64,000 nt of DNA from Russula earlei (taxonomy: Eukaryota; Basidiomycota; Agaricomycetes; Russulales; Russulaceae), in contig JAGFNK010000256.1 of the NCBI GenBank assembly GCA_025769875.1, positions 1 through 64,000 of the forward strand, in the 5' to 3' direction. A program made the translations under genes and the position numbers. The notes below the pieces were generated by a model that saw nothing but the letters and a program-made list of their open reading frames with translations, searched no databases and was not told the DNA's origin. Below, piece by piece: positions 1 through 64,000 of this stretch (within the stretch, counting starts at the first letter, position 1; each line of letters begins with the position of its first letter).

Positions 1-64
1 GGAGTGATCTAGTCAAGGTGCATACATAACATCTAATTTGTCAATGCCATCTGATCATTATTAG

Positions 65-841
65 AATAATCAAGAATACAAGAAGTACAGGGATAAAGGC
101 TGGCCGCATCGCAGCATCATGAAATCTCTGATGCCATCAAGTGCAAGAGGCCAACATTCATATCGGGGCATGCAGTCAACAGCCCATTTTACTCCCCCTC
201 AGTCATCTGCATCGCTGTCCCCCAATCCCAATTTGTTTGAATGTCAAAGTGGGGACTCCTTGTCATCTCTGGCGCCAGATCGCTCTTCCTCCTCATCCAG
301 TGTCCTTCATTCCAAACGCAAAGTATCTCAGGTCAAGGATGTCGCATCCGAAACATCTTCCTCATTTACCAAAAAACTCAAGTCTGATTCCACGGCAGTT
401 GCTGTCCATGGCATGCAGTCAACCATGGAGAGGTTTGCCGATAACTTCAACTCAACCATGCATGCATTCATTGCTTTGTCCCCACCCCCAATGTCACTGG
501 CACTCCCCCCACTCCCAATGCCGCTGGCACTCCCCTCAAACCCAGCCCCAGCCCCACCTCCAGCCATGCATATGCCACCTTCAAATGACATCATAACTAT
601 CTCGGCACTTCCCGAGACCACCCATCGGTGACTGGCAATTCAACATCTTACCAAGTATATTGAACTGAATGGTGAATGGCTCTCCATGGATGATGTTGTC
701 CCTGTGATCAATATCTTGGGATCTTGTGACATTGTGTGCATAGACAGTTATATTGTGCTTATGACTAATGGGTCAGTGTTGTCACATGAGATTGCACACA
801 ACTACATCAAGGATCTATTGGAGAAGGCCAGGACGTCCTGA
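65..841 (+). pseudogene. Harbinger ORF1 (Myb/SANT-like accessory protein), 5' part missing
   Basis: The frame reads from a probable splice acceptor (TTATTAG, ending at 64) to a TGA at 839-841, with one in-frame TGA at 629-631. The N-terminal residues YRDKGWPHRSIMKSLMPSS resemble the end of the Myb/SANT-like domain of fungal Harbinger ORF1 proteins. A Ser/Pro/Ala-rich linker follows, then a C-terminal helical stretch (EWLSMDDVVPVINIL and on) of the type that ends these proteins. Family members are thought to help bind transposon ends. The internal TGA could be a decayed CGA. Upstream exon(s) would lie before the window. Family assignment rests on residue patterns and on the neighbouring transposase. 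Confidence 0.6.
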
Positions 842-950
842 CTGTAGTTGTACTTCTACAGTAGTCACCCATCACACGCATGTATCGTAATTTGTTGAAT
901 GCCATGAAGTGTTCTTTCATTTTCTGAAAACATGTGGACATGTGTCTGAA

Positions 951-3359
951 CTAAATACCTGCTGCGCGATCCTCAAGTGTTTTCTGATACTGCTCCCACA
1001 TCTCACCTGCAATCCTGTCTTGCCTGATATTTGCTTGCTCCCTCTCATAGCGCGTCACTACCCCTCTTCCCAGTTCACCAGCCACTTCATGATGACCCAT
1101 CTGAGGGTCTACCCTGTCATCAAATACATCGATCTCACTGTGATCATAATGGTGAATAAAATTGTGAAGGGCTGCAAGTGCCGATTGTCAAGACTCACTG
1201 TTGAACTATCCAGTTCAAGAGCGAGGGGTAAGCTTGGAGACGAGTTGATAGATGTCCAAGACGGCATGGGCAAGGAGTAGAGTCCAGAGTAGTAACAGAT
1301 ACCAGAGAGGTACTGTCACTGTGAGAGTTGAACAGTCACGCAGAGAGGAGGCCAGGATAGTCACAAGGGGATGGTCCTTAAAGGAGTATCCCAGGAATAG
1401 AGAGTGCCGTAAACAAATGGACTGTCTGAGGACTGTCTGCTACTTTATTGAGCGCTTATATACTACAAGAGAACTGCTAAATAGAGAACAAGTCATAACC
1501 TTGTTATCAAGCACAATAGAGTGCTGAGTAAGAAGTCGGAGTGCGCTTACTGAGCATGCTCAGTCATGCTCAGTAAGCTGCTGAGTAAGAAGGCTTTTCC
1601 TGATGAGTAAGAGCTTTCATTGTCCATGTGTTTGCTGTTCTAGTGCACATGCAAGCACCTGATTCATTTTCTGTTAGTTAGTTTGGGGCCAGTCATTTGA
1701 GGACTTGTAGTTTGGTTAGGGAATAGTGTTATCTTATAAGGCCCTTATATAGCTCTATTAGGGTCCTTAGAGTCGACCCTAATACTTCTATTAAGGTCCT
1801 TAGTATTGCCTTATAGTTCATTCTATAGTTATTAGAGTTGGTCTAATAACACGTTGTAGAGTCTTTGATACTAGGTTAGTACCCATTGTAGAGCACCTAG
1901 AGTCGTCCTAAAGGGTCCCTAGAAGGGCCCTAATACTGTCCTTTATTGCTAGAAGGGTTGCCAATAAGTGGGGCTTGCTGTATGTCGATTGTGCCGAGAA
2001 TCGCTCGTGTGACAATGCACGCGCGATATTGTGGACACCTCTACTCACCCCTTTTGCTCATGTGAACAGGGTGACACCATAGAGGCTGGGTTTCCTCCTA
2101 TAAGGAAGGGTCCTTCAAGGGCCCTCTCCAGAGAATGGTTCATGACACTGATGGGATGCGCGCTTGAATGTCCATGTTATACTCAGGGGGGTACCGAAGG
2201 ATTTTGAAATGCTGCTTGAAAATCCCAAACATATGCTCTATGATGTTGCGAGCTTGAGCATGGTGCAGATTGAATAATTCCTGGGGTGTGCGTGGCCTAG
2301 GACAAGCGTAAAAATTAGTGAGAAGATGGGAAAGAAAGAGAGAATGCACTGTATGCCAGCATGACCCCACTCAGATAGATGATATCGTACACCTCGATAA
2401 GGAACAAGCAGTGTGTTTGATGAGGCAAAGCCTGCATCAGCGAGATAGTATTTCCCTCTTGGGATGGGGAAATCGGAATGATGGGCATCATGGAAAAGAG
2501 TTGAGTCAGCAGTGGAGCCCTCCCAACCAGTCAAAAGATATGTGAAGTGGAGGTCAAATGAACAAGCAGCAAGGCAGTTCTGTGAGAGAACGCCATTGCG
2601 GTCTCTTGTTGCATCACGCTCTGCAGCAGTGGAGTAACAACCAATGTGGGTGCCGTCAATAGCACCCAGGGCATCCTTGAAAAAGGGAAAAAAATTGGGA
2701 TTCCCTTGGATAAAGGAGTGAGGAGGGGAATTGGCATCAGGAAGCTGTACAAAGGTGGTGTAGAAAGGGGGGGTTGCGAGAACTCCAAATATCTTTTTAA
2801 AATATCTGGATATCCATCAGAAGAGATATAGAAGGAAACCATGGGATACGTACTTTGAGACCGTGCTTGGTGACCACTGAAAACACTCTCCAATATTTGT
2901 TGTTGACAGCCTGGTGGAAGCGGCATAGAGAAATATGGCAACCTGTTCTTCAATTCGGACATGCCGAGATGATGCAACACCAAAGTTGTGGAGAGTCTGC
3001 TGGAGCTTGTGAAACACATGTTTATGGACCCCAAGTTCATTACGGATGCGTTCTGGGTGGCCAGTGAATAGTTCATGGACCCAGGCAAGACCAGTGAGGG
3101 CGGAGGTGTGATATGGAATAGGAGGAGAATGGGGTTTGAGTATTGACAGTATGGCCTGGAAGCCATAAAGGGCATAACCTGTAAAATATAAAATCATTAG
3201 AAGTTGTTGGCGTCGCCATTGTACCTGCTGCAGATACAGCCTCTCCTGATCAAGGTAATCAGCCATAGCATTGACCAGGGGATGGACAGTGACAACTTGA
3301 AATCGGGGGGTAAAAAATCGGCCATGACTCAGAGGGGCATAAAAAGTTTTTGGGCACAT
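951..3359 (-). pseudogene. PIF/Harbinger (HARBI1-like) DDE transposase, interrupted by a solo LTR
   Basis: The predicted exons are 3359-2854, 2805-2350, 2296-2148 and 1180-951. Two introns separate the first three: 2853-2806 (GTACGT...CCAG, 48 bp) and 2349-2297 (GTGCAT...CCTAG, 53 bp, with CTAAT branch-like sequence). Removing these introns and the LTR with one copy of its duplication leaves 1,341 nt, exactly 447 codons, ending at TAG (951-953). Landmarks in order are YHTSALTG and GHPERIRNELGVH near residues 85-110, AIDGTH with the first catalytic Asp, GWEGSTADS with the second, KYYLADAGF, and RNIIEHMFGIFK with the catalytic Glu. I see no other stop or frameshift, so it may have been functional until the LTR inserted. 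The start at 3359 is the first Met of the frame; an earlier exon is possible. Confidence 0.85.
1186..2147 (+). mobile_element. Solo LTR, family A (copy A1)
   Basis: It starts TGTCAAGACT and ends TTCATGACA, and aligns end to end with four other copies. The flanking pentamers are CCGAT (1181-1185) and CTGAT (2148-2152), a 5-bp duplication with one CpG-to-TpG change. A TATA-like TTATATAC stands at about 1454. An inverted repeat at 1546-1577 (CTTACTGAGCATG with CATGCTCAGTAAG) is shared by the family. The short open frames inside are by-products; no internal retroelement genes remain. Confidence 0.92.
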
Positions 3360-3420
3360 CAGTCATTACAACAACAAATATGTGAATTACAGTTAACAGA
3401 CGAAGACAACTGATATTAGT

Positions 3421-3839
3421 TAATCATATGACATGTCACTGTCATCACACCTGTCACACCTGTCACACCGGCTAATCCCAAAATTCAAGTTCCAAGTTCA
3501 AGTTTCAAGAAATCTCAGTTGCTGTATGGGGCCTAGAATAGTGAAGTATTATCAATAAATTTTTAATAATATACTGGAATAATCAAGTGAGGTTTTTCCT
3601 GATGTTACCCTGGCTTTGACCTGGTAAACCCATACCTGGTGGTGGTAGTGGTTCAAGAAACCCCCCTGACGACCTACAGGATACCGGTCTGGGTTCTCCA
3701 ATCCCATCTCCATCTTTAACACCCCAGCGAGAGGAGGGGCGAGACGACTGAGAGGGACGGCCACCGTGCCCGACAGAGGGTAAGCGATGTCTGTTTTGTG
3801 TATCTCCCCCGTCCTCGAAGATGGGACGAGATTCTTTGC
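3421..3839. other. Spacer without recognisable gene
   Basis: There is a triplicated CACACCTGTCA-like run near 3450-3470 and an AT-rich stretch near 3540-3575. I see no coding signal. Confidence 0.4.
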
Positions 3840-5828
3840 AAGAGGGTGTTCCATATACTGAGGCGAGCGATCCAAAAGGCGCGTAGTTAAAAAAAGGACC
3901 CTGGAATGCGAGTCGAACGTGCGCGTGTGGGGTCGAGATAAACTAGAAAAAAAGGAACGAAACCGCTAACAGGGGGGTAGCATGCAAGTAGATTGAGTCA
4001 GAGGAGAGCGGTCATGTAGAAGATTGAAGGAGTGGAATGCAAGGAGGGCGGCAGTGGCGTCGCGCGGGGGCATTCCTATTTTGGGGTTGGGTTGGGTTGT
4101 CCATGGGAGGTAGGCGTGCAGGCGTTGAGACTTCATCTTGCGTGGGCGATCGCGACGGCGGGAGTATGCTATCGACGGGAACAATGAGGGAAGCGGCGGC
4201 GATGATGAGGTGGCTCGCCTTCAACGCGTGATTGCGTGCCCCGACCCGGCGATCCGATCCGATCCGAACGGAGCCTATCACCTGTAAGAATGTGGGAGCG
4301 ATGGAAAGGGCATCTCTTGTTCTTTCTCCTCTTACATTCGGCCTGGGCGGTACGTGACTTGATGATTTTCCCAGTTTTGTTGGGGGGAGGCGTCGTTGAG
4401 TGGAGACGGAGTGTACGACAGATGGAAGCCCAATCCCATCATCCCCGAGCACACGGGAGTCTTGCACCCACCATCTATCAAAGGCAGGCGAGATAAGCAT
4501 GGAACATGGACTACCTCGCGGAGATTACAATATGTTCCTGATCATACCTGGAAATGATGGCACAGAAGAGCGGGATGCTGCCGTCGAGGTAGAAACCATG
4601 CCAGAATGCCAAGATGTGATCGTTCTCTGATAGGTGGCATGCATCGAGATCTATCGTTCGTTCGTGCGTAATTCTGACGGGAACATTATGGAGTCGAATA
4701 ATGTGATGTTGACTCGTGGTGCCCGCATTGGTGTCATCTTGCGGGAATGAGGGCAGGGTGGTAGTGCGGTGACTATGCATGAGGCGGGAAAGCAGTGATC
4801 GTGGATAGGATGGCGGGGCAGAGATGGATGATGCGGTAGCAGTGAGTCGCGATTGATGATTGAGAGAATGACGGGGTCAGGCGAGGCGGCGGTGATGGAT
4901 GTGGATGTGGCGGAGGACCGACGGGTGGGCTTAGACGAGCCACGAGACGGTGGCGGAAGCGAGCGGGTGAACCTGTGGGAGAAACGACGGCCAGACCAAG
5001 ACGAGTGGGGAAAGGGGAACGGACATGATGGACCATCATACTGTAGCCATGACCCCGTGGTGAGTGGGTAATCGCGTGGCATCGAGACGTGTCGACTAAC
5101 AAAGCTGTGCGGGCTCAGCGTAGAAAACATGGCGGCGGGCTATGCGTGTGCGGATACAGCTCTGCTCAGCAACTCGGCACTATGGCTCATGGTGTGTTGC
5201 GGCGTGCTTGGTAGTGGTTGATGTGAACACTGAATGCGAGCCGAGGCAAAATAGGAACTCGGCTGCGCTGGCGAGGTCCTTCGGTTTCGCGGGAAGCAAA
5301 ACTTTGGGTACAGTAAAGGCGAATGATTCGCGCAATTTTGGTGTCTGCCCGCTCAGGCTCGAGGCATATGAGCTGGGTCCGACTGAGCTACCTAATGGTG
5401 ATGGCCTTTTGGCATTTGTCGTGGTCGTGGCCTCGACCGCGAATCGTCTCGGAGATCGAAAGGCTGTTCGTCATCATGACCGTGACCGTCACCAACAGAT
5501 GCTGTGTCTGTACTGTGAAGTGCGCACGCAGGGGTCCGGCATACAACAGCGCTGATGGCCATCATGATCACAATGTGTAGCTAGCACTGTCGACAATCAA
5601 CTTATGTATACAAAACGCAAATACATATTGTCTTTTGTGCCCATACTCAGCAGATCTGAACTCCTGCTGACGCTGCTTTCAATCCTGTAGGCTATGCATC
5701 AACATCAAGCGCGACCATCATGCGAATCATGCGATTCAACGGACGTTTCATGATTACAGCGCTCACCCTCAACCGACAATTTCGGTGATGACAACTGAAT
5801 CCGGACAGAGGGAACTTGCCGTGAGGAG

Positions 5829-5836
5829 TATAAAAA
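5829..5836 (+). promoter_or_regulatory. TATA box of duplicated promoter, copy 1
   Basis: TATAAAAA is followed by a C/T-rich stretch (TTCTACTTTTCTTCGTCATC) typical of fungal start regions. The surrounding 350 bp align with copy 2 at 9440. Confidence 0.5.
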
Positions 5837-5959
5837 GCCAGGCCAGAGAGCCACAGTTAGCTGTACCTCCCAATCGGTACTGGTTACCAACAGTCCTTCT
5901 ACTTTTCTTCGTCATCATCTTGTTCGCCACCTTCCACGACGATCAACCACTGTGGTGAG

Positions 5960-6011
5960 CATTGGAAGTGCGCATTGTTATTATGAGTGAGAACAATGCG
6001 CACTTCCAGTG
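5960..6011 (+). repeat. 20-bp stem hairpin, copy 1
   Basis: Left arm CATTGGAAGTGCGCATTGTT (5960-5979), 12-nt loop, right arm 5992-6011. Nineteen Watson-Crick pairs and one G-U pair. It lies about 130 bp after the TATA box, just after a GTGAGC that could be a splice donor, so it would sit in a first intron or leader. The paralogous hairpin at 9593 has changed in sequence but still pairs. Confidence 0.75.
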
Positions 6012-6130
6012 TTTTTTTCCATATCTTGCGTCGAAGATGGTTTGGCGTCGCTCCGTCGTTTGCCCTTCAAATTTTACTAGATGAGCGCACCTCTTCTGTC
6101 CAACCCTCACGCTGATATTTTACATCGCAG

Positions 6131-6324
6131 AGCGTCCAGAAGCGGAAGTGGGAGCTGAGGTCCACAACGCCGACCCGGTCAACCCGCACGCCAAGGAAGA
6201 CAACTTGGAAGCCGAATGGAACCATGAACGGAGGGACCCGCAGCGGGAGACGCGCCTGGAGCCAGGCTTTACCACCAGGTTCGCGAATGCGCCAGAGGTG
6301 GGACTGGCGGCAATACGGCCGTAA
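6131..6324 (+). pseudogene. Exon-like conserved block, copy 1 (unknown protein)
   Basis: It follows a good acceptor (TTTTACATCGCAG) and is open to TAA at 6322-6324. The peptide begins RPEAEVGAEVHNADP and ends near GFTTRFANAPEVGL. Copy 2 preserves PEAE, NLEA, a D-Q-ET core and GF-TRFA, but needs a 1-bp frame correction. I do not recognise the family. Alternatives are a decayed small host gene or conserved non-coding sequence. Confidence 0.35.
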
Positions 6325-9300
6325 ATGACCATCGGCGGTTATATGTGTGGGCATGAATGCGAGGCTGCGATGGAGGAATGCGCGAGACGGAGAGGCGAGC
6401 GAGAGGAGCGGTGGCGGCACGCGAGATGATAACGAAATTGAGCCGGAGGCTCTGTCGCTTGGTCCAATATGTTATCTGTATCGTCCTCGAATGATAGAGA
6501 CGAGTTTTGTATACCTGGTTGAGTTCCCTATAACTTGGTCGATGAAGCATTGGGTCGAAGTCGGGAAGGTTGGCTGTTGGCTGAAAGAGAGTGGGCGTTC
6601 GCCCGAGGGGAAGTAGACCACGGGAATGGCGAGAACGGGCAAATGTCGATGGCGGGCGCGAGCGAATCTAAGTGAGAGGCGAAGGGGAAGGCCATAGCGG
6701 GAGCCCGGACGAGGGAGAGAGCGAGGCGCGAGGGCCGAGCTCACGAGAGGCGGCGACGGCATGCGAGACGTAGACGCAGGACTAATGATTCGCACACGAA
6801 GAGAGGAAAAAGAGAGCCTGAAGCCCTGCCTAGATTCTGCTACTCGTCTTCAAAGGCTTATATACATGAAAAAACGGGAATACTTCTACGAGTCGGCCGG
6901 TATCATACTGAGAAAAATGAATAGCCTGCATGCGGGTAGTCGAGGAAGGGAGAAAGATGGTCTAGAATACGCGAGACGGCGTGCCCGTTGTTGAAGCTGG
7001 TGTGTGTCAAGGGTGGCGAGGCAATCCAAAAGCCTGAAGCAGGGTAGAAACGTACGTGAAGGAGACGGACTGGAACGCGAGAGGGCGCGCGCGATGACGG
7101 TGACGGGATTGATAAGCCGTTGGCAGCAGGTTGTCTAAGGAAAAAAAAGAAGGAAAAGGTCTAGAATATGGCGCACATACGTAGAGTCGGTTCAGGACGA
7201 AGCGGTATGCACAGAGATAAAACGTCTTTGAATGCGGCTCGAGGAAGACGGGGGTGGCGGGATCGGGCAAGGCCCTTCAGCAGTTTTAGGGGTGTGCCGG
7301 ACTAGAGGATGGAGGTTGCAGGCGCAGGCGTTGAAGCCTCTTCGTCTTGCGTAGGGCGGTCGAGGCAGGAAGCATCGGCGAGAGAAGGCTGCTTTGACGC
7401 GTGGGTGCGCGCTCCAGTCGGATCGAATGTCACCTTAAACGGGTATGGGCATGGGTGGTGGCGTGGTGGCGCTGGGTGAGACCCTTCAGCCGGTTTTTGG
7501 GCTTGCATCAGGTCTGTCGGGTGAGGGTACAGGCACAGGCACTGAGGCATCTTCCACTTGCGTGGGCAGTCGAGGCGGCGAGAGAAGTCAGGGCAGTGAG
7601 GGCGACGAGAGTGTGTTAGTGAGGGAGGGAAGAGGGAGGACCGATATAGCCATCCGATCCGGTCCGAGCTGAATAGATCCAACACTTCTATCGCTGAGCG
7701 TCAACACAGCGAGCGCGGGAGAGCCACTTGAAATCATCTCACGATCATGGCTGAGGATTTGAGATCTGTCACTGAACGCAGGACAGACGTGGTTCGTTAT
7801 CATGGCAAAGTCATGGCAAAGCGAATTTGCCGCTGCCGTGCCACGCGTCGTCGTGCATCACTTGCGATCCGCGATCCGCTCTCAATGCGCTTGACCTCGA
7901 TGGCCTCTAGTCTTCCATGGCCGATCCACCTAGTCGCTCAAGTGTTTGCGTTGCGGGACTGTGATGGCGTATGCCGTCGCTTACAACACGGCACCTAACA
8001 TGACGAAGGGAGGCTGTGTCGGCCGTCACCGTGGCGTGAGTCATTTCGTTTTACAGTGGCTGATAGGTTTTCGTGGCCCAATAATTGCAAGGGAGATGTA
8101 GCTGAGCTCCTAATTTGGCTATTTTACCTCCGCATGCCATGGACCAGCTAGGGAGCTGTTGATGTACAGTACCTGTACATGTTCAAGTCCGTAACTCAAA
8201 CAATTGAGCAACTTGGAAGGGCGTCGATCCAGGTGGTGGTGATCACAAGCGACCGTGACTGCGGAAGACGATATCCGAGCTGTCGAGGGCTCAACGTGAG
8301 ACTCGCATGGAATATTGAACGACGGACGGGGCTCTATTCACTGGCGTGTTTACTGCGTCTCGAACGGAAAGATCAAACCTTTTCAATCACTTCACCTAGG
8401 TATGGGGAAGCCCCCAGGCACGGACCCAAGCGTGTACACGGTACTCCGACGAGAGTGTCATACATTGCGGGCTTACTTTGCCTTCCATGGAAGGTGTGCC
8501 GCGCCCCTCTGTGGGCTTTGAATCCTCACGAGTCTGGGATGGCTTTAAGGTATTGCCAGATTACCGGTAGAAACGTTAGTCATCACTGATCAACTCTATG
8601 GCTCTATGAACACTTTAAAGATAAAAGCGGCGTAGCTGTTCGGCCGATGCGTTCGATGGAATGCCTTGGTCACGCTACGTATCCCCATCAGTCATTAGTG
8701 ATAGTTTGTGAGCGACCCGATCACCCGGTGGCGAAAGCGAGCGGTGAATTTGTGGGAGAAACAACAGCCATGGAGCAGGAGGAACTAAGACAAGAGGGAA
8801 AAGACATGAAATCAATCATGAGCTTGATGCCGTTGTGAATGGGCGGTCGTGTCGCATCGAGACCGTGACGTATCGACTAACAAAGTTGTGCAGGCTCGGC
8901 GTAGAAAGCATGACAGAACAGAACTCTGCTCTGCTCTGCAACTCGCTGGCCAACTATGGGTGGTGGTGGTGATGGTGATGGTGGCTCATTTCGGTAACCG
9001 AGGCCCTTCGGTTCGCGGGAAAACAAAAACTTTGCAGTGAAGGCGAGAGGTCCGCGCAACCTGGTGGTCTGCCCGCTCAGGCTCAAAGCGTGAGCCGGGC
9101 CCAACTGAGTCGGATTCAATCCTACCTGCCAGGCTCGATGGTCTAGTTAGTTTAATCGTACTCGTCCGTCCGCGCGGACGTCACAGATTAGGAGGTCGGA
9201 GATCGAAAAATCGTCGAATCAGGGTTGCTGTGCAAATGGATTGGATCTCCAGTTGCCATCATGAACACAACATAATTAATTATGTACAGTCGATCCGCTT

Positions 9301-9439
9301 AACAGACAGATTTGAACTCCTGAGACTGCTTTCAACCCCGTACGATCATTGCATCAACAAAATTCATGATCCCACTCAGCAGAGGTTTCATGGTTACAGC
9401 GCGCTCACCTGGCCGGCAATTCTGGCGGACAGAGCGGAC

Positions 9440-9447
9440 TATAAAAG
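9440..9447 (+). promoter_or_regulatory. TATA box of duplicated promoter, copy 2
   Basis: TATAAAAG stands at the position homologous to 5829, with C/T-rich sequence and TCATCAACGACTTCGACGAC-type leader after it. Confidence 0.5.
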
Positions 9448-9592
9448 CCCACCCCTAATCCACTTCACTCTAACGTATCCCCCCATCACTGTCGTTTACA
9501 GATTCGTTTCATTCCGACGGTCAAAACTCTGCTCATCAACGACTTCGACGACTTTCATTTCTAATCGACTATGTAATTTACCATCATGGTGG

Positions 9593-9642
9593 ACACAGGA
9601 AGTGCGCATTGTAATTATGAGAACAATGCGCACTTCCTGTGT
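9593..9642 (+). repeat. 20-bp perfect hairpin, copy 2
   Basis: Left arm ACACAGGAAGTGCGCATTGT (9593-9612), 10-nt loop, right arm 9623-9642, all 20 pairs Watson-Crick. A 52-codon ORF beginning at 9586 runs through it, but copy 1 has a stop in that frame, so coding is not conserved while pairing is. Confidence 0.8.
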
Positions 9643-9754
9643 TTTAACTATTTTCTGCCTCGTCGTTGGCGTCGCTGTTGTTCACCACTCGTTCAAGCTT
9701 TACTAGATAGGTCCATCTCTTCAGCTCAACCTTCGAGTTAATTTTATATTGCAG

Positions 9755-9911
9755 AGTGTCCGGAAGCTGAAGCGGAGGCCCACCACGCCGAGCCCAGTAA
9801 ACTCGCACACAACCTGGAAGCCAACCAGAACCATTGGCGGAGACCTGCAGCCGGAGACGCACGTGGAGCTGGGCTTTGTGACCAGGTTTGCAAAGCGCGG
9901 CACACGATCGG
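9755..9911 (+). pseudogene. Exon-like conserved block, copy 2 (unknown protein)
   Basis: It follows acceptor TTTTATATTGCAG and is homologous to 6131-6324. The start reads CPEAEAEAHHAEP-like, then after a 1-bp deletion relative to copy 1 the match moves to the frame reading DLQPETHVELGFVTRFA. Family unknown. Confidence 0.3.
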
Positions 9912-10200
9912 GAATAACACGGTCGGACCCACGTCGGACGACTCAATGAGGCCAGAGTTGCAGGGATTCGAGGGGGGCGGGCAGGGCACGGAATAAGAGT
10001 CTCATGCTGGCGGATGCGAATCGTCGTCATGTGCCGCTTTTCTGGTCTCGTTCCCTTCCCACACATAACTAACCATGTTTGAAGTTTGATGAAAAAAGAA
10101 ATGGTGTGAATGTCTGCCAGTGGTGACTTTCCGTCGAGTGAAGATATGTACATGATTCATCAGGATAAACCTCCCGCGCCAGCGAGAGATGATTAGCACG

Positions 10201-11285
10201 ATTATCCCTCGCTAGCGTCGTTTATCAAAAACCGAAATTATTGCTCACCGGTTTACCCCTCGATAGTTTTATTGACCATTATCTCATGGATAATAATTTT
10301 GGAATTATAATAAATAAATCAAGGTTCTTGTTCTATAATTCTGGATTGGATAGTTCTCATTCACACACAACCATTTTACATTGCCAAACTGAAAACAAGT
10401 AAAAGGAATTGTGTAGATGTACTAGAGCAATAATTTGTCCAACAGAACAATATGAGTGGGTATAATGTCACATTGGTTTGATGGTGTGAGCTTGCTCAGT
10501 TGTTGAATTCTTCAATGTCAAGTACTCACTGCTGGGCCAATATGGGCAGTCAGTAAAGACAAGATAGATGTGCCAGTGCCAGACATTGAATAATTGTCAT
10601 GCTTGCCCCATCCTGGAGTGTGTGAGTGTTTGAGATTGAGTGATGCCAATTGCAGGCAATTGGTAGGCAACTGAGGGATTGCCTTGATTGATGATATATT
10701 TAATGATGTGATCCTACATTACTCATTGATACTGATACTTTACATCTTGTCTCATAGATAGCATGGCTGATGATCAGCCTGATTTACCTTTTGTACACCT
10801 GAATTATCTCCAATTGCTGGCTTGCATAGCTTGCAGGATTAGTTTACTTAAACCATAGTTTACTTAATATATTCCCCTCAGTGATTGCTTACAGCACACA
10901 TGTCACTGAGGTACTATATCACCCTGCACATTCATCACCCCCAGTCATTCATCACTTTTGAAATATCTCACCTCAGAGGCCTTCCAGTGACCTGGTGCTG
11001 TGTACACCATCTAAAATATGATATCTAAAGATGTTCAGCCATTTTCACAATAAGATATTGATTATTGAAGGAGTCCCTTCTGAGGGGGGATTTTGTGCAT
11101 GATGTCACACCTGCCAGTTCCTGCCCAGTGGAGCTTGAAACCATACATGTTTTCATCAGTTGTCAGTCATCAGTTATTTATGCTCCTTGATGTGCCATTG
11201 TTATTGATGGATGGTATGTCAAGGAAAATCCTCTCATTGCTCTCAGGTTCCATGTTATGAACAATGCATGCAAAAGGCCCTTTGC
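10201..11285. other. CpG-poor spacer without recognisable gene
   Basis: Composition changes sharply near 10.2 kb to AT-richer, CpG-depleted sequence. No long ORF or clear repeat is seen. A purine run (CTGAGGGGGGA, about 11080) followed by a TGATGTCAC at 11101 could be the 3' edge of a lost retroelement, giving an alternative start for the LTR that follows. Confidence 0.35.
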
Positions 11286-11790
11286 TGTCACCAACTGGGG
11301 GTGGTGTCACTGACAAATCAGTTCACATATGAGACAAATGCAGGGAGTTGAGCAAGACAACAAGTTCTCACAAAGGTTGGGGATCTTGGAGACAACACAG
11401 CACAGGCTAGTGTGTTCTGCAGAGAGGAATCCCAATTGGATTGTCTTTGCATCCAGAAGACAAGACGATGTGAGGAGTTTCAGATGTTGAGCTTGAAGGC
11501 TCAGAGGCAGGTGATTCCTGAGGTGCAATCCAGTGAATTCACAGGAGAACAAGCCTAAGGCTTGTTCTCTTCAACAGGGCAGTTTATATACAAAGAGAGT
11601 ACCATATCAAATAGTACCCTGTAGGTAGCAATGAGTCAGCAACAAGGTGATTGGGGGCTGGGCATAAGGAAGAGTCATTTTGTAGGCATGAGTCAGGTAA
11701 AACAAGTCATATAACACAAGCTAAACATGAGACATGTCTAGGTCAGCTATCCTGGTTGCTGGTCCAGTCTGAGGCACCAGTTCCATGACA
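11286..11790 (+). mobile_element. Probable solo LTR, family M
   Basis: Sequence starts TGTCACCAAC and ends CCATGACA, with a TTTATATAC element near 11582. Flanks are TTTGC (11281-11285) and TTTAC (11791-11795), a 5-bp duplication with one transition. Only one copy is in the window, so ends are less certain; the LTR may start at 11103 behind a purine tract. Confidence 0.45.
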
Positions 11791-11795
11791 TTTAC

Positions 11796-13536
11796 AGTCT
11801 TATTGTCATTTTCACATGACCTTACAGTTGCCATTTTTGGATGTCAATTTGAGTGCGAAAATAAAACTGCTATATCTCAACAGTTTCTCAACAGATTGCC
11901 TTGAAACTTTGCCAGTAGAACCTTATATGCTGTATCTAGGTGCAGCTAAAATATGGGAGCCTAATATTTAGTTCTTGAAATGTCAATTTTTGGGTGGTGA
12001 CATGAGTGCAAAACTTTGAACTGCCATATCTCAACTGTTTCTGAACTGATTGACTTGAAACTTTGACAGTGGGATCCCATGTACTGTATCTAGGTGCAGC
12101 CCAAGAATTGGGGTCTGATTCTTAGTTCTTGAAGTTTCGGTTTTTGGGTGTGATCTGAGTTTGAAATTTCAATCTGCCATATCTCAACCATTTCTCAATA
12201 GGTTGCCTTGAAATGTGGACAGTGGGACCTTATATACTGTATCTAGGTGCAGTGAAAACATGGGAGCCTAACATTCAGTTTTTGAAGTTTCAATTTTTGG
12301 GTGCCAAGCTGCATGCAAAATTTTGTACTGCCATGTCTCAACCATTTCTCAATGGATTGTCTTAAAACTTGGACAGTGGAACCTCATGTACTGTAGCTAG
12401 ATGTTTCACTTGTTGGATGTTCACGTTTTTGGGTGCCAACCCCAAGCATGATAATATTACATTATCCCTACAGCTGAATCCATCCATGATATGATATGAC
12501 TATTACAACTGTACTGCGTGAGAAGGGCACACTTAAGTTCATGTGGCTGGACAAGGACTGAGGGAAGAGTGAAAGAGACAAAATTAAAATGATGATGCAA
12601 AGCGTGTGTCGAGGCAGCAATAGGCATCAGCATGGGTACATGTGCGTGTAGCTTCTTCAGTGAGTCTTTGGCCTCATAGGTGTGTGGTCTCATCGTCACA
12701 AAGGGGGGTGTGCATGTTCTGAGGTGTTGCCATGCATTGGAATGCAGGCACAGTGCGGGGAAGCAGGAGGGAGGAGTGTACTTGCATCATGTTTCAAATG
12801 TGTCATTGCAATGTGGTGTTGCCAGGTGTCAGCCATGTTGCTGATATTGCTGCTGCTGCTGCTGTTGTTGTTGATCCTGGTGCTGCTGTCATGGCAGAGG
12901 CTGAGGCATGGTTGTTTGAGGCAATGGGGTGGCGAGAGGCAAGGGCGTAGGCAATGGCATTATGGAAAGGCATGAGCATCTGAGGGGGTGACTTGTGTGT
13001 TGCTCATGCTGTCATCTTGTGGGTGCGGCAACGAGGTCTTCGCCACTGCAGGTGATGGCAGAACTCATGGGTGAGGTTGTACGTATGGATGGGGATGTGG
13101 TGGAAGGGGAGGAGTGGTGCAGCATTCTGCTTGCATTGGCAACTTCTCCTGTGGCGACATCATGGTGGTGGCTGGTGATCTTTCTGCGGGGTGGTGTTGA
13201 GGCAATGATGGGCAACACTGGACATGCGGGAACCACAGGGATGATGGGAGCAGGTGATGTGAAGGCAATGACATTTTGGCAACCATACCTGCTGTTATGG
13301 GGCAGGGTTGGGAACGTGGTGGTGTGGGTTTTGCCTGGAGTTGCATAGAAGTGTGGCTGTGTGTGCATATGTTGGGCAGCAGAGAGGTGATGTCATGCTG
13401 GGCAGGAGAGCAGGTAAATGTGCGCATGCACCAAGGGGGTCCAGGGGGCATGATCCATTCATTGTGAAGGGAAGCAGGATGTTCACATCCTCAGAAAGCG
13501 CTGAAGAGTGTCCTGCTGGTGAGAATGGATGAGCTA
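11796..13536 (+). repeat. J left arm
   Basis: This is the uninterrupted arm. Gag-like sequence runs on the minus strand (about 13450-13010), so it reads from the loop outward. Its low-complexity composition (PLPPHPHPYVQPHP and similar) recalls the C-terminal part of the L gag. Confidence 0.8.
11833..12432 (+). repeat. Four degenerate tandem units of about 150 bp inside the J arm
   Basis: Each unit starts near TTTTTGG and contains CTGCCATATCTCAAC, CTTGAAAC and CTGTATCTAGGTGCAG-like segments. Approximate starts are 11834, 11983, 12135 and 12292. Units differ from each other much more than left and right arms differ. The inverted copy is at about 16995-17376 joined to 19677-19925. Confidence 0.75.
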
Positions 13537-14606
13537 TAAGAAAAGCATGAGGAGACATATGTAGGAATAAGTCAAATTGCTTGTCTCTCTCTTGTTTTCC
13601 TATCTGTAGTCTCGTATTCACAATCACAGTTCTGGATTTCTGCTTGTGCATGCTAGCACTTGGAGTGCTTACTTGCACATTCTCACACTATTTGAATGTA
13701 TGTATTGCTTACCCAAGTGGTGGTGACATCGTGTGCATACCTTTGGCTGATCCCACCCAGTCCGTATCATCTCTCCTGGAGGTAACCGCAACAGGAAGCA
13801 GGATGATTTGTATCAAATGACAGCAATCTGGGAGACCTTTGAAGAGACGGGTCTACTTCTTGCATCCTCAACATTGGAGTCCAAGGCACCCCCTCTGAGT
13901 GATGTTGCTCTGGACATGTTGCACTCATCCCTTCTCACTGGCAGGACACTCTTTGGCACTTTCTGAGGATGTGAACATCCTGCTTCCCTTCACAATGAAT
14001 GGATCATGCCCCCTTGACCCCCTTGGTGTGTGCACGCATTTACCCGCTCTCCTGCCTGGCATGACATCACCTCTCTGCTGCCAACATATGCACACACACA
14101 GCTGTGCTTCTATGTGACTCTAGGCAAAACCCACGCTGCTGCGTTCCTCACCCTGCCCTGTAACAGTGGGTATGGTTGCTGAAATGTCATTGCCTTCACA
14201 TTGCCCGCTCCCATCGTCCCTGCAGTTCCTGCACATCCAGCGTCACCCATCATTGCCTCAACGCCACCCTGCAGAAAGATCACCAGCCACCACCACATTG
14301 TTGCCACAGGAGAAGTCACCAATGCAAGCACCATGCTGCACCACTCCTCCCCTTCCACCACATCCCCATCCATACGTACAACCTCACCCACGAGTGCTGC
14401 CATCACCTGCAGTGGTGAAGACCTCATCACCGCACTCACAAGATGACAGCATGAGCAACACACAAGTCACCCCCTCAGACACTCACGCCTTTCCGTAATG
14501 CCATCTCCTATGCCCTTGCCTCTCGCCACCCCATTGCCTCAAACAACCATGCCTCAGCCTCTGCCATGACAGCAGCACCAGGATCAACAACAACAACAGC
14601 AGCAGC

Positions 14607-15127
14607 TGTTGAGATTATCATTGATTTGGTGTGTTACCACTACCCTGGGACATTGTGATGTAATCACAGCTCAGACGCGTTGACACGTCGGTTACATGGA
14701 CTGGGCATCACCGGCTTAGCTCAGGCGCATGACGTGTCGGATCACGTGGTCCGGCTCAGCTCATATGCTGAGATCTGCGTTACTTACAATGATAAGTTAA
14801 TTGATGACAATCGGTAGCTACTAACGACTGATCCTTGTATGATCTTTGTTTCTTATTGATGGTAGCTACCTGCAGTGTACTTAGAGATGCTCTGGAGTAC
14901 TTAAGAGCATCATATTTCGATAGATCACTTCAGTCTTGTCTTACACAATACTGAAGTGAGTACTTACTGTTTCCTATCTTATCTCTTGCATCTAATCATG
15001 CATTGTAGATATCTTGTGATAGGTATTACTGAATTATAGTCTTGTCTTACACAATACTGAAATATCTTATGATAGATCTTAAGGATCTTATCGCTCTTAT
15101 CATAACCTGCGCCCATCTGCTTCAACA
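14607..15127 (+). mobile_element. Solo LTR, family I (copy I1)
   Basis: It starts TGTTGAGATT and ends GCTTCAACA. Flanks are GCAGC (14602-14606) and GCAGC (15128-15132). Reverse copies are at 24542 and 40434. The LTR holds repeated CTTGTCTTACACAATACTG blocks. Confidence 0.92.
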
Positions 15128-15217
15128 GCAGCAGCAGCAATATCAGCAACATGGCTGATGCCTGGCAACACCACATTGCGACAACACATTTGACACATGA
15201 TGCAAGCACACTCCTCC

Positions 15218-16047
15218 TGTCTAGACACGTACTGCTGATCACTAAGGACTCAGGAGCAGGTGGGCAAGGGTCAGAACAGATGGTACGTGGCATAAGCGGC
15301 GTTGAACAGGAGGACGAGCCAAACAACGAGGAGGTACCAGATGGGGACTGGTAGGTGTTGCAAGAGACAAAGGCGAAGGCTAGAGGCCAGTGTAGCAAGG
15401 GGGCTTTAAACAAGGTGGTCGTTGAAGAGTACCTTGGAGGCGAGGGGAATCTTTAGACTGAGCGGTCGCAGGGCAGTACCCAGGAAGATGAGAGTATCAC
15501 AAATGGACAGTCTGACGACTGCCATGCTTCATTGGGGCTTATATACAGTGTACAGGGTCGATTACAAAGAACTGGGACTATTCTAGACTCTTTGGTACCA
15601 TCCAATAGGACTACAGAGGCATAAACTTGCTTGTGTCAAGTTTCAGGCTTACTGAGCGCATTACCGATCATTGTGGAGCGATGACATCATTATGATGTCA
15701 CTGTGGAGCGCTTAGTGAGCCTATGAGGTCATTGTGGAGTTGCTCAGTCAGCCATGATGTCATTGGAGCCTTGATGATGTCAAATGATTTATGCAACAGT
15801 TTCTAAGAGTTTGTGCCGCTGTTTCGGGTCCTTGGTGGCTGGGTGGCCATGTGGCTGCCACACGATGATTACCCGATTAGGAAACGGGTGCCTGGTCGTG
15901 TTATAGTGCCTTTGCAATAGTGATATCTTGTACCACAGGAGGGATAGCCCAGAAAATGGAAGGGAGTCGGTAATGCAAAAGTGAGAGAGGTCTCTCTTGA
16001 GTGAAATAGGACAATCTACAGCCAGGACCTGGCCTTGGTTCGTAACA
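15218..16047 (+). mobile_element. Solo LTR, family E (copy E1)
   Basis: It starts TGTCTAGACA and ends TTCGTAACA. Flanks are CCTCC (15213-15217) and CCTCC (16048-16052). CTTATATACAGTG near 15538 is a TATA candidate. A truncated second copy lies at 56402-57003. Confidence 0.88.
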
Positions 16048-16106
16048 CCTCCCTCCTGCTTCCCCACACTGTGCCCACATTCCAACACATGGCAACACCT
16101 CAGAAC

Positions 16107-16726
16107 TGTTACCGAGTGGTTTGGGGTCCGGAAGATGCCGTAACACCTGAACTATGGACTGCACCATTTGCATCATGCGTGCGTCAGATCTTGATCATTT
16201 ATGTTCGTTGATATCACATTCGGAACGCGTTGATCGTATCTATCTGAAGAAGTATTAAAGAAGCAATGAGTAGCATTGCTTCTGTTCCAGATGTTCCTGT
16301 ACTGCCACATACATTGCTTCCTTGATTAGGAAAGTACTTATGACACCGAGATTGCTACTAGAGAAGCACTTCATGCTTCCAGCACCGAGATTATTTACAT
16401 AGAAGCAACCTTGCTTCTATGAGCCATGTTTTGCTTCTATAGCACCGACCAGTACTACAGTAGCACAAACCTTATCCCTGTAGGGCTATATAAGGCCCCC
16501 AGTTGTAACAGTTGAGCCCTAAGCTTGACTTAGTTTGCCAATCCCAAACAGTTGACTCCTACCCCATCTGCAGAGCCCCTCTCATCTTGTTGCCATACTT
16601 CAGAAGGATCTAACACTCCTTCCCCTCCACAAGTATTGCTTGCTTGACTCAAGCATATCTGCATTGGTAGGATGCGTTCATAGACGTGACCATTGATCTT
16701 ATTTAAGGCACTTTGGAGCCTCAACA
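16107..16726 (+). mobile_element. Solo LTR, family B (copy B1)
   Basis: It starts TGTTACCGAG and ends CCTCAACA, 620 bp. Flanks are AGAAC (16102-16106) and AGAAC (16727-16731). It is the same LTR as at both ends of chromovirus B. Confidence 0.93.
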
Positions 16727-17376
16727 AGAACATGCACACCCCCCTTTGTGACAATGAGACCACACACACACAAGGCCAAAGACTCACTGAAGAAGCTACA
16801 CGCACATGTACCCATGCTGATGCCTATTGCTGCCTCGATGCATGCCTTGCATCATCATTTCAATTTTGTCTCTTTCACTCTTCCCTCAGTCCTTGTCCAC
16901 CCACATGAACTTAAGTGTGCCCTTCTCACGCAGTACAGTTGTAATAGTCATATCATATCATGGATGGATTCAGCTGTAGGGATAATGTAATATTACCATG
17001 CTTGGGGTTGGCACCCAAAAACGTGAACATCCAACAAGTGAAACATCTAGCTACAGTACATGAGGTTCCACTGTCCAAGTTTTAAGACAATCCATTGAGA
17101 AATGGTTGAGACATGGCAGTACAAAATTTTGCATGCAGCTTGGCACCCAAAAATTGAAACTCCAAAAACTGAATGTTAAGCTCCCATGTTTTCGCTGCAC
17201 CTAGATACAGTATATAAGGTCCCACTGTCCACATTTCAAGGCAACCTATTGAGAAATGGTTGAGATATGGCAGATTGAAATTTCAAACTCAGATCACACC
17301 CAAAAACTGAAACTTCAAGAACTAAGAATCAGACCCCAACTCTTGGGCTGCACCTAGATACAGTACATGGGATCCC

Positions 17377-19676
17377 TGTCATGAACCATTTCCCAGAGAG
17401 GGCCCTTGAAGGACCCTTCCTTATGAGAGGAAACCCAGCCTCTATGGTATCACCCTGTTCACATGGACAAAAGGGGTGAGTAGAGGTGTCCACAATATCA
17501 TGCATGCATTGTCGCGCAAGAGATTCTTGGCACAATCGACATACAGCAAGCCCCACTTAAGGTAGGCATCATTCATTGCCAGCACCCTTACATAAGCTGC
17601 TTACTAAGTGCCAAGACTGGCCAAATGTTCGATGAAAAAAATATTGGAAAAATAGTAAGGTGACTTGTACGGCTCTCTGTCCGTTCTGCTTCGCTTGCAC
17701 GCTCTGCTGCTCCCTACCCACCGCTGTCTTGCCTGTCCACACTGCTGATACCCTACTCGCTTTTGCTCCGCACACTGCCATGCCATCACTTTGCTCGAGT
17801 GTACTATCATTGTCTCTTGCTCTGCATCACATCCTGCCCACTCCTGCCTCATTTTCATGCATCAACATCTACTCTTGCCTATCTTGCATACATGTACTTC
17901 CATACAAGCAAACCCCACCATCCTTTTTCACCTTTTGTCTCGCGCTCATGCCCTCACCGTTAATGTCTCACATGCTGTAAGGCAGATTCCCACTGGCCAT
18001 GGAATCAAGTGAGTAGAAGGGCATTGGCTGGCACTGACACAATCCATATGAAAGCAACTCCTGCACTCCTCATCCCTCCATTCCACTCCCTCCACCACCA
18101 TCTCTTGCACCTCTCAAGGACGATGTCACCAGTCTGGCTGACCAGTTGCAAAGTGCGGACATCAAATTTACCTTTCAAGCCACCCTCATCTCGATGCCAC
18201 TAGCCCACCATCTTTTCTTTCATCCAGTGTCATTGCTCTCATTGTCCTTCCATACTTTCTCAGTTCACCACCTTGTGCCCTCGTCAACCTTGACCTTCTT
18301 TCATCCCACTCCCAGCCAGCCCTTGACCTCCTTTCATCCCATTGCCCTGCTGGGTTATCATGTCAATGAGCTCAAGATCTGATTCAGTAACTGGGACCTA
18401 TGCATGACACGTGAGAGTTGGAGGTTCATCATCATCATCAACTTCTTCAACAGTGGCCTTCCTGGATACCTTGGAAAGGTTCTGAATGCGAGACCTAGTG
18501 GCTTTAGACTTCTGTGCCATAGTATAGAGTGTGGGGAGGGCTTCAATCCTCTACTTTTCATCGTCTCTTGGTTGGAAAGGTCATGTGTTTGGTCACATGA
18601 TGTGGCCAAATTGTGTCAATGCAATTTTATGACCTTGTCCCAAATGCATTGAAATTGATAGATAATGTGTTTAGAAACAAGTTTCCAACTTCAAAATTAT
18701 CACTCTTATTATTCCTTCAAATGGATAGTATTGCAGAACGTGTGCTCAGAGACCTTTTCATAGGCATCCTATCTATAGTCTTCAGGACTTAGAATAGCAA
18801 AAGGAGGTATAATGTGGCAAGCGTTGAAGCCATTGCAAAAGTGGGGATGTTTTGCTTACATAACCATGTGCTGGCAATGAATGATGCCTACCTTAATGGC
18901 AACCCTTTTAGCAGTAAAGAACAGTATTAAAGCCTCACTAAGGACCCTTTAGGACAACTAGAAGTGCCCTATAATAGGCACTAACACAATACTAAAGACC
19001 CTACAACGCGTTATTAGACTGACTCTAATAACTATAGAATGAACTATACAGCAATACTAAGGACCTTAATCGAAGTATTAGGGTCAACTCTAAAGACCCT
19101 AATAGAACTATATAAGGGGCCTTATAGACAACCAAATTCCCTGAACCAAACTACAAGTCCTCAAACAACCAGCCCTAAACTAACTAACAGCAAATGAATC
19201 AGGTGCTTTGCACATGTACTAGGACAGTAAACATGTGAACAATAAAGGCTCTTACTTATCAAGAGAAGCCTTCTTACTCAGCAGATTACTGAGCATGACT
19301 GAGCATGCTCAGTAAGCGCACTCCGACTTCTTAATCATCACTCTATTGTGCTTGATAACAAGGTTATGACTTGTTCCCTATTTAGCAGTTCTCTTGTAGT
19401 ATATAAGCGCTCAATAAAGTAACGGACAGTCCTCAGACTGTCCATTTGTTTATGGCACTCTCCATCCCTGGGATACTCCTTTAAGGACTGTCCCCTTGTG
19501 ACTATTCTGGCTTCTTCTCTGCATACCTGCTCAACCTTACCAGTAACCATACCTCTTTGGTATTTGTTACTGCTCTGTACTCTACTTCGTGCCCACACCA
19601 TCTTGGATGTCTATCGACTCATCTTTGAACTAACCCCTCACTCTTGAGCTGGATTGTTCAACAGTGAGTCTTGACA
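17377..19676 (-). mobile_element. Solo LTR, family A (copy A5), itself carrying a TTAA-flanked element
   Basis: This reverse copy of LTR A has flanks ATCCC (17372-17376) and ATCCC (19677-19681). Without the 1,332-bp insertion and one TTAA it is 964 bp, close to its relatives. Confidence 0.92.
17561..18892. mobile_element. Non-autonomous TIR transposon with TTAA target duplication
   Basis: The ends are perfect 25-bp inverted repeats (17561-17585 and 18868-18892) beginning GGTAGGCATCATTC, with weaker pairing to about 38 bp. Direct TTAA repeats flank it (17557-17560 and 18893-18896), and the uninterrupted LTR relatives show the empty site. No transposase is recognisable; a minor frame at 17660-17980 has only Leu/Ser/Cys-rich content. 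TTAA duplication is the hallmark of piggyBac, but the GGTAGG ends do not fit the usual CCY start, and a 3-bp TTA or TAA duplication of the Harbinger type is also compatible. Confidence 0.85.
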
Positions 19677-20051
19677 ATCCCACTGTCGAAGTTTCAAGTC
19701 AATCAGTTCAGAAACAGTTGAGATATGGCAGTTCAAAGTTTTGCATTCATGTCACCACCCAAAAATTGACATTTCAAGAACTAATATTAGGCTCCCATAT
19801 TTTAGCTGCATCTAGATACAGCATATAAGGTTCTACTGTCAAAGTTTCAAGGCAATCTGTTGAGAAACTGTTGAGATATAGCAGTTTTATTTTCGCACTT
19901 GAATTGACATCCAAAAATGGCAACTGTAAGGTCATGTGAAAAAGACAATAATGATGGCACCTACAAGACTCATCCATATTTTCCCTATGGATACCCACCA
20001 TACAATCCACACACTCCTTCGTACTGACTTTGAGCCATATAGATACTTTAC

Positions 20052-20375
20052 TTATTGCTGTTTTCAGCGCACTTGGCAGAGCTTGAATTCCACCCAAATT
20101 GGCACAGAAAACCCCCTCAAATGTGTGGGATGAATATCTCCCTCAAATCACCTTCAATTAATATGAAACCTATTGTCCCTGAATCACCTGAATGAGGGCT
20201 AAGCAGCCCCATTGTTTTCATGAGATTTGAGTGAGAATTGGTGGAGCTGGACTCAAGCCACCTCCACATGTGTATTAGATGAATTACAACTCAAAATCAT
20301 GGTCAATATCTATTATTTTGCCCTCATGTTGTACCCATGGGCTGTCTTGAGGCAGCCCCCATAGTGTTTTTGACT
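20052..20375 (+). repeat. Module C, copy C1
   Basis: A roughly 324-bp sequence from TTATTGCTGTTTTCAGCGCA to GTGTTTTTGACT, also at 32511-32836 (direct) and 50388-50713 (inverted). A 22-bp inverted terminal piece lies at 56380-56401. The constant TTATTGC/GCAATAA boundary suggests it is the end of a mobile element. Confidence 0.7.
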
Positions 20376-20432
20376 GGGAGGAGCACCTAGCAGGAACACG
20401 AGAATGTGTTTGTTCATTCAACTGCACTCAGG
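20376..20432 (-). repeat. Fragment of element K (3' end) next to C1
   Basis: It matches the reverse complement of 35207-35262 (ends ...GACTGCACTCAGG) and is cut by the 5' LTR of chromovirus B. K and C therefore belong side by side in some source element. Confidence 0.65.
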
Positions 20433-21058
20433 TGTTACCAAGTGGTTTGGGGTCCGGAAGATGCTGGAACACCTGAACTATGGACTGCACTGTTTGCATC
20501 ATGCGTGCGTCAGATCTTGATCGTTTATGTTCGTTGATATCGCGATTCAGGAAGCTGTTGATCATATCTTTCTGAAGATGTATTAAGAAGCAATGAGTAG
20601 CATTGCTTCTGTCCCAGATGTTCCTGTACCGCCACATACAGTTGCTTCCTTGATTAGGAAAGTACTTATGATACCGAGATTGCTACTAGGGAAGCACTTA
20701 ATGCTTCCAGCACTGAGATCATTTACATAGAAGCAACCTCACTTCTATGAGCCACCTTTTGCTTCTATAGCACTGACCAGTACTACAGTAGCTATCAGAA
20801 CCTTATTCCCTGTAAGGGCTATATAAAGCCCCCAGTTGTAACAGTTGAGCCCTAAGCTGGACTAGTTTGCCAATCCCAAACAGTTGACTCCTACCCCGTC
20901 TGCAGAGCCCCTCTCATCTTGTTGCCATACTCCAGAAGGATCTAACACTCCTTCCCCTCCACAAGTATTGCTTGCTTGACTCAAGCATATCTGCATTGGT
21001 AGGACACATTCATAGATGCGACCATTGATCTTATTTAAGGCACTTTGGAGCCTTAACA
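20433..21058 (+). mobile_element. 5' LTR of chromovirus B
   Basis: Runs from TGTTACCAAG to CCTTAACA. CTATATAAAG (about 20818-20828) lies about 30 bp before CCCTAAGCT, the likely transcript start. Confidence 0.9.
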
Positions 21059-21072
21059 TAAGTTCGAGCTTC
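21059..21072 (+). promoter_or_regulatory. Self-complementary primer-binding site of B
   Basis: TAAGTTCGAGCTTC directly follows the LTR. It is complementary, with one bulged base, to AAGCTCGACTTA at the presumed 5' end of the transcript (seen in the 3' LTR). This matches the self-priming scheme known from Tf1/sushi-type chromoviruses rather than tRNA priming. Confidence 0.6.
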
Positions 21073-21144
21073 TATCACAGACATCGCTGTGAAAGCGAAC
21101 CAGAAATAGGCAGGAAGCCTTAGGACTAGGATCTAGTCATCATA

Positions 21145-23232
21145 TGGTCAGCAACCTACGCTGAAGTAGTCAAGGGAGAGAATCTATACAGACCTCTCCA
21201 CGACAAGAAGAAGGTGTACTACATGACTCTCGACAAGCAGCATGGCTGGACACACACATACTTCTGTAAAGACCCCTACTGTCATTGGCATAGACAGTGG
21301 TAAGCGGGCACACAAGTCCCAACTCCCTAGGAAAGGCAGTGGCAAGTGGACAAACTGGAAATTGAAGGAGAACATAGCATACACATAAAGTTCAACCAGA
21401 AATCAAAGCAAGGAACCAAATTTGGTTGGTTCAAAGCTAGAGAGAGGGACAATCTACCCTCAGGAATCAAAGGGACTGCCATCTGGTGTTGGGCAGACCA
21501 GGAAGGACCTAACAGATATGAGATCCAATATAAAGGAAGCTACCTTCCTTGTGAATACATCAACAATCAGTGGTCCTTTGTTGATTACCACAAAGGATGT
21601 CCCTACACAGAAGAGGACGAAGACATTGACGAATATAAGGTTCTAGGTCTAGGAACCAAGACAGATCCTTATACTACCCATTGGGAACCCAGAAGCCCAG
21701 ACAACCCAGCTCCATTGATACAAAAGTCATCAAGTGGAGAAACAGAGAAGTCGGACCCTCTGACTACAGACCAAAAAGCAGAAGCACCAGAAGTATTGGA
21801 GCTAGCTGAAAGACTGGAGCAGGCAGTACACGCCTCGCCCATTGAACCAACAATCATTGAAGAACCAGAAGAATCAGTTGAAATGGCTACCATTGCAGCA
21901 ACACAGACAGCCACCATTGCCACCCAGACAGCAGGTGGAAGAACTGGGCCTACCATTGTAGTAAACCCTGGAGGCGGTCCACCTGGTGCAGAAGGACCAC
22001 CTGGAGGTGGAGGAGTCCCTTTTGGACCTGCAGGCCCACCAGTCTCAGGAGGAGGCCCACCTGGAGGAGGCCCTCTAGGAGGAGGACCACCTGCAGCACC
22101 TCCTGTAGGACCAGGAGTGAACCTGGCACCTCAGCCGGCACCAGGCCCCCATGGAGGCAATGGATCTCTGAAAGGAGACCCTCCTGAAGTCTTCAAAGGA
22201 GACAGGAAGAAGATGAAGTACTTCATCCAGGATTTCAATCTATGGAATCTGCTTAACAGTGACAACCCAACCATGACTATTCCAATGAAGTGAGTAGCCT
22301 TAGCTCTCACCTATATCAAAGGAGAGAAAGTGCATGAATGGGTGGTCAACCAAACAAACCTGGTAGAAGCAAGAAGAAATGGGGACCCACCATCTCCCTA
22401 TGCACCTGTGCAGCTGGATCCAACTGACATGCTCTTTTGGACCAAATTTGTGGATTACTTCTTCAGAGAATTCAAAGACACCACAGAACCTGAAGACGCT
22501 TTCATGGAGCTACAACAATTGTCCATGTCTAAGGCAGCATCGCTGGATGACTACACCAGCAAATTCCTTGTTCTGCTCAGTAAAGCAGGATGGGACCAGA
22601 ATTCACCAGGAGCAGTTGAAGCCTATAAAGCTGGACTGATCACCTGGCTGGTGTGACGAATCTACAATTGACCAGTCAGGGACATACCTGCCATCAATGA
22701 CCTACAAGCATGGATCAATGCTGCCAGGGAGGAACAGGCCAGAGACCAGCTTGTGAAAGCTAATATTGGATCTGGAGGTGGACCATTGACCACCAGAGAG
22801 AACCACATGAAATCCCTACAGGCTGGGAAAAGGCGAAACCAGAGAGACCCGAATGCTATGGAAGTGGACTCAGTATCCACTGATGCAGCAAGGACCAAGC
22901 ATCATCCTCCTCTGACAGAGGAGAAGGAGAAACTGCTAGCAGAAGGAAAATGCTTCATCTGCAAGAAGGCAGGGCACATTAGCCGGAACTGTCCTGACAA
23001 GGACAGAGTCAAGAAGAAATCAAGTAACTCAAGGGACAAAGGGAAGGCTTGAGCTCTGGAAACAGAGAAGGAGGACGACTCAGGGGACAGTGGAAATGAA
23101 AGCACTGTCTCTGGATGATCCACATCTCCACCTCCTACCTACAACAAAAGCTCCTCCTCTGTGTCCATAAAGAAGATGTCCACCAAACAGAAGGAGGACC
23201 TATTGGAAGAACTGATGGAACAGGGTTTTTAG
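21145..23232 (+). pseudogene. gag: Chromovirus B gag
   Basis: Open from about 21145 to TAG at 23230-23232, apart from TAA and TAG near 21303-21336 and TGA at 22291, 22655, 22670, 23050 and about 23116. Downstream of a basic N-terminal region are a Gly/Pro-rich segment (about 21960-22160) and a capsid-like helical region starting SLKGDPPEVFKGDRKKMKYF. The nucleocapsid knuckle CFICKKAGHISRNC (C-X2-C-X4-H-X4-C) is at about 22951-22992. The last residues, KKMSTKQKEDLLEELMEQGF, are followed by the frameshift site. The start codon is unclear. Gag forms the particle that houses reverse transcription. Confidence 0.8.
23223..23229 (+). promoter_or_regulatory. Slippery heptamer for -1 frameshift (B gag/pol)
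   Basis: G_GGT_TTT immediately precedes the gag stop TAG in the gag frame. The -1 frame continues GFLGTPKLMAW into protease. It fits the X_XXY_YYZ rule. Confidence 0.75.
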
Positions 23233-24541
23233 GAACACCTAAGTTGATGGCCTGGCTTAGGAAGAATAGTGTGTTGCAAGTGTACATTAGAAGACTGAAT
23301 GCTATGAATATTCCATTCACTTTCATCACTGCACACATGGCGGCCAAGGAATCTGCTCTACTAGACAGTGGGGCAACAGAGAACTTCATTGATCACTCAG
23401 CTTGGAAAAGACTGAAGATTGGGAAACAGGAACTACATGAACCCATGGTAGTATGAAATGTCGACAGAACCCAGAATAAGCAAGGGGAACTCACCCATTA
23501 CTGCTGGCTTTGCATCCAATACAAGGAGAAGGAGAGCTTGCAAAAGTTCTATCTCACAGATTTAGGAACGGATTGGGTCATCCTGGGATATCCCTTCCTA
23601 TATGAATTCGACCCCACCATCAACTGGAAGAAAGGACAGTTGATGGAAGGAGCAGTACAGATTGAGACTGCTTGATACAAGTACCTGGATCTCTATGTCG
23701 CAAATATCCAAAAGCGAGCAAGAGATGAAAGTTGACAATTGAAGAAAGGGGAAGCCATTTACCTATGGAAGATGACTATAGCTCAGAGATGGGCCCAGCA
23801 GTTGATTGAACCACAAGAAGGAGAGGACCCCCTTGCCAATGTTCCAAAATGATTCCACTGCTTTGCAGATGTCTTCTCAGAAGAGAAGTCCCAAAGATTT
23901 CCACCACCAAGGGAACCAGACATGCAGATTGAGCTGTTGCCAGATGCACCAAAGGAGCTAAACTGAAAAGTGTACCCCCTGACACAAGATGAATGAGAAC
24001 ACCTCAAGAAATTCCTAGCTGACAAAGTTGAAAAGTGATACATCACTCCAGGTCCATCCAGCTACACATCTCCAGTGTTCTTCATTGGAAAGAAGGACAG
24101 CAAGGAGAAAAGGATCATTGTAGACTATCGACAACTAAATCAGTGGACCAGATGAGACAATGAACCCTTACCACATCTGGAACAAGAGGTGGAAAGACTT
24201 CGAGGGAAGAAGGTGTTCTCCAAGTTCAATATACGATGGGGATACAATAACGTGTGATTGGCAGAAGGAGATTGCTGGAAAGCAGCCTTCAAGACACCAT
24301 ATGGAACCTACCTGCCCAACATCATGTATTTTGGGCTCAAGAATGCATCAGCCTTCTTTACTAGGCTGATGAGAAGAGATTTTGGTGACTGGCTGGACCA
24401 ATGGGCAGAGTATACTGTCAACTATCTGGATGACTTTGGAATTGCCACTGGGGGATAGTCCCAAACAGCTAGAAATCCATGAGAAATGTATCAGCGAGCT
24501 ACTCATGCTGATGCAGAAGAAGTCGTATTTCCTGAAACCCA

Positions 24542-25021
24542 TGTTGAAAATAGACACAGTGTGTGTGATTAGATAGCAGCAGATGATAAGATCGCAGGCA
24601 GATCTATCAGACAATAGTTCAGTTTGGTTGACACAAAACTGATATAAATAATGTACCTATCAGACAATAGCTACAACGCGTCATCAGTACTGTGAGATAG
24701 GATATCATAGTGTAAACACTCACTTCAGTTTGGTTGACACAAAACTGGGGTGATCTGCATACTTTGTGGCATTCTTAAGTACCTGAGACCACCACTGGAT
24801 GCAGTACAGTTAACTACCATCATGGATCACTAAGTAAGTCCGAGGATCAGTTGTAAGTAGCTACCAATTGTCCTAAATCACTCTATCAGTGTAACTAATG
24901 CATGCTGCAGTGTATGAGCTGAGCTGGTGATGCCCAGTCTGGGTGATCCGATGCGTCAACACATCTGAGTTGTGATCATATCACAACACACCTGAGACTC
25001 TGGGCAGTGCAGATCTCAACA
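24542..25021 (-). mobile_element. Solo LTR, family I (copy I2) in B reverse transcriptase
   Basis: Reverse orientation, TGTTGAAAAT to ATCTCAACA. Flanks are ACCCA (24537-24541) and ACCCA (25022-25026). Removal rejoins FLKP to KKCQFMVQKLTMLGW in frame. Confidence 0.92.
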
Positions 25022-25161
25022 ACCCAAGAAGTGCCAGTTCATGGTGCAGAAACTAACCATGCTGGGATGGGACATAGACGAAGGGAAGATGAAGATTGAG
25101 GTGAAGCGAGCCAAACCAGGGCACACAGAGTTCATGGGGCTGGACGGCAATCCAAGATGGT

Positions 25162-25559
25162 TGTCTTGACCCAAGAGCAAGAGGAATCTAAGGAGGAGGA
25201 AGGGAGAAGAGAAGGAGAGGAGAGGAGAGCAAGATCACTCGTGTGGGGAAGTTTCTGACTGAAGGTAAGGGGAACTCAAGAAGACTGTATTCTTCCTCTT
25301 TTTGTTTCTTTACTACAGAGTAGCTAGGTGTTTTATATACAGGAGAGAAGTACTAAGGATGAAAGGCATGAAAGGGAGATAGGCATGAAAGAGAATCGAG
25401 ACTAGTCGAGATGGTCAAGGCCATGGTGAAAGGCCTGAGACGTGAATGTGTCACATGTGCTGAGGCGTGGCATGCACACGTGGTCGGTGGCAAGGACTGA
25501 GGACGAGACACAAAGAAGGAGGCAAGGTGTGGGAGGAGGCTGAGCGTCACACGTCACCA
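25162..25559 (-). mobile_element. Solo LTR, family H (copy H1) in B pol
   Basis: On the plus strand it reads TGTCTTGACC to CGTCACCA. Flanks are ATGGT (25157-25161) and ATGGT (25560-25564). Its TATATAAAA promoter element lies on the minus strand near 25340. Confidence 0.9.
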
Positions 25560-26966
25560 ATGGTCCACATGTGGTTCTGAGGCCAGCGATATGGCTCACC
25601 TTACAGAGGCCTCCAAAGTCCAAGGAATCATGGACTGGCCTAGGGAAATCAAGGATGTGCATGAAGTGCGCAAGGTCATGGGAGCCCTCAGCTATAATAG
25701 GGCTTTCATCTGAGGGTTCAGCCAAATTGCTTGACATATTATTGCCTTGACAAAGAAAGGGGTACCATTTGAATGGACTCAAGAATGCAACGATTCTCTG
25801 GAAAGACTTATCCAGATAGTATCTTCTGACCCCATCCTGCTCCATCCTGATGAGGAGCGACCTTTCAAACTGGAAGTAGACACGTCCAATTATGCTATTG
25901 GGGCAGTACTATTCCAGAAGGATGAACAAGGGAAGAGAAGACCGATAGGTTACTTCTCTGCAGCTTTGAAACAAGCAGAAAAAAACTACGACATATGGGA
26001 CAAAGAGTTCTTAGCCATGGTGTGAGCCTTGAAGCACTGGAGACACCTGCTCATGGGAGCAAAGCACAAGATGGTGGTTTATACTGACCATGCGAACCTA
26101 TTGCATTACTGACACCCTCAGCATATTAATGGTTGAGTGGCAAGATACATTACCTTCTTGGCGGACTTCAACCTAGAGCTGAAGCACCAAGCAGGGGCAA
26201 GGAATAAAGCAGATGCCCTGTCCAGGAGACCTGACCTTGACAATGGACAAGGGGATAAAGAAGAAGTGGTCATGCTACCAGACCACCTCTTTAGTTGAGT
26301 GATGTACACTACTGCATTAGAAGAATGGATAAAGAACCAACAAGGGGAAGAAAGACACTGACTAAAGTTACTTGCTTGGGTACAGAGACACCAACTGGAA
26401 AAGCAACATAGCTTATGGTGGAAGAATGAAGCCTTGGTGGTTACAGGTGATGAAGGAACCCACAGGATGTTACTGGAACAATATCATGACAGTCCCACAG
26501 CAGGACACCCAGGGAAAGCTAAAACATTACTGGGAATGATGTGATACTACTGGTGGCCCACCATGAGGCGCTTTGTCAATCGATATGTGGAAGGATGTGC
26601 AGTTTGCCAAAGTAACAAGTCAAACACTCATCTAAGTCGACCACCCCTATATCCCATACCACCAGAAGAAGGGGCTACCCCCTTCTCAACTGTCAGCATG
26701 GACTTTGTGGTCAAACTGCCGAAGTTGAAAGGATATGACAGTATACTGACTGTCACCAACCATGATTGTACTAAGGGCCCTTTGTGGGAGTACCAAGCAA
26801 GATCATATCTGATTGTGACAAACTAATAAGTTTCAAGTTTATTAGGGAACTTTGCGACCAGCTGCATATCAAACAGAACATCAGCACCGCCTACCATCCC
26901 CAGACAGATGGACAATCAGAAAGGACAAATCAGACAATGGAAACATCACTCAGGATCTTTTGCAAC

Positions 26967-27565
26967 TGTTGTGAATTACCCCCTTGATGGTTCATCCATA
27001 CCCCTCCTTTTTACTATTGTTCTTTTCTGTCACCCCCATCCTCTTGGTTACCATTTTACCCCTTGATGCTGGTGATCTTCTATTGTGTTTCACCTATTGT
27101 GTTTCATCTATTGTTCAAGCTCCTTTTGCTACTGGCTTAGTGTTATCTATTGTTCCACATATGGTACTGTACAGCCTCACTAGATACAATATTTAAGTGC
27201 CTGTAAAAGCTGGGGAATGCCCCAAGCTTAGCTTTGTCCCATTTCCTGTTGCATCCCTTTGCCCTGTACTGTCTCTCAAATCACAACTTGTGTTGTGCTG
27301 GCGTATATGCTGCTTGACTTGAGCTCATTACAAGGAATCTCCATGTTCCTCTTCCTCCTCTGCTTCTCCCTCATCATCCTCCTCTTCTGTGAAACCAGGA
27401 GATCAACTCTGTCTGCGGATTAGGTCATCCTTGACTTAGTCTCAAGACGCTAAACCTCTGAACCGGTCTCCTTGAGCCGACCCCACTGAACCCTTGAACA
27501 AAGTCACAGGGACTTGGCCCCACTGAACCCTGAGCTAACACTCTTACAGCCATGACACCGTAACA
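26967..27565 (+). mobile_element. 5' LTR of chromovirus D
   Basis: Runs from TGTTGTGAAT to CCGTAACA. AATATTTAAG near 27188 lies about 30 bp before CCCCAAGCTTAGC, the likely transcript start. Tandem TATTGTGTTTCA-like repeats occur near 27080-27115. Confidence 0.92.
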
Positions 27566-27579
27566 CAAGCTGAGCTTTT
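27566..27579 (+). promoter_or_regulatory. Self-complementary primer-binding site of D
   Basis: CAAGCTGAGCTTTT next to the LTR pairs with AAGCTTAGCTT at the presumed transcript start (one G-U). In copy D' the same site reads AAGCTAAGCTT and pairs perfectly. Confidence 0.65.
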
Positions 27580-27591
27580 TTACTCCATTCT

Positions 27592-29035
27592 GGAGATCAA
27601 CCTTGAATTACCACTGAACTGCTGGATCCGCGTCCAACCTAGACCCTCCCCTGATCTCCCTCAACATGTTGTAGGAACTGCCACTTGGGACAGCTTCCAC
27701 ACCTTCCTCTGCTATGTCACTACTGAAACCAATGAAGAACTACCTGTTGAATTCATCAACAACCACTGGTTCGAGCTACAACTCAGAAGAGGACAGCTCT
27801 ACACCCATCAAGATCTAGAACTTATCAGAAACAGCCTTGGACTAGGCTACTGGAGGAAAAATGACCCTCTTTATGAGCCCCCATCAGAAACAGAAGCCTC
27901 TTCTACAGAAGGCAACCTCCCTGAACCAGAAAACACTGCTGAAACTCAGACACCCTTTGAATCCCCTGCGTTAGAATCAGAGGACCCCCCCAAAACCCAG
28001 GAACCCACTGAACCACCAGAATCCCCAGAACCCACTATGGCAGCACAAGCCCCACAAGCTGCTCCAGCCCCCCAAGTTGCCACACAACCAGTCATAACAC
28101 CACAGGCTGCCCAAGGAACCAATGGATCCCTTAGTGGCAAAGAACCCACAGTCTTCACAGGGGAAAGAAACAAAACTAAAAGATTCATCATGGAGTTCAA
28201 CCTTTACTGGGGACTCAACAATGACAAGGCAGTCATGAGGGACCCCTCAAAAAGGGTCATCCTAGCTCTTTCCTACATTCAAGGGGAAAAGGTAGAAGAC
28301 TGGGTAAACTCACAAGTAATGGCCCTCAGAGAAAAAATAACTAGGGCCCAGAATCCCATCAACCAAAATGATGAAGTCTTGTGGACCGATTTTGTCACTG
28401 ACTTTACGTTTAAATTCACCAACACAGCAGAAAAAGAAGATGCCCAGGTGGCCCTTGTAAAACTTGAAATGAAGGATTCCCTCAATGATTACATCTCCAC
28501 CTTCGAACAGCTTCTTACCAAAACAGGATGGCCGGAGACAGACGTAATTGCCATTGAGAGTTTCAAGAATGGACTCAAAAGCGGCCTCTACCATGCAATC
28601 CTGAACAAGGACACTTGGCCTACCACTCTCCAGGAATGGAAGGAGGAAGCCAGGAGACAACACTGACGATTCATCACTATCAGGGAGAAACTCAAAGGAA
28701 AAAAGACTACACACTCCCCTTCAGAACACAAGACTCATCATCCTGACCGAATGCAAGTGGACGCTGCCAAGTCCAACTTCAAGAAACTCACTGAAGAAGA
28801 AAGAAAACAATTGGCCAAAGAAGGACGTTGCTTCCATTGCAGGGAGAAAGGCCACCTCAGTTGGGAATGCCCCAAAAATACGGTCCCTACCACTTCCAAG
28901 GCCCACATCATCGAATCAACTGCAGAACCACCCAAGGAAGAAGAAGCCTCCACTATGGTAGCTCGCATGAAAGCATTGCCAGCAGAGGATAGAGCCAAAC
29001 TGTGGGACCTCATCCTTAAAGAGGATTTTCTCTAG
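27592..29035 (+). pseudogene. gag: Chromovirus D gag
   Basis: The frame is recognisable from EINLELPLNCW to TAG at 29033-29035, with one in-frame TGA at 28665 (RRQH*RFITIRE). A Pro/Glu-rich segment is followed by a capsid-like region GTNGSLSGKEPTVFTGERNK and on to LQEWKEEARRQH, then the knuckle CFHCREKGHLSWEC (about 28830-28871). The start codon is not clear. D' is a second copy of this gene. Confidence 0.85.
29023..29029 (+). promoter_or_regulatory. Slippery heptamer for -1 frameshift (D gag/pol)
   Basis: G_GAT_TTT then CTC TAG in the gag frame; pol is open in the -1 frame (LGQGTTVGTKAQIDT). The heptamer is the same type as G_GAT_TTA used by mouse mammary tumour virus. It is identical in copy D'. 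Confidence 0.75.
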
Positions 29036-32000
29036 GCCAAGGTACAACAGTTGGTACTAAGGCCCAAATAGATACCATTGTTCAACATAAAGAAAATTCA
29101 ATGAAAGTCCCCTTTATGATCACAACAAATGGAAAGACTGGCCAAGCGCTCCTGGACAGTGGAGCAACAGAAAATTTCATCAGCCAAGGAATCATGGAAA
29201 ATTTACAAATCCCACTCCAAACCCTCAGAACCCTCAGACCCATTATTAATGTGGACAGCACTAACAACCAAGGGGGAGCACTAACCCACTACGCCCACAT
29301 AGCTGTACGTCATGGCCCCACCATGCAACTTCTCACCTTCTATGTCACAAATTTGGGAGAAGATAGAATGATCCTCGGCTACCCCTTCCTAAAAGCATTA
29401 AACCCCCTTGTTAACTGGAGCACTGGTCGCCTAAGAAACCACCTAGGGGTCCTTCTCACCCCCCGTACCTTTGGCTAACCCACCAAAAATCCAGGTTGCA
29501 CAAATCAGAACAACCACAATCCCTTCAGAATACTCATGCCACCAAAGGGTCTTCTCAGAAGAAGCAGCCAAACGACTCCCACCCAGTCGAGGAGAACTCA
29601 ACTTCAGAATCACCCTAAAACCAGATGCCCCCAAATTCCTTGATTGCCAAACTTACCCTCTCCCCCAGAATGAAAAACAGGAGGTATCAAGACAAATACA
29701 AGAAGATCTGGCCAAAGGTTTCATTGAAGATGGTATCTTGGACTTTGTATCCCCTGTCTTCTTTGTCCAAAAGAAGGATGGCACTGCCCCACAAATGGTA
29801 GTAGTCTACTGAAAGCTCAATAACACCATGGTCCCCGACTTTCATGCCTTACCAAACATGGAAGAACAGTTACACTGACTAAGAGGCAAGACCACCTTTA
29901 GTAAATTCAATGTCAGGGCTGGTTACAACAACATCCTGATTCACCCAGAAGATCAACATAAAGGTGCCTTCAAAACTCAATTTGGCACCTTCATCTCCAT
30001 GGTAATGGGCTTTGGCTTTACCAATGCCCCAGCAGCCTTCCAACAGGCAATGAACCACACCCTCCGACCCTGGCTTCTGAAGTACCCAGAAAACACCTGC
30101 AACTATCTAGATGACATGGCAATAGCCACAGGACCAGGGGAAGAACACCTTCACCAACAAATCACACATGAATTCCTGGACCTCCTTGAAAGAGACTCTT
30201 ATTTTTTGAAGGCATCCAAATGCGCCTTTGAACAAGAGGAAATCGACTTTCTGGGCTTCCAAATCAACCAAGGGACCCTCAAAATTGACCCAGTCAAAAT
30301 GGATGGCCTCAAAAACTGGCCAAGACCCCCCAATAATCTGAAACAAGTACAACAAATCATGGGCGCCCTCAATTACCAACGATCATTTATCCAAGATTTT
30401 GCTAATATAGCTCACCCCATTTTTTCTACAATCAAGAAAGGAACCCCCTTCCTCTGGACCCCAGAAGTGACTATTGCCCTAGAAACCTTGATATCAGTAG
30501 TCTGTGATGACCCTGAACCCTACACTGCCAGCCCCAACCTCCCATATGAATTAGAAACTGACACCTCTCAATTTGCCACCGGAGCGATCCTATTTCAGAA
30601 AGACCCAAGAGGAAAATGAAAAATGATTGGCAACATGTCACATGCATTCAACAAAGCAGAAAGGAACTACCCAGTTTGGGATAGGGAGCTCCTAGCCTTG
30701 ATCCTTGTGCTCCAACACTGGCAGTACCTGTTGGTCAGAACAAAACACCCCATCAAGATTTTCACTGATCATGCCAACCTTGCCCACTACCAGCTCCCCC
30801 ATAAAATTAATTGAAGGATCGCAGGTTACATTTCTACACTGGCAGATTACCATTTCGAAATTCACCACAAACCCAGAACCTCTAATCGTGCAGATGCTCT
30901 CTCACAACAACCTGACCACAATGATGGGTCAGGAGACAACCAGAACATCATGGCACTTCCTGACAAACTCTTCATCTGCACTCTCCACATGAAAGACCTG
31001 TACGAGCAAGTTTTGAAAGAACAAAAAAGACAGCAATCAGACTTGCTTATGTGGAAAACTAAACACAGTCTACAAGAAGAAGATGGCATACTGTTCAAGG
31101 ACGGAAAATTGGTTGTACCATACCAAGAACCTCTACTATGAAAGATTTTACACATGTATCATGACAGTATTCTTGGAGGACATACGGGAAATGCCCAGAC
31201 CTTGTACTCAATCCAAGAATCCTTTTGGTGGCCCAAAATGGGCTATTTTATCCAGGACTACATTTGGGGTTGCGCCACCTGTCAAACCAACAAATCCTCC
31301 ACGCACCCCATTCAATCTCCAATTCACCCAATTCCTCCCAAATTGTAGAAACCATTTCAAACCATTGTAATAGACTGGATTGTCAATCTCCCTGCTATCA
31401 GAAGGAAACAACACCATCATGACCATCACCGATCATGACTCTACCAAAGTGGCAATATTCATACCATGTCATAAAGACATGGGAACCCTAGAAATGGCCA
31501 AATTATTCTTATGACATGCCTTCCCTTGGACTGGAGTCCCCTCCAAAATCATTTCCAATCGTGATTCTTGCTTCACCTCTGACCTATTCAAAGAAGTCTC
31601 TCAAATTCTGGGGATCAATCAAAATTTAAGTACCACCTATCACCCTCAAACCAATGGACAGTCCGAAAGAACCAATCAAACTCTAGAGATGTATCTCCAC
31701 ATCTACACTGGGGAAAAACAAGGAGAATGGGTACACTGGCTCCCCATAGCCCAATACCACTTCAATGCTCATAAGTCTGCAACCACCAAACAAACCCCCT
31801 ATGAATTACTCATCGGCTTCAACCTACAAGGGCTTGGCACACAACTAAAATCCAAGTTCCCAGGAATTCAAGAATGACTCCAGGCCCTAAAAGATATGCG
31901 AGAATTGGCTCAAGAAGCAATAAAAAGGCGCAAAACAGTTGGGTAAAAGAAACTAAGTTCAAGGGGTTCGAAGAAGGACAGAAGGTCTGGTTGGAAGGAA

Positions 32001-32395
32001 CTAACCTAAAAACCCCCCATCAGTTTCAGAAGTTCCACCCCAAACGGTTCAGACCCTTTGTTATCACCTAGAAATCTCCCAAGTTGTCTACCAGCTCCAC
32101 CTCCCCCCTCAATGGAATATCCACAACATCTTCCATGCCTCCCTTCTGTCACCTGTCACTGAAACAACCAAACATGGTCCTAACTTCCCTGAACCCCCCC
32201 CCCGACCTCCTCTCGGGAGAATATGAGGTTGAGAAGATTACCACCCAATGTCTCCATAGGAACCAACTCCAGTACAGAGTCCAGTAGAAAGGATACTCCA
32301 TGGCAGAAGACACCTGGGAACCCCTTTAAAACCTTAAAAACACCCAAGACGCCATCACCATCTTTCACCTACAACAACCCACTAAGCTCCGCACC
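29030..32395 (+). pseudogene. pol: Chromovirus D pol (PR-RT-RNase H-IN-chromodomain)
   Basis: Landmarks: protease LLDSGATENFI (about 29149), then a frame change near 29470; RT with SPVFFVQKKDG, FSKFNVRAGYNN and intact NYLDD (about 30100); RNase H ELETDTSQFATGAILFQ and FTDHANLAHY; IN zinc region HDSILGGHTGN through CATCQTNKS; integrase core FIPCHKD, PSKIISNRDS and SERTNQ; and chromodomain EVEKITTQCLHRNQLQYRVQ through AEDTWEPL (about 32215-32310). Numerous frameshifts and stops (TGA most often, also TAG and TAA) inactivate it. Confidence 0.87.
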
Positions 32396-32510
32396 ATGTC
32401 TACCACCAACTCTAACCCCACAGAATCTCGTCAAACAGACGAAAGTCTGGACGACTTAGAACACCAGTTTCAAACACTTACAATACAACAATGTACATTA
32501 CTCCCCTGAG

Positions 32511-32836
32511 TTATTGCCGTTTTCAGCGCACTTGGCGGAGCTTGAATTCCACCCAAATCAGTGCAGAAACCCCCTCAAACATGCGGGATGAATATCTCCC
32601 TCAAAACAGCTTCAATTCATATGAAATCTATTGTCCCTGAATCGCCTGAATGAGGGCTAGGCAGCCCCATTGTTTTCATGAGATTTGAGTGAGAATTGGT
32701 GGAGCTGGACTCAAGCCACCTCCACATGTGTATTAGATGAATTATAACTCAAAATCATGGTCTATATCTATTATTTTTCCCTCATGTTGTACCCATGGGC
32801 TGTCTTGAGGCAGCCCCATAGTGTTTTTGACTCAAG
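32511..32836 (+). repeat. Module C, copy C2
   Basis: Direct copy of C1, left boundary of F. Confidence 0.75.
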
Positions 32837-33023
32837 TGTTGTGGTGTGCAACGTTATTTCCAGTGCGATTGGAGTCGCAGCCAGCCACTCATCACCACTC
32901 TCACCTCTCGATTCTGACCATCCTTCTTGTTTTTCACAGACAGAGAGGAGTGGGTTGCAAAGAGGGGTCCTATTCTGAACTCTTTCTACTACAGAGTAGC
33001 TAGGGTGTTTTTATATACAGGAG
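32837..33023 (-). mobile_element. Family H LTR fragment
   Basis: Starts TGTTGTGGTGTGC and is cut after TATATACAGGAG. It is the inverted counterpart of 50200-50387. Confidence 0.6.
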
Positions 33024-33990
33024 TCGTCTCCATTGCAGGTGGTGGCAGCAGGCGTGGACGAGGAGCGAAGGCGTAGGTGGTGAGCGTGAGTTCGTAGATA
33101 GAGACGTAGGTGGCGAGGACTCGACAAAAAGGATGCATGGGGCGGCTTGTGCGGGGGTGGGATCTGTCGTCTTGCGGCGGCGGTGGTGGGGTTGTCTCCA
33201 CTGCAGGTGTCAGGCAGCAGACGTGGGCGAGAGCGCGCGAACGGATGGGGAGGCGATGTGGGAGGCGGCGTGCGGTGTGCTGTTGGTGTCGGCGACTGCT
33301 TCTCCTGCGGCGGCTTCTGCTCCTGTTGTGGCGTGTCGTGGCTAAGTTCATGGCCAAGGCCTTCTTGGTCTTCTGGGGTGGTGCTGGTGGCGAGGGGTTG
33401 CAACTGGTGCGGCGGTGCTGGTGTTGCGCGAAACTACTAAAGCGGCGGCTGTGACTGAGAAAACTGAGGCTGAGACTGAGAAGGTGGCGGTGGACTGAGC
33501 TGGTGCAACGGTGGAGGCGGACGGGGCAGAGGTGACAACTGAGGGCAACGCAGGGGCGACAGCGGCTGTGGCTGACAAGGGCGTGGTGGCGGTGGCTTGT
33601 GAGACGGTGGTGGAGGCGGCGGCGTGTGGTGCTAAGACGTCGGTGGCTGAGGCTGAGGCTACGGTGGCAGCTGACGAGACTAAGGCGGCTGGCAAGGCTA
33701 AGAGCGTGGTGGCGGCAGTTGACTGATCTGAAGCTGGGGTGACAGAGACAGCTGGCAAAACTAGGGGCGTGGTGGCGGCAGCTGAGACTGAGAAGGCTGA
33801 GGCTGAGGGCAGGGTGGAGATGGCGGCGGCTGGCGATGCTGGTGCTATGACGGACTGGGCTGAACTGACGAGTACGGGCGAGGCTAAGACGGAGACTGAT
33901 GCAAAGTTGGCGGCTGGCACGACTGAGGCTACTGTGGCGACGGATGAGGTGACGGACGAGACAGTGTGTAAAGAGTTGTGTGGCTTATTC
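33024..33990 (-). pseudogene. Fragment of L gag low-complexity region (L2)
   Basis: On the minus strand it encodes Ala/Ser/Thr/Val-rich sequence (SSVATVASVVPAANFASVSV and on) matching the middle of L1 gag (about 47600-48548). Both ends are truncated. Long plus-strand frames across it are shadows of the skewed composition. Confidence 0.7.
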
Positions 33991-35262
33991 ATCAACCATC
34001 CACCTGTCCACTCCTACTCCAGGACGACGACAGGGTGTTCTTCCCTTCCCAGAGCTGCTCACCATACCTTGCTCTACCCCTCCATTTCAACCCCCTAAAC
34101 CCTCATGGGCTCAAAGCAACGTGCTTCAAAACGCCGGCCTGCACCGACACGTACTACTGGCCAAAGGAAGGCTGCCCGAAAAAAAACTGGTGGAAATGAA
34201 AGTGACAGCTCAGGCACTCCCACTCGACCAAAGCGATCACAACCATGAGCTCAGGCTTCCAAGACATCCCTTCCTGCTATTGATGAGGATGGGGAGGAAG
34301 AATCCTATGCCTATGTAAATGCAGAAGCCTGGGAACTCACTACAGCACAAACGCACAGACCACAAGACATGCAAAATTGTCGCAAAGGCACACGGCCTCG
34401 ATGTCGACTCACCCACACAGCTATATGGCTGGCCGCGAATTGCTTACAAGAGCACATATGTGCGTATTCCTTTCGTGCCATCTCCTCTTCATCCTCACAT
34501 CATCATCATCGTCGCCGCCAGCACGCCACCCTCACCCCCATCAACCGCCGCATGCCCTCGCCCTCAATGCCCCCGCCTTCACCATGCACCGACGAGTCCC
34601 AATGCACAGCTGAAGAGCCCCTGTACCACGCTGCCGTCTTCGTTGCCATCGGACGGTGTTGCTACTGTACATTTCGGTATGCTTTTCTCCCCTTTTTTAC
34701 TAGACTCTCATTTTGTTAGTCAGAGATCTGCACACCGCCTGTGCATCCATTTCCCAGCCTGCTGCCATCTTCCCTCTCCCTTTCTACTTCCACGCCCCCT
34801 CGCTCCTCTACCTCGCATCTGCCATCCAAGTTCTCCAATCGTCCCACCCACAATCGCGTTCGGCAGCGCCATCAGCGCCCAAGCAACCACCCACCAGCAC
34901 TCTCCCTATCCCCCCTCCAGCCTCTCCTTTGCATCGTCTCCCCCTCCTCGCATTGCGACTAGACCACACCCCTCGTCACCACACCTGGCCTCGGCCATCC
35001 TTCACAAATTGCCACACGCCACTACCACAGTCGCTGGAGACCACAACTTGATACCTCGCATTGTCCAGCTTCGGTCCCCTTCTCACGTCTAGATTTCATT
35101 TCATATGCCTGTCTTTTGTGCTTTTCCTGTCCCTTAGCCTTAGTTCTAACCTGTATCTGCTACCATGTTGAATAAAGTTGCCCTGTTGTTCCCTTATCAT
35201 CTGTGTGAACCTGAGTGCAGTCAAATGAACAAATGCGTTCTCACGTTCCCGCTAGGTGCTCC
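33991..35262 (+). pseudogene. Element K: unknown ORF with basic N-terminus
   Basis: An ATG at 34105 opens MGSKQRASKRRPAPTRTTGQ, followed by lysine/arginine-rich and acidic segments (AIDEDGEEESYAYVNAEAWE). The frame runs to about 34719 with one TGA at 34246. A second overlapping frame continues to 35092. AATAAA at about 35171 could be a poly(A) signal. The last 56 bp recur beside C1. I do not recognise the family; it may be the coding part of the element whose ends are module C. Confidence 0.4.
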
Positions 35263-35311
35263 TCCTCTTTGGAGCTTCAGTCTTATGAAGTCATTCTGCA
35301 TTCTTTGAGTC

Positions 35312-36093
35312 AACTACCATTCGTGGGGCGGTGCCATCTTTTTTTTGAATGAAGAAGACCGGGGATACGAAATCTGAAACACCATCTTTGATGAAACCCT
35401 TGGCTAGGTCTTCTTGTATTTGTCTTGATAACTCTTGTTTCTCATTCTGGGGGAGCAGGTAGGTTCGGCGAGCAAGGAACTTGGGGGTGTCGGGCTTCAG
35501 GGTGATTCTAAAGTCGAGTTCTCCTCGACTGGGTGGGAGTCGTTTGGCTGCTTCTTCTGAAAAGACCTTTTGGTGTCGTAGATATTCAGGGGGAATGACC
35601 GTCATCCTGATTTGTGCAACCCTTATTCTTGGTGATTTAGTTAGGGAGATAGGAGTGAGAAGGACCCCTAGGTGATTCTTTAGGCAACCAGTACTCCAGT
35701 TTACAAGGGGGTTTAACACCTTTAGGAAAGGGTACCCGAGGATCATTCTATCTTCTCCCAGGTTTGTGATGTAAAATGTGAGAAGTCATGTGGTGGGGCC
35801 ATGATGTACGGCCATATGAGCATAATGGGTTAGTGCTCCTCCTTGGTTACTGGTGCCATCTACATTGATGATGGGTCTGGGGGTTCTGAGGGTTCGAAGT
35901 GGAATTTGCAATTTTTCTACAATTCCTTGACTAATGAAGTTTTCTGTTGCTCCACTGTCTAGGAGTGCTTGGCCAGTCTTTCCATTTGTTGTGATCATAA
36001 AGGGAACTTTCATTGAGTTTTCTTTATGTTGGACAATGGTATCTATTTGGGCCTTAGTACCAACTGTTGTACCTTGGCCTAGAGAAAATCCTC
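35312..36093 (-). pseudogene. pol: D' pol fragment (protease and start of RT)
   Basis: It contains LGQGTTVGTKAQIDT after the frameshift site, protease LLDSGATENFISQG, a flap region MILGYPFLKVLNPLVNW, and RT entry SPVFFIQKKDGTAPRMVVD, where the copy ends. Confidence 0.8.
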
Positions 36094-37590
36094 TTTGACG
36101 ATGAGATCCCAAAGTTTGGCTCTATCCTCCGCTGGCAAGGTCTTCATGTGGGCCACCATAGTGGCGGCTTCTTCCTCTTTTGGTGGTTCTGGGGTTGGTT
36201 CAGTGGTACATGCCTTAGAGGCAGTGGGGGTGGTGTTTTTAGGGCACTCCCGGCTAAGGTGGCCTTTCTCTCAGCAGCGGAAGCAACGTCCTTCTTTTGC
36301 CAATTGTTTCCTTTCTTCTTCAGTGAGTTTCTTGAAGTTGGATTTGGCAGTGTCCACTTGCATTCGATTGGAGTGGTGAGTCCTATGTTCCGAGGGGGGG
36401 TGTGTAGTTTTCCCCTTAAGTTTTTCCCTGATGGTGATGAAGCGTCGGTGTTGTCTTCTGGCCTCCTCCTTCCATTCCTGAAGAGTGGTAGGCCAAACAT
36501 CTCTGTTTAGAATTGCACGATAGAGCCCAATTTCTAAGCCATTTTTGAAGCTTTCAATGGTGATAACATCCGTTTCTGGCCATCCTGTTTTGTTTAGAAG
36601 CTGTTCGAAGGTGGAGATGTAATCATCAAGGGATTCCTTCATTGTATGTTTGGCAAGGGCTGCTTGGGCATCTTCTTTCTCCGCAGTGTTGGTGAACTTA
36701 AATGTGAAGTCTGTGACAAAGTCTCTCCATAAGACTTTGTCCATCCTGTTAATGGGGTTTTGGGTCCTGCTTATTTTTTCCCTGAGTGCGGTCGCCTGCG
36801 AGTTGACCCATTCTTCGACCTTTTCTCCCTGAATATAGGAGAGGGCCAACATTGTTCGTTTAAAAGGGGAAACCATTACTGCTTTGTCATCATTGAGGCC
36901 CCAGAACAGGTTAAATTCCATGATGAATCAGTTTTGTTTTGTTCCTTTCCCCAGTGAAAGCTGTGGGTTCTTTACCGCTAAGGGATCCATTAGTGCCTTG
37001 TGGCACAGGGGCAGCTGCTTGAGGGGGGGGAACGACGACTGGGGGGGGCTGAGCGGCCATCTGAGGAGCCTGGACAGCGGCTTGGGGTGGTTGTACAGCA
37101 ATTTGGGGTTGGGCTGCCATAATGATTTCTGGGGGGTTCTGTGGTTCAAGTTCTAGGTCTTCAATGGGTTCCTGGTTTCCAAGAGGGTCCTCTGGCTCTA
37201 ATGCTGGGGATTCAAAGGGTGTCTGAGTTTCAACAGCGTTTTCTGGTTCAGGGGGGTTGCCTTCTGTAGAGGAGGCTTCTGATTCTGACAGTGGTTCGTA
37301 GCGAGGGTCGTTTTCCCTCCAGTAGCCTAATCCAAGGCTGTTTCTGAGGAGTTCTAGGTCTAGGTGAGTGCAGAGTTGTCCTCTTCTAAGTCGTAGTTTG
37401 AACCAATGATTGTTGATGAATTCGACTGGTAGTTCTTTGTTGTTCTCAGTGGTGATGTAGCAGAGGAAGGTATGAAAGCTGTCCCAAGTGGCAGCTCCTA
37501 CAACGTGTTCGGGGAGGTCTGGGGATGGTCTGGGTTGGACGCGGACCCAACGGTTTGATGGTAGTTCAAGGTTGATCTCCAGAATTGAGT
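36081..37590 (-). pseudogene. gag: D' gag
   Basis: Homologous to D gag throughout: TATWDSFHTFLCY-like N-terminal region; a Pro/Gln-rich linker with PQAAVQAPQMAAQPP; capsid-like region broken by a frameshift near 36925; and TAG preceded by the same G_GAT_TTT heptamer. The knuckle begins CFRC at about 36275 and its remainder is in another frame. Confidence 0.8.
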
Positions 37591-37606
37591 AGAGAAGCTT
37601 AGCTTG

Positions 37607-38222
37607 TGTTATGGCATCATGACTGTGAGAGCGTTAGCTCAAGGTTCAGTGGGGCCAAATCCCTGTGACTTGGTTCAAGGGTTCAATGGGGCCGGCTCAA
37701 AGAGACCGGATCAGAGGTTTAGCGTCTCAAGGCTGAGTCAGATGATGACTCAGTCTGCAGACAGAGTCGATCTCCTGGTTTCGCAGAAGAGGAGGACGAT
37801 GATACAGAGGCAGAGGAGAAAGAGGAACACAAGGGTTCCTTGAGGTGTGCTAAGGTCAAGCAGAGTATAGGCCAGCACAAGCAAGTTGTGATTTGATAGA
37901 GAGTACAGGACAGGGGATGCGACAGGAAATGGGACAAAGCTAAGCTTGGGGCTTTCCCCAGCTTCTACAGGCGCTTAAATACTGTATGTAGCGAGGCTGT
38001 ACAGTACTATAAGCAGCACAATAGATAAAGGTAGACCAATAGCAAAAGTAACTCGACAATAGGTGAAACACAATAAGTGAAACACAATAGATGAAACACA
38101 ACAGGTGAAACACAATAGGGGATCACCATCAAGGGATGAAACAGTAACCGTGGAGACAAGGATAACAAAGGAGAACAATAAGGAGAGGGATTATGAACTG
38201 AAGAAAGGGGTAAACTACAACA
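37607..38222 (-). mobile_element. 5' LTR of D'
   Basis: 616 bp; minus-strand sequence starts TGTTGTAGTTTACC and ends GCCATAACA. More tandem TATTGTGTTTCAC-like repeats than in D (about 38060-38120). Confidence 0.85.
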
Positions 38223-39946
38223 CTCGATGTAATCAAGACAACCTACCTGAACATATCACTGGTAAAGCCTTTTGGCACCCCACTGAACCTGAAGTAGGAT
38301 ATTACCTCCACATCGAAAACCTTTACCACCCTATCAAATTTATCAACGGACGTTGGTATAAACTTGATAGATGAGAAGTCAGACTTCACCTTGAATACGC
38401 CACTCATGAAGGCCTTGTTCTCAACAATGAAGAACACGGTTTAGGAACTTGGGATCAATCAGACCCCCAGTACCAACTCTTTCAATACCAACCTTCACCC
38501 TCTCTTGGAAGACATCGTTTATCTTCGGCAGAAGAATCCCAATGACCTTCCTCTCGACCTCAAACCAGACAACCTTCACCTGGGTTATCTCCTATACATC
38601 TAGCAGTAGAAGCCATGCCAGCACCCAAACCACTTCCTGTACCACAAAGGATCTTTGGTATCGCTCGCATACCCACTCCTAGACCTCTTACCCCTCCTAC
38701 TCCACCTTCACCTCCTACTCCACCTTCTCCAGCTATGGCTGCCATAGTCCCAATCCCTTCTAACGGAGCGGTTAGGGGAAACCCACCATCTATTTTCGAT
38801 GGAGACTGCTCCCAATCCTCCAAATTCATGAGAGAGTTTGCCATCTTTCACAATATGAATGATGAAAACTCCCTCGTCAACAACCCCTATAGACGAGTTA
38901 ACACTTGTCTATCCTTTATAAGAGGCCCTAACGTGGACCATTGGGTTGACACTCAACTGGAAACACTCAATAATAGCGTCAACACTCTTGGAATACTCAG
39001 GACTGACGAAGCTCTATGGAATGACTTTAGAAATGTGTTTAACAAGGCCTTCACCGACACTAATAAAAGGCAAAATGCATTCAATAAACTAGCTGTTCTA
39101 AGGCAACAAGGACCTGACCTGGACTCTTATATTGCCACCTTTACCAACCTTGCCAATGACGCAGGATATGACCTAAACACAAATGGAACTCTAGACTACT
39201 TTGCTAGAGGTCTCAGTAGGCCACTCCTTAACAACATCTTATTAAGGGAAACCCTACCTACCAATTTCACGGAATGGACTGAAGCCGCTATAAAGGAACA
39301 TAACAAATATGCCGTGAGGCAAAGCTATATGGGAGATATACGCAATATCATGCATAACCCCCAACGATTCCTTAACTTCCGTCCTACCAACACTACATTC
39401 CGCCCTCCTCCTGGACCGCCTCCTAGGGTTAATCCTACTTTTGTACCAAGGAACCCTACAGGTCAATTTATTCCTAGAGGCAACAACCAAGTTGTTCCAA
39501 TGGATGTTGATCGCACTAGAGTGGCCACTACTGAGCAAGAGAAGAAACAACATCAAGTCGAAGGTCATTGCTTCTTTTGCTCTAAACAAGGACATGTTGC
39601 ACGCAATTGTCCTAACAAGTCGACCACCTTCAAATCAGTTCCTATGAAAACATGTCTGGTTGAAGTTATCGAACCAGATGAATACCAGGAACTATATTAC
39701 CCTGAAGAACAGATTGACACCCATGTTCACTTAGCTCAAACTGACGAACAACCAACCAAATATTATCAGGAAAATCCCCCTGATGATCAACTAGTCCAAC
39801 AACCTACTCAACAGGAGTCACACTCTTATAATGAAGGACCATCTCCTGAGGAAGTTGCAGCTATAATGTCTGGATATTCGGAAGAACAACATTGCTCATG
39901 GGCTACTGCCATGGTCAATAACGGTGTGGATTTTCCCCCAGCTTGA
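38223..39946 (+). pseudogene. gag: Chromovirus G gag, 5'-truncated
   Basis: The frame is open from the D' junction to TGA at 39944-39946, with two internal TGA codons (about 38372 and 38542). The N-terminal part (EVGYYLHIENLYHPIKFING) parallels the D and B gag N-termini. Then come a Pro/Thr-rich linker, a capsid-like region (FDGDCSQSSKFMREFAIFHN onward), a Pro-rich stretch and knuckle CFFCSKQGHVARNC (about 39571-39612). A C-terminal acidic tail ends ...GVDFPPA. The 5' LTR has been lost. Confidence 0.85.
39928..39934 (+). promoter_or_regulatory. Slippery heptamer for -1 frameshift (G gag/pol)
   Basis: G_GAT_TTT, 9 nt before the gag stop. The -1 frame reads GFSPSLNYPALI, one TGA, then AVFPSNVFVARLN into protease. 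Confidence 0.75.
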
Positions 39947-42900
39947 ATTACCCGGCCTTAATTTGAGCTGTCTTCCCTAGTAATGTATTTGTAGCAAGAC
40001 TCAATTCAATCAAAGTTCCTGTTCAAATACGCACTAGTGGACAAAGGGTCGATCTCGTCGCTCTACTTGATAGTGGAGCAACCAACAATTTCATCCACAA
40101 GAATATCATCATTCGCTATAAACTCCCAGTTACCACTCTACAAAAACCGAAGGTCATGCGCAATGTAGATGGTACTCACAACAAAGCCAGAACTGTCACC
40201 GAAGCAGTCGATCTTTACGTTCGATTTAAAGGACAAGAACATCGAATGCACTTCTATATTGCTGAAATATCAACCGATGACATGCTTCTTGGCTTCCCAT
40301 TCCTTCGTGCTACCAACCCTGCTGTTGATTGGACCAAAGGAACCCTTGAGGATACTGTTGTAGCCTCCACTTGGGACGCCGACAAATGGATCAAGCGACT
40401 TCCTATACCCCCACACTTTGATCCTACTCCAATTGTTGAAGCAGATGGGCGCAGGTTATGATAAGAGCGATAAGATCCTTAAGATCTATCAAAGATATTT
40501 CAGTATTGTGTAAGACAAGACTATAATTCAGTAATACCTATCAAAGATATCTACAACGCGTGATTAGATGCGATAGATAAGATAGGAAACAGTAAGTACT
40601 CACTTCAGTATTGTGTAAGACAAGACTGAAGTGATCTATCGAAATACGACGCTCTTAAGTACTCCAGAGCGTCTCTAAGTACACTGCAAGTAGCTACCAT
40701 CAATAAGAAACAAAGATCATACAAGGATCAGTCGTTAGTAGCTACCGATTGTCATCAATTAACTTATCATTGTAAGTAATGCAGATCTCAGCATATGAGC
40801 TGAGCCGGTGATGCCCAGTCCATGTAACCGACGCGTCAACGCGTCTGAGCTGTGATTACATCACAACGTCCCAGGGTAGTGGTAACACACCAAATCAATG
40901 ATAATCTCAACACCAATCAGAGTAGCAAAAATTAGCACTTCTACCCAACTAGCTGCACAAGCAGCTGATCAAGACAAGAAGGACTGGAAGGATTTAGTTC
41001 CTCCCAACTATCATCACTTTGAAAGGCTCTTTTCTGAAGAAGCCTCTCATCACTTTCCTACTTCCAAACCTTGGGATCATGCCATAGACCTAATCCCTGA
41101 CGCTCCATCTATGCTCAATTGCAAGATCTACCCTCTTGCACCAGTGGAACAACAGGCCCAAGATGAATTCCTAAAGGAACATTTGGAAAAAGGATATATA
41201 TGTCCTTCAAAATCACCATATGCCTCTCCTTGCTTCTTCGTAGGCAAGAAAGATGGTAAACGACGTTACGTCCAAGACTATAGACGTCTTAATGCAATCA
41301 CTGTTGAAAACAAAACCCCCCTTCCTCTCATTCCTGAAATCATCACTCGCTTGGGAAGTAAACAATACTTCACTAAGTTTGACGTACGATGGGGTTATAA
41401 CAATATACGCATCAAAGATGGTGATCAATGGAAGGCAGCATTCAAAACAAATAAGGGCTTATTCAAACCTATGGTGATGACCTTTGGTCTCACTAATGCC
41501 CCTGCCACCTTCCAATCTATGGTCAATGATATCTTTAGAGAAGAACTCAACCATCATGATGTGGAGTTCCACATCTACATGGATAATGGCATCATCGCCA
41601 CACAAGCATCTAAAGGATGGGAGTGTCACAAAGACCTTGTTACTCGCATCTTTAAGAAGCTTCAAGATAATGACCTTTTCCTTAAACCTGAGAAATGTCA
41701 ATTCCACAAAGAAGAAATTGACTATCTTGGTGTCATTATCGGCAAAGGAATGATCAAGATGGACCCAATCAAAGTCAAGGGAATTTGTGATTGGAAAGCC
41801 CCTACCAACCTACATGAGCTACGCTCTTTCCTTGGATTTGGGAACTACTATCGCAACTTCATTCCAAAATATTCAGATATCGTTCAACCTCCAGTCTGGC
41901 TCACAAAGAAAAACAAACCCTGAAGTCTGGGTTGCGAAGAACAAAGAATATCGACACTGGCTACTTGGGGCACGTCATGAAGTAACTATTCGCACAGATC
42001 ATGCCAATCTAGCCTACTTCCGCAAACCCCAGGACCTTTCACCACGTCAAGCAAGGTGGATGGCCCTTCTCCAGGAATACAACTTCAAGTTGACGACTAT
42101 CCCTGGAAAGTCTAACACTGTTGCCGATATTCTATCACGACAACCTGATCACAAAGGAGAAAACATCCATAACAAAGCTATCACACTCCTACCTGATCAT
42201 GTCTTCAATGAGCACTTGCAGATGGCAAACGTCCCTGAAGCTCGTGCTCCTACCCTTAACTGTACCTTTGGCGATAACCAGGAAGCTTTTGCACGCAAAG
42301 CTTACTCACACAAGTCACTCCCCTTACGAACTTACCTACCTGATGACCCCATTTTTCGATGGGAAGTCTTGAAGGAAGTCCATGATTCCCCAGTGGGAGG
42401 ACACCCTGGCATCGCTAACACCTGGGATCTTATAAGAAGGAAATATGAAGGACCCAGACTCCGTCTATTTGTGGAAGAATACGTCAAGGGATGCGCTAAG
42501 TGTCAAGAATCTAAAGCCATCACCACCCTGAAACATGCGCCACTCCAACCATTTGATACAAATGTGTCAGCTGGCCCCTTCCAATATGTTTCAATGGACC
42601 TTATCACAGATCTTCCAAAGTCCGGATCATATGATTCCATTCTTACTATCGTCGATCAAGGTTGTTCAAAGGCCACAAAGTTTATCCCCTGCAATAAAAT
42701 CATAGATGGTCTGGGCATCGCCATCAAGTACCTGGCTAATCTATTTCCATGGTTTGGAATTCCCAAGAGAATCATCTCTGACAGGGACCCCCGTTTCAAA
42801 GGAAACTTTGCCAGGGCCATCTGTAAAGCCACAGGGATCAAACAAAATTTGAGCACTGCCTTTCACCCACGCACGGATGGACAAACCGAGCGGATGAACC

Positions 42901-43741
42901 TCTGGATAGAGACTTATCTGAGGGAATTTGTAAATGGACGGCAAAATGATTGGCACACACTACTTCCTATTGCTGAGTTTGCTCACAATACTTGGCGACA
43001 TGAAGGCACCAGGCACACACCACACGAACTTCTTCTTGGCTTTAACCCAACTGCCAAATGGACAACAATGGACATATCTGTTCCTGAGGCTGAAACACAT
43101 CTCAAAATCATGGAACAGGTACGATCCAGGGCACAGGAGGAACTTCTGAAACGTATCAAACCATCAGAAGAACCAAGGAAGCTCAAAGAAGGACAACTCG
43201 TGTGGCTGGATGGACATAATCTAGTGGTCAAGGCCCCATCAAAGAAGCTTGCCCCCCAGCGTTATGGACCATTTGAGGTGATACAACAAATCACACCAGT
43301 GGCATATTGCATCAAATTGCCCCCATCAATGAAAATCCACAATGTGTTTCATGTGGATCTTCTCATGCCATTCACTGAAACAGGGGCATATGGCAAAGCT
43401 TTCACCCGACCACCACCTGACATTGTACAAGGGGAAGAAGAATATGAAATTGCTGCTATCATCAGAGACAGGATGTACCAAGGCAGGACACAATACCTTG
43501 TTCATTGGGAAGGATACCCAGTTTCGGAGCGCTCATGGGTCAATTCTGCTGACTTTTACGCTCCGGCTCTACTCAAAGACAAATTCCCCTGTGGGTGGAC
43601 GAGCTCATGTATAAAAACCCTCCTCCTGAACTCGAGACGGCAGAGCATCTTCTACAACTTGCTTGCCATCTCATCCACTCTACCTACCAAACTACTCCTT
43701 CACCTTCTTCACCTTCAAACTCTACCTCCTCTCATATCTGC
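39935..43741 (+). pseudogene. pol: Chromovirus G pol (PR-RT-RNase H-IN-chromodomain)
   Basis: Protease LLDSGATNNFIHK (about 40066); the frame is broken by LTR I3 and resumes TPIRVAKISTS in the correct phase. RT has YRRLNAITVENKTPLP and FDVRWGYNN, but the catalytic box is YMDN instead of YMDD (about 41566-41580). About 90 residues of RNase H are deleted after VWLTKKNKP (41923), then RTDHANLAYFRK follows. The integrase is long and intact to the eye: HDSPVGGHPGI through CAKCQ, SMDLITDLPKSGSYDS, SDRDPRFKG and DGQTERMN. The chromodomain is EEYEIAAIIRDRMYQGRTQYLVHWEGYPVSERSWV (in that order, about 43435-43550). Confidence 0.88.
40434..40912 (-). mobile_element. Solo LTR, family I (copy I3) in G pol
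   Basis: Reverse orientation, TGTTGAAGCA to AATCTCAACA; flanks are CCAAT (40429-40433) and CCAAT (40913-40917). Removing 484 bp puts protease and RT in one frame. Confidence 0.95.
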
Positions 43742-43743
43742 CA

Positions 43744-44868
43744 ATGTCTCAATCCCCAGTTTATATTCCATCCTTGCCCACCCCGACCTACTCATCCCCT
43801 GCCTACTGTCCCTCGTCCCCAGTCCCCACTTGTGCCTCCCCCGTTCTCGCCTACCCTTCCCCCACTCTATCCTATGCCGACAACGTCGCCATCGCTTCCC
43901 CCACTCCCCAACTGGCAAGAAGGTCTTTACCCTTCAAGAACCCTCCTGCCTACGAGTGCGATGAGGACGACGATGACGCTGTCGCCTGAATCTGTCTCTC
44001 CCCTTTATCACCATCCATCTCCCTCTCCTCCACCCTTCTCGGATCTGACTGCAATGCCCTGGGACTTGACCTTTTCCCAGCACGCACTCCATCCCCATTC
44101 TCCCTTGCCGAACAATTCGAGGCCGCCAAATTCTTTGACACCCCTCGCCTCCCACAACCCAGCCCTGACTGGATCCCCTCCTTGGACTACCCCCTTATTG
44201 ATTTCGCAGTCCCTGAGTACCCTGGAGGAACCATGTACAGGGAAAACTGGTTTCTTGTCAAGTTGGATGCTCGACCAGAGCCCCTCATCCACGCTACCCT
44301 TGGCAAGGGAGCCCCCATCTTCTCTCGAGTATTCACACCGATCCCCGCTGCCTGGCCCATCTCAGTCCCCAATGAGGAGCAGTGGGACATGCTCCTCGCT
44401 GACCAGCCTTACACGAACTTCGTCAATAGGGCCGTCAAGGACGACAATGACCCCTCCCTCACAGCAGGAGTCAAATCATTCAGGTACAGGACAGCGGAGA
44501 TCCTCAAAAGGAGACAAACCATATGCCTCCTCTTCGCCCAAATACTCGAACATCAAGGCCACCTTAAAGAAGTCAAACAAACCCTTGCCGCCGCGAATAC
44601 TCTCAATCGGGTTACCCTCAACCTCAGGTGGCAAGACAGATCAGACGAAGAAGAAGATGGTAGTCACCTACAGGAACTTATGCAACTCGATTCGTCTTCC
44701 TCTGCCGACTCCTTCCGACTCTCTGGTTCATCCTTCGCATCCAACTCTCCCAGACTCCCACCAATCTCCTCCCGTCACTCCAGAAAATCCTGCTTTCATT
44801 GTGGTGAATTGGGGCACATTCAACCAAACTGTCCCAACAGAGGAGATCATCAAACAAAAAGGGTATGA
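43744..44868 (+). pseudogene. Chromovirus G ORF3 (env-position protein with intact CCHC knuckle)
   Basis: 375 codons from MSQSPVYIPSLPTP to TGA, with a single in-frame TGA at 43987-43989. The N-terminus is Ser/Pro-rich with an acidic patch (ECDEDDDDAVA). A globular-looking middle follows (YRENWFLVKLDARPEPLIHA, FTPIPAAWPISVPNEEQWDM), then a helical stretch (AEILKRRQTICLLFAQILEH onward) and knuckle CFHCGELGHIQPNC at 44791-44832. It sits between the chromodomain and the polypurine tract. This is the best-preserved of the three ORF3 genes. No signal peptide or membrane span is apparent. Confidence 0.75.
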
Positions 44869-44941
44869 TCTGCGAAGTCGGACCAGCCTTGGAGGAAAGT
44901 AGGTCGGCCTTATTATCATTGTTCTCACTTCTAGGGGCCTT

Positions 44942-44954
44942 GATGGGGGGGTGA
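44942..44954 (+). promoter_or_regulatory. Polypurine tract of G
   Basis: GATGGGGGGGTGA precedes the LTR. Confidence 0.75.
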
Positions 44955-45664
44955 TGTTACACCATTTTCCTTTTACGTTTACTTCTTACCTCTTGCTATG
45001 GACTGCTTGCTTGCGTATGTCCCTTTACTTACTGGTCTTGTGATCTCTTACGTCTCGTGATCCCTTCTGTGTTATCATGTGATCCATACATGTCCAGGTA
45101 ACACTGGATTGCTGTTACTTTCCCTTTGTTTGGTTCTCTTCCCATTTATATTCACTTCTTGGTTTTGACTGTGCAATGCTGCGCACCTACTGTGCAGCAC
45201 AGTTACTTGGTTCTGACTCATTCGTGGCCTCATTCCTATGACTCCTACTTATTATGACTCCTACTATACTAGTAGCACAGTCAAAGCGCAGCTATTGCTG
45301 CACTTCTCCTGTATATATAAGCTCAGTACTTTGTGACCAAAGCCCTAAGCTTGGTCTCTTGTAGAATCCAACCTACTCTTGTCCAACATATTCTCCTGCA
45401 ACCCACTTCACTCTCACAAACTTAAACCACAACCACCTCTCCATTTCATCAACTCTTAACACACCATCCACCATCTACTCTTCACCTTTCCCTTCCTTCC
45501 CTAAGAGTCTCTCTTCACTCCCCTGAGAAGAGCTCTCCTCCTTTAAAACCTACCTTCCTCTACTCTCTCTGCTTTGCTCAAGGTCCCTGACGGACTTGAA
45601 CGCATATAGCTAGTGGAACCAGCCCTAGTCTATCCCATTATAAACTTACCCTAGCTTCTCAACA
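44955..45664 (+). mobile_element. LTR shared by chromovirus G (as 3' LTR) and element L (as 5' LTR)
   Basis: Starts TGTTACACCA after the G polypurine tract and ends CTTCTCAACA. GTATATATAAG at about 45311 is followed about 30 bp later by CCCTAAGCTTGGTC, the likely transcript start. Next to its right end is GACCAAGTTG, matching 8 of 10 bases of the complement of AAGCTTGGTC, i.e. a self-priming site. Confidence 0.75.
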
Positions 45665-45817
45665 GACCAAGTTGTACTAGGAAGGGTCTTTTGGCCATAA
45701 CCTGTTTAGCATAAAACACTTCGACCACTGCAGGGAACCTTACTCATTATACACAGGAACCAGCCTGTTTCTTGAACACCTCTCTATCATCAACTTGTTT
45801 TCTGCTTGTGAACTGAC

Positions 45818-48373
45818 ATGGCTAGTTTCCAGTGACACAAGCTCAAGTGGGATCTGGAGGACCTTATTGCCTCCTTGTCAAGACTCTGCATGTGTGACTG
45901 GGAAGACATAGACGAATACTACCAGAGTTTCAGGGCAATCTGCAGTCCCCTCGTCCATGCGTGCCGCCTGTGCTATGAAGAATGCAACGAGTCATTCTGG
46001 CTTGGACTCCACCCAGACGACCATTGGATGGTCTCCCAATGTCTCAGCCCCTGGCGCCTGAACGAACAGCAGAGGCACTTTGTCGATTTCCGAGAAGTAT
46101 TCGACACACTAGTCAAGATATTCTCTCAGCATCCCTGTGACATTCAGCAGGAATGCCAACTCTGCTCTGCAGATGAAGACGAAGACGACTACACATACCC
46201 TGTGCCCATGCCTGCTCCTGTCAAGACTCACTGTTGAACTATCCAGTTCAAGAGCGAGGGATAAGCTCGAAGACGAGTCAGTAGACGTCCAAGACCGCGT
46301 GGGCAAGGAGTAGAGTCCAGAGGAGCAACAAATACCAGAGAGGTATTGTTACTGTGAGAGTAGAACAATCACGCAGGGAAGAGGCCAGGGTAGTCACAAG
46401 GGGATGGTCCTTAAAGGAGTATCCCAGGAATGGGGAGTGCCATAAACAAATGGACAGTCTGAGGACTGTCCGCTACTTTATTGACCGCTTATATACTACA
46501 AGAGAACTGCTAAATAGGGAACAAGTCATAACCTTGTTATCAAGCACAGTAGAGTGATGAGTAAGGAGTCGGAGGACGCTTACTGAGCATGCTCAGTCAT
46601 GCTCAGTAAGCTGCTGAGTAAGAAGCTTCTTTTGATGAGTAAGAGCCTCCATAGTCCACGTGTTTACTGCTTTAGTGCACGTGCAAGCACCTGATTCATT
46701 TCCTGTTAGTTAGTTTAGGGCTGGTCATTTGAGGACTTGTAGTTTGGTTATGGAATAGTGTTATCTTATAAGGCCCTTATATAGTTCTATTAGGGTCCTT
46801 AGAGTCGACCCTAATACTTCTATTAAGGTCCTTAGTGTTGCCTTATAGTTCGTTCTATAGTTATTAGAGTTGGTCTAATAACGCGTTGTAGGGCCTTTGA
46901 TACTAGGTTAGTACCTATTGCAGAGTTCCTAGGGTCGTTCCAAAGGGTCCTTAGGAAGGCCCTAATACTGTCTTTTGTTGCTAGAAGGGTTGGCTTTAAG
47001 TGGGGCTTGCTGTATGTCGATTGTGCCGAGAATCGCTCACGCAACAATGCGCGCGCGATATTGTGGACACCTCTACTCACCCCTTTTGCTCGTGTGAACA
47101 GGGTGACATCATAGAGGCTGGGTTTCCTCCTATAAGGAAGGGTCCTTCAAGGGCCCTCTCCGGGGAATGGTTCATGACAGCTCCAGCCTCCATCCCTACA
47201 TTGTGCACCATCACCTCTGCCTTGCCTGCCTTGCCCATCGTCCCTGCGGTTCCCACCTCGTCTGCCCTTCCCATCACCTTGTTCACCGCCGCCATCCTCG
47301 ACTCACCAGCCATCATCTCCTTGGCTCCACCTGCCCTTGCTGTCCCAGCATCGCCTGCATTCGCCATCGTCGCCACCTCGTCTGTCCCCGCTGCCGTAGC
47401 CTCAGCCGTGACATCACCTATTGCCACTGTCCCCATCTTTGCCCAACCAGCTCCCACGCCCTCAGTGTCGCCTGCTATGGCCACTGTCTCAGCTCCATGC
47501 ACAACCACCATCTCAACCTTGCCCACTGATGTTTTAGCGCTGCCAGCCTTGTCTGCCACCCCTGCCTTCGTCTCATCCACTCCCGTGCCCTCAGTCGTCT
47601 CATCACCCTCAGTCTCATCCGTCGCCTCATCTGTCGCCACAGTAGCCTCAGTCATGCCAGCCACCGACTTCGCATCAGTCTCTGTCTTAGCCTTGCCCAT
47701 ACTCGTCAGTTCAGCCCAGTCCATCATAGCACCAGCATCACCAGCCACCGCCATCTCTACCCTGCCCTCAGCCTCAGCCTTCTCAGTCTCAGCCGCCGCC
47801 ACCACGCCCCTAGTTTTGCCAGCTGTCTTCATCACCCCAGCTTCAGATCAGTCAACCTCCACCACTGCGCTCTTAGCCTTGCCAGCTGCCTTAGTCTCAT
47901 CAGCCGCCGTAGCCTCAGCCTCAGCCACCGACGTCTTAGCGCCACACGCCACCGCCTCCACCACCATCTCACAAGCGACCGCCGCCACACCCTTGTCAGC
48001 CACAGCTGCCGTCACCCCTGTGTCGCCCTCAGTTGTCGCCTCCACCCCATCCGCCTCCACTATCACACCAGCTCAGTCCACCACCACCTTCTCAGTCTCA
48101 GCCTCAGTCTTCTCAGTCTCAGCCACCGCTTTAGTAGTTTCGTGCGACACCAGCACCGCTGCACCGTCGCAACCCCTCGCCACCAGCACCACCCCAGAAG
48201 ACCAAGAAGGCCTTGGCCACGAACTTAGCCACAACATGCCACAACAGGAGCAGAAGCCGCCACCATGCCACCGCCACAGGAGAAGCAGTCGCCGATGCCA
48301 ACAGCACACCGCACGCCGCCTCCCACATCGCCTCCCCATCCGTTCGCATGCTCTCACCCACATCTGCTGCTGA
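45818..48373 (+). pseudogene. gag: L gag-like gene, split by solo LTR A2
   Basis: Starts MASFQ, one TGA, HKLKWDLEDL. The first 125 residues have a capsid-like helical pattern (DWEDIDEYYQSFRAICSPLV, CNESFWLGLHPDDHWMVSQC) seen in basidiomycete retroelement Gag proteins. LTR A2 and its duplication (966 bp) interrupt it at MPAP; removal keeps the frame, giving 529 codons. The remainder is a very long Ala/Pro/Ser/Thr/Val repeat-like region, then His/Arg/Pro-rich sequence. No zinc knuckle is visible. The final TGA may also be a decayed codon. Confidence 0.65.
46219..47179 (+). mobile_element. Solo LTR, family A (copy A2)
   Basis: 961 bp, flanks GCTCC (46214-46218) and GCTCC (47180-47184). Confidence 0.95.
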
Positions 48374-48954
48374 CACCTGCAGTGGAGACGACCCCACCAC
48401 CACTGCCGCAAGATGACAGATCCCACCCCCGCGCAAGCCACCCCACGCATCCTCTTTCTCGAGTCCTCGCCACCTACATCTCTATCTATGAACTCACACT
48501 CACCGCCTACGCCTTCGCTCCTCGTCCATGCCTGCTGCCACCACCTGCAATGGACATGACCATGCCGCCACCACCACAAGACAACACCACTGCCACGCAG
48601 CCACCATCTCGTCACCGCCACCCTCGTCTTTATCGCCTCTGTTTCCCATCGCCCTTGCCTCTTCCGTCATCGCCATCGCTGATCACCACCCTCGCATCTT
48701 CCGCAGCACAAGCAGCCGCGACCGCCGCCTCAATTCAGACACGAAAGGCTCAAAACACTCGCATTCAGATGCTTGACCAAGGACGGTCAAAGTTTCAAGC
48801 CCCCGGGAGGTGTAAGGAAGATTATGGCTGGCCTCGAAATCATGTGCAAAAACATGACATGACACGACATGAGACTGACACCTCAGCTCCCTTTCATCCC
48901 TTGCCAGCTGCCTCTCATTCCAGGCAGTCCACAGACCACACACCACAAGCCATC

Positions 48955-50387
48955 TTGTGTGTGACATCAAGACCTTGATCGCATTGCCCAGCCCTCGCCA
49001 CCAACCATGTGCACATGCACTCCTCGGCACACTAGACATGTTCATGTCTCAAGCCTTTCATGACTGCCTCAACCATCTCGGCCAGTCTGGATTCTCTTTC
49101 ATGCATTTCATCTCTAGTACCTTCTCTCCTGTATATAAACTGTTTAGCTACTAAGTTGAAAAAGATCCCCTTTTGCCTGCTCTTCCCTCTGTCTGCCTCA
49201 AGAAGCCATCTTTGTGTCCACATCTGTGTCAAGACTCACTGTTGAACTATCCAGTTCAAGAGCGAGGGATAAGCTCGAAGACGAGTCGGTAGACGTCCAA
49301 GACGGCGTGGGCAAAGAGTAGAATCCAAAGTAGTAACAAATACCAAAGAGGTATTGTTACTGTGAGAGTAGAACAATCACGCAGGGAAGAGGCCAGAGTG
49401 GTCACAAGGGGACGGTCCTTTAAGGAGTATCCCAGGGGTAGAGAGTGCCGTAAACAAATGGACAGTCTGAGGACTGTCCGCTACTTTATTGAGCACTTAT
49501 ATACTACAAGAGAACTGCTAAATAGGGAACAAGTCATAACCTTGTTATCAAGCACAATAGAGTGATGAGTAAGAAGTCGGAGGATGCTTACTGAGCATGC
49601 TCGGTCATGCTCAGTAAGCTGCTGAGTAAGAAGACTCTTCTTGATGAGTAAGAGTTTCCATTGTCCACGTGTTTACTACTTTTAGTGCACGTGGAAGCAC
49701 CTGATTCATTTCTTGTTAGTTAGTTTAGGGCCGGTCATTTGAAGACTTTGTTAGTTTGGCTAGGGAATAGTGTCGTCTTATAAGGCCCTTATATAGTTCT
49801 ATTAGGGTCCTTAGGAAGGCCCTAATACTGTCTTTTGTTGCTAGAAGGGTTGCCTTTAAGTGGGGCTTGCTGTATGTCGATTGTGCCGAGAATCGCTCGC
49901 GCAACAATGCGCGCGCGATATTGTGGACACCTCTACTCACCCCTTTTGCTCGTGTGAACAGGGTGACACCATAGAGACCAGGTTTCCTCCTATAAGGAAG
50001 GGTCCTTCAAGGGCCCTCTCCGGAGAATGGTTCATGACAATCTGCGCTCAGCATTCCAGCTGGGACTGCTCCCCTCCCCTCTCTCCTCTCCTCTTACCTT
50101 GGACCAGTCAGCCTTATGATCTCACTCATGCGTCCCTGGACTTGCTACACCGTCTCAACCAGTCTTGATTCACTTTCATGCCTTTCATCTCTAGTACCTC
50201 TCTCCTGTATATAAAAACACCCTAGCTACTCTGTAGTAGAAAGAGTTCAGAATAGATCCCTCTTTGCAACCCACTCCTTTCTGTCTGTGAAAAACAAGAA
50301 GGATGGTCAGAATCGAGAGGTGAGAGGGGTGATGAGTGGCTGGCCGTGACTCCAATCGCACTGGAAACAATGTTGCACACCACAACA
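48955..50387 (+). mobile_element. Family H LTR remnants (H2 and H3), interrupted by A3
   Basis: Two H-like promoters (CTCCTGTATATAAA near 49129 and near 50205) share sequence with H1. H3 ends CACCACAACA at 50387. The left limit is uncertain. Confidence 0.5.
49227..50039 (+). mobile_element. Solo LTR, family A (copy A3), internally deleted
   Basis: Flanks are ATCTG (49222-49226) and ATCTG (50040-50044). It is 148 bp shorter than A2; the missing part lies between two GGGTCCTTAG repeats, of which one remains (about 49805). Confidence 0.95.
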
Positions 50388-50713
50388 CTTGAGTCAAAAA
50401 CACTATGGGGCTGTCTCAAGACAGCCCATGGGTACAACATGAGGGAAAAATAATGGATATAGACCATGATTTTGAGTTGTAATTCATCTAATACACATGT
50501 GGAGGTGGCTTGAGTCCAGCTCCACCAATTCTCACTCAAATCTCATGAAAACAATGGGGCTGCCTAGCCCTCATTCAGGCGATTCAGGGACAATAAATTT
50601 CATATGAATTGAAGCTGTCTTGAAGGAGATATTTATCCCGCATGTTTGAGGGGGTTTCTGCGCTGATTTGGGTGGAATTCAAGCTCTGCCAAGTGCACTG
50701 AAAACAGCAATAA
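50388..50713 (-). repeat. Module C, copy C3
   Basis: Inverted copy of C2, right boundary of F. Confidence 0.75.
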
Positions 50714-51700
50714 TGTTAATGGATGAAAACATCTATTACCGTACTTATGTATCGCTTTATACAATGACGAACCCATGCTTCTAGGAACTATGGGTCGAGG
50801 AGAACCCGCCTACGGAGAGAAGCTCATCGCCCGACCTGACGTCTCTGCCCCCCATCCCTCTACCACTGCCTCTGACCTTCACCTCTTAATTGAGGATCAC
50901 CCCTTCCACTTTGATGTTGCTCAGGCTTTGGAAAACCTCCACGACCTGGGTGCCCTTGCTGACGTTTACGGCCTTCGTGTCAGCTCATTTCAGTTGAAGG
51001 TCTTGGAGGGCAAGCGCACCTCTATCCAAGGAGCCTTAAGCATCCTTCAAGGGCAGCTTGCTGACCGACTCCACGAGATTCAATCTCACACCAAAGAAAC
51101 CGCTGCCATCCACAGCTGCCTCCGAGCCAACAACACTTCCATCTGAGTCTGTCACCAACTCGACAATCTGATGACCAACAGGGGCCTCACTTGTAGCACT
51201 GGGCCATATTACTCACTAGCAGGGAGCTACGACAGAGTCGAAAAATCAGAAGAACCATTCGCTCCCCCTTCCCCTCCACTACCCACTCATCCCCCCTTTC
51301 TGTAACCCCCCCTCTTGAATACCTCCCTCGTGTCATCGATCAATCTCAAAACAACGCCCCCATGGGGTCACCCTCCCAATTCCCACAAATGTTCTCAGAC
51401 AATGCTAGTACCCCCAACACTCCTCTTACCCCCGCACACATGACCAAAGCACAGCATCACCAACTCCAGAAATGGCAACAAATTTGCAAACATTGTAACA
51501 CTAGGGGTCACTGGAACAAGGACTGCAATAAACCTCACACTAACTCTAGTGGACAGGTGGACTGCATACTCAGGAGGACTCATCAAAGCTATAGGGGCTT
51601 CTGCCCTAGAGCAACAGGACCACAGAGTGCATGGCCAGAGGTTGAAGGTGAAGAACTCTGTGAGTCGGGCCCTGAAACCAATTAGTTCGGAGAACTAAGC

Positions 51701-51715
51701 ATGAGGGGGGCATGA
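51701..51715 (+). promoter_or_regulatory. Polypurine tract of D
   Basis: A run GAGGGGGGCATGA directly precedes the 3' LTR. Confidence 0.7.
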
Positions 51716-52314
51716 TGTTGTGAATTACCCCCTTCATGGTTCGTCCCTACCCCTCCTTTTTACTATTGTTCTTTTCTGTCACCCCCATCCTCTTGGTTAC
51801 CATTTTACCCCTTGATGCCGGTGATCTTCTATTGTGTTTCACCTATTGTGTTTCATCTATTGTTCGAGCTCCTTTTGCTACTGGCTTAGTGTTATCTATT
51901 GTTCCACATATGGTACTGTACAGCCTCACTAGATACAATATTTAAGCGCCTGTAAAAGCTGGGGAATGCCCCAAGCTTAGCTTTGTCCCATTTCCTGTTG
52001 CATCCCTTTGCCCTATACTGTCTCTCAAATCACAACTTGTGTTGGGCTAGCTTATACTGTGCTTGACTTGAGCCCGTTACAAGGAATCTCCATGTTCCTC
52101 TTCCTCCTCTGCTTCTCCCTCATCATCCTCCTCTTCTGTGAAACCAGGAGATCAACTCTGTCTGCAGATTAGGTCATCCTTGACTTAGTCTTGAGATGCT
52201 AAACCTCTGAACCGGTCTCCTTGAGCCGGCCCCACTGAACCCTTGAACTAAGTCACAGGGACTTGGCCCCACTGAACCCTGAGCTAACACTCTTATGGCT
52301 GCGATGCCATAACA
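51716..52314 (+). mobile_element. 3' LTR of chromovirus D
   Basis: 599 bp, TGTTGTGAAT to GCCATAACA, followed by GCAAC. Confidence 0.93.
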
Positions 52315-53997
52315 GCAACCACCAACAAGATGACTGGGTGGACTGGCTACCTCTGGTGCAATACACGATGAATTCTAATGTTTCAGAGACAACCAAGCAG
52401 TCCCCTTTCTTCTTATGGATGGGCTTTATGCCCAAGGCACACCAGCCAAATTGGGGAAGCAAGATACCAAGAATAGACAATTGGAAAGTCCGAATCCAGG
52501 AAGTGAGATCACAGGCACAAGAAGCAATGAAGATCGCTTCCCTAATGTGGAAGCGAAGAAGTGGTTTCCAACCTTATCAGAAAGGAGAAAGGGTATGGCT
52601 CAACAGCACCAACCTAAAAATGACCCATCCTACAGTAAAACTACACCCTGTCAAGACTCACTGTTGAACTATCCAGTTCAAGAGTGAGGGATAAGCTCGA
52701 GAATGAGTCGATAAACGTCCAAGACGGCGTGGGCAAGAAGTAGAGTCCAGAGTAGTAACAGATACCAGAGAGGTATTGTTACTGTGAGAGTCGAGCAGTC
52801 ACGCAGAGGAGAGGCCAGGATAGTCACAAGGGGACGGTCCTTAAAGGAGTATCCCAGGGATGGAGAGTGTCGTAAACAAATGGACAGTCTGAGGACTGTC
52901 CGCTACTTTATTGAGCGCTTATATATGTACTACAAGAGAACTGCTAAATAGGGAACAAGTCATAACCTTGTTATCAAGCACAATAGAGTGATGAGTAAGA
53001 AGTTGGAGGACGCTTACTGAGCATGCTCAGTCATGCTCAGTAAGCCACTGAGTAAGAAGGCTTCTCTTGATGAGTAAGAGCTTTCATTGTCCACGTGTTC
53101 ACTGCTTTAGTGCACGTGCGAGCACCTGATTCATTTTCTGTTTAGTTAGTTTAGGGCCGGTCATTTGAGGACTTGTAGTTTGGTTAGGGAATAGTGCTAT
53201 CTTATAAGGCCCTTATATAGTTCTATTAGGGTCCTTAGAGTCGACCCTAATACTTCTATTAAGGTCCTTAGTATTGCCTTCATAGTTCATTCTATAGTTA
53301 TTAGAGTTGGTCTAATAACGCGTTGTAGGGCCTTTGATACTAGGTTAGTGCCTATTGTAGAGCTCCTAGAGTCGTTCCAAAGGGTCCTTAGGAAGGCCCT
53401 AATACTGTCCTTCGTTGTTAGAAGGGTTGCCTTTAAGTGAGGCTTGCTGTATGTCGATTGTGCTGAGAATTGCTCGCACAACAATGCGTGCGCAATATTG
53501 TGGACACCTCTACTCACCCCTTTTGCTCGTGTGAACAGGGTGACACCATAGAGGCTGGGTTTCCTCCTATAAGGAAAGGTCCTTCAAGGGCCCTCTCCGG
53601 AGAATGGTTCATGACACACCCAAAACGTTATGGGCCCTTTGAAATCACAGAGGTGATCAGCCCGGTGACATACAGATTGGATCTCCCTAGCCACTGGAGG
53701 ATCCATAACACCTTTCATGTGTCCTTATTAACACCTTACAAGGAAACGGAGGAGCATGGGGCCAACTACACCAATCCAGAAGCAGAATTAGTGGAGGGAG
53801 AGGAGGAATACGAAGTAGCAACAATTTTAGGTTCAAGATGAACTGGAAGGAGGAAACAATTGGAGTATCAAGTCCGGTGGGAAGGATACTTTGAAGCCCA
53901 TGACTCTTGGGAGCCAGTAGAGAACATCAAGGCATCTAGACTAATAGAGGAATACCACAGAAAGAACCCCACCACCATATGGGTTATAAAAGTCCAG
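52315..53997 (+). pseudogene. pol: Chromovirus B pol, C-terminal part (integrase end and chromodomain), split by LTR A4
   Basis: After the GCAAC duplication left by D the frame resumes with DDWVDWLPLVQYTMNS, the rest of the integrase core, then SGFQPYQKGERVWLNSTNLK. LTR A4 (52649-53616) breaks it before KRYGPFEITEVISPVTYRL, and removal restores the frame. A chromodomain follows (EEEYEVATIL ... LEYQVRWEGYFEAHDSWEPVENI, about 53800-53935) with one TGA at 53839. Chromodomains of this type direct integration to modified histones. ORF3 follows without a gap. Confidence 0.88.
52649..53616 (+). mobile_element. Solo LTR, family A (copy A4) in B integrase
   Basis: Flanks are CACCC (52644-52648) and CACCC (53617-53621). 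Runs TGTCAAGACT to TTCATGACA, 968 bp. Confidence 0.95.
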
Positions 53998-54042
53998 CAA
54001 AGGATGCCCTCTACTTCCTCACCCCCATATTGTCACTCACAA

Positions 54043-55653
54043 ATGTCTCAAACTCCTACTAATGAAATTGTTCCCCAATCCAGCCTCTCTGGTGCAGAGG
54101 GACCACTTGAAATCACTACTCCTGATGCTTCCCTCTTCACCTTCTTCCAAGAAATGGATGAACACAGCACTGGAGAAGGAGAAGCAGACATGCGTCCCCT
54201 CAAATTTGGGCCCCCTGCTGACCAAGTCGACACTCAGCCTGGGGACTGGGATGTGATGTCCCCTACCAGCACTCTTGACCAGGTTGCCCACCCTGGAGAG
54301 CCTTGGGTACAATGGGACACTGACAGACACCACACAGGGATCGACATCCCTGATGGTGTGACTTGGGGCAACAAACCAGCCAGGTATGTGGCCTATGACA
54401 TTGCCTTGGGAGAGCTGAGGGTGAGGGGGAAGAATGGAGAAGGCCATGGAGACTATGGCAAGATCCTCCAAGCCACCCCTTGCTACAACCTTTATAACTA
54501 CGGCCAAGATGAACATGATCTAGACTGCTTTGACACTGAGAAGCAGTTCAAAGGGCGATGAAGACAGACCCTCTACCTGCTAGGCAACTACGGGCTACAG
54601 GCAGAGCTCTATTGCTTAGACCACCTCTACACCCAACAAGAGATGTTGGAAGCTAACTACAAGGTGCTTGAAGAAGAAGAGAAGCAGCTATGCTACAAGC
54701 TAGGTAAATACCTGGCTGAGAAGCGAAGAGTAGAGAGAGGCAGGGCTGAAGCCAAGGAGAGAATGGCAGCAGCCAAAGTATGATCCCATTGCTGGGATTT
54801 CATTGAAGCAGGCTGTAGCCAGGGAGAAACCCCTCCAGGCATATGGGCTGAAGAACTCCTCACCAACTACTGGGCTGGACAGCCTACTCCCCCTCTCCCT
54901 GTCTTCATCCCTCAGCTGCCTTTGGCAGACATCGCTCAGGGGTATAACCCCTCTACCCCAGAACCAGTACCCGCGAGCCCTGCACCTACAACTGTGCAAG
55001 GTTATTCAGAGGAGGAGATCAACATCCTCCAAACCATGTCTGGTATGTGCCTTTGAGGAGGGGCAGGATCAGAAGTGTCACCAAACCCTTCCCCTCAGAG
55101 CTCCATCTACTACCACTCCTATAGCAGCAGTGGAGAAGCATCCGCCAGAATGGCTGAGTTCATTCCAGAACCTCAGCAACTGAACATGATAGAAGGAAGG
55201 AGGAAGAGGAACCGATGCAAGTATTGTGGTGAGGTAGGACACTTCAATAAGTACTATCCACTGCCACACCAGTACTGCCATGACCAGCTGGCAGCAGACA
55301 CTGCCTCACATTGCCCAGTGCCCCCCTATCATCATTCCTACACACCCATTAGATCATGCCCTTTCCATTGAGGATGGGAATTGGCACACCCGAGCAAGAA
55401 GAGGAAGTCCGACCAGGAGAGGGAGGACGTTGCTAACCCACACATCTTGCAGGTAGCGAAAGGAGAAGGGTCCAAGACCCTTCAAGAGCTTTTTACTACA
55501 TCCCCTCTCCACTCCGACACACCTCCAGTCAGGAGGTTACCCAGGGACTCTGACAGACTCCCACAGATCATGTCTCCTTCAGCCATCACTGAGGAGTCAG
55601 AGGCGATAGCAGCCTCAGCATTGGCTGCCTATGAGGTGGCAGAAGAAGGCTGA
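54043..55653 (+). pseudogene. Chromovirus B ORF3 (env-position protein with second zinc knuckle)
   Basis: The first Met reads MSQTPTNEIVPQ, just after the chromodomain and in its frame. The predicted protein has an acidic, Pro/Ser-rich N-terminus, a globular-looking middle (WVQWDTDRHHTGIDIPDGV), and a long charged helical stretch (QTLYLLGNYGLQAELYCLDH through EEEEKQLCYKLGKYLAEKRR). Then comes a knuckle CKYCGEVGHFNKYY (55216-55257), whose last Cys is Tyr, and a tail of about 130 residues. In-frame stops at about 54559, 54781, 55055 and 55370 are TGA. There is no signal peptide or membrane segment, so it is not a typical envelope protein. Equivalent ORFs occur in D and G. The function is unknown. 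Confidence 0.7.
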
Positions 55654-55747
55654 TACACCTTCACCTCGTCACCTCCTCCCCTTGATGATGATGGCGTTGA
55701 CCCCACCACTTGATTCTAGAATTGTTGGTGTGTGGGACCACCAATCT

Positions 55748-55760
55748 GAAGGAGGGGTAA
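55748..55760 (+). promoter_or_regulatory. Polypurine tract of B
   Basis: GAAGGAGGGGTAA lies directly before the 3' LTR and would prime plus-strand DNA synthesis. Confidence 0.75.
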
Positions 55761-56379
55761 TGTTACCGAGTGGTTTGGGGTCTGGAAGATTCCAGAACAC
55801 ATGAACCATGGACTGCACTGTTTGCATCATGCACGCATCAGATCTTGACCGTTTATGTCCATTGATATTGCGTTCGGAACGCGTTGATTGTATCTTTCTG
55901 AAGATGTACTAAAGAAGCAATGAGTAGCATTGCTTCTGTCCCAGATGTTCCTGTACTGCCACGTACATTGCTTCCTTAATTAGGAAAGTACTTATGATAC
56001 CGAGATTGCTACTAGGGAAGCACTTAATGCTTCCAGCACCAAGATCATTTACATAGAAGCAACCTTGCTTCTATGAGCCGCCTTTGCTTCTATAGCACCG
56101 ACCAGTACTACAGTAGCATGAACCTTATCCCTGAAGGGCTATATAAAGCCCCCAGTTGTAACAGTTGAGCCCTAAGCTCGACTTAGTTTGCCAATCCCAA
56201 ACAGTTGACTCCTACCCCGTCTGCAGAGCCCCTCTCATCTTGTTGCCATACTCCAGAAGGGTCTAACACTCCTTCCCCTCCACAAGTATTGCTTGCTTGA
56301 CTCAAGCATATCTGCATTGGTAGGATGCATTCATAGACATGACCATTGATCTTATTTAAGGCACTTTGGAGCCTTAACA
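55761..56379 (+). mobile_element. 3' LTR of chromovirus B
   Basis: Runs from TGTTACCGAG to CCTTAACA, 619 bp. It differs from the 5' LTR at many sites, including small indels, so the two may not derive from one insertion event. Confidence 0.9.
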
Positions 56380-56401
56380 CAAGTGCACTGAAAATGGCAA
56401 T
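56380..56401 (-). repeat. Terminal 22 bp of module C
   Basis: CAAGTGCACTGAAAATGGCA then ATAA-type ending, abutting the B 3' LTR. It equals the outer tip of C in inverted orientation. Confidence 0.55.
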
Positions 56402-57003
56402 AAACAAAGTGGTCACAGAGGAGTACTTTGGGGAGGAGAGCATCACAAATGGACAGTTTGAAGACTGCAATGCTACATTGGGGCTTATATACTTGTTACA
56501 AGGCTGAGTATGAAGTATAGAAATTCTCTCAGACTCTTTGGACTGCTTCAATCAGAATCAAGGGGCATAAACCTGTTATGTCAGTCCTGTTAGATGACTC
56601 AGGATGATTGGGGGCTTTGTGGAGCAATGACATCATAATGACATCACTGTGGAGTGCTTGGTGAGCATATGAGGTCATAGTAGAGCTGCTCAGTCATCCA
56701 TGATGTCATTGGAGGTCTTTGACATCATACAGGTCATTCTAGGAGGTCTAGGAGTCCTTTCAGTGTTTTAGGACTTAGTGGCTGAGTGGCCATGTGGCAA
56801 AACACATGGTGGGTTACCCAAATAGGGAGGAGGGTGTCTGAGTGAGCCACAGAAAGTTGGAGGACAATGATTGCCTGTGTTCTATGCTTGTAGAAGGGAA
56901 CAGTCCTTGAAAGTAGAAGCAGATAGATGATACGAAGTAGAAATAGTTATTTGAGTGACATAGGGAGGTGCACAGCCAGATCTTGGCCTTGATTCACAAC
57001 ACA
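56402..57003 (+). mobile_element. Family E LTR, 5'-truncated (copy E2)
   Basis: It aligns with E1 from AAACAAGGTGG onward (TGGGGCTTATATAC, GATGTCATTGGAG and others) and ends GATTCACAACA. The first 190 bp of the LTR are missing at the module C junction. Confidence 0.75.
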
Positions 57004-57727
57004 GCATAGCACCCATCTGACTCATCCATCCATGTCCATTACTGGTCTGCCCTCTTCATTGATCCATAGGCTGCCCTTCCCCCCACTGGTGCTCAAATCT
57101 CATCCTCATCCTCATCCTCCTCCCAGCAACCCTCATCCCATCACTCTCTCTCACATGTAAACTTGCATGCATGCAGGTTTTTGTGCTGCATCATGCACTT
57201 TGCACTTGTGCACTATTCATCATTGCACACTGCCAATCGTCTTTGCTTACCATGTACAGCTTGCAGACCAGACACACTTGTGCATCCAGCCATTTAGCTG
57301 ACTAGTTCCAACCAAGTCTCTGGTTCCAACATGGAACATACAAGGACAGACTTGATCAGACTGTGCACATTAAATAAACATTGTTGTCCTTGACCTTTGT
57401 TTGATGGAGCAGCTTCATATGTCAACCTGGCTCAGGCTGGCTGGTCCTTCAGTATGCTCCTGGTGTCCCAGTGTCATCTTTGTGGTCATGAGACCCACTT
57501 AACATTGCTAGTACAGTATGCAGTACAGGCCAACTTTCTGTACATACACAAGCTATGGCCTAGGCCAGGCCAAGCCCTGAGTGACAGCTTTGGCCTGGTG
57601 TAGGATCTGAGCAAGCCAAAGCCACCTCAGGCCAAGCCAAAGCCAGGGCTTTCAGGCCAAGCTGGGCTGGAACAACACTAGGTGAATAGCAATGATGTCA
57701 TGCCATAGGTCAATGTATGGAGGAGCT
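57004..57727. other. Spacer; short GGCCAAGCC-type repeats
   Basis: No gene is recognised. About 57555-57670 holds repeated GGCCAAGCC, GGCCTGG and CCAAAGCC words in both orientations. Confidence 0.4.
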
Positions 57728-58112
57728 TGTTGCGCAGCATAGAGCGCAGCTAACAGGCCAAGCAACCCACCTTAGAGGTTGTGCTAATGCTCAAGTGATA
57801 TTGGGGTGTAGAGCGATATGTATACTCGTCTACAAGTATGGTATTTATACCTCTATGACCCAGGGCTGTTCCTAAGTCCAAAAGAGGTGACTACAGGTGT
57901 CCACTATATCGCGCATTAAGTGACGCGTGATGTGGAAACGTTCTAGACGCAGCATAAGGCTGCATCTTGTGATAGATAGCGTACTATGCGTAACCCTATT
58001 GCCATAAGCGCATATACTAAAGTTCTGTCTAACACGTAACATCTATGAGCGGATCTTGAACCTTGTATGAAGGTCTTCGCCTTCTTTGATCCGTTCGGGT
58101 TCCGGTTCAACA
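57728..58112 (-). mobile_element. Copia 3' LTR
   Basis: Plus-strand TGTTGCGCAG to GGTTCAACA, identical to the other LTR. A purine tract in the element sense (complement of CTCCCCCTT, 58113-58121) adjoins it. Confidence 0.95.
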
Positions 58113-58161
58113 CTCCCCCTTGCTAAGTGCATCGGTAGATGCCGTGAGCATTTTCCCACAT

Positions 58162-59025
58162 TCAGGGGTAGAACGTTAGTCCTAGTTGCTCCCTGAATTT
58201 GAGGAACTTGACGCGACCAAGGTTCTTGGTGAACATGTCGGCTGGGTTGTTAGCCCCTTCAATAAAGAATAGCTCCACCTGTTTATTTTGTATGACTTCA
58301 CGAATGAAGTGATAGCGCAAATCAATGTGTTTGATGCGCTTTTCTTGCACAGGGTTGGAGGCTAAGAATATTGAGCCTTGGTTATCACCGAACAGTGGGA
58401 TGGGAGCAAGATTGATGCCAAGTTCTGTTAGTAAGGATTTAATCCAAACTAACTGTCTGCTCGTGTCAGAGAGCGACATGTACTCGGCTTCAGTGGAGGA
58501 GAGCGCAACTGTTTTCTGCGCTCGTGAGTTCCACGAAAATATTGCTCCAGCCAGGTTCACCATATAGCCTGTAGTGGACTTCCGATTAGTCGGATCAGAA
58601 GCCCAGTCAGAGTCGGCATATGCCATCAAACCACCATTAGATGGTCCATCATAGACCAAGGCATAATTGGCGGTTCCCAAGAGGTATCGGCAAATATAGT
58701 ATGCACGATTTAAATGATCCTCTGAGGGATTGGCAGCATGTTGCGACAACTTTGTGACAGCAAAGGCTATGTCTGGACGCGTTCCAAGCATTATGTATAG
58801 GAGTGATCCTATAACTTGCTGGAATTTTGACCGCAAGGCTGGGTCAGCAGCGGAAGTGTTGGGAGAGGGGTGATAGCCCTCTGGTAGCGGAGTAGGAGCA
58901 GGGTTTGCGTTAAGCAAGTCGAAACGCTGCAGCACTTTCCTTAGATACTCAGTCTGGTCCAAATGTATTTGCCCAGACTTGCGTATGATGCGCATGCGTA
59001 GAAATTCTTGGGCATCGCCCAGATC
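58162..59025 (-). pseudogene. gag-pol: Copia RT C-terminus and RNase H
   Basis: Same frame as the preceding part. RT thumb VLQRFDLLNANPAPTPLPEG, connection YIMLGTRPDIAFAV, RNase H YADSDWASDPTNRKSTTGYM and SSTEAEYMSLSD, and C-terminal HIDLRYHFIREVI through NPADMFTKNL. Ends at TAA about 50 bp before the LTR. Confidence 0.9.
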
Positions 59026-59976
59026 TCAACATTCCCAGAGCTTCATAAAGCGCTCCTTAGTTTTATTGATTTGTTGTTTGTCTGGTCCAAAGAAGAGCAC
59101 ATCATCAACATAGACGATGGCTATGATGCTCTTGTCTTTACTGACAAAGAGCCCAGAGTCAGACATAAGGCAAATAAGGCCGAGCGAGGCCATGGACTTG
59201 TCAAGGGCTTTCCACCAAGCAAGTGCTGCTTGCTTGAGTCCATATATTGCGTGTTTAAGGCGCATGACTTTACGCTCTTGGCCTTTTATTTTGAAGCCCT
59301 CAGGCTGCTCCATATAGAGCTCTTCATCGAGCTCACCATAGAGAAAGGCAGTCTTGACGTCTAGTCCGCTAATGTGCCAGTTTTTGAGCGCTGCGAGCGC
59401 AATCATCAGGCGGACTGTCTCAAACCGTACCACGGGTGAGAATATTTCGTCATAGTCAATGCCTTCCACTTGGGAGAAGCCTTTGGCGACTAGTCTGGCT
59501 TTTTTACGACCATCAGACTTAAGGTCGAATACCCATCTGTTTTTAATTATTTTGCGATCCTTGGGAGGATCAACTAACTCGAAGACTTTGCGTCTGCAGG
59601 AGGGATTCCAACTCCTCGCGACAAGCATCTTTCCACTCCTTTTGGAGTTCACTTGGCATTCGCAGAATGTCCCTAAAGGTCCATTCGCGAATCTTCGCAG
59701 TATCAGGTGTATCTGAACTTAGTGGAACTGCTTGGGCGAGCAGATAGTTCAGAAATTTGACTCCCCCTTCCCTTGCAAGACGTAGAATGTCTTCTACCTC
59801 ATCCTCAGAGGCTTGCGGCGGTTGATCGTCAAGGACGACAGGAGGGTAAGGGCCTGGTGCAGCCGATCCTGACGTACTTCCCTCACCGGAGCTACCGGGT
59901 TGGTTTTCTGTCATTGTTCTCCATGTGCGTGTGCACCAAACGTCTTTTTCCACTTCTGTGGGGTGTCTGCGTTCAC
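59026..59976 (-). pseudogene. gag-pol: Copia reverse transcriptase, N-terminal part
   Basis: GNVYGERRHPTEVEKDVW and a Ser/Pro/acidic linker come first. A fourth +1 shift near 59603 splits KEWKDACREELESL from RRKVFELVDPPKDRKII. RT motifs KNRWVFDLK, LDVKTAFLYGELDEE and catalytic YVDDVL (about 59105) are present. It ends at a TGA (59023-59025) in KLWEC*DLGDAQEF, where copia relatives have Arg. Confidence 0.88.
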
Positions 59977-60960
59977 CATAGACGTTGCCTGGACTGGGTA
60001 GGTACTTTCCTCAACCGCTGAGACCTTCGAAGAGGTACAGGCTCTTCAACGGGAGGAGGGGACGGTGTAGGAGGGACGGGTGTTTGCTCACGTTCCTCTT
60101 CTTGTGGCGCCTGTATAGGCTGCTCATCGTCCTCACTTTTAATTGTAGGGAATGGGTCATCAACACCAGGAATGGTGTCTTCGACAGGTTGTTGCGGTAG
60201 TTCCTCACGCGGTTCATTAATCCGCGTGGTACCTTTAGTGCGCACTTTGTCGCATTTGGGGTACAGGGTCTCATCGTACAGGGCGGTGGCATTTGTGTAA
60301 AGCGTATTATTGGGAAGCCTCATAAAGAGTGAGGCTTTGATCCCCTCAGTGTGACCAAGGTAGATCATAAGCTCGCTTTTAGGCGAAAGCTTATTGACTC
60401 GACGCTTTTCTGGTATGTGCACATATGCACCGCAACCAAATACTCTGAGGTGTGAGATATCAGGGACCTCGTTCTTTAGGACTTCGTAGGGTGTACGCCA
60501 TTGAAGGCGTCTGGCAGGTGTCCTATTGTAACAGTGTGTCCCATGATTCACTGCAAATTCCCACCAGGAGGGAGGTAGACAAGCTTCAAGGCGCATTGCC
60601 TGAGCTTTGTCCATTACAGTGCGCATAAAGCGCTCTGCGCGTCCATTCTGTTGTGGAGTGTATGGGGCGCTTTGCAGGATTTTAATTCCTTCGTCCTTTA
60701 GGACGTTATCAAAGGCCTCGGACTTGTACTCTCCGCCAGCATCGGACATCCACTCTTTGATTCCTGCTTTGTATTGGTTCTTCACCATAGCAAGGAATTG
60801 CTTGACGGCCATTATGGTCGACTTTTTATTTTTTAAGAGTGTGATCCATGCATAGGAGGAATAATCGTCAATGAAGCTGACGAAATATTCGTACTTATGA
60901 TACGACTTCACAGGGAAACTCTTCAGGTCCGAGTGGATACGCTCGAACGGTGCGGTAAGC
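59954..60960 (-). pseudogene. gag-pol: Copia integrase
   Basis: Starts after the shift with APFERIHSDLKSFPVKSYHK. The catalytic triad is HSD, WMSDAGGEY and GRAERF. The C-terminal part has GCGAYVHIPEKRR and an acidic Pro-rich linker. A third +1 shift occurs near 59977 at VPTQSRQ. Confidence 0.88.
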
Positions 60961-63019
60961 ACGAGTTTCAGAAGGGGGGTGCGCAGATGCAGGCATCTTG
61001 CCTTGCGCGCAGCCAGGACATACCGGCTGTTCCTGAGGGATTTTCAGGTCTTCAGGGAGACCCTTGGTATGTGTCTTAGCACATGTTACGACATCCTTAG
61101 ATGGGTGGCCAAGGCGTCGGTGTATGACATCATAATCTACCGTGTAGATAAGAGAATGCGCTTGCGCGCTTTCAATTGAGGCGTCTAACCAATACGTGGT
61201 TTGACCCGGGAATAAGGGGTAAGAGGACAGGATTATATGTCCGTCCTCTCGTAGGGAAATATGATTTCTATTCCCTAATGCATGCATCCCTTGTTGTAAA
61301 AACTCCCCCATAGATAATATCCGAGTGTTAATTTTCGGAATATAGAGAACAGGAGAAATGCGCGTGACAACTGTTTTAGAGTTGACAGTGTGCCGAAGCA
61401 ACACAGCGCCTTTGCCTTCCACATATATAGTGTTATCGGCAGTTTTAACAGGGGATCTTTCGTGCGGCAAAGCCGGCGTATACTCTATAAAGTCTTTTAT
61501 TTCGAAGGTGAAGTGTGCGGATGCGCCAGAGTCAAGGAGCCATAAGGATCCCATTTTACTCAAGTCGTGCTTTCCTCTACATCTCGAACAATTTTTGTTA
61601 CATTCACTTTGAAGGGAAGTAGTCCCTTCGCTAATTTGTACATTGTATGATACAAGCGAACACTTATTAAACATATCTAGCCCGCTTTGGGGCTGGGGAG
61701 ATGCTAATAGGTTCTTTAGCGAGTGAAAGGAGAGAGGGAGGCGCACGCACGCTTCGTTATCTTCGGGGTCGCTGCCCCAATCAAGCGCTTCATCCGACGG
61801 AGTCAGAGCACGCTCAGGGGTGGCAGCACCTTCTGGGATACCGTCATATATGTCGAATAAATCCGACATGTTTGTTTGCGCGAAGTCGCCATCGTCCTGG
61901 TCCATAGGCTCAGGGACGGGCGACGGTAATTTGACTGCACTTGACGAGGCAGCGGATTGAGTCGAGATCCGCTGCTCGAGGGTCTTGACTGTCTGTATAG
62001 TGGGAGTTACCCCAAGATCGTCAGCAAGATCAAGCGCTTTGTTTAAGGCCTTGTAAGGGCTGTGAGTGCGTTTGCGAGGGTCAGTCGCAGTTGGGACGGT
62101 ACGTTGTTGGATCCCCGAAGGACCCAGATGGGCGATAGTGGTAATGGTCGGGAGTGGGAGTGCGGCAACGTCCGCAATGTGGGAGTGTCCGGGACCATGG
62201 CTGTTATCAGCCTTCTCCTTGCCTTTCCCTTTTCCTTTTCCGCCGCGCTTACCGCGCTGGCGCTTGTCCTTATCTTCATCGCGCTTGGGCTTATTGCCCT
62301 GCTGCTGATTGGAGAAGGAGGGGTCACCGTGCTTGCGCTTGACAGCTGAAAGCTTCTGCGCGCTGTGCTTCTTGCTTGTTCCACGATTGATCTCAGTTTG
62401 ATATTGAGAGATAATAGCCTCTCGGACATGAGATGGACTAAGATCGGTTAGATCATAGTTCTGAGTGACAATGTGGACAAGCATTTCCCATTTTGGGGGA
62501 ATTGCTGCAAGCATGATGAGCGCCTGTAAGGCGTCAGGAATAATAAGGGAGGATGCGGTGAGGCGCTGGAATGCAGCGTGTATCCGATCCATTTGTGGGC
62601 CAGGATGCTGGCTCGGGTTAATGCGAATGGAGATGGCTTCTTTAAAGTCCTTATAGATGCTGGTGGTAGTCGCCGTACCATAAAGGGTATCAAGGCGATT
62701 CCAGATGGTCTCAGCGTTATCCAAAGATGTAAGATCTTGTTGGATCGCGATGCTTGATCTAAGGACCATATGACCGACTGCCATATCATTCCCTTTGTTC
62801 CATTCTCTCACAGCTGCCTGAGCGACAGCCTGGGCAGCAATCTCTTCGGCAAGAGGCGCCTGAGGAAGGGCAGGGACGGTAGGCAGTTCAAAAGTGCCAT
62901 TGCAATAACCCCACAGTCCAACGGACATGAGGTAGGCTTTCATAGCCTTTGACCAAATACCATAGTTTGCAGCCATCGAGGATGGGGACAACAGGGGCAG
63001 AGGGTTGAGACGACGACAT
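60895..63019 (-). pseudogene. gag-pol: Copia gag, protease and GAG-pre-integrase
   Basis: ATG at 63019 reads MSSSQPSAPVVPILDG, then a +1 shift within 20 codons leads to the long frame NYGIWSKAMKAYLMSVGLWG (UBN2/DUF4219-type copia gag). A basic Lys/Gly-rich patch near 62250 stands where a zinc knuckle is usual; I see no CCHC. Protease LWLLDSGASAHFT lies at about 61535-61573. The GAG-pre-integrase motif HRRLGHPSKDV runs through CPGCAQGK. The frame ends soon after a second +1 shift near 60958. Confidence 0.88.
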
Positions 63020-63175
63020 TGTAGCTGTTAGAAGAGGGCTTAGAGGTCGTCAGTAAGAGTATTTGTATTAAACAAGCCGACATAGTCTCCCCATATGGTA
63101 GACTAGCTCGCCGCAGCATGCAGGCTTCAGGGATGCTTCGCCATCGTTGCAGCCGATGAAGGCGCATGGCTTGCA

Positions 63176-63187
63176 GGGCCCATAACC
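63176..63187 (-). promoter_or_regulatory. Primer-binding site for a half initiator tRNA
   Basis: The element-sense sequence GGTTATGGGCCC directly follows the 5' LTR. It is complementary to GGGCCCATAACC, the anticodon stem-loop of eukaryotic initiator methionine tRNA. Copia and Ty5 are known to prime from such tRNA fragments. Confidence 0.7.
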
Positions 63188-63572
63188 TGTTGCGCAGCAT
63201 AGAGCGCAGCTAACAGGCCAAGCAACCCACCTTAGAGGTTGTGCTAATGCTCAAGTGATATTGGGGTGTAGAGCGATATGTATACTCGTCTACAAGTATG
63301 GTATTTATACCTCTATGACCCAGGGCTGTTCCTAAGTCCAAAAGAGGTGACTACAGGTGTCCACTATATCGCGCATTAAGTGACGCGTGATGTGGAAACG
63401 TTCTAGACGCAGCATAAGGCTGCATCTTGTGATAGATAGCGTACTATGCGTAACCCTATTGCCATAAGCGCATATACTAAAGTTCTGTCTAACACGTAAC
63501 ATCTATGAGCGGATCTTGAACCTTGTATGAAGGTCTTCGCCTTCTTTGATCCGTTCGGGTTCCGGTTCAACA
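63188..63572 (-). mobile_element. Copia 5' LTR
   Basis: Identical to 57728-58112 over 385 bp. Confidence 0.95.
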
Positions 63573-64000
63573 GAGCTGAGTTCCAACTCCAACACCAACA
63601 AAGAGGGGCATAGGCAGCAAGGCAGATGATGTCAAGAGAGAGATTGAACAGTGACTTGAGCTCTGTTGAGTGGCAAATGCAGGAGTGATGTTATGGGATC
63701 AGGAGCACAAAGGGGAATGAGGAGGATCAAAGGAAGGGGGAGAAGGGAGAGATGACAGTTGGTGTAAGGAATGGAAGGGATGAAGATGAGGGGAATGAGG
63801 ACACAAGGGAGGTGCAAGGTGCAACTGCAAGTCACATGAATATCCCAGCCAGCAGGCTCACACAGGGAGAAAGCTGACAATTGCTTATCTGATCTGATCT
63901 TATTGATAATACCATTTTTGGAAAGTCAGTGTGGGGGAGAGTAAGGGTACCTGTCCAGGTATGCCAGTCTGGTTGCCAGTCCATTCCAAAGTCCCAGACC
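63573..64000. other. Flank of copia element, nothing recognised
   Basis: AG-rich sequence; no convincing ORF or repeat. Confidence 0.4.

Follow-up and report, generated by a model that had tools for sequence, protein, structure and literature searches.

The usual picture of LTR elements has gag and pol and, as a third gene, envelope; overprinting is known chiefly from viruses. Additional ORFs of LTR retrotransposons are nevertheless a known kind of gene, and the ORF3 module described herein is filed with them. In fungi, Novikova et al. 2010 (PMC2864245) list, in the legend to their Figure 3, an additional ORF of unknown function in Gypsy elements, and PMC2774666, in the part available, states that one clade of fungal chromoviruses has additional genes, citing two papers, one of them on dUTPase elements. 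The accessible portion of PMC3248453 covers gag, pol and inserted domains only, and PMC3411680, on Laccaria transposons, makes no mention of ORF, chromodomain, env or zinc. Bdelloid rotifer LTR retrotransposons are described in the sections at hand of PMC5408684 as carrying a non-envelope ORF3 after pol in several lineages, and plant Retand elements, according to the available text of PMC11963269, have conserved additional ORFs (TRP28) between pol and the 3' LTR that are possibly DNA binding. For viruses, the accessible part of PMC3744397 presents a deltaretrovirus 'gene nursery' of overprinted accessory genes, and that of the review PMC8227390 reports that overlapping proteins are more disordered.

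The locus reported here lies in a 64,000-nucleotide stretch of Russula earlei DNA, the whole of which is called the window. It resembles the elements of PMC2864245, which are fungal Gypsy elements, many with chromodomains and Agaricomycetes included; their additional ORF, given in the text available without sequence, position, knuckle or selection, is at most a possible counterpart of ORF3. The bdelloid ORF3s are likewise non-envelope and placed after pol, but those named in the accessible part of PMC5408684 are of the GDSL lipase, DEDDy exonuclease, TM and coiled-coil types, with a Zn knuckle mentioned for Juno. Retand shares a conserved additional ORF in the interval between pol and the 3' LTR; as far as the available text of PMC11963269 goes, however, its conserved ORFs are antisense, belong to non-chromovirus elements and encode a different domain. 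With retroviral and Ty3 nucleocapsids ORF3 shares a C-terminal CCHC knuckle of one or two motifs, yet ORF3 lies outside Gag, and only the knuckle is similar to the Gag of its own element, which has its own knuckle. The putative overlapping gene, ORF-B, is like the overprinted viral accessory genes in being a new frame over an older gene, with a Pro/Ser-rich product; unlike them, it belongs to an LTR retrotransposon of a fungus, covers a gene linked to Pol, and has a start that overlaps the pol stop. The literature search, largely confined to freely accessible papers, found no description of the ORF3 module or of the overlapping gene in such elements among the texts and portions of texts available.

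Element G and its third open reading frame

The element that carries ORF3 in the window (element G) is a chromovirus, with RT, integrase, a C-terminal chromodomain and a Ty3-type Gag with a CCHC motif. The Gag, at 38615-39946 upstream of ORF3, was recognized by Pfam through Retrotrans_gag (E 2e-6, above cut-off), with Ty3_capsid (2.4e-6) and zf-CCHC (0.0031) below theirs; the pol frames matched RVT_1 (E 2e-29), Integrase_H2C2 (4.8e-16) and Chromo (1.1e-7), with rve (0.0091) below cut-off. The chromodomain (PF00385, E 1.1e-7) forms the C-terminus of the integrase at 43443..43553 (+), residues 553-589 of the ORF from 41787, and a small deletion is present near its end in G. The RT and integrase domains lie in broken frames; the initial annotation had noted a broken RT and RNase H beside an ORF3 with a single TGA. 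In most other copies of this family (family 1) the pol frame is closed by a TAA, which corresponds to 43612..43614 (+) in the window according to the junction alignment and a check of the window letters; in copy L028 and most of the other junction copies, pol stops at this TAA and ORF3 lies beyond it in the same frame. The polypurine tract was located by eye at 44934..44951 (+), and the 3' LTR starts from about 44952. The stretch 44952-45851 matches only itself within the 64-kb window, with no matching 5' LTR there. An unrelated stretch at 40460-40880 seems to break G between protease and RT. Further downstream, two direct repeats of 300 bp (46219-46518 and 49227-49526; 94% alike, 3008 bp apart), accompanied by more collinear repeats, flank a low-complexity open frame at 47000-48373.

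ORF3 (ORF-A) spans 43744..44934 (+), 396 codons plus stop; it follows the chromodomain with which pol ends and precedes the polypurine tract. The initial annotation had proposed a separate ORF after the chromodomain, and reading and translating 43744-44868 (+) bore this out: its own Met (MSQSPVYIPS...), the Ser/Pro-rich acidic N-terminus and the C-terminal CFHCGELGHIQPNC are all present in the translation. The boundaries need revision. Besides the internal TGA at 43987-43989, which had been noted as the lone one, the stop at 44866-44868 is likewise decay and not the true end of ORF3; the in-frame stops at 43987 and 44866 of G are missing from intact copies, and in place of the 375 codons first counted, intact relatives continue to a TAG (window 44932-44934) and have 396-398 codons.

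Three features were placed along the protein. A conserved core (LIHATLGxGxP ... DPSLTAGVxxYR) at 44263..44514 (+) was delimited by invariant alignment columns, seven of which were found in each of two alignments of ORF3 with the relatives described below (P0002, P0003 and the D family, with family 2 added in one). AlphaFold2, run with the window ORF3 protein and four relatives, predicted two short strands, helices and one long helix, the latter at 44476..44640 (+) and possibly a coiled coil, with low confidence; because the mean pLDDT was only 39.9, the model is unfit for fold comparison. The CCHC zinc knuckle CFHCGELGHIQPNC lies at 44791..44832 (+), as located by a pattern scan and by Pfam zf-CCHC (23.4 bits, above the cut-off of 20.8); the ORF3 of L028 scored 19.7 bits, slightly under that cut-off. 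Pfam scans of the ORF3 proteins yielded nothing above cut-off except the knuckle, and the matches to SLATT_4, ERM_C, LRR_3 and zf-C2H2_10 in the scanned proteins were under cut-off and were treated as chance.

ORF3 is conserved across diverged families

The genome (66.6 Mb, 1374 contigs) was searched with a 292-residue part of ORF3, and at least 142 matching pieces were obtained, in places several per locus. Forty of the 142 pieces, picked for fullest coverage, were aligned with the window copy to give the 41 copies of family 1; the pol/ORF3 junction could be aligned in 32 of the 41, L018 among these only partly. At least one stop was found in the aligned stretch of 36 of the 41 copies, a count that includes the foreign DNA of truncated copies. 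Across the 820 pairs, the pooled pN/pS of ORF3 was 0.317 in its own frame, 0.73 in the +1 frame and 1.68 in the +2 frame, and it was 0.21 for codons 121-250. From about codon 92 to codon 290, nearly every window has its changes concentrated at third codon positions. The 142 genome pieces together with this frame-specific purifying selection place ORF3 beyond chance.

The four zinc ligands of the knuckle are intact in all 41 copies, ten of which have a stop between ligands. For the last 90 codons, knuckle included, selection in the ORF3 frame beyond what the overlapping +1 frame accounts for was absent on two backgrounds (P 0.37 and 0.31) and slight on a third (P 0.027). We nevertheless read the region as a knuckle that is maintained while the surrounding linker drifts, since the ligands never vary and the related protein P0002 also ends in such a knuckle. 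The subfamilies, represented by L026 and L013, differ around the knuckle (PVCPHRPDRATK vs PNCPNRGDHQTK).

Relatives were also sought among database proteins. One match, P0001, is 79% identical to ORF3. A second protein, P0002 (466 aa), is 27% identical over 234 residues (E 1.3e-13 in the large database, 2e-21 as a pair); it has the ORF3 core and a C-terminal knuckle and falls just below the Pfam zf-CCHC cut-off. A profile search with alignment A1 returned P0001 as its sole hit, probably owing to low-complexity words that filled the candidates. With P0002 as the query, a second family was detected in the same genome (family 2; E 3.5e-10 to 8.3e-7), and family 2 used as the query in turn found one protein, P0003 from Russula earlei, at 84% over a quarter of the searched region.

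In family 2, ORF3 forms a frame of its own, 415-417 codons long (three copies measured), that starts about 55 bases past the pol stop. It has two CX2CX4HX4C motifs in tandem, seen by eye and by pattern; in scans at E 1, Pfam zf-CCHC was not listed for either of the two family 2 proteins examined. Twenty of 34 rows were taken for the selection analysis. Over their 190 pairs, pN/pS was 0.122 for ORF3 and 0.086 for its core, as against 1.67 and 2.23 in the other frames; because the chosen copies leaned to open frames, the family 2 values are possibly somewhat lowered. The pol of the same 20 copies gave 0.067 and 0.093. The initial annotation had named a dN/dS below 1 as a test of ORF3, and pN/pS is well below 1 in both families (0.317 in family 1, 0.122 in family 2). 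Collectively, ORF3 is a real, conserved gene, found in diverged families with at least dozens of copies in each, and purifying selection acts on it in families 1 and 2.

A third, very abundant family (the D family; 150 matches scored of 483 candidates) has a different arrangement, with open frames of up to about 1693 aa. In the downstream piece read of one genomic copy (1692-aa frame), the extension past the chromodomain stays in a single frame across the core as far as CKHCNTRGHWNKDC and ends immediately ahead of a purine tract. Judged from the reading frames, the ORF3 domain of the D family is an in-frame extension of Pol after the chromodomain. Two further elements of the window, B and D, had been credited with a separate ORF3; taking them, in view of the missing coordinates, as the elements at about 28118-32506 and 50739-51685, we found that neither has one and that both belong to the family with the domain fused to Pol. 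Element B, as traced by tblastn at 32267..32506 (+), has a chromodomain with two stops, then the start of the fused extension in the same frame, and then a stop and other sequence; the start of its extension is the same sequence as the start of L099. Element D, at 50739..51685 (+), is a broken copy that contains a relative of the ORF3 domain (P0002 match, E 3.8e-9 in the window search), with the knuckle CKHCNTRGHWNKDC at 51485-51526 (+). The window search also revealed a further chromovirus at 53860..55260 (+), whose frame continues past the chromodomain, with three stops, to a knuckle-like C-terminus. For its family, 150 matches were scored of 361 candidates, and copy L101 has CKYCGEVGHFNKYC near the end; the extension was considered as an ORF3 homologue and gave no significant match.

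An open +1 frame over ORF3

The initial annotation recognized ORF3 as coding sequence after the chromodomain but missed a +1 frame that overlaps it. This frame, ORF-B, extends from the ATG at 43607 to the TAG at 44902 (43607..44902, +; 431 codons in the window copy, 437 in L028). This ATG and the pol stop overlap as ATGTATAA in 31 of the 32 junction copies, of which 20 have an ORF-B of more than 400 codons. In the interval that leads from the pol stop to the ORF3 Met, pN/pS in the +1 frame of family 1 was 0.262 and 0.245, and silent changes in this frame were enriched in both subfamilies (P 0.0045 and 0.009).

The openness of the frame was assessed by shuffling the synonymous codons of ORF3 with codon use kept, and three copies served as backgrounds. 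The shuffled sequences had on average about 6 stops in the +1 frame on two backgrounds and 4 on the third, against none observed (P 0.0002, 0/5000 and 0.0042); over codons 20-293, the +1 frame (frame B) was again open beyond chance on three backgrounds (P 0.001, 0.002 and 0.028). The +2 frame of family 1 has about as many stops as the shuffles predict, and the +1 frame of family 2, taken as a control, has 11 stops against 12.1 expected (P 0.39).

The alleles present in at least three copies were then compared with expectations matched for base change, CpG state and effect on ORF3. In the +1 frame, stop-creating alleles numbered 1 vs 9.6 expected and silent alleles 107 vs 85.5 expected; the corresponding values for the +2 frame were 32 vs 27.0 and 41 vs 55.1. 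The +1 stop depletion recurred on other backgrounds (P 0.0005, 0.019 and 0.0005), with P 0.052 for L009, a frame-shifted copy. On four backgrounds, family 2 showed no +1 effect, and its +2 stops were slightly below expectation (P 0.05 to 0.27). With CpG sites left out, the +1 frame of family 1 had 0 stops vs 4.7 (P 0.007) and 31 silent alleles vs 19.4 (P 0.001); by thirds, this silent enrichment was significant only in the last (P 0.003, compared with 0.15 and 0.19 for the remaining two) and stop depletion in none. When the subfamilies were analyzed apart, with alleles in at least two copies, silent enrichment was found in both (P 0.0005 and 0.0065), and stop depletion gave P 0.0165 for the V type and 0.20 for the N type. 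With CpG sites kept, frame-B silent enrichment was seen in each of three segments past codon 33 (P 0.001-0.054 on three backgrounds), and stop depletion per segment was mostly not significant. Frame B given the ORF3 frame and the ORF3 frame given frame B were both silent-enriched over the whole overlap. In the last ~42 residues of the +1 frame, 9 of the 12 amino-acid changes between L026 and L013 score above zero in BLOSUM62, as counted by eye. These statistics should be read as coming from many windows and frames, and the alleles share ancestry, so they are not fully independent.

These patterns suggest that family 1 encodes a second protein, ORF-B, overprinted on ORF3 in the +1 frame. It is quite probable that family 1 has four genes, the last two overlapping, in which ORF-B (~435 codons) would cover nearly all of ORF3 and end beside the polypurine tract, with expression by coupled termination and re-initiation. 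A rather unlikely explanation is that the open +1 frame is no gene but a by-product of pyrimidine-rich codons and recent copy expansion. The middle of ORF-B, which is Pro/Ser-rich with a pN/pS of about 1.0, would fit such a by-product, as would the lack of any match in a Pfam scan of ORF-B, the confinement of silent enrichment to the last third when CpG sites are left out and thirds are taken alone, the P values of 0.20 (N type) and 0.052 (L009) for stop depletion, and the partial dependence of the alleles. Codon composition does not readily account for the openness, however, for shuffles that preserve codon use still average 4-6 stops; the +1 frame of family 2 is without effect, and silent enrichment is found in both subfamilies and persists for the ORF as a whole when CpG sites are left out.

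Scanned in 90-base windows, the frame-B signal stands out in three places only: upstream of the Met, from +100 to +250 and from +1000 to +1090. Because this signal is strongest at both ends, we considered a single protein that switches frames from B to A and back to B by splicing or frameshift. This was rejected: the middle is silent-enriched and open in frame B, and inspection by eye turned up no convincing splice donor or slippery site. A full overlapping gene is preferred over the spliced mosaic because the middle is open.

Possible role of the ORF3 module

Taken together, it seems somewhat probable that ORF3 serves the chromoviruses of this fungus as a conserved accessory module, a second nucleocapsid-like accessory of Pol. 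The earlier interpretation holds insofar as ORF3 encodes a real conserved protein with a nucleocapsid-type knuckle and without hydrophobic segments; a separate ORF in the env position is only one of its forms, because the domain extends Pol in frame in the D family. The module would comprise a flexible N-terminus that is rich in Ser and Pro and acidic in part, a small conserved core, a long helix and a C-terminal CCHC knuckle (two motifs in family 2), placed after the chromodomain either fused to Pol, as in the D family, or as a separate ORF past the pol stop, as in families 1 and 2. The Pol-fused form would be carried into the particle along with Pol, and from this we infer an internal role for ORF3. 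The separate forms may be made by re-initiation at the pol stop, as hinted by the ATG/stop overlap in family 1, or alternatively from a short internal transcript that starts from the TATAAAA at the pol stop. The knuckle could bind element RNA or cDNA, inside the particle or the pre-integration complex, and the long helix could multimerise the protein. The chaperone, packaging or targeting functions suggested in the initial annotation would likewise be conceivable for it. Readthrough of the pol stop into ORF3 was rejected, as the stretch from the TAA to the Met is unselected in that frame (pN/pS 1.3).

The chromodomain is a targeting domain, and host RNA-processing proteins carry CCHC knuckles too. 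ORF3, which lies directly after the chromodomain or is fused to it and has an acidic stretch in its N-terminus, might instead face the host or the target site, as a chromatin, silencing or targeting factor and not a second nucleocapsid. We regard this as rather unlikely. The knuckles are terminal and of the nucleocapsid type, in tandem in family 2, a feature that speaks against such a factor while being compatible with targeting; among solved structures, many of the matches of the ORF3 knuckle are retroviral nucleocapsids, the top one being a terminal uridylyltransferase. On the other side, the plant Retand additional ORFs have been proposed as regulatory in the available part of PMC11963269.

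Much less probable is an origin of ORF3 from Gag, by duplication or by the capture that the initial annotation had raised, although a CCHC knuckle is present in both proteins. An hhalign comparison of the ORF3 profile with the Gag of G, the one Gag compared, aligned 23 columns, all of them in the knuckle, and ORF3 is in this respect unlike a captured gag. Neither Retrotrans_gag nor Ty3_capsid was found in the scanned ORF3 proteins, whereas the Gag of G matches both (Ty3_capsid below cut-off); a capsid domain upstream of the knuckle was thus seen neither by Pfam nor in the alignment to that Gag. An Env-like protein, despite the location between pol and the 3' LTR, is hardly credible and was rejected on hydropathy and Pol fusion: the five proteins tested, ORF-B included, have no hydrophobic 19-residue stretch (highest 19-residue mean 1.07 in ORF3 and less in the four related or overlapping proteins, indicating no transmembrane segment, in agreement with the absence of membrane features first reported), ORF3 has a CCHC knuckle and is fused to Pol in one family, and no Pfam envelope match was obtained.

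The module, a conserved domain with a nucleic-acid-binding motif, is kept past the chromodomain in diverged families, and it offers a marker for classifying these elements as well as a candidate for a second nucleocapsid activity. Since it is fused to Pol in one family and separate in two, the gain or loss of independence from the polyprotein can be studied in one genome. If ORF-B is translated, overprinting would have created a new gene in a retrotransposon.

The possible internal TATA box, whose function is inferred, is TATAAAAAC at 43610..43618 (+), identified at the pol stop in the alignment. The form TATAAAAA occurs at the pol stop in 30 of the 32 aligned family 1 copies, and TATAAAAAC has 3 matches in the window vs 0.22 expected. 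The pol stop of family 2 reads TATAAAA in 15 of 20 copies; because the other 5 read CATAAAA, a TATA-box promoter at the pol stop is a suggestion only. Near a neighbouring element, at 50200-50230, TATATAAAAACACC resembles both TATAAAAACACC of the family 2 pol stop and TATAAAAACCC of the G pol stop, and our guess is that position 50200 is an LTR core promoter.
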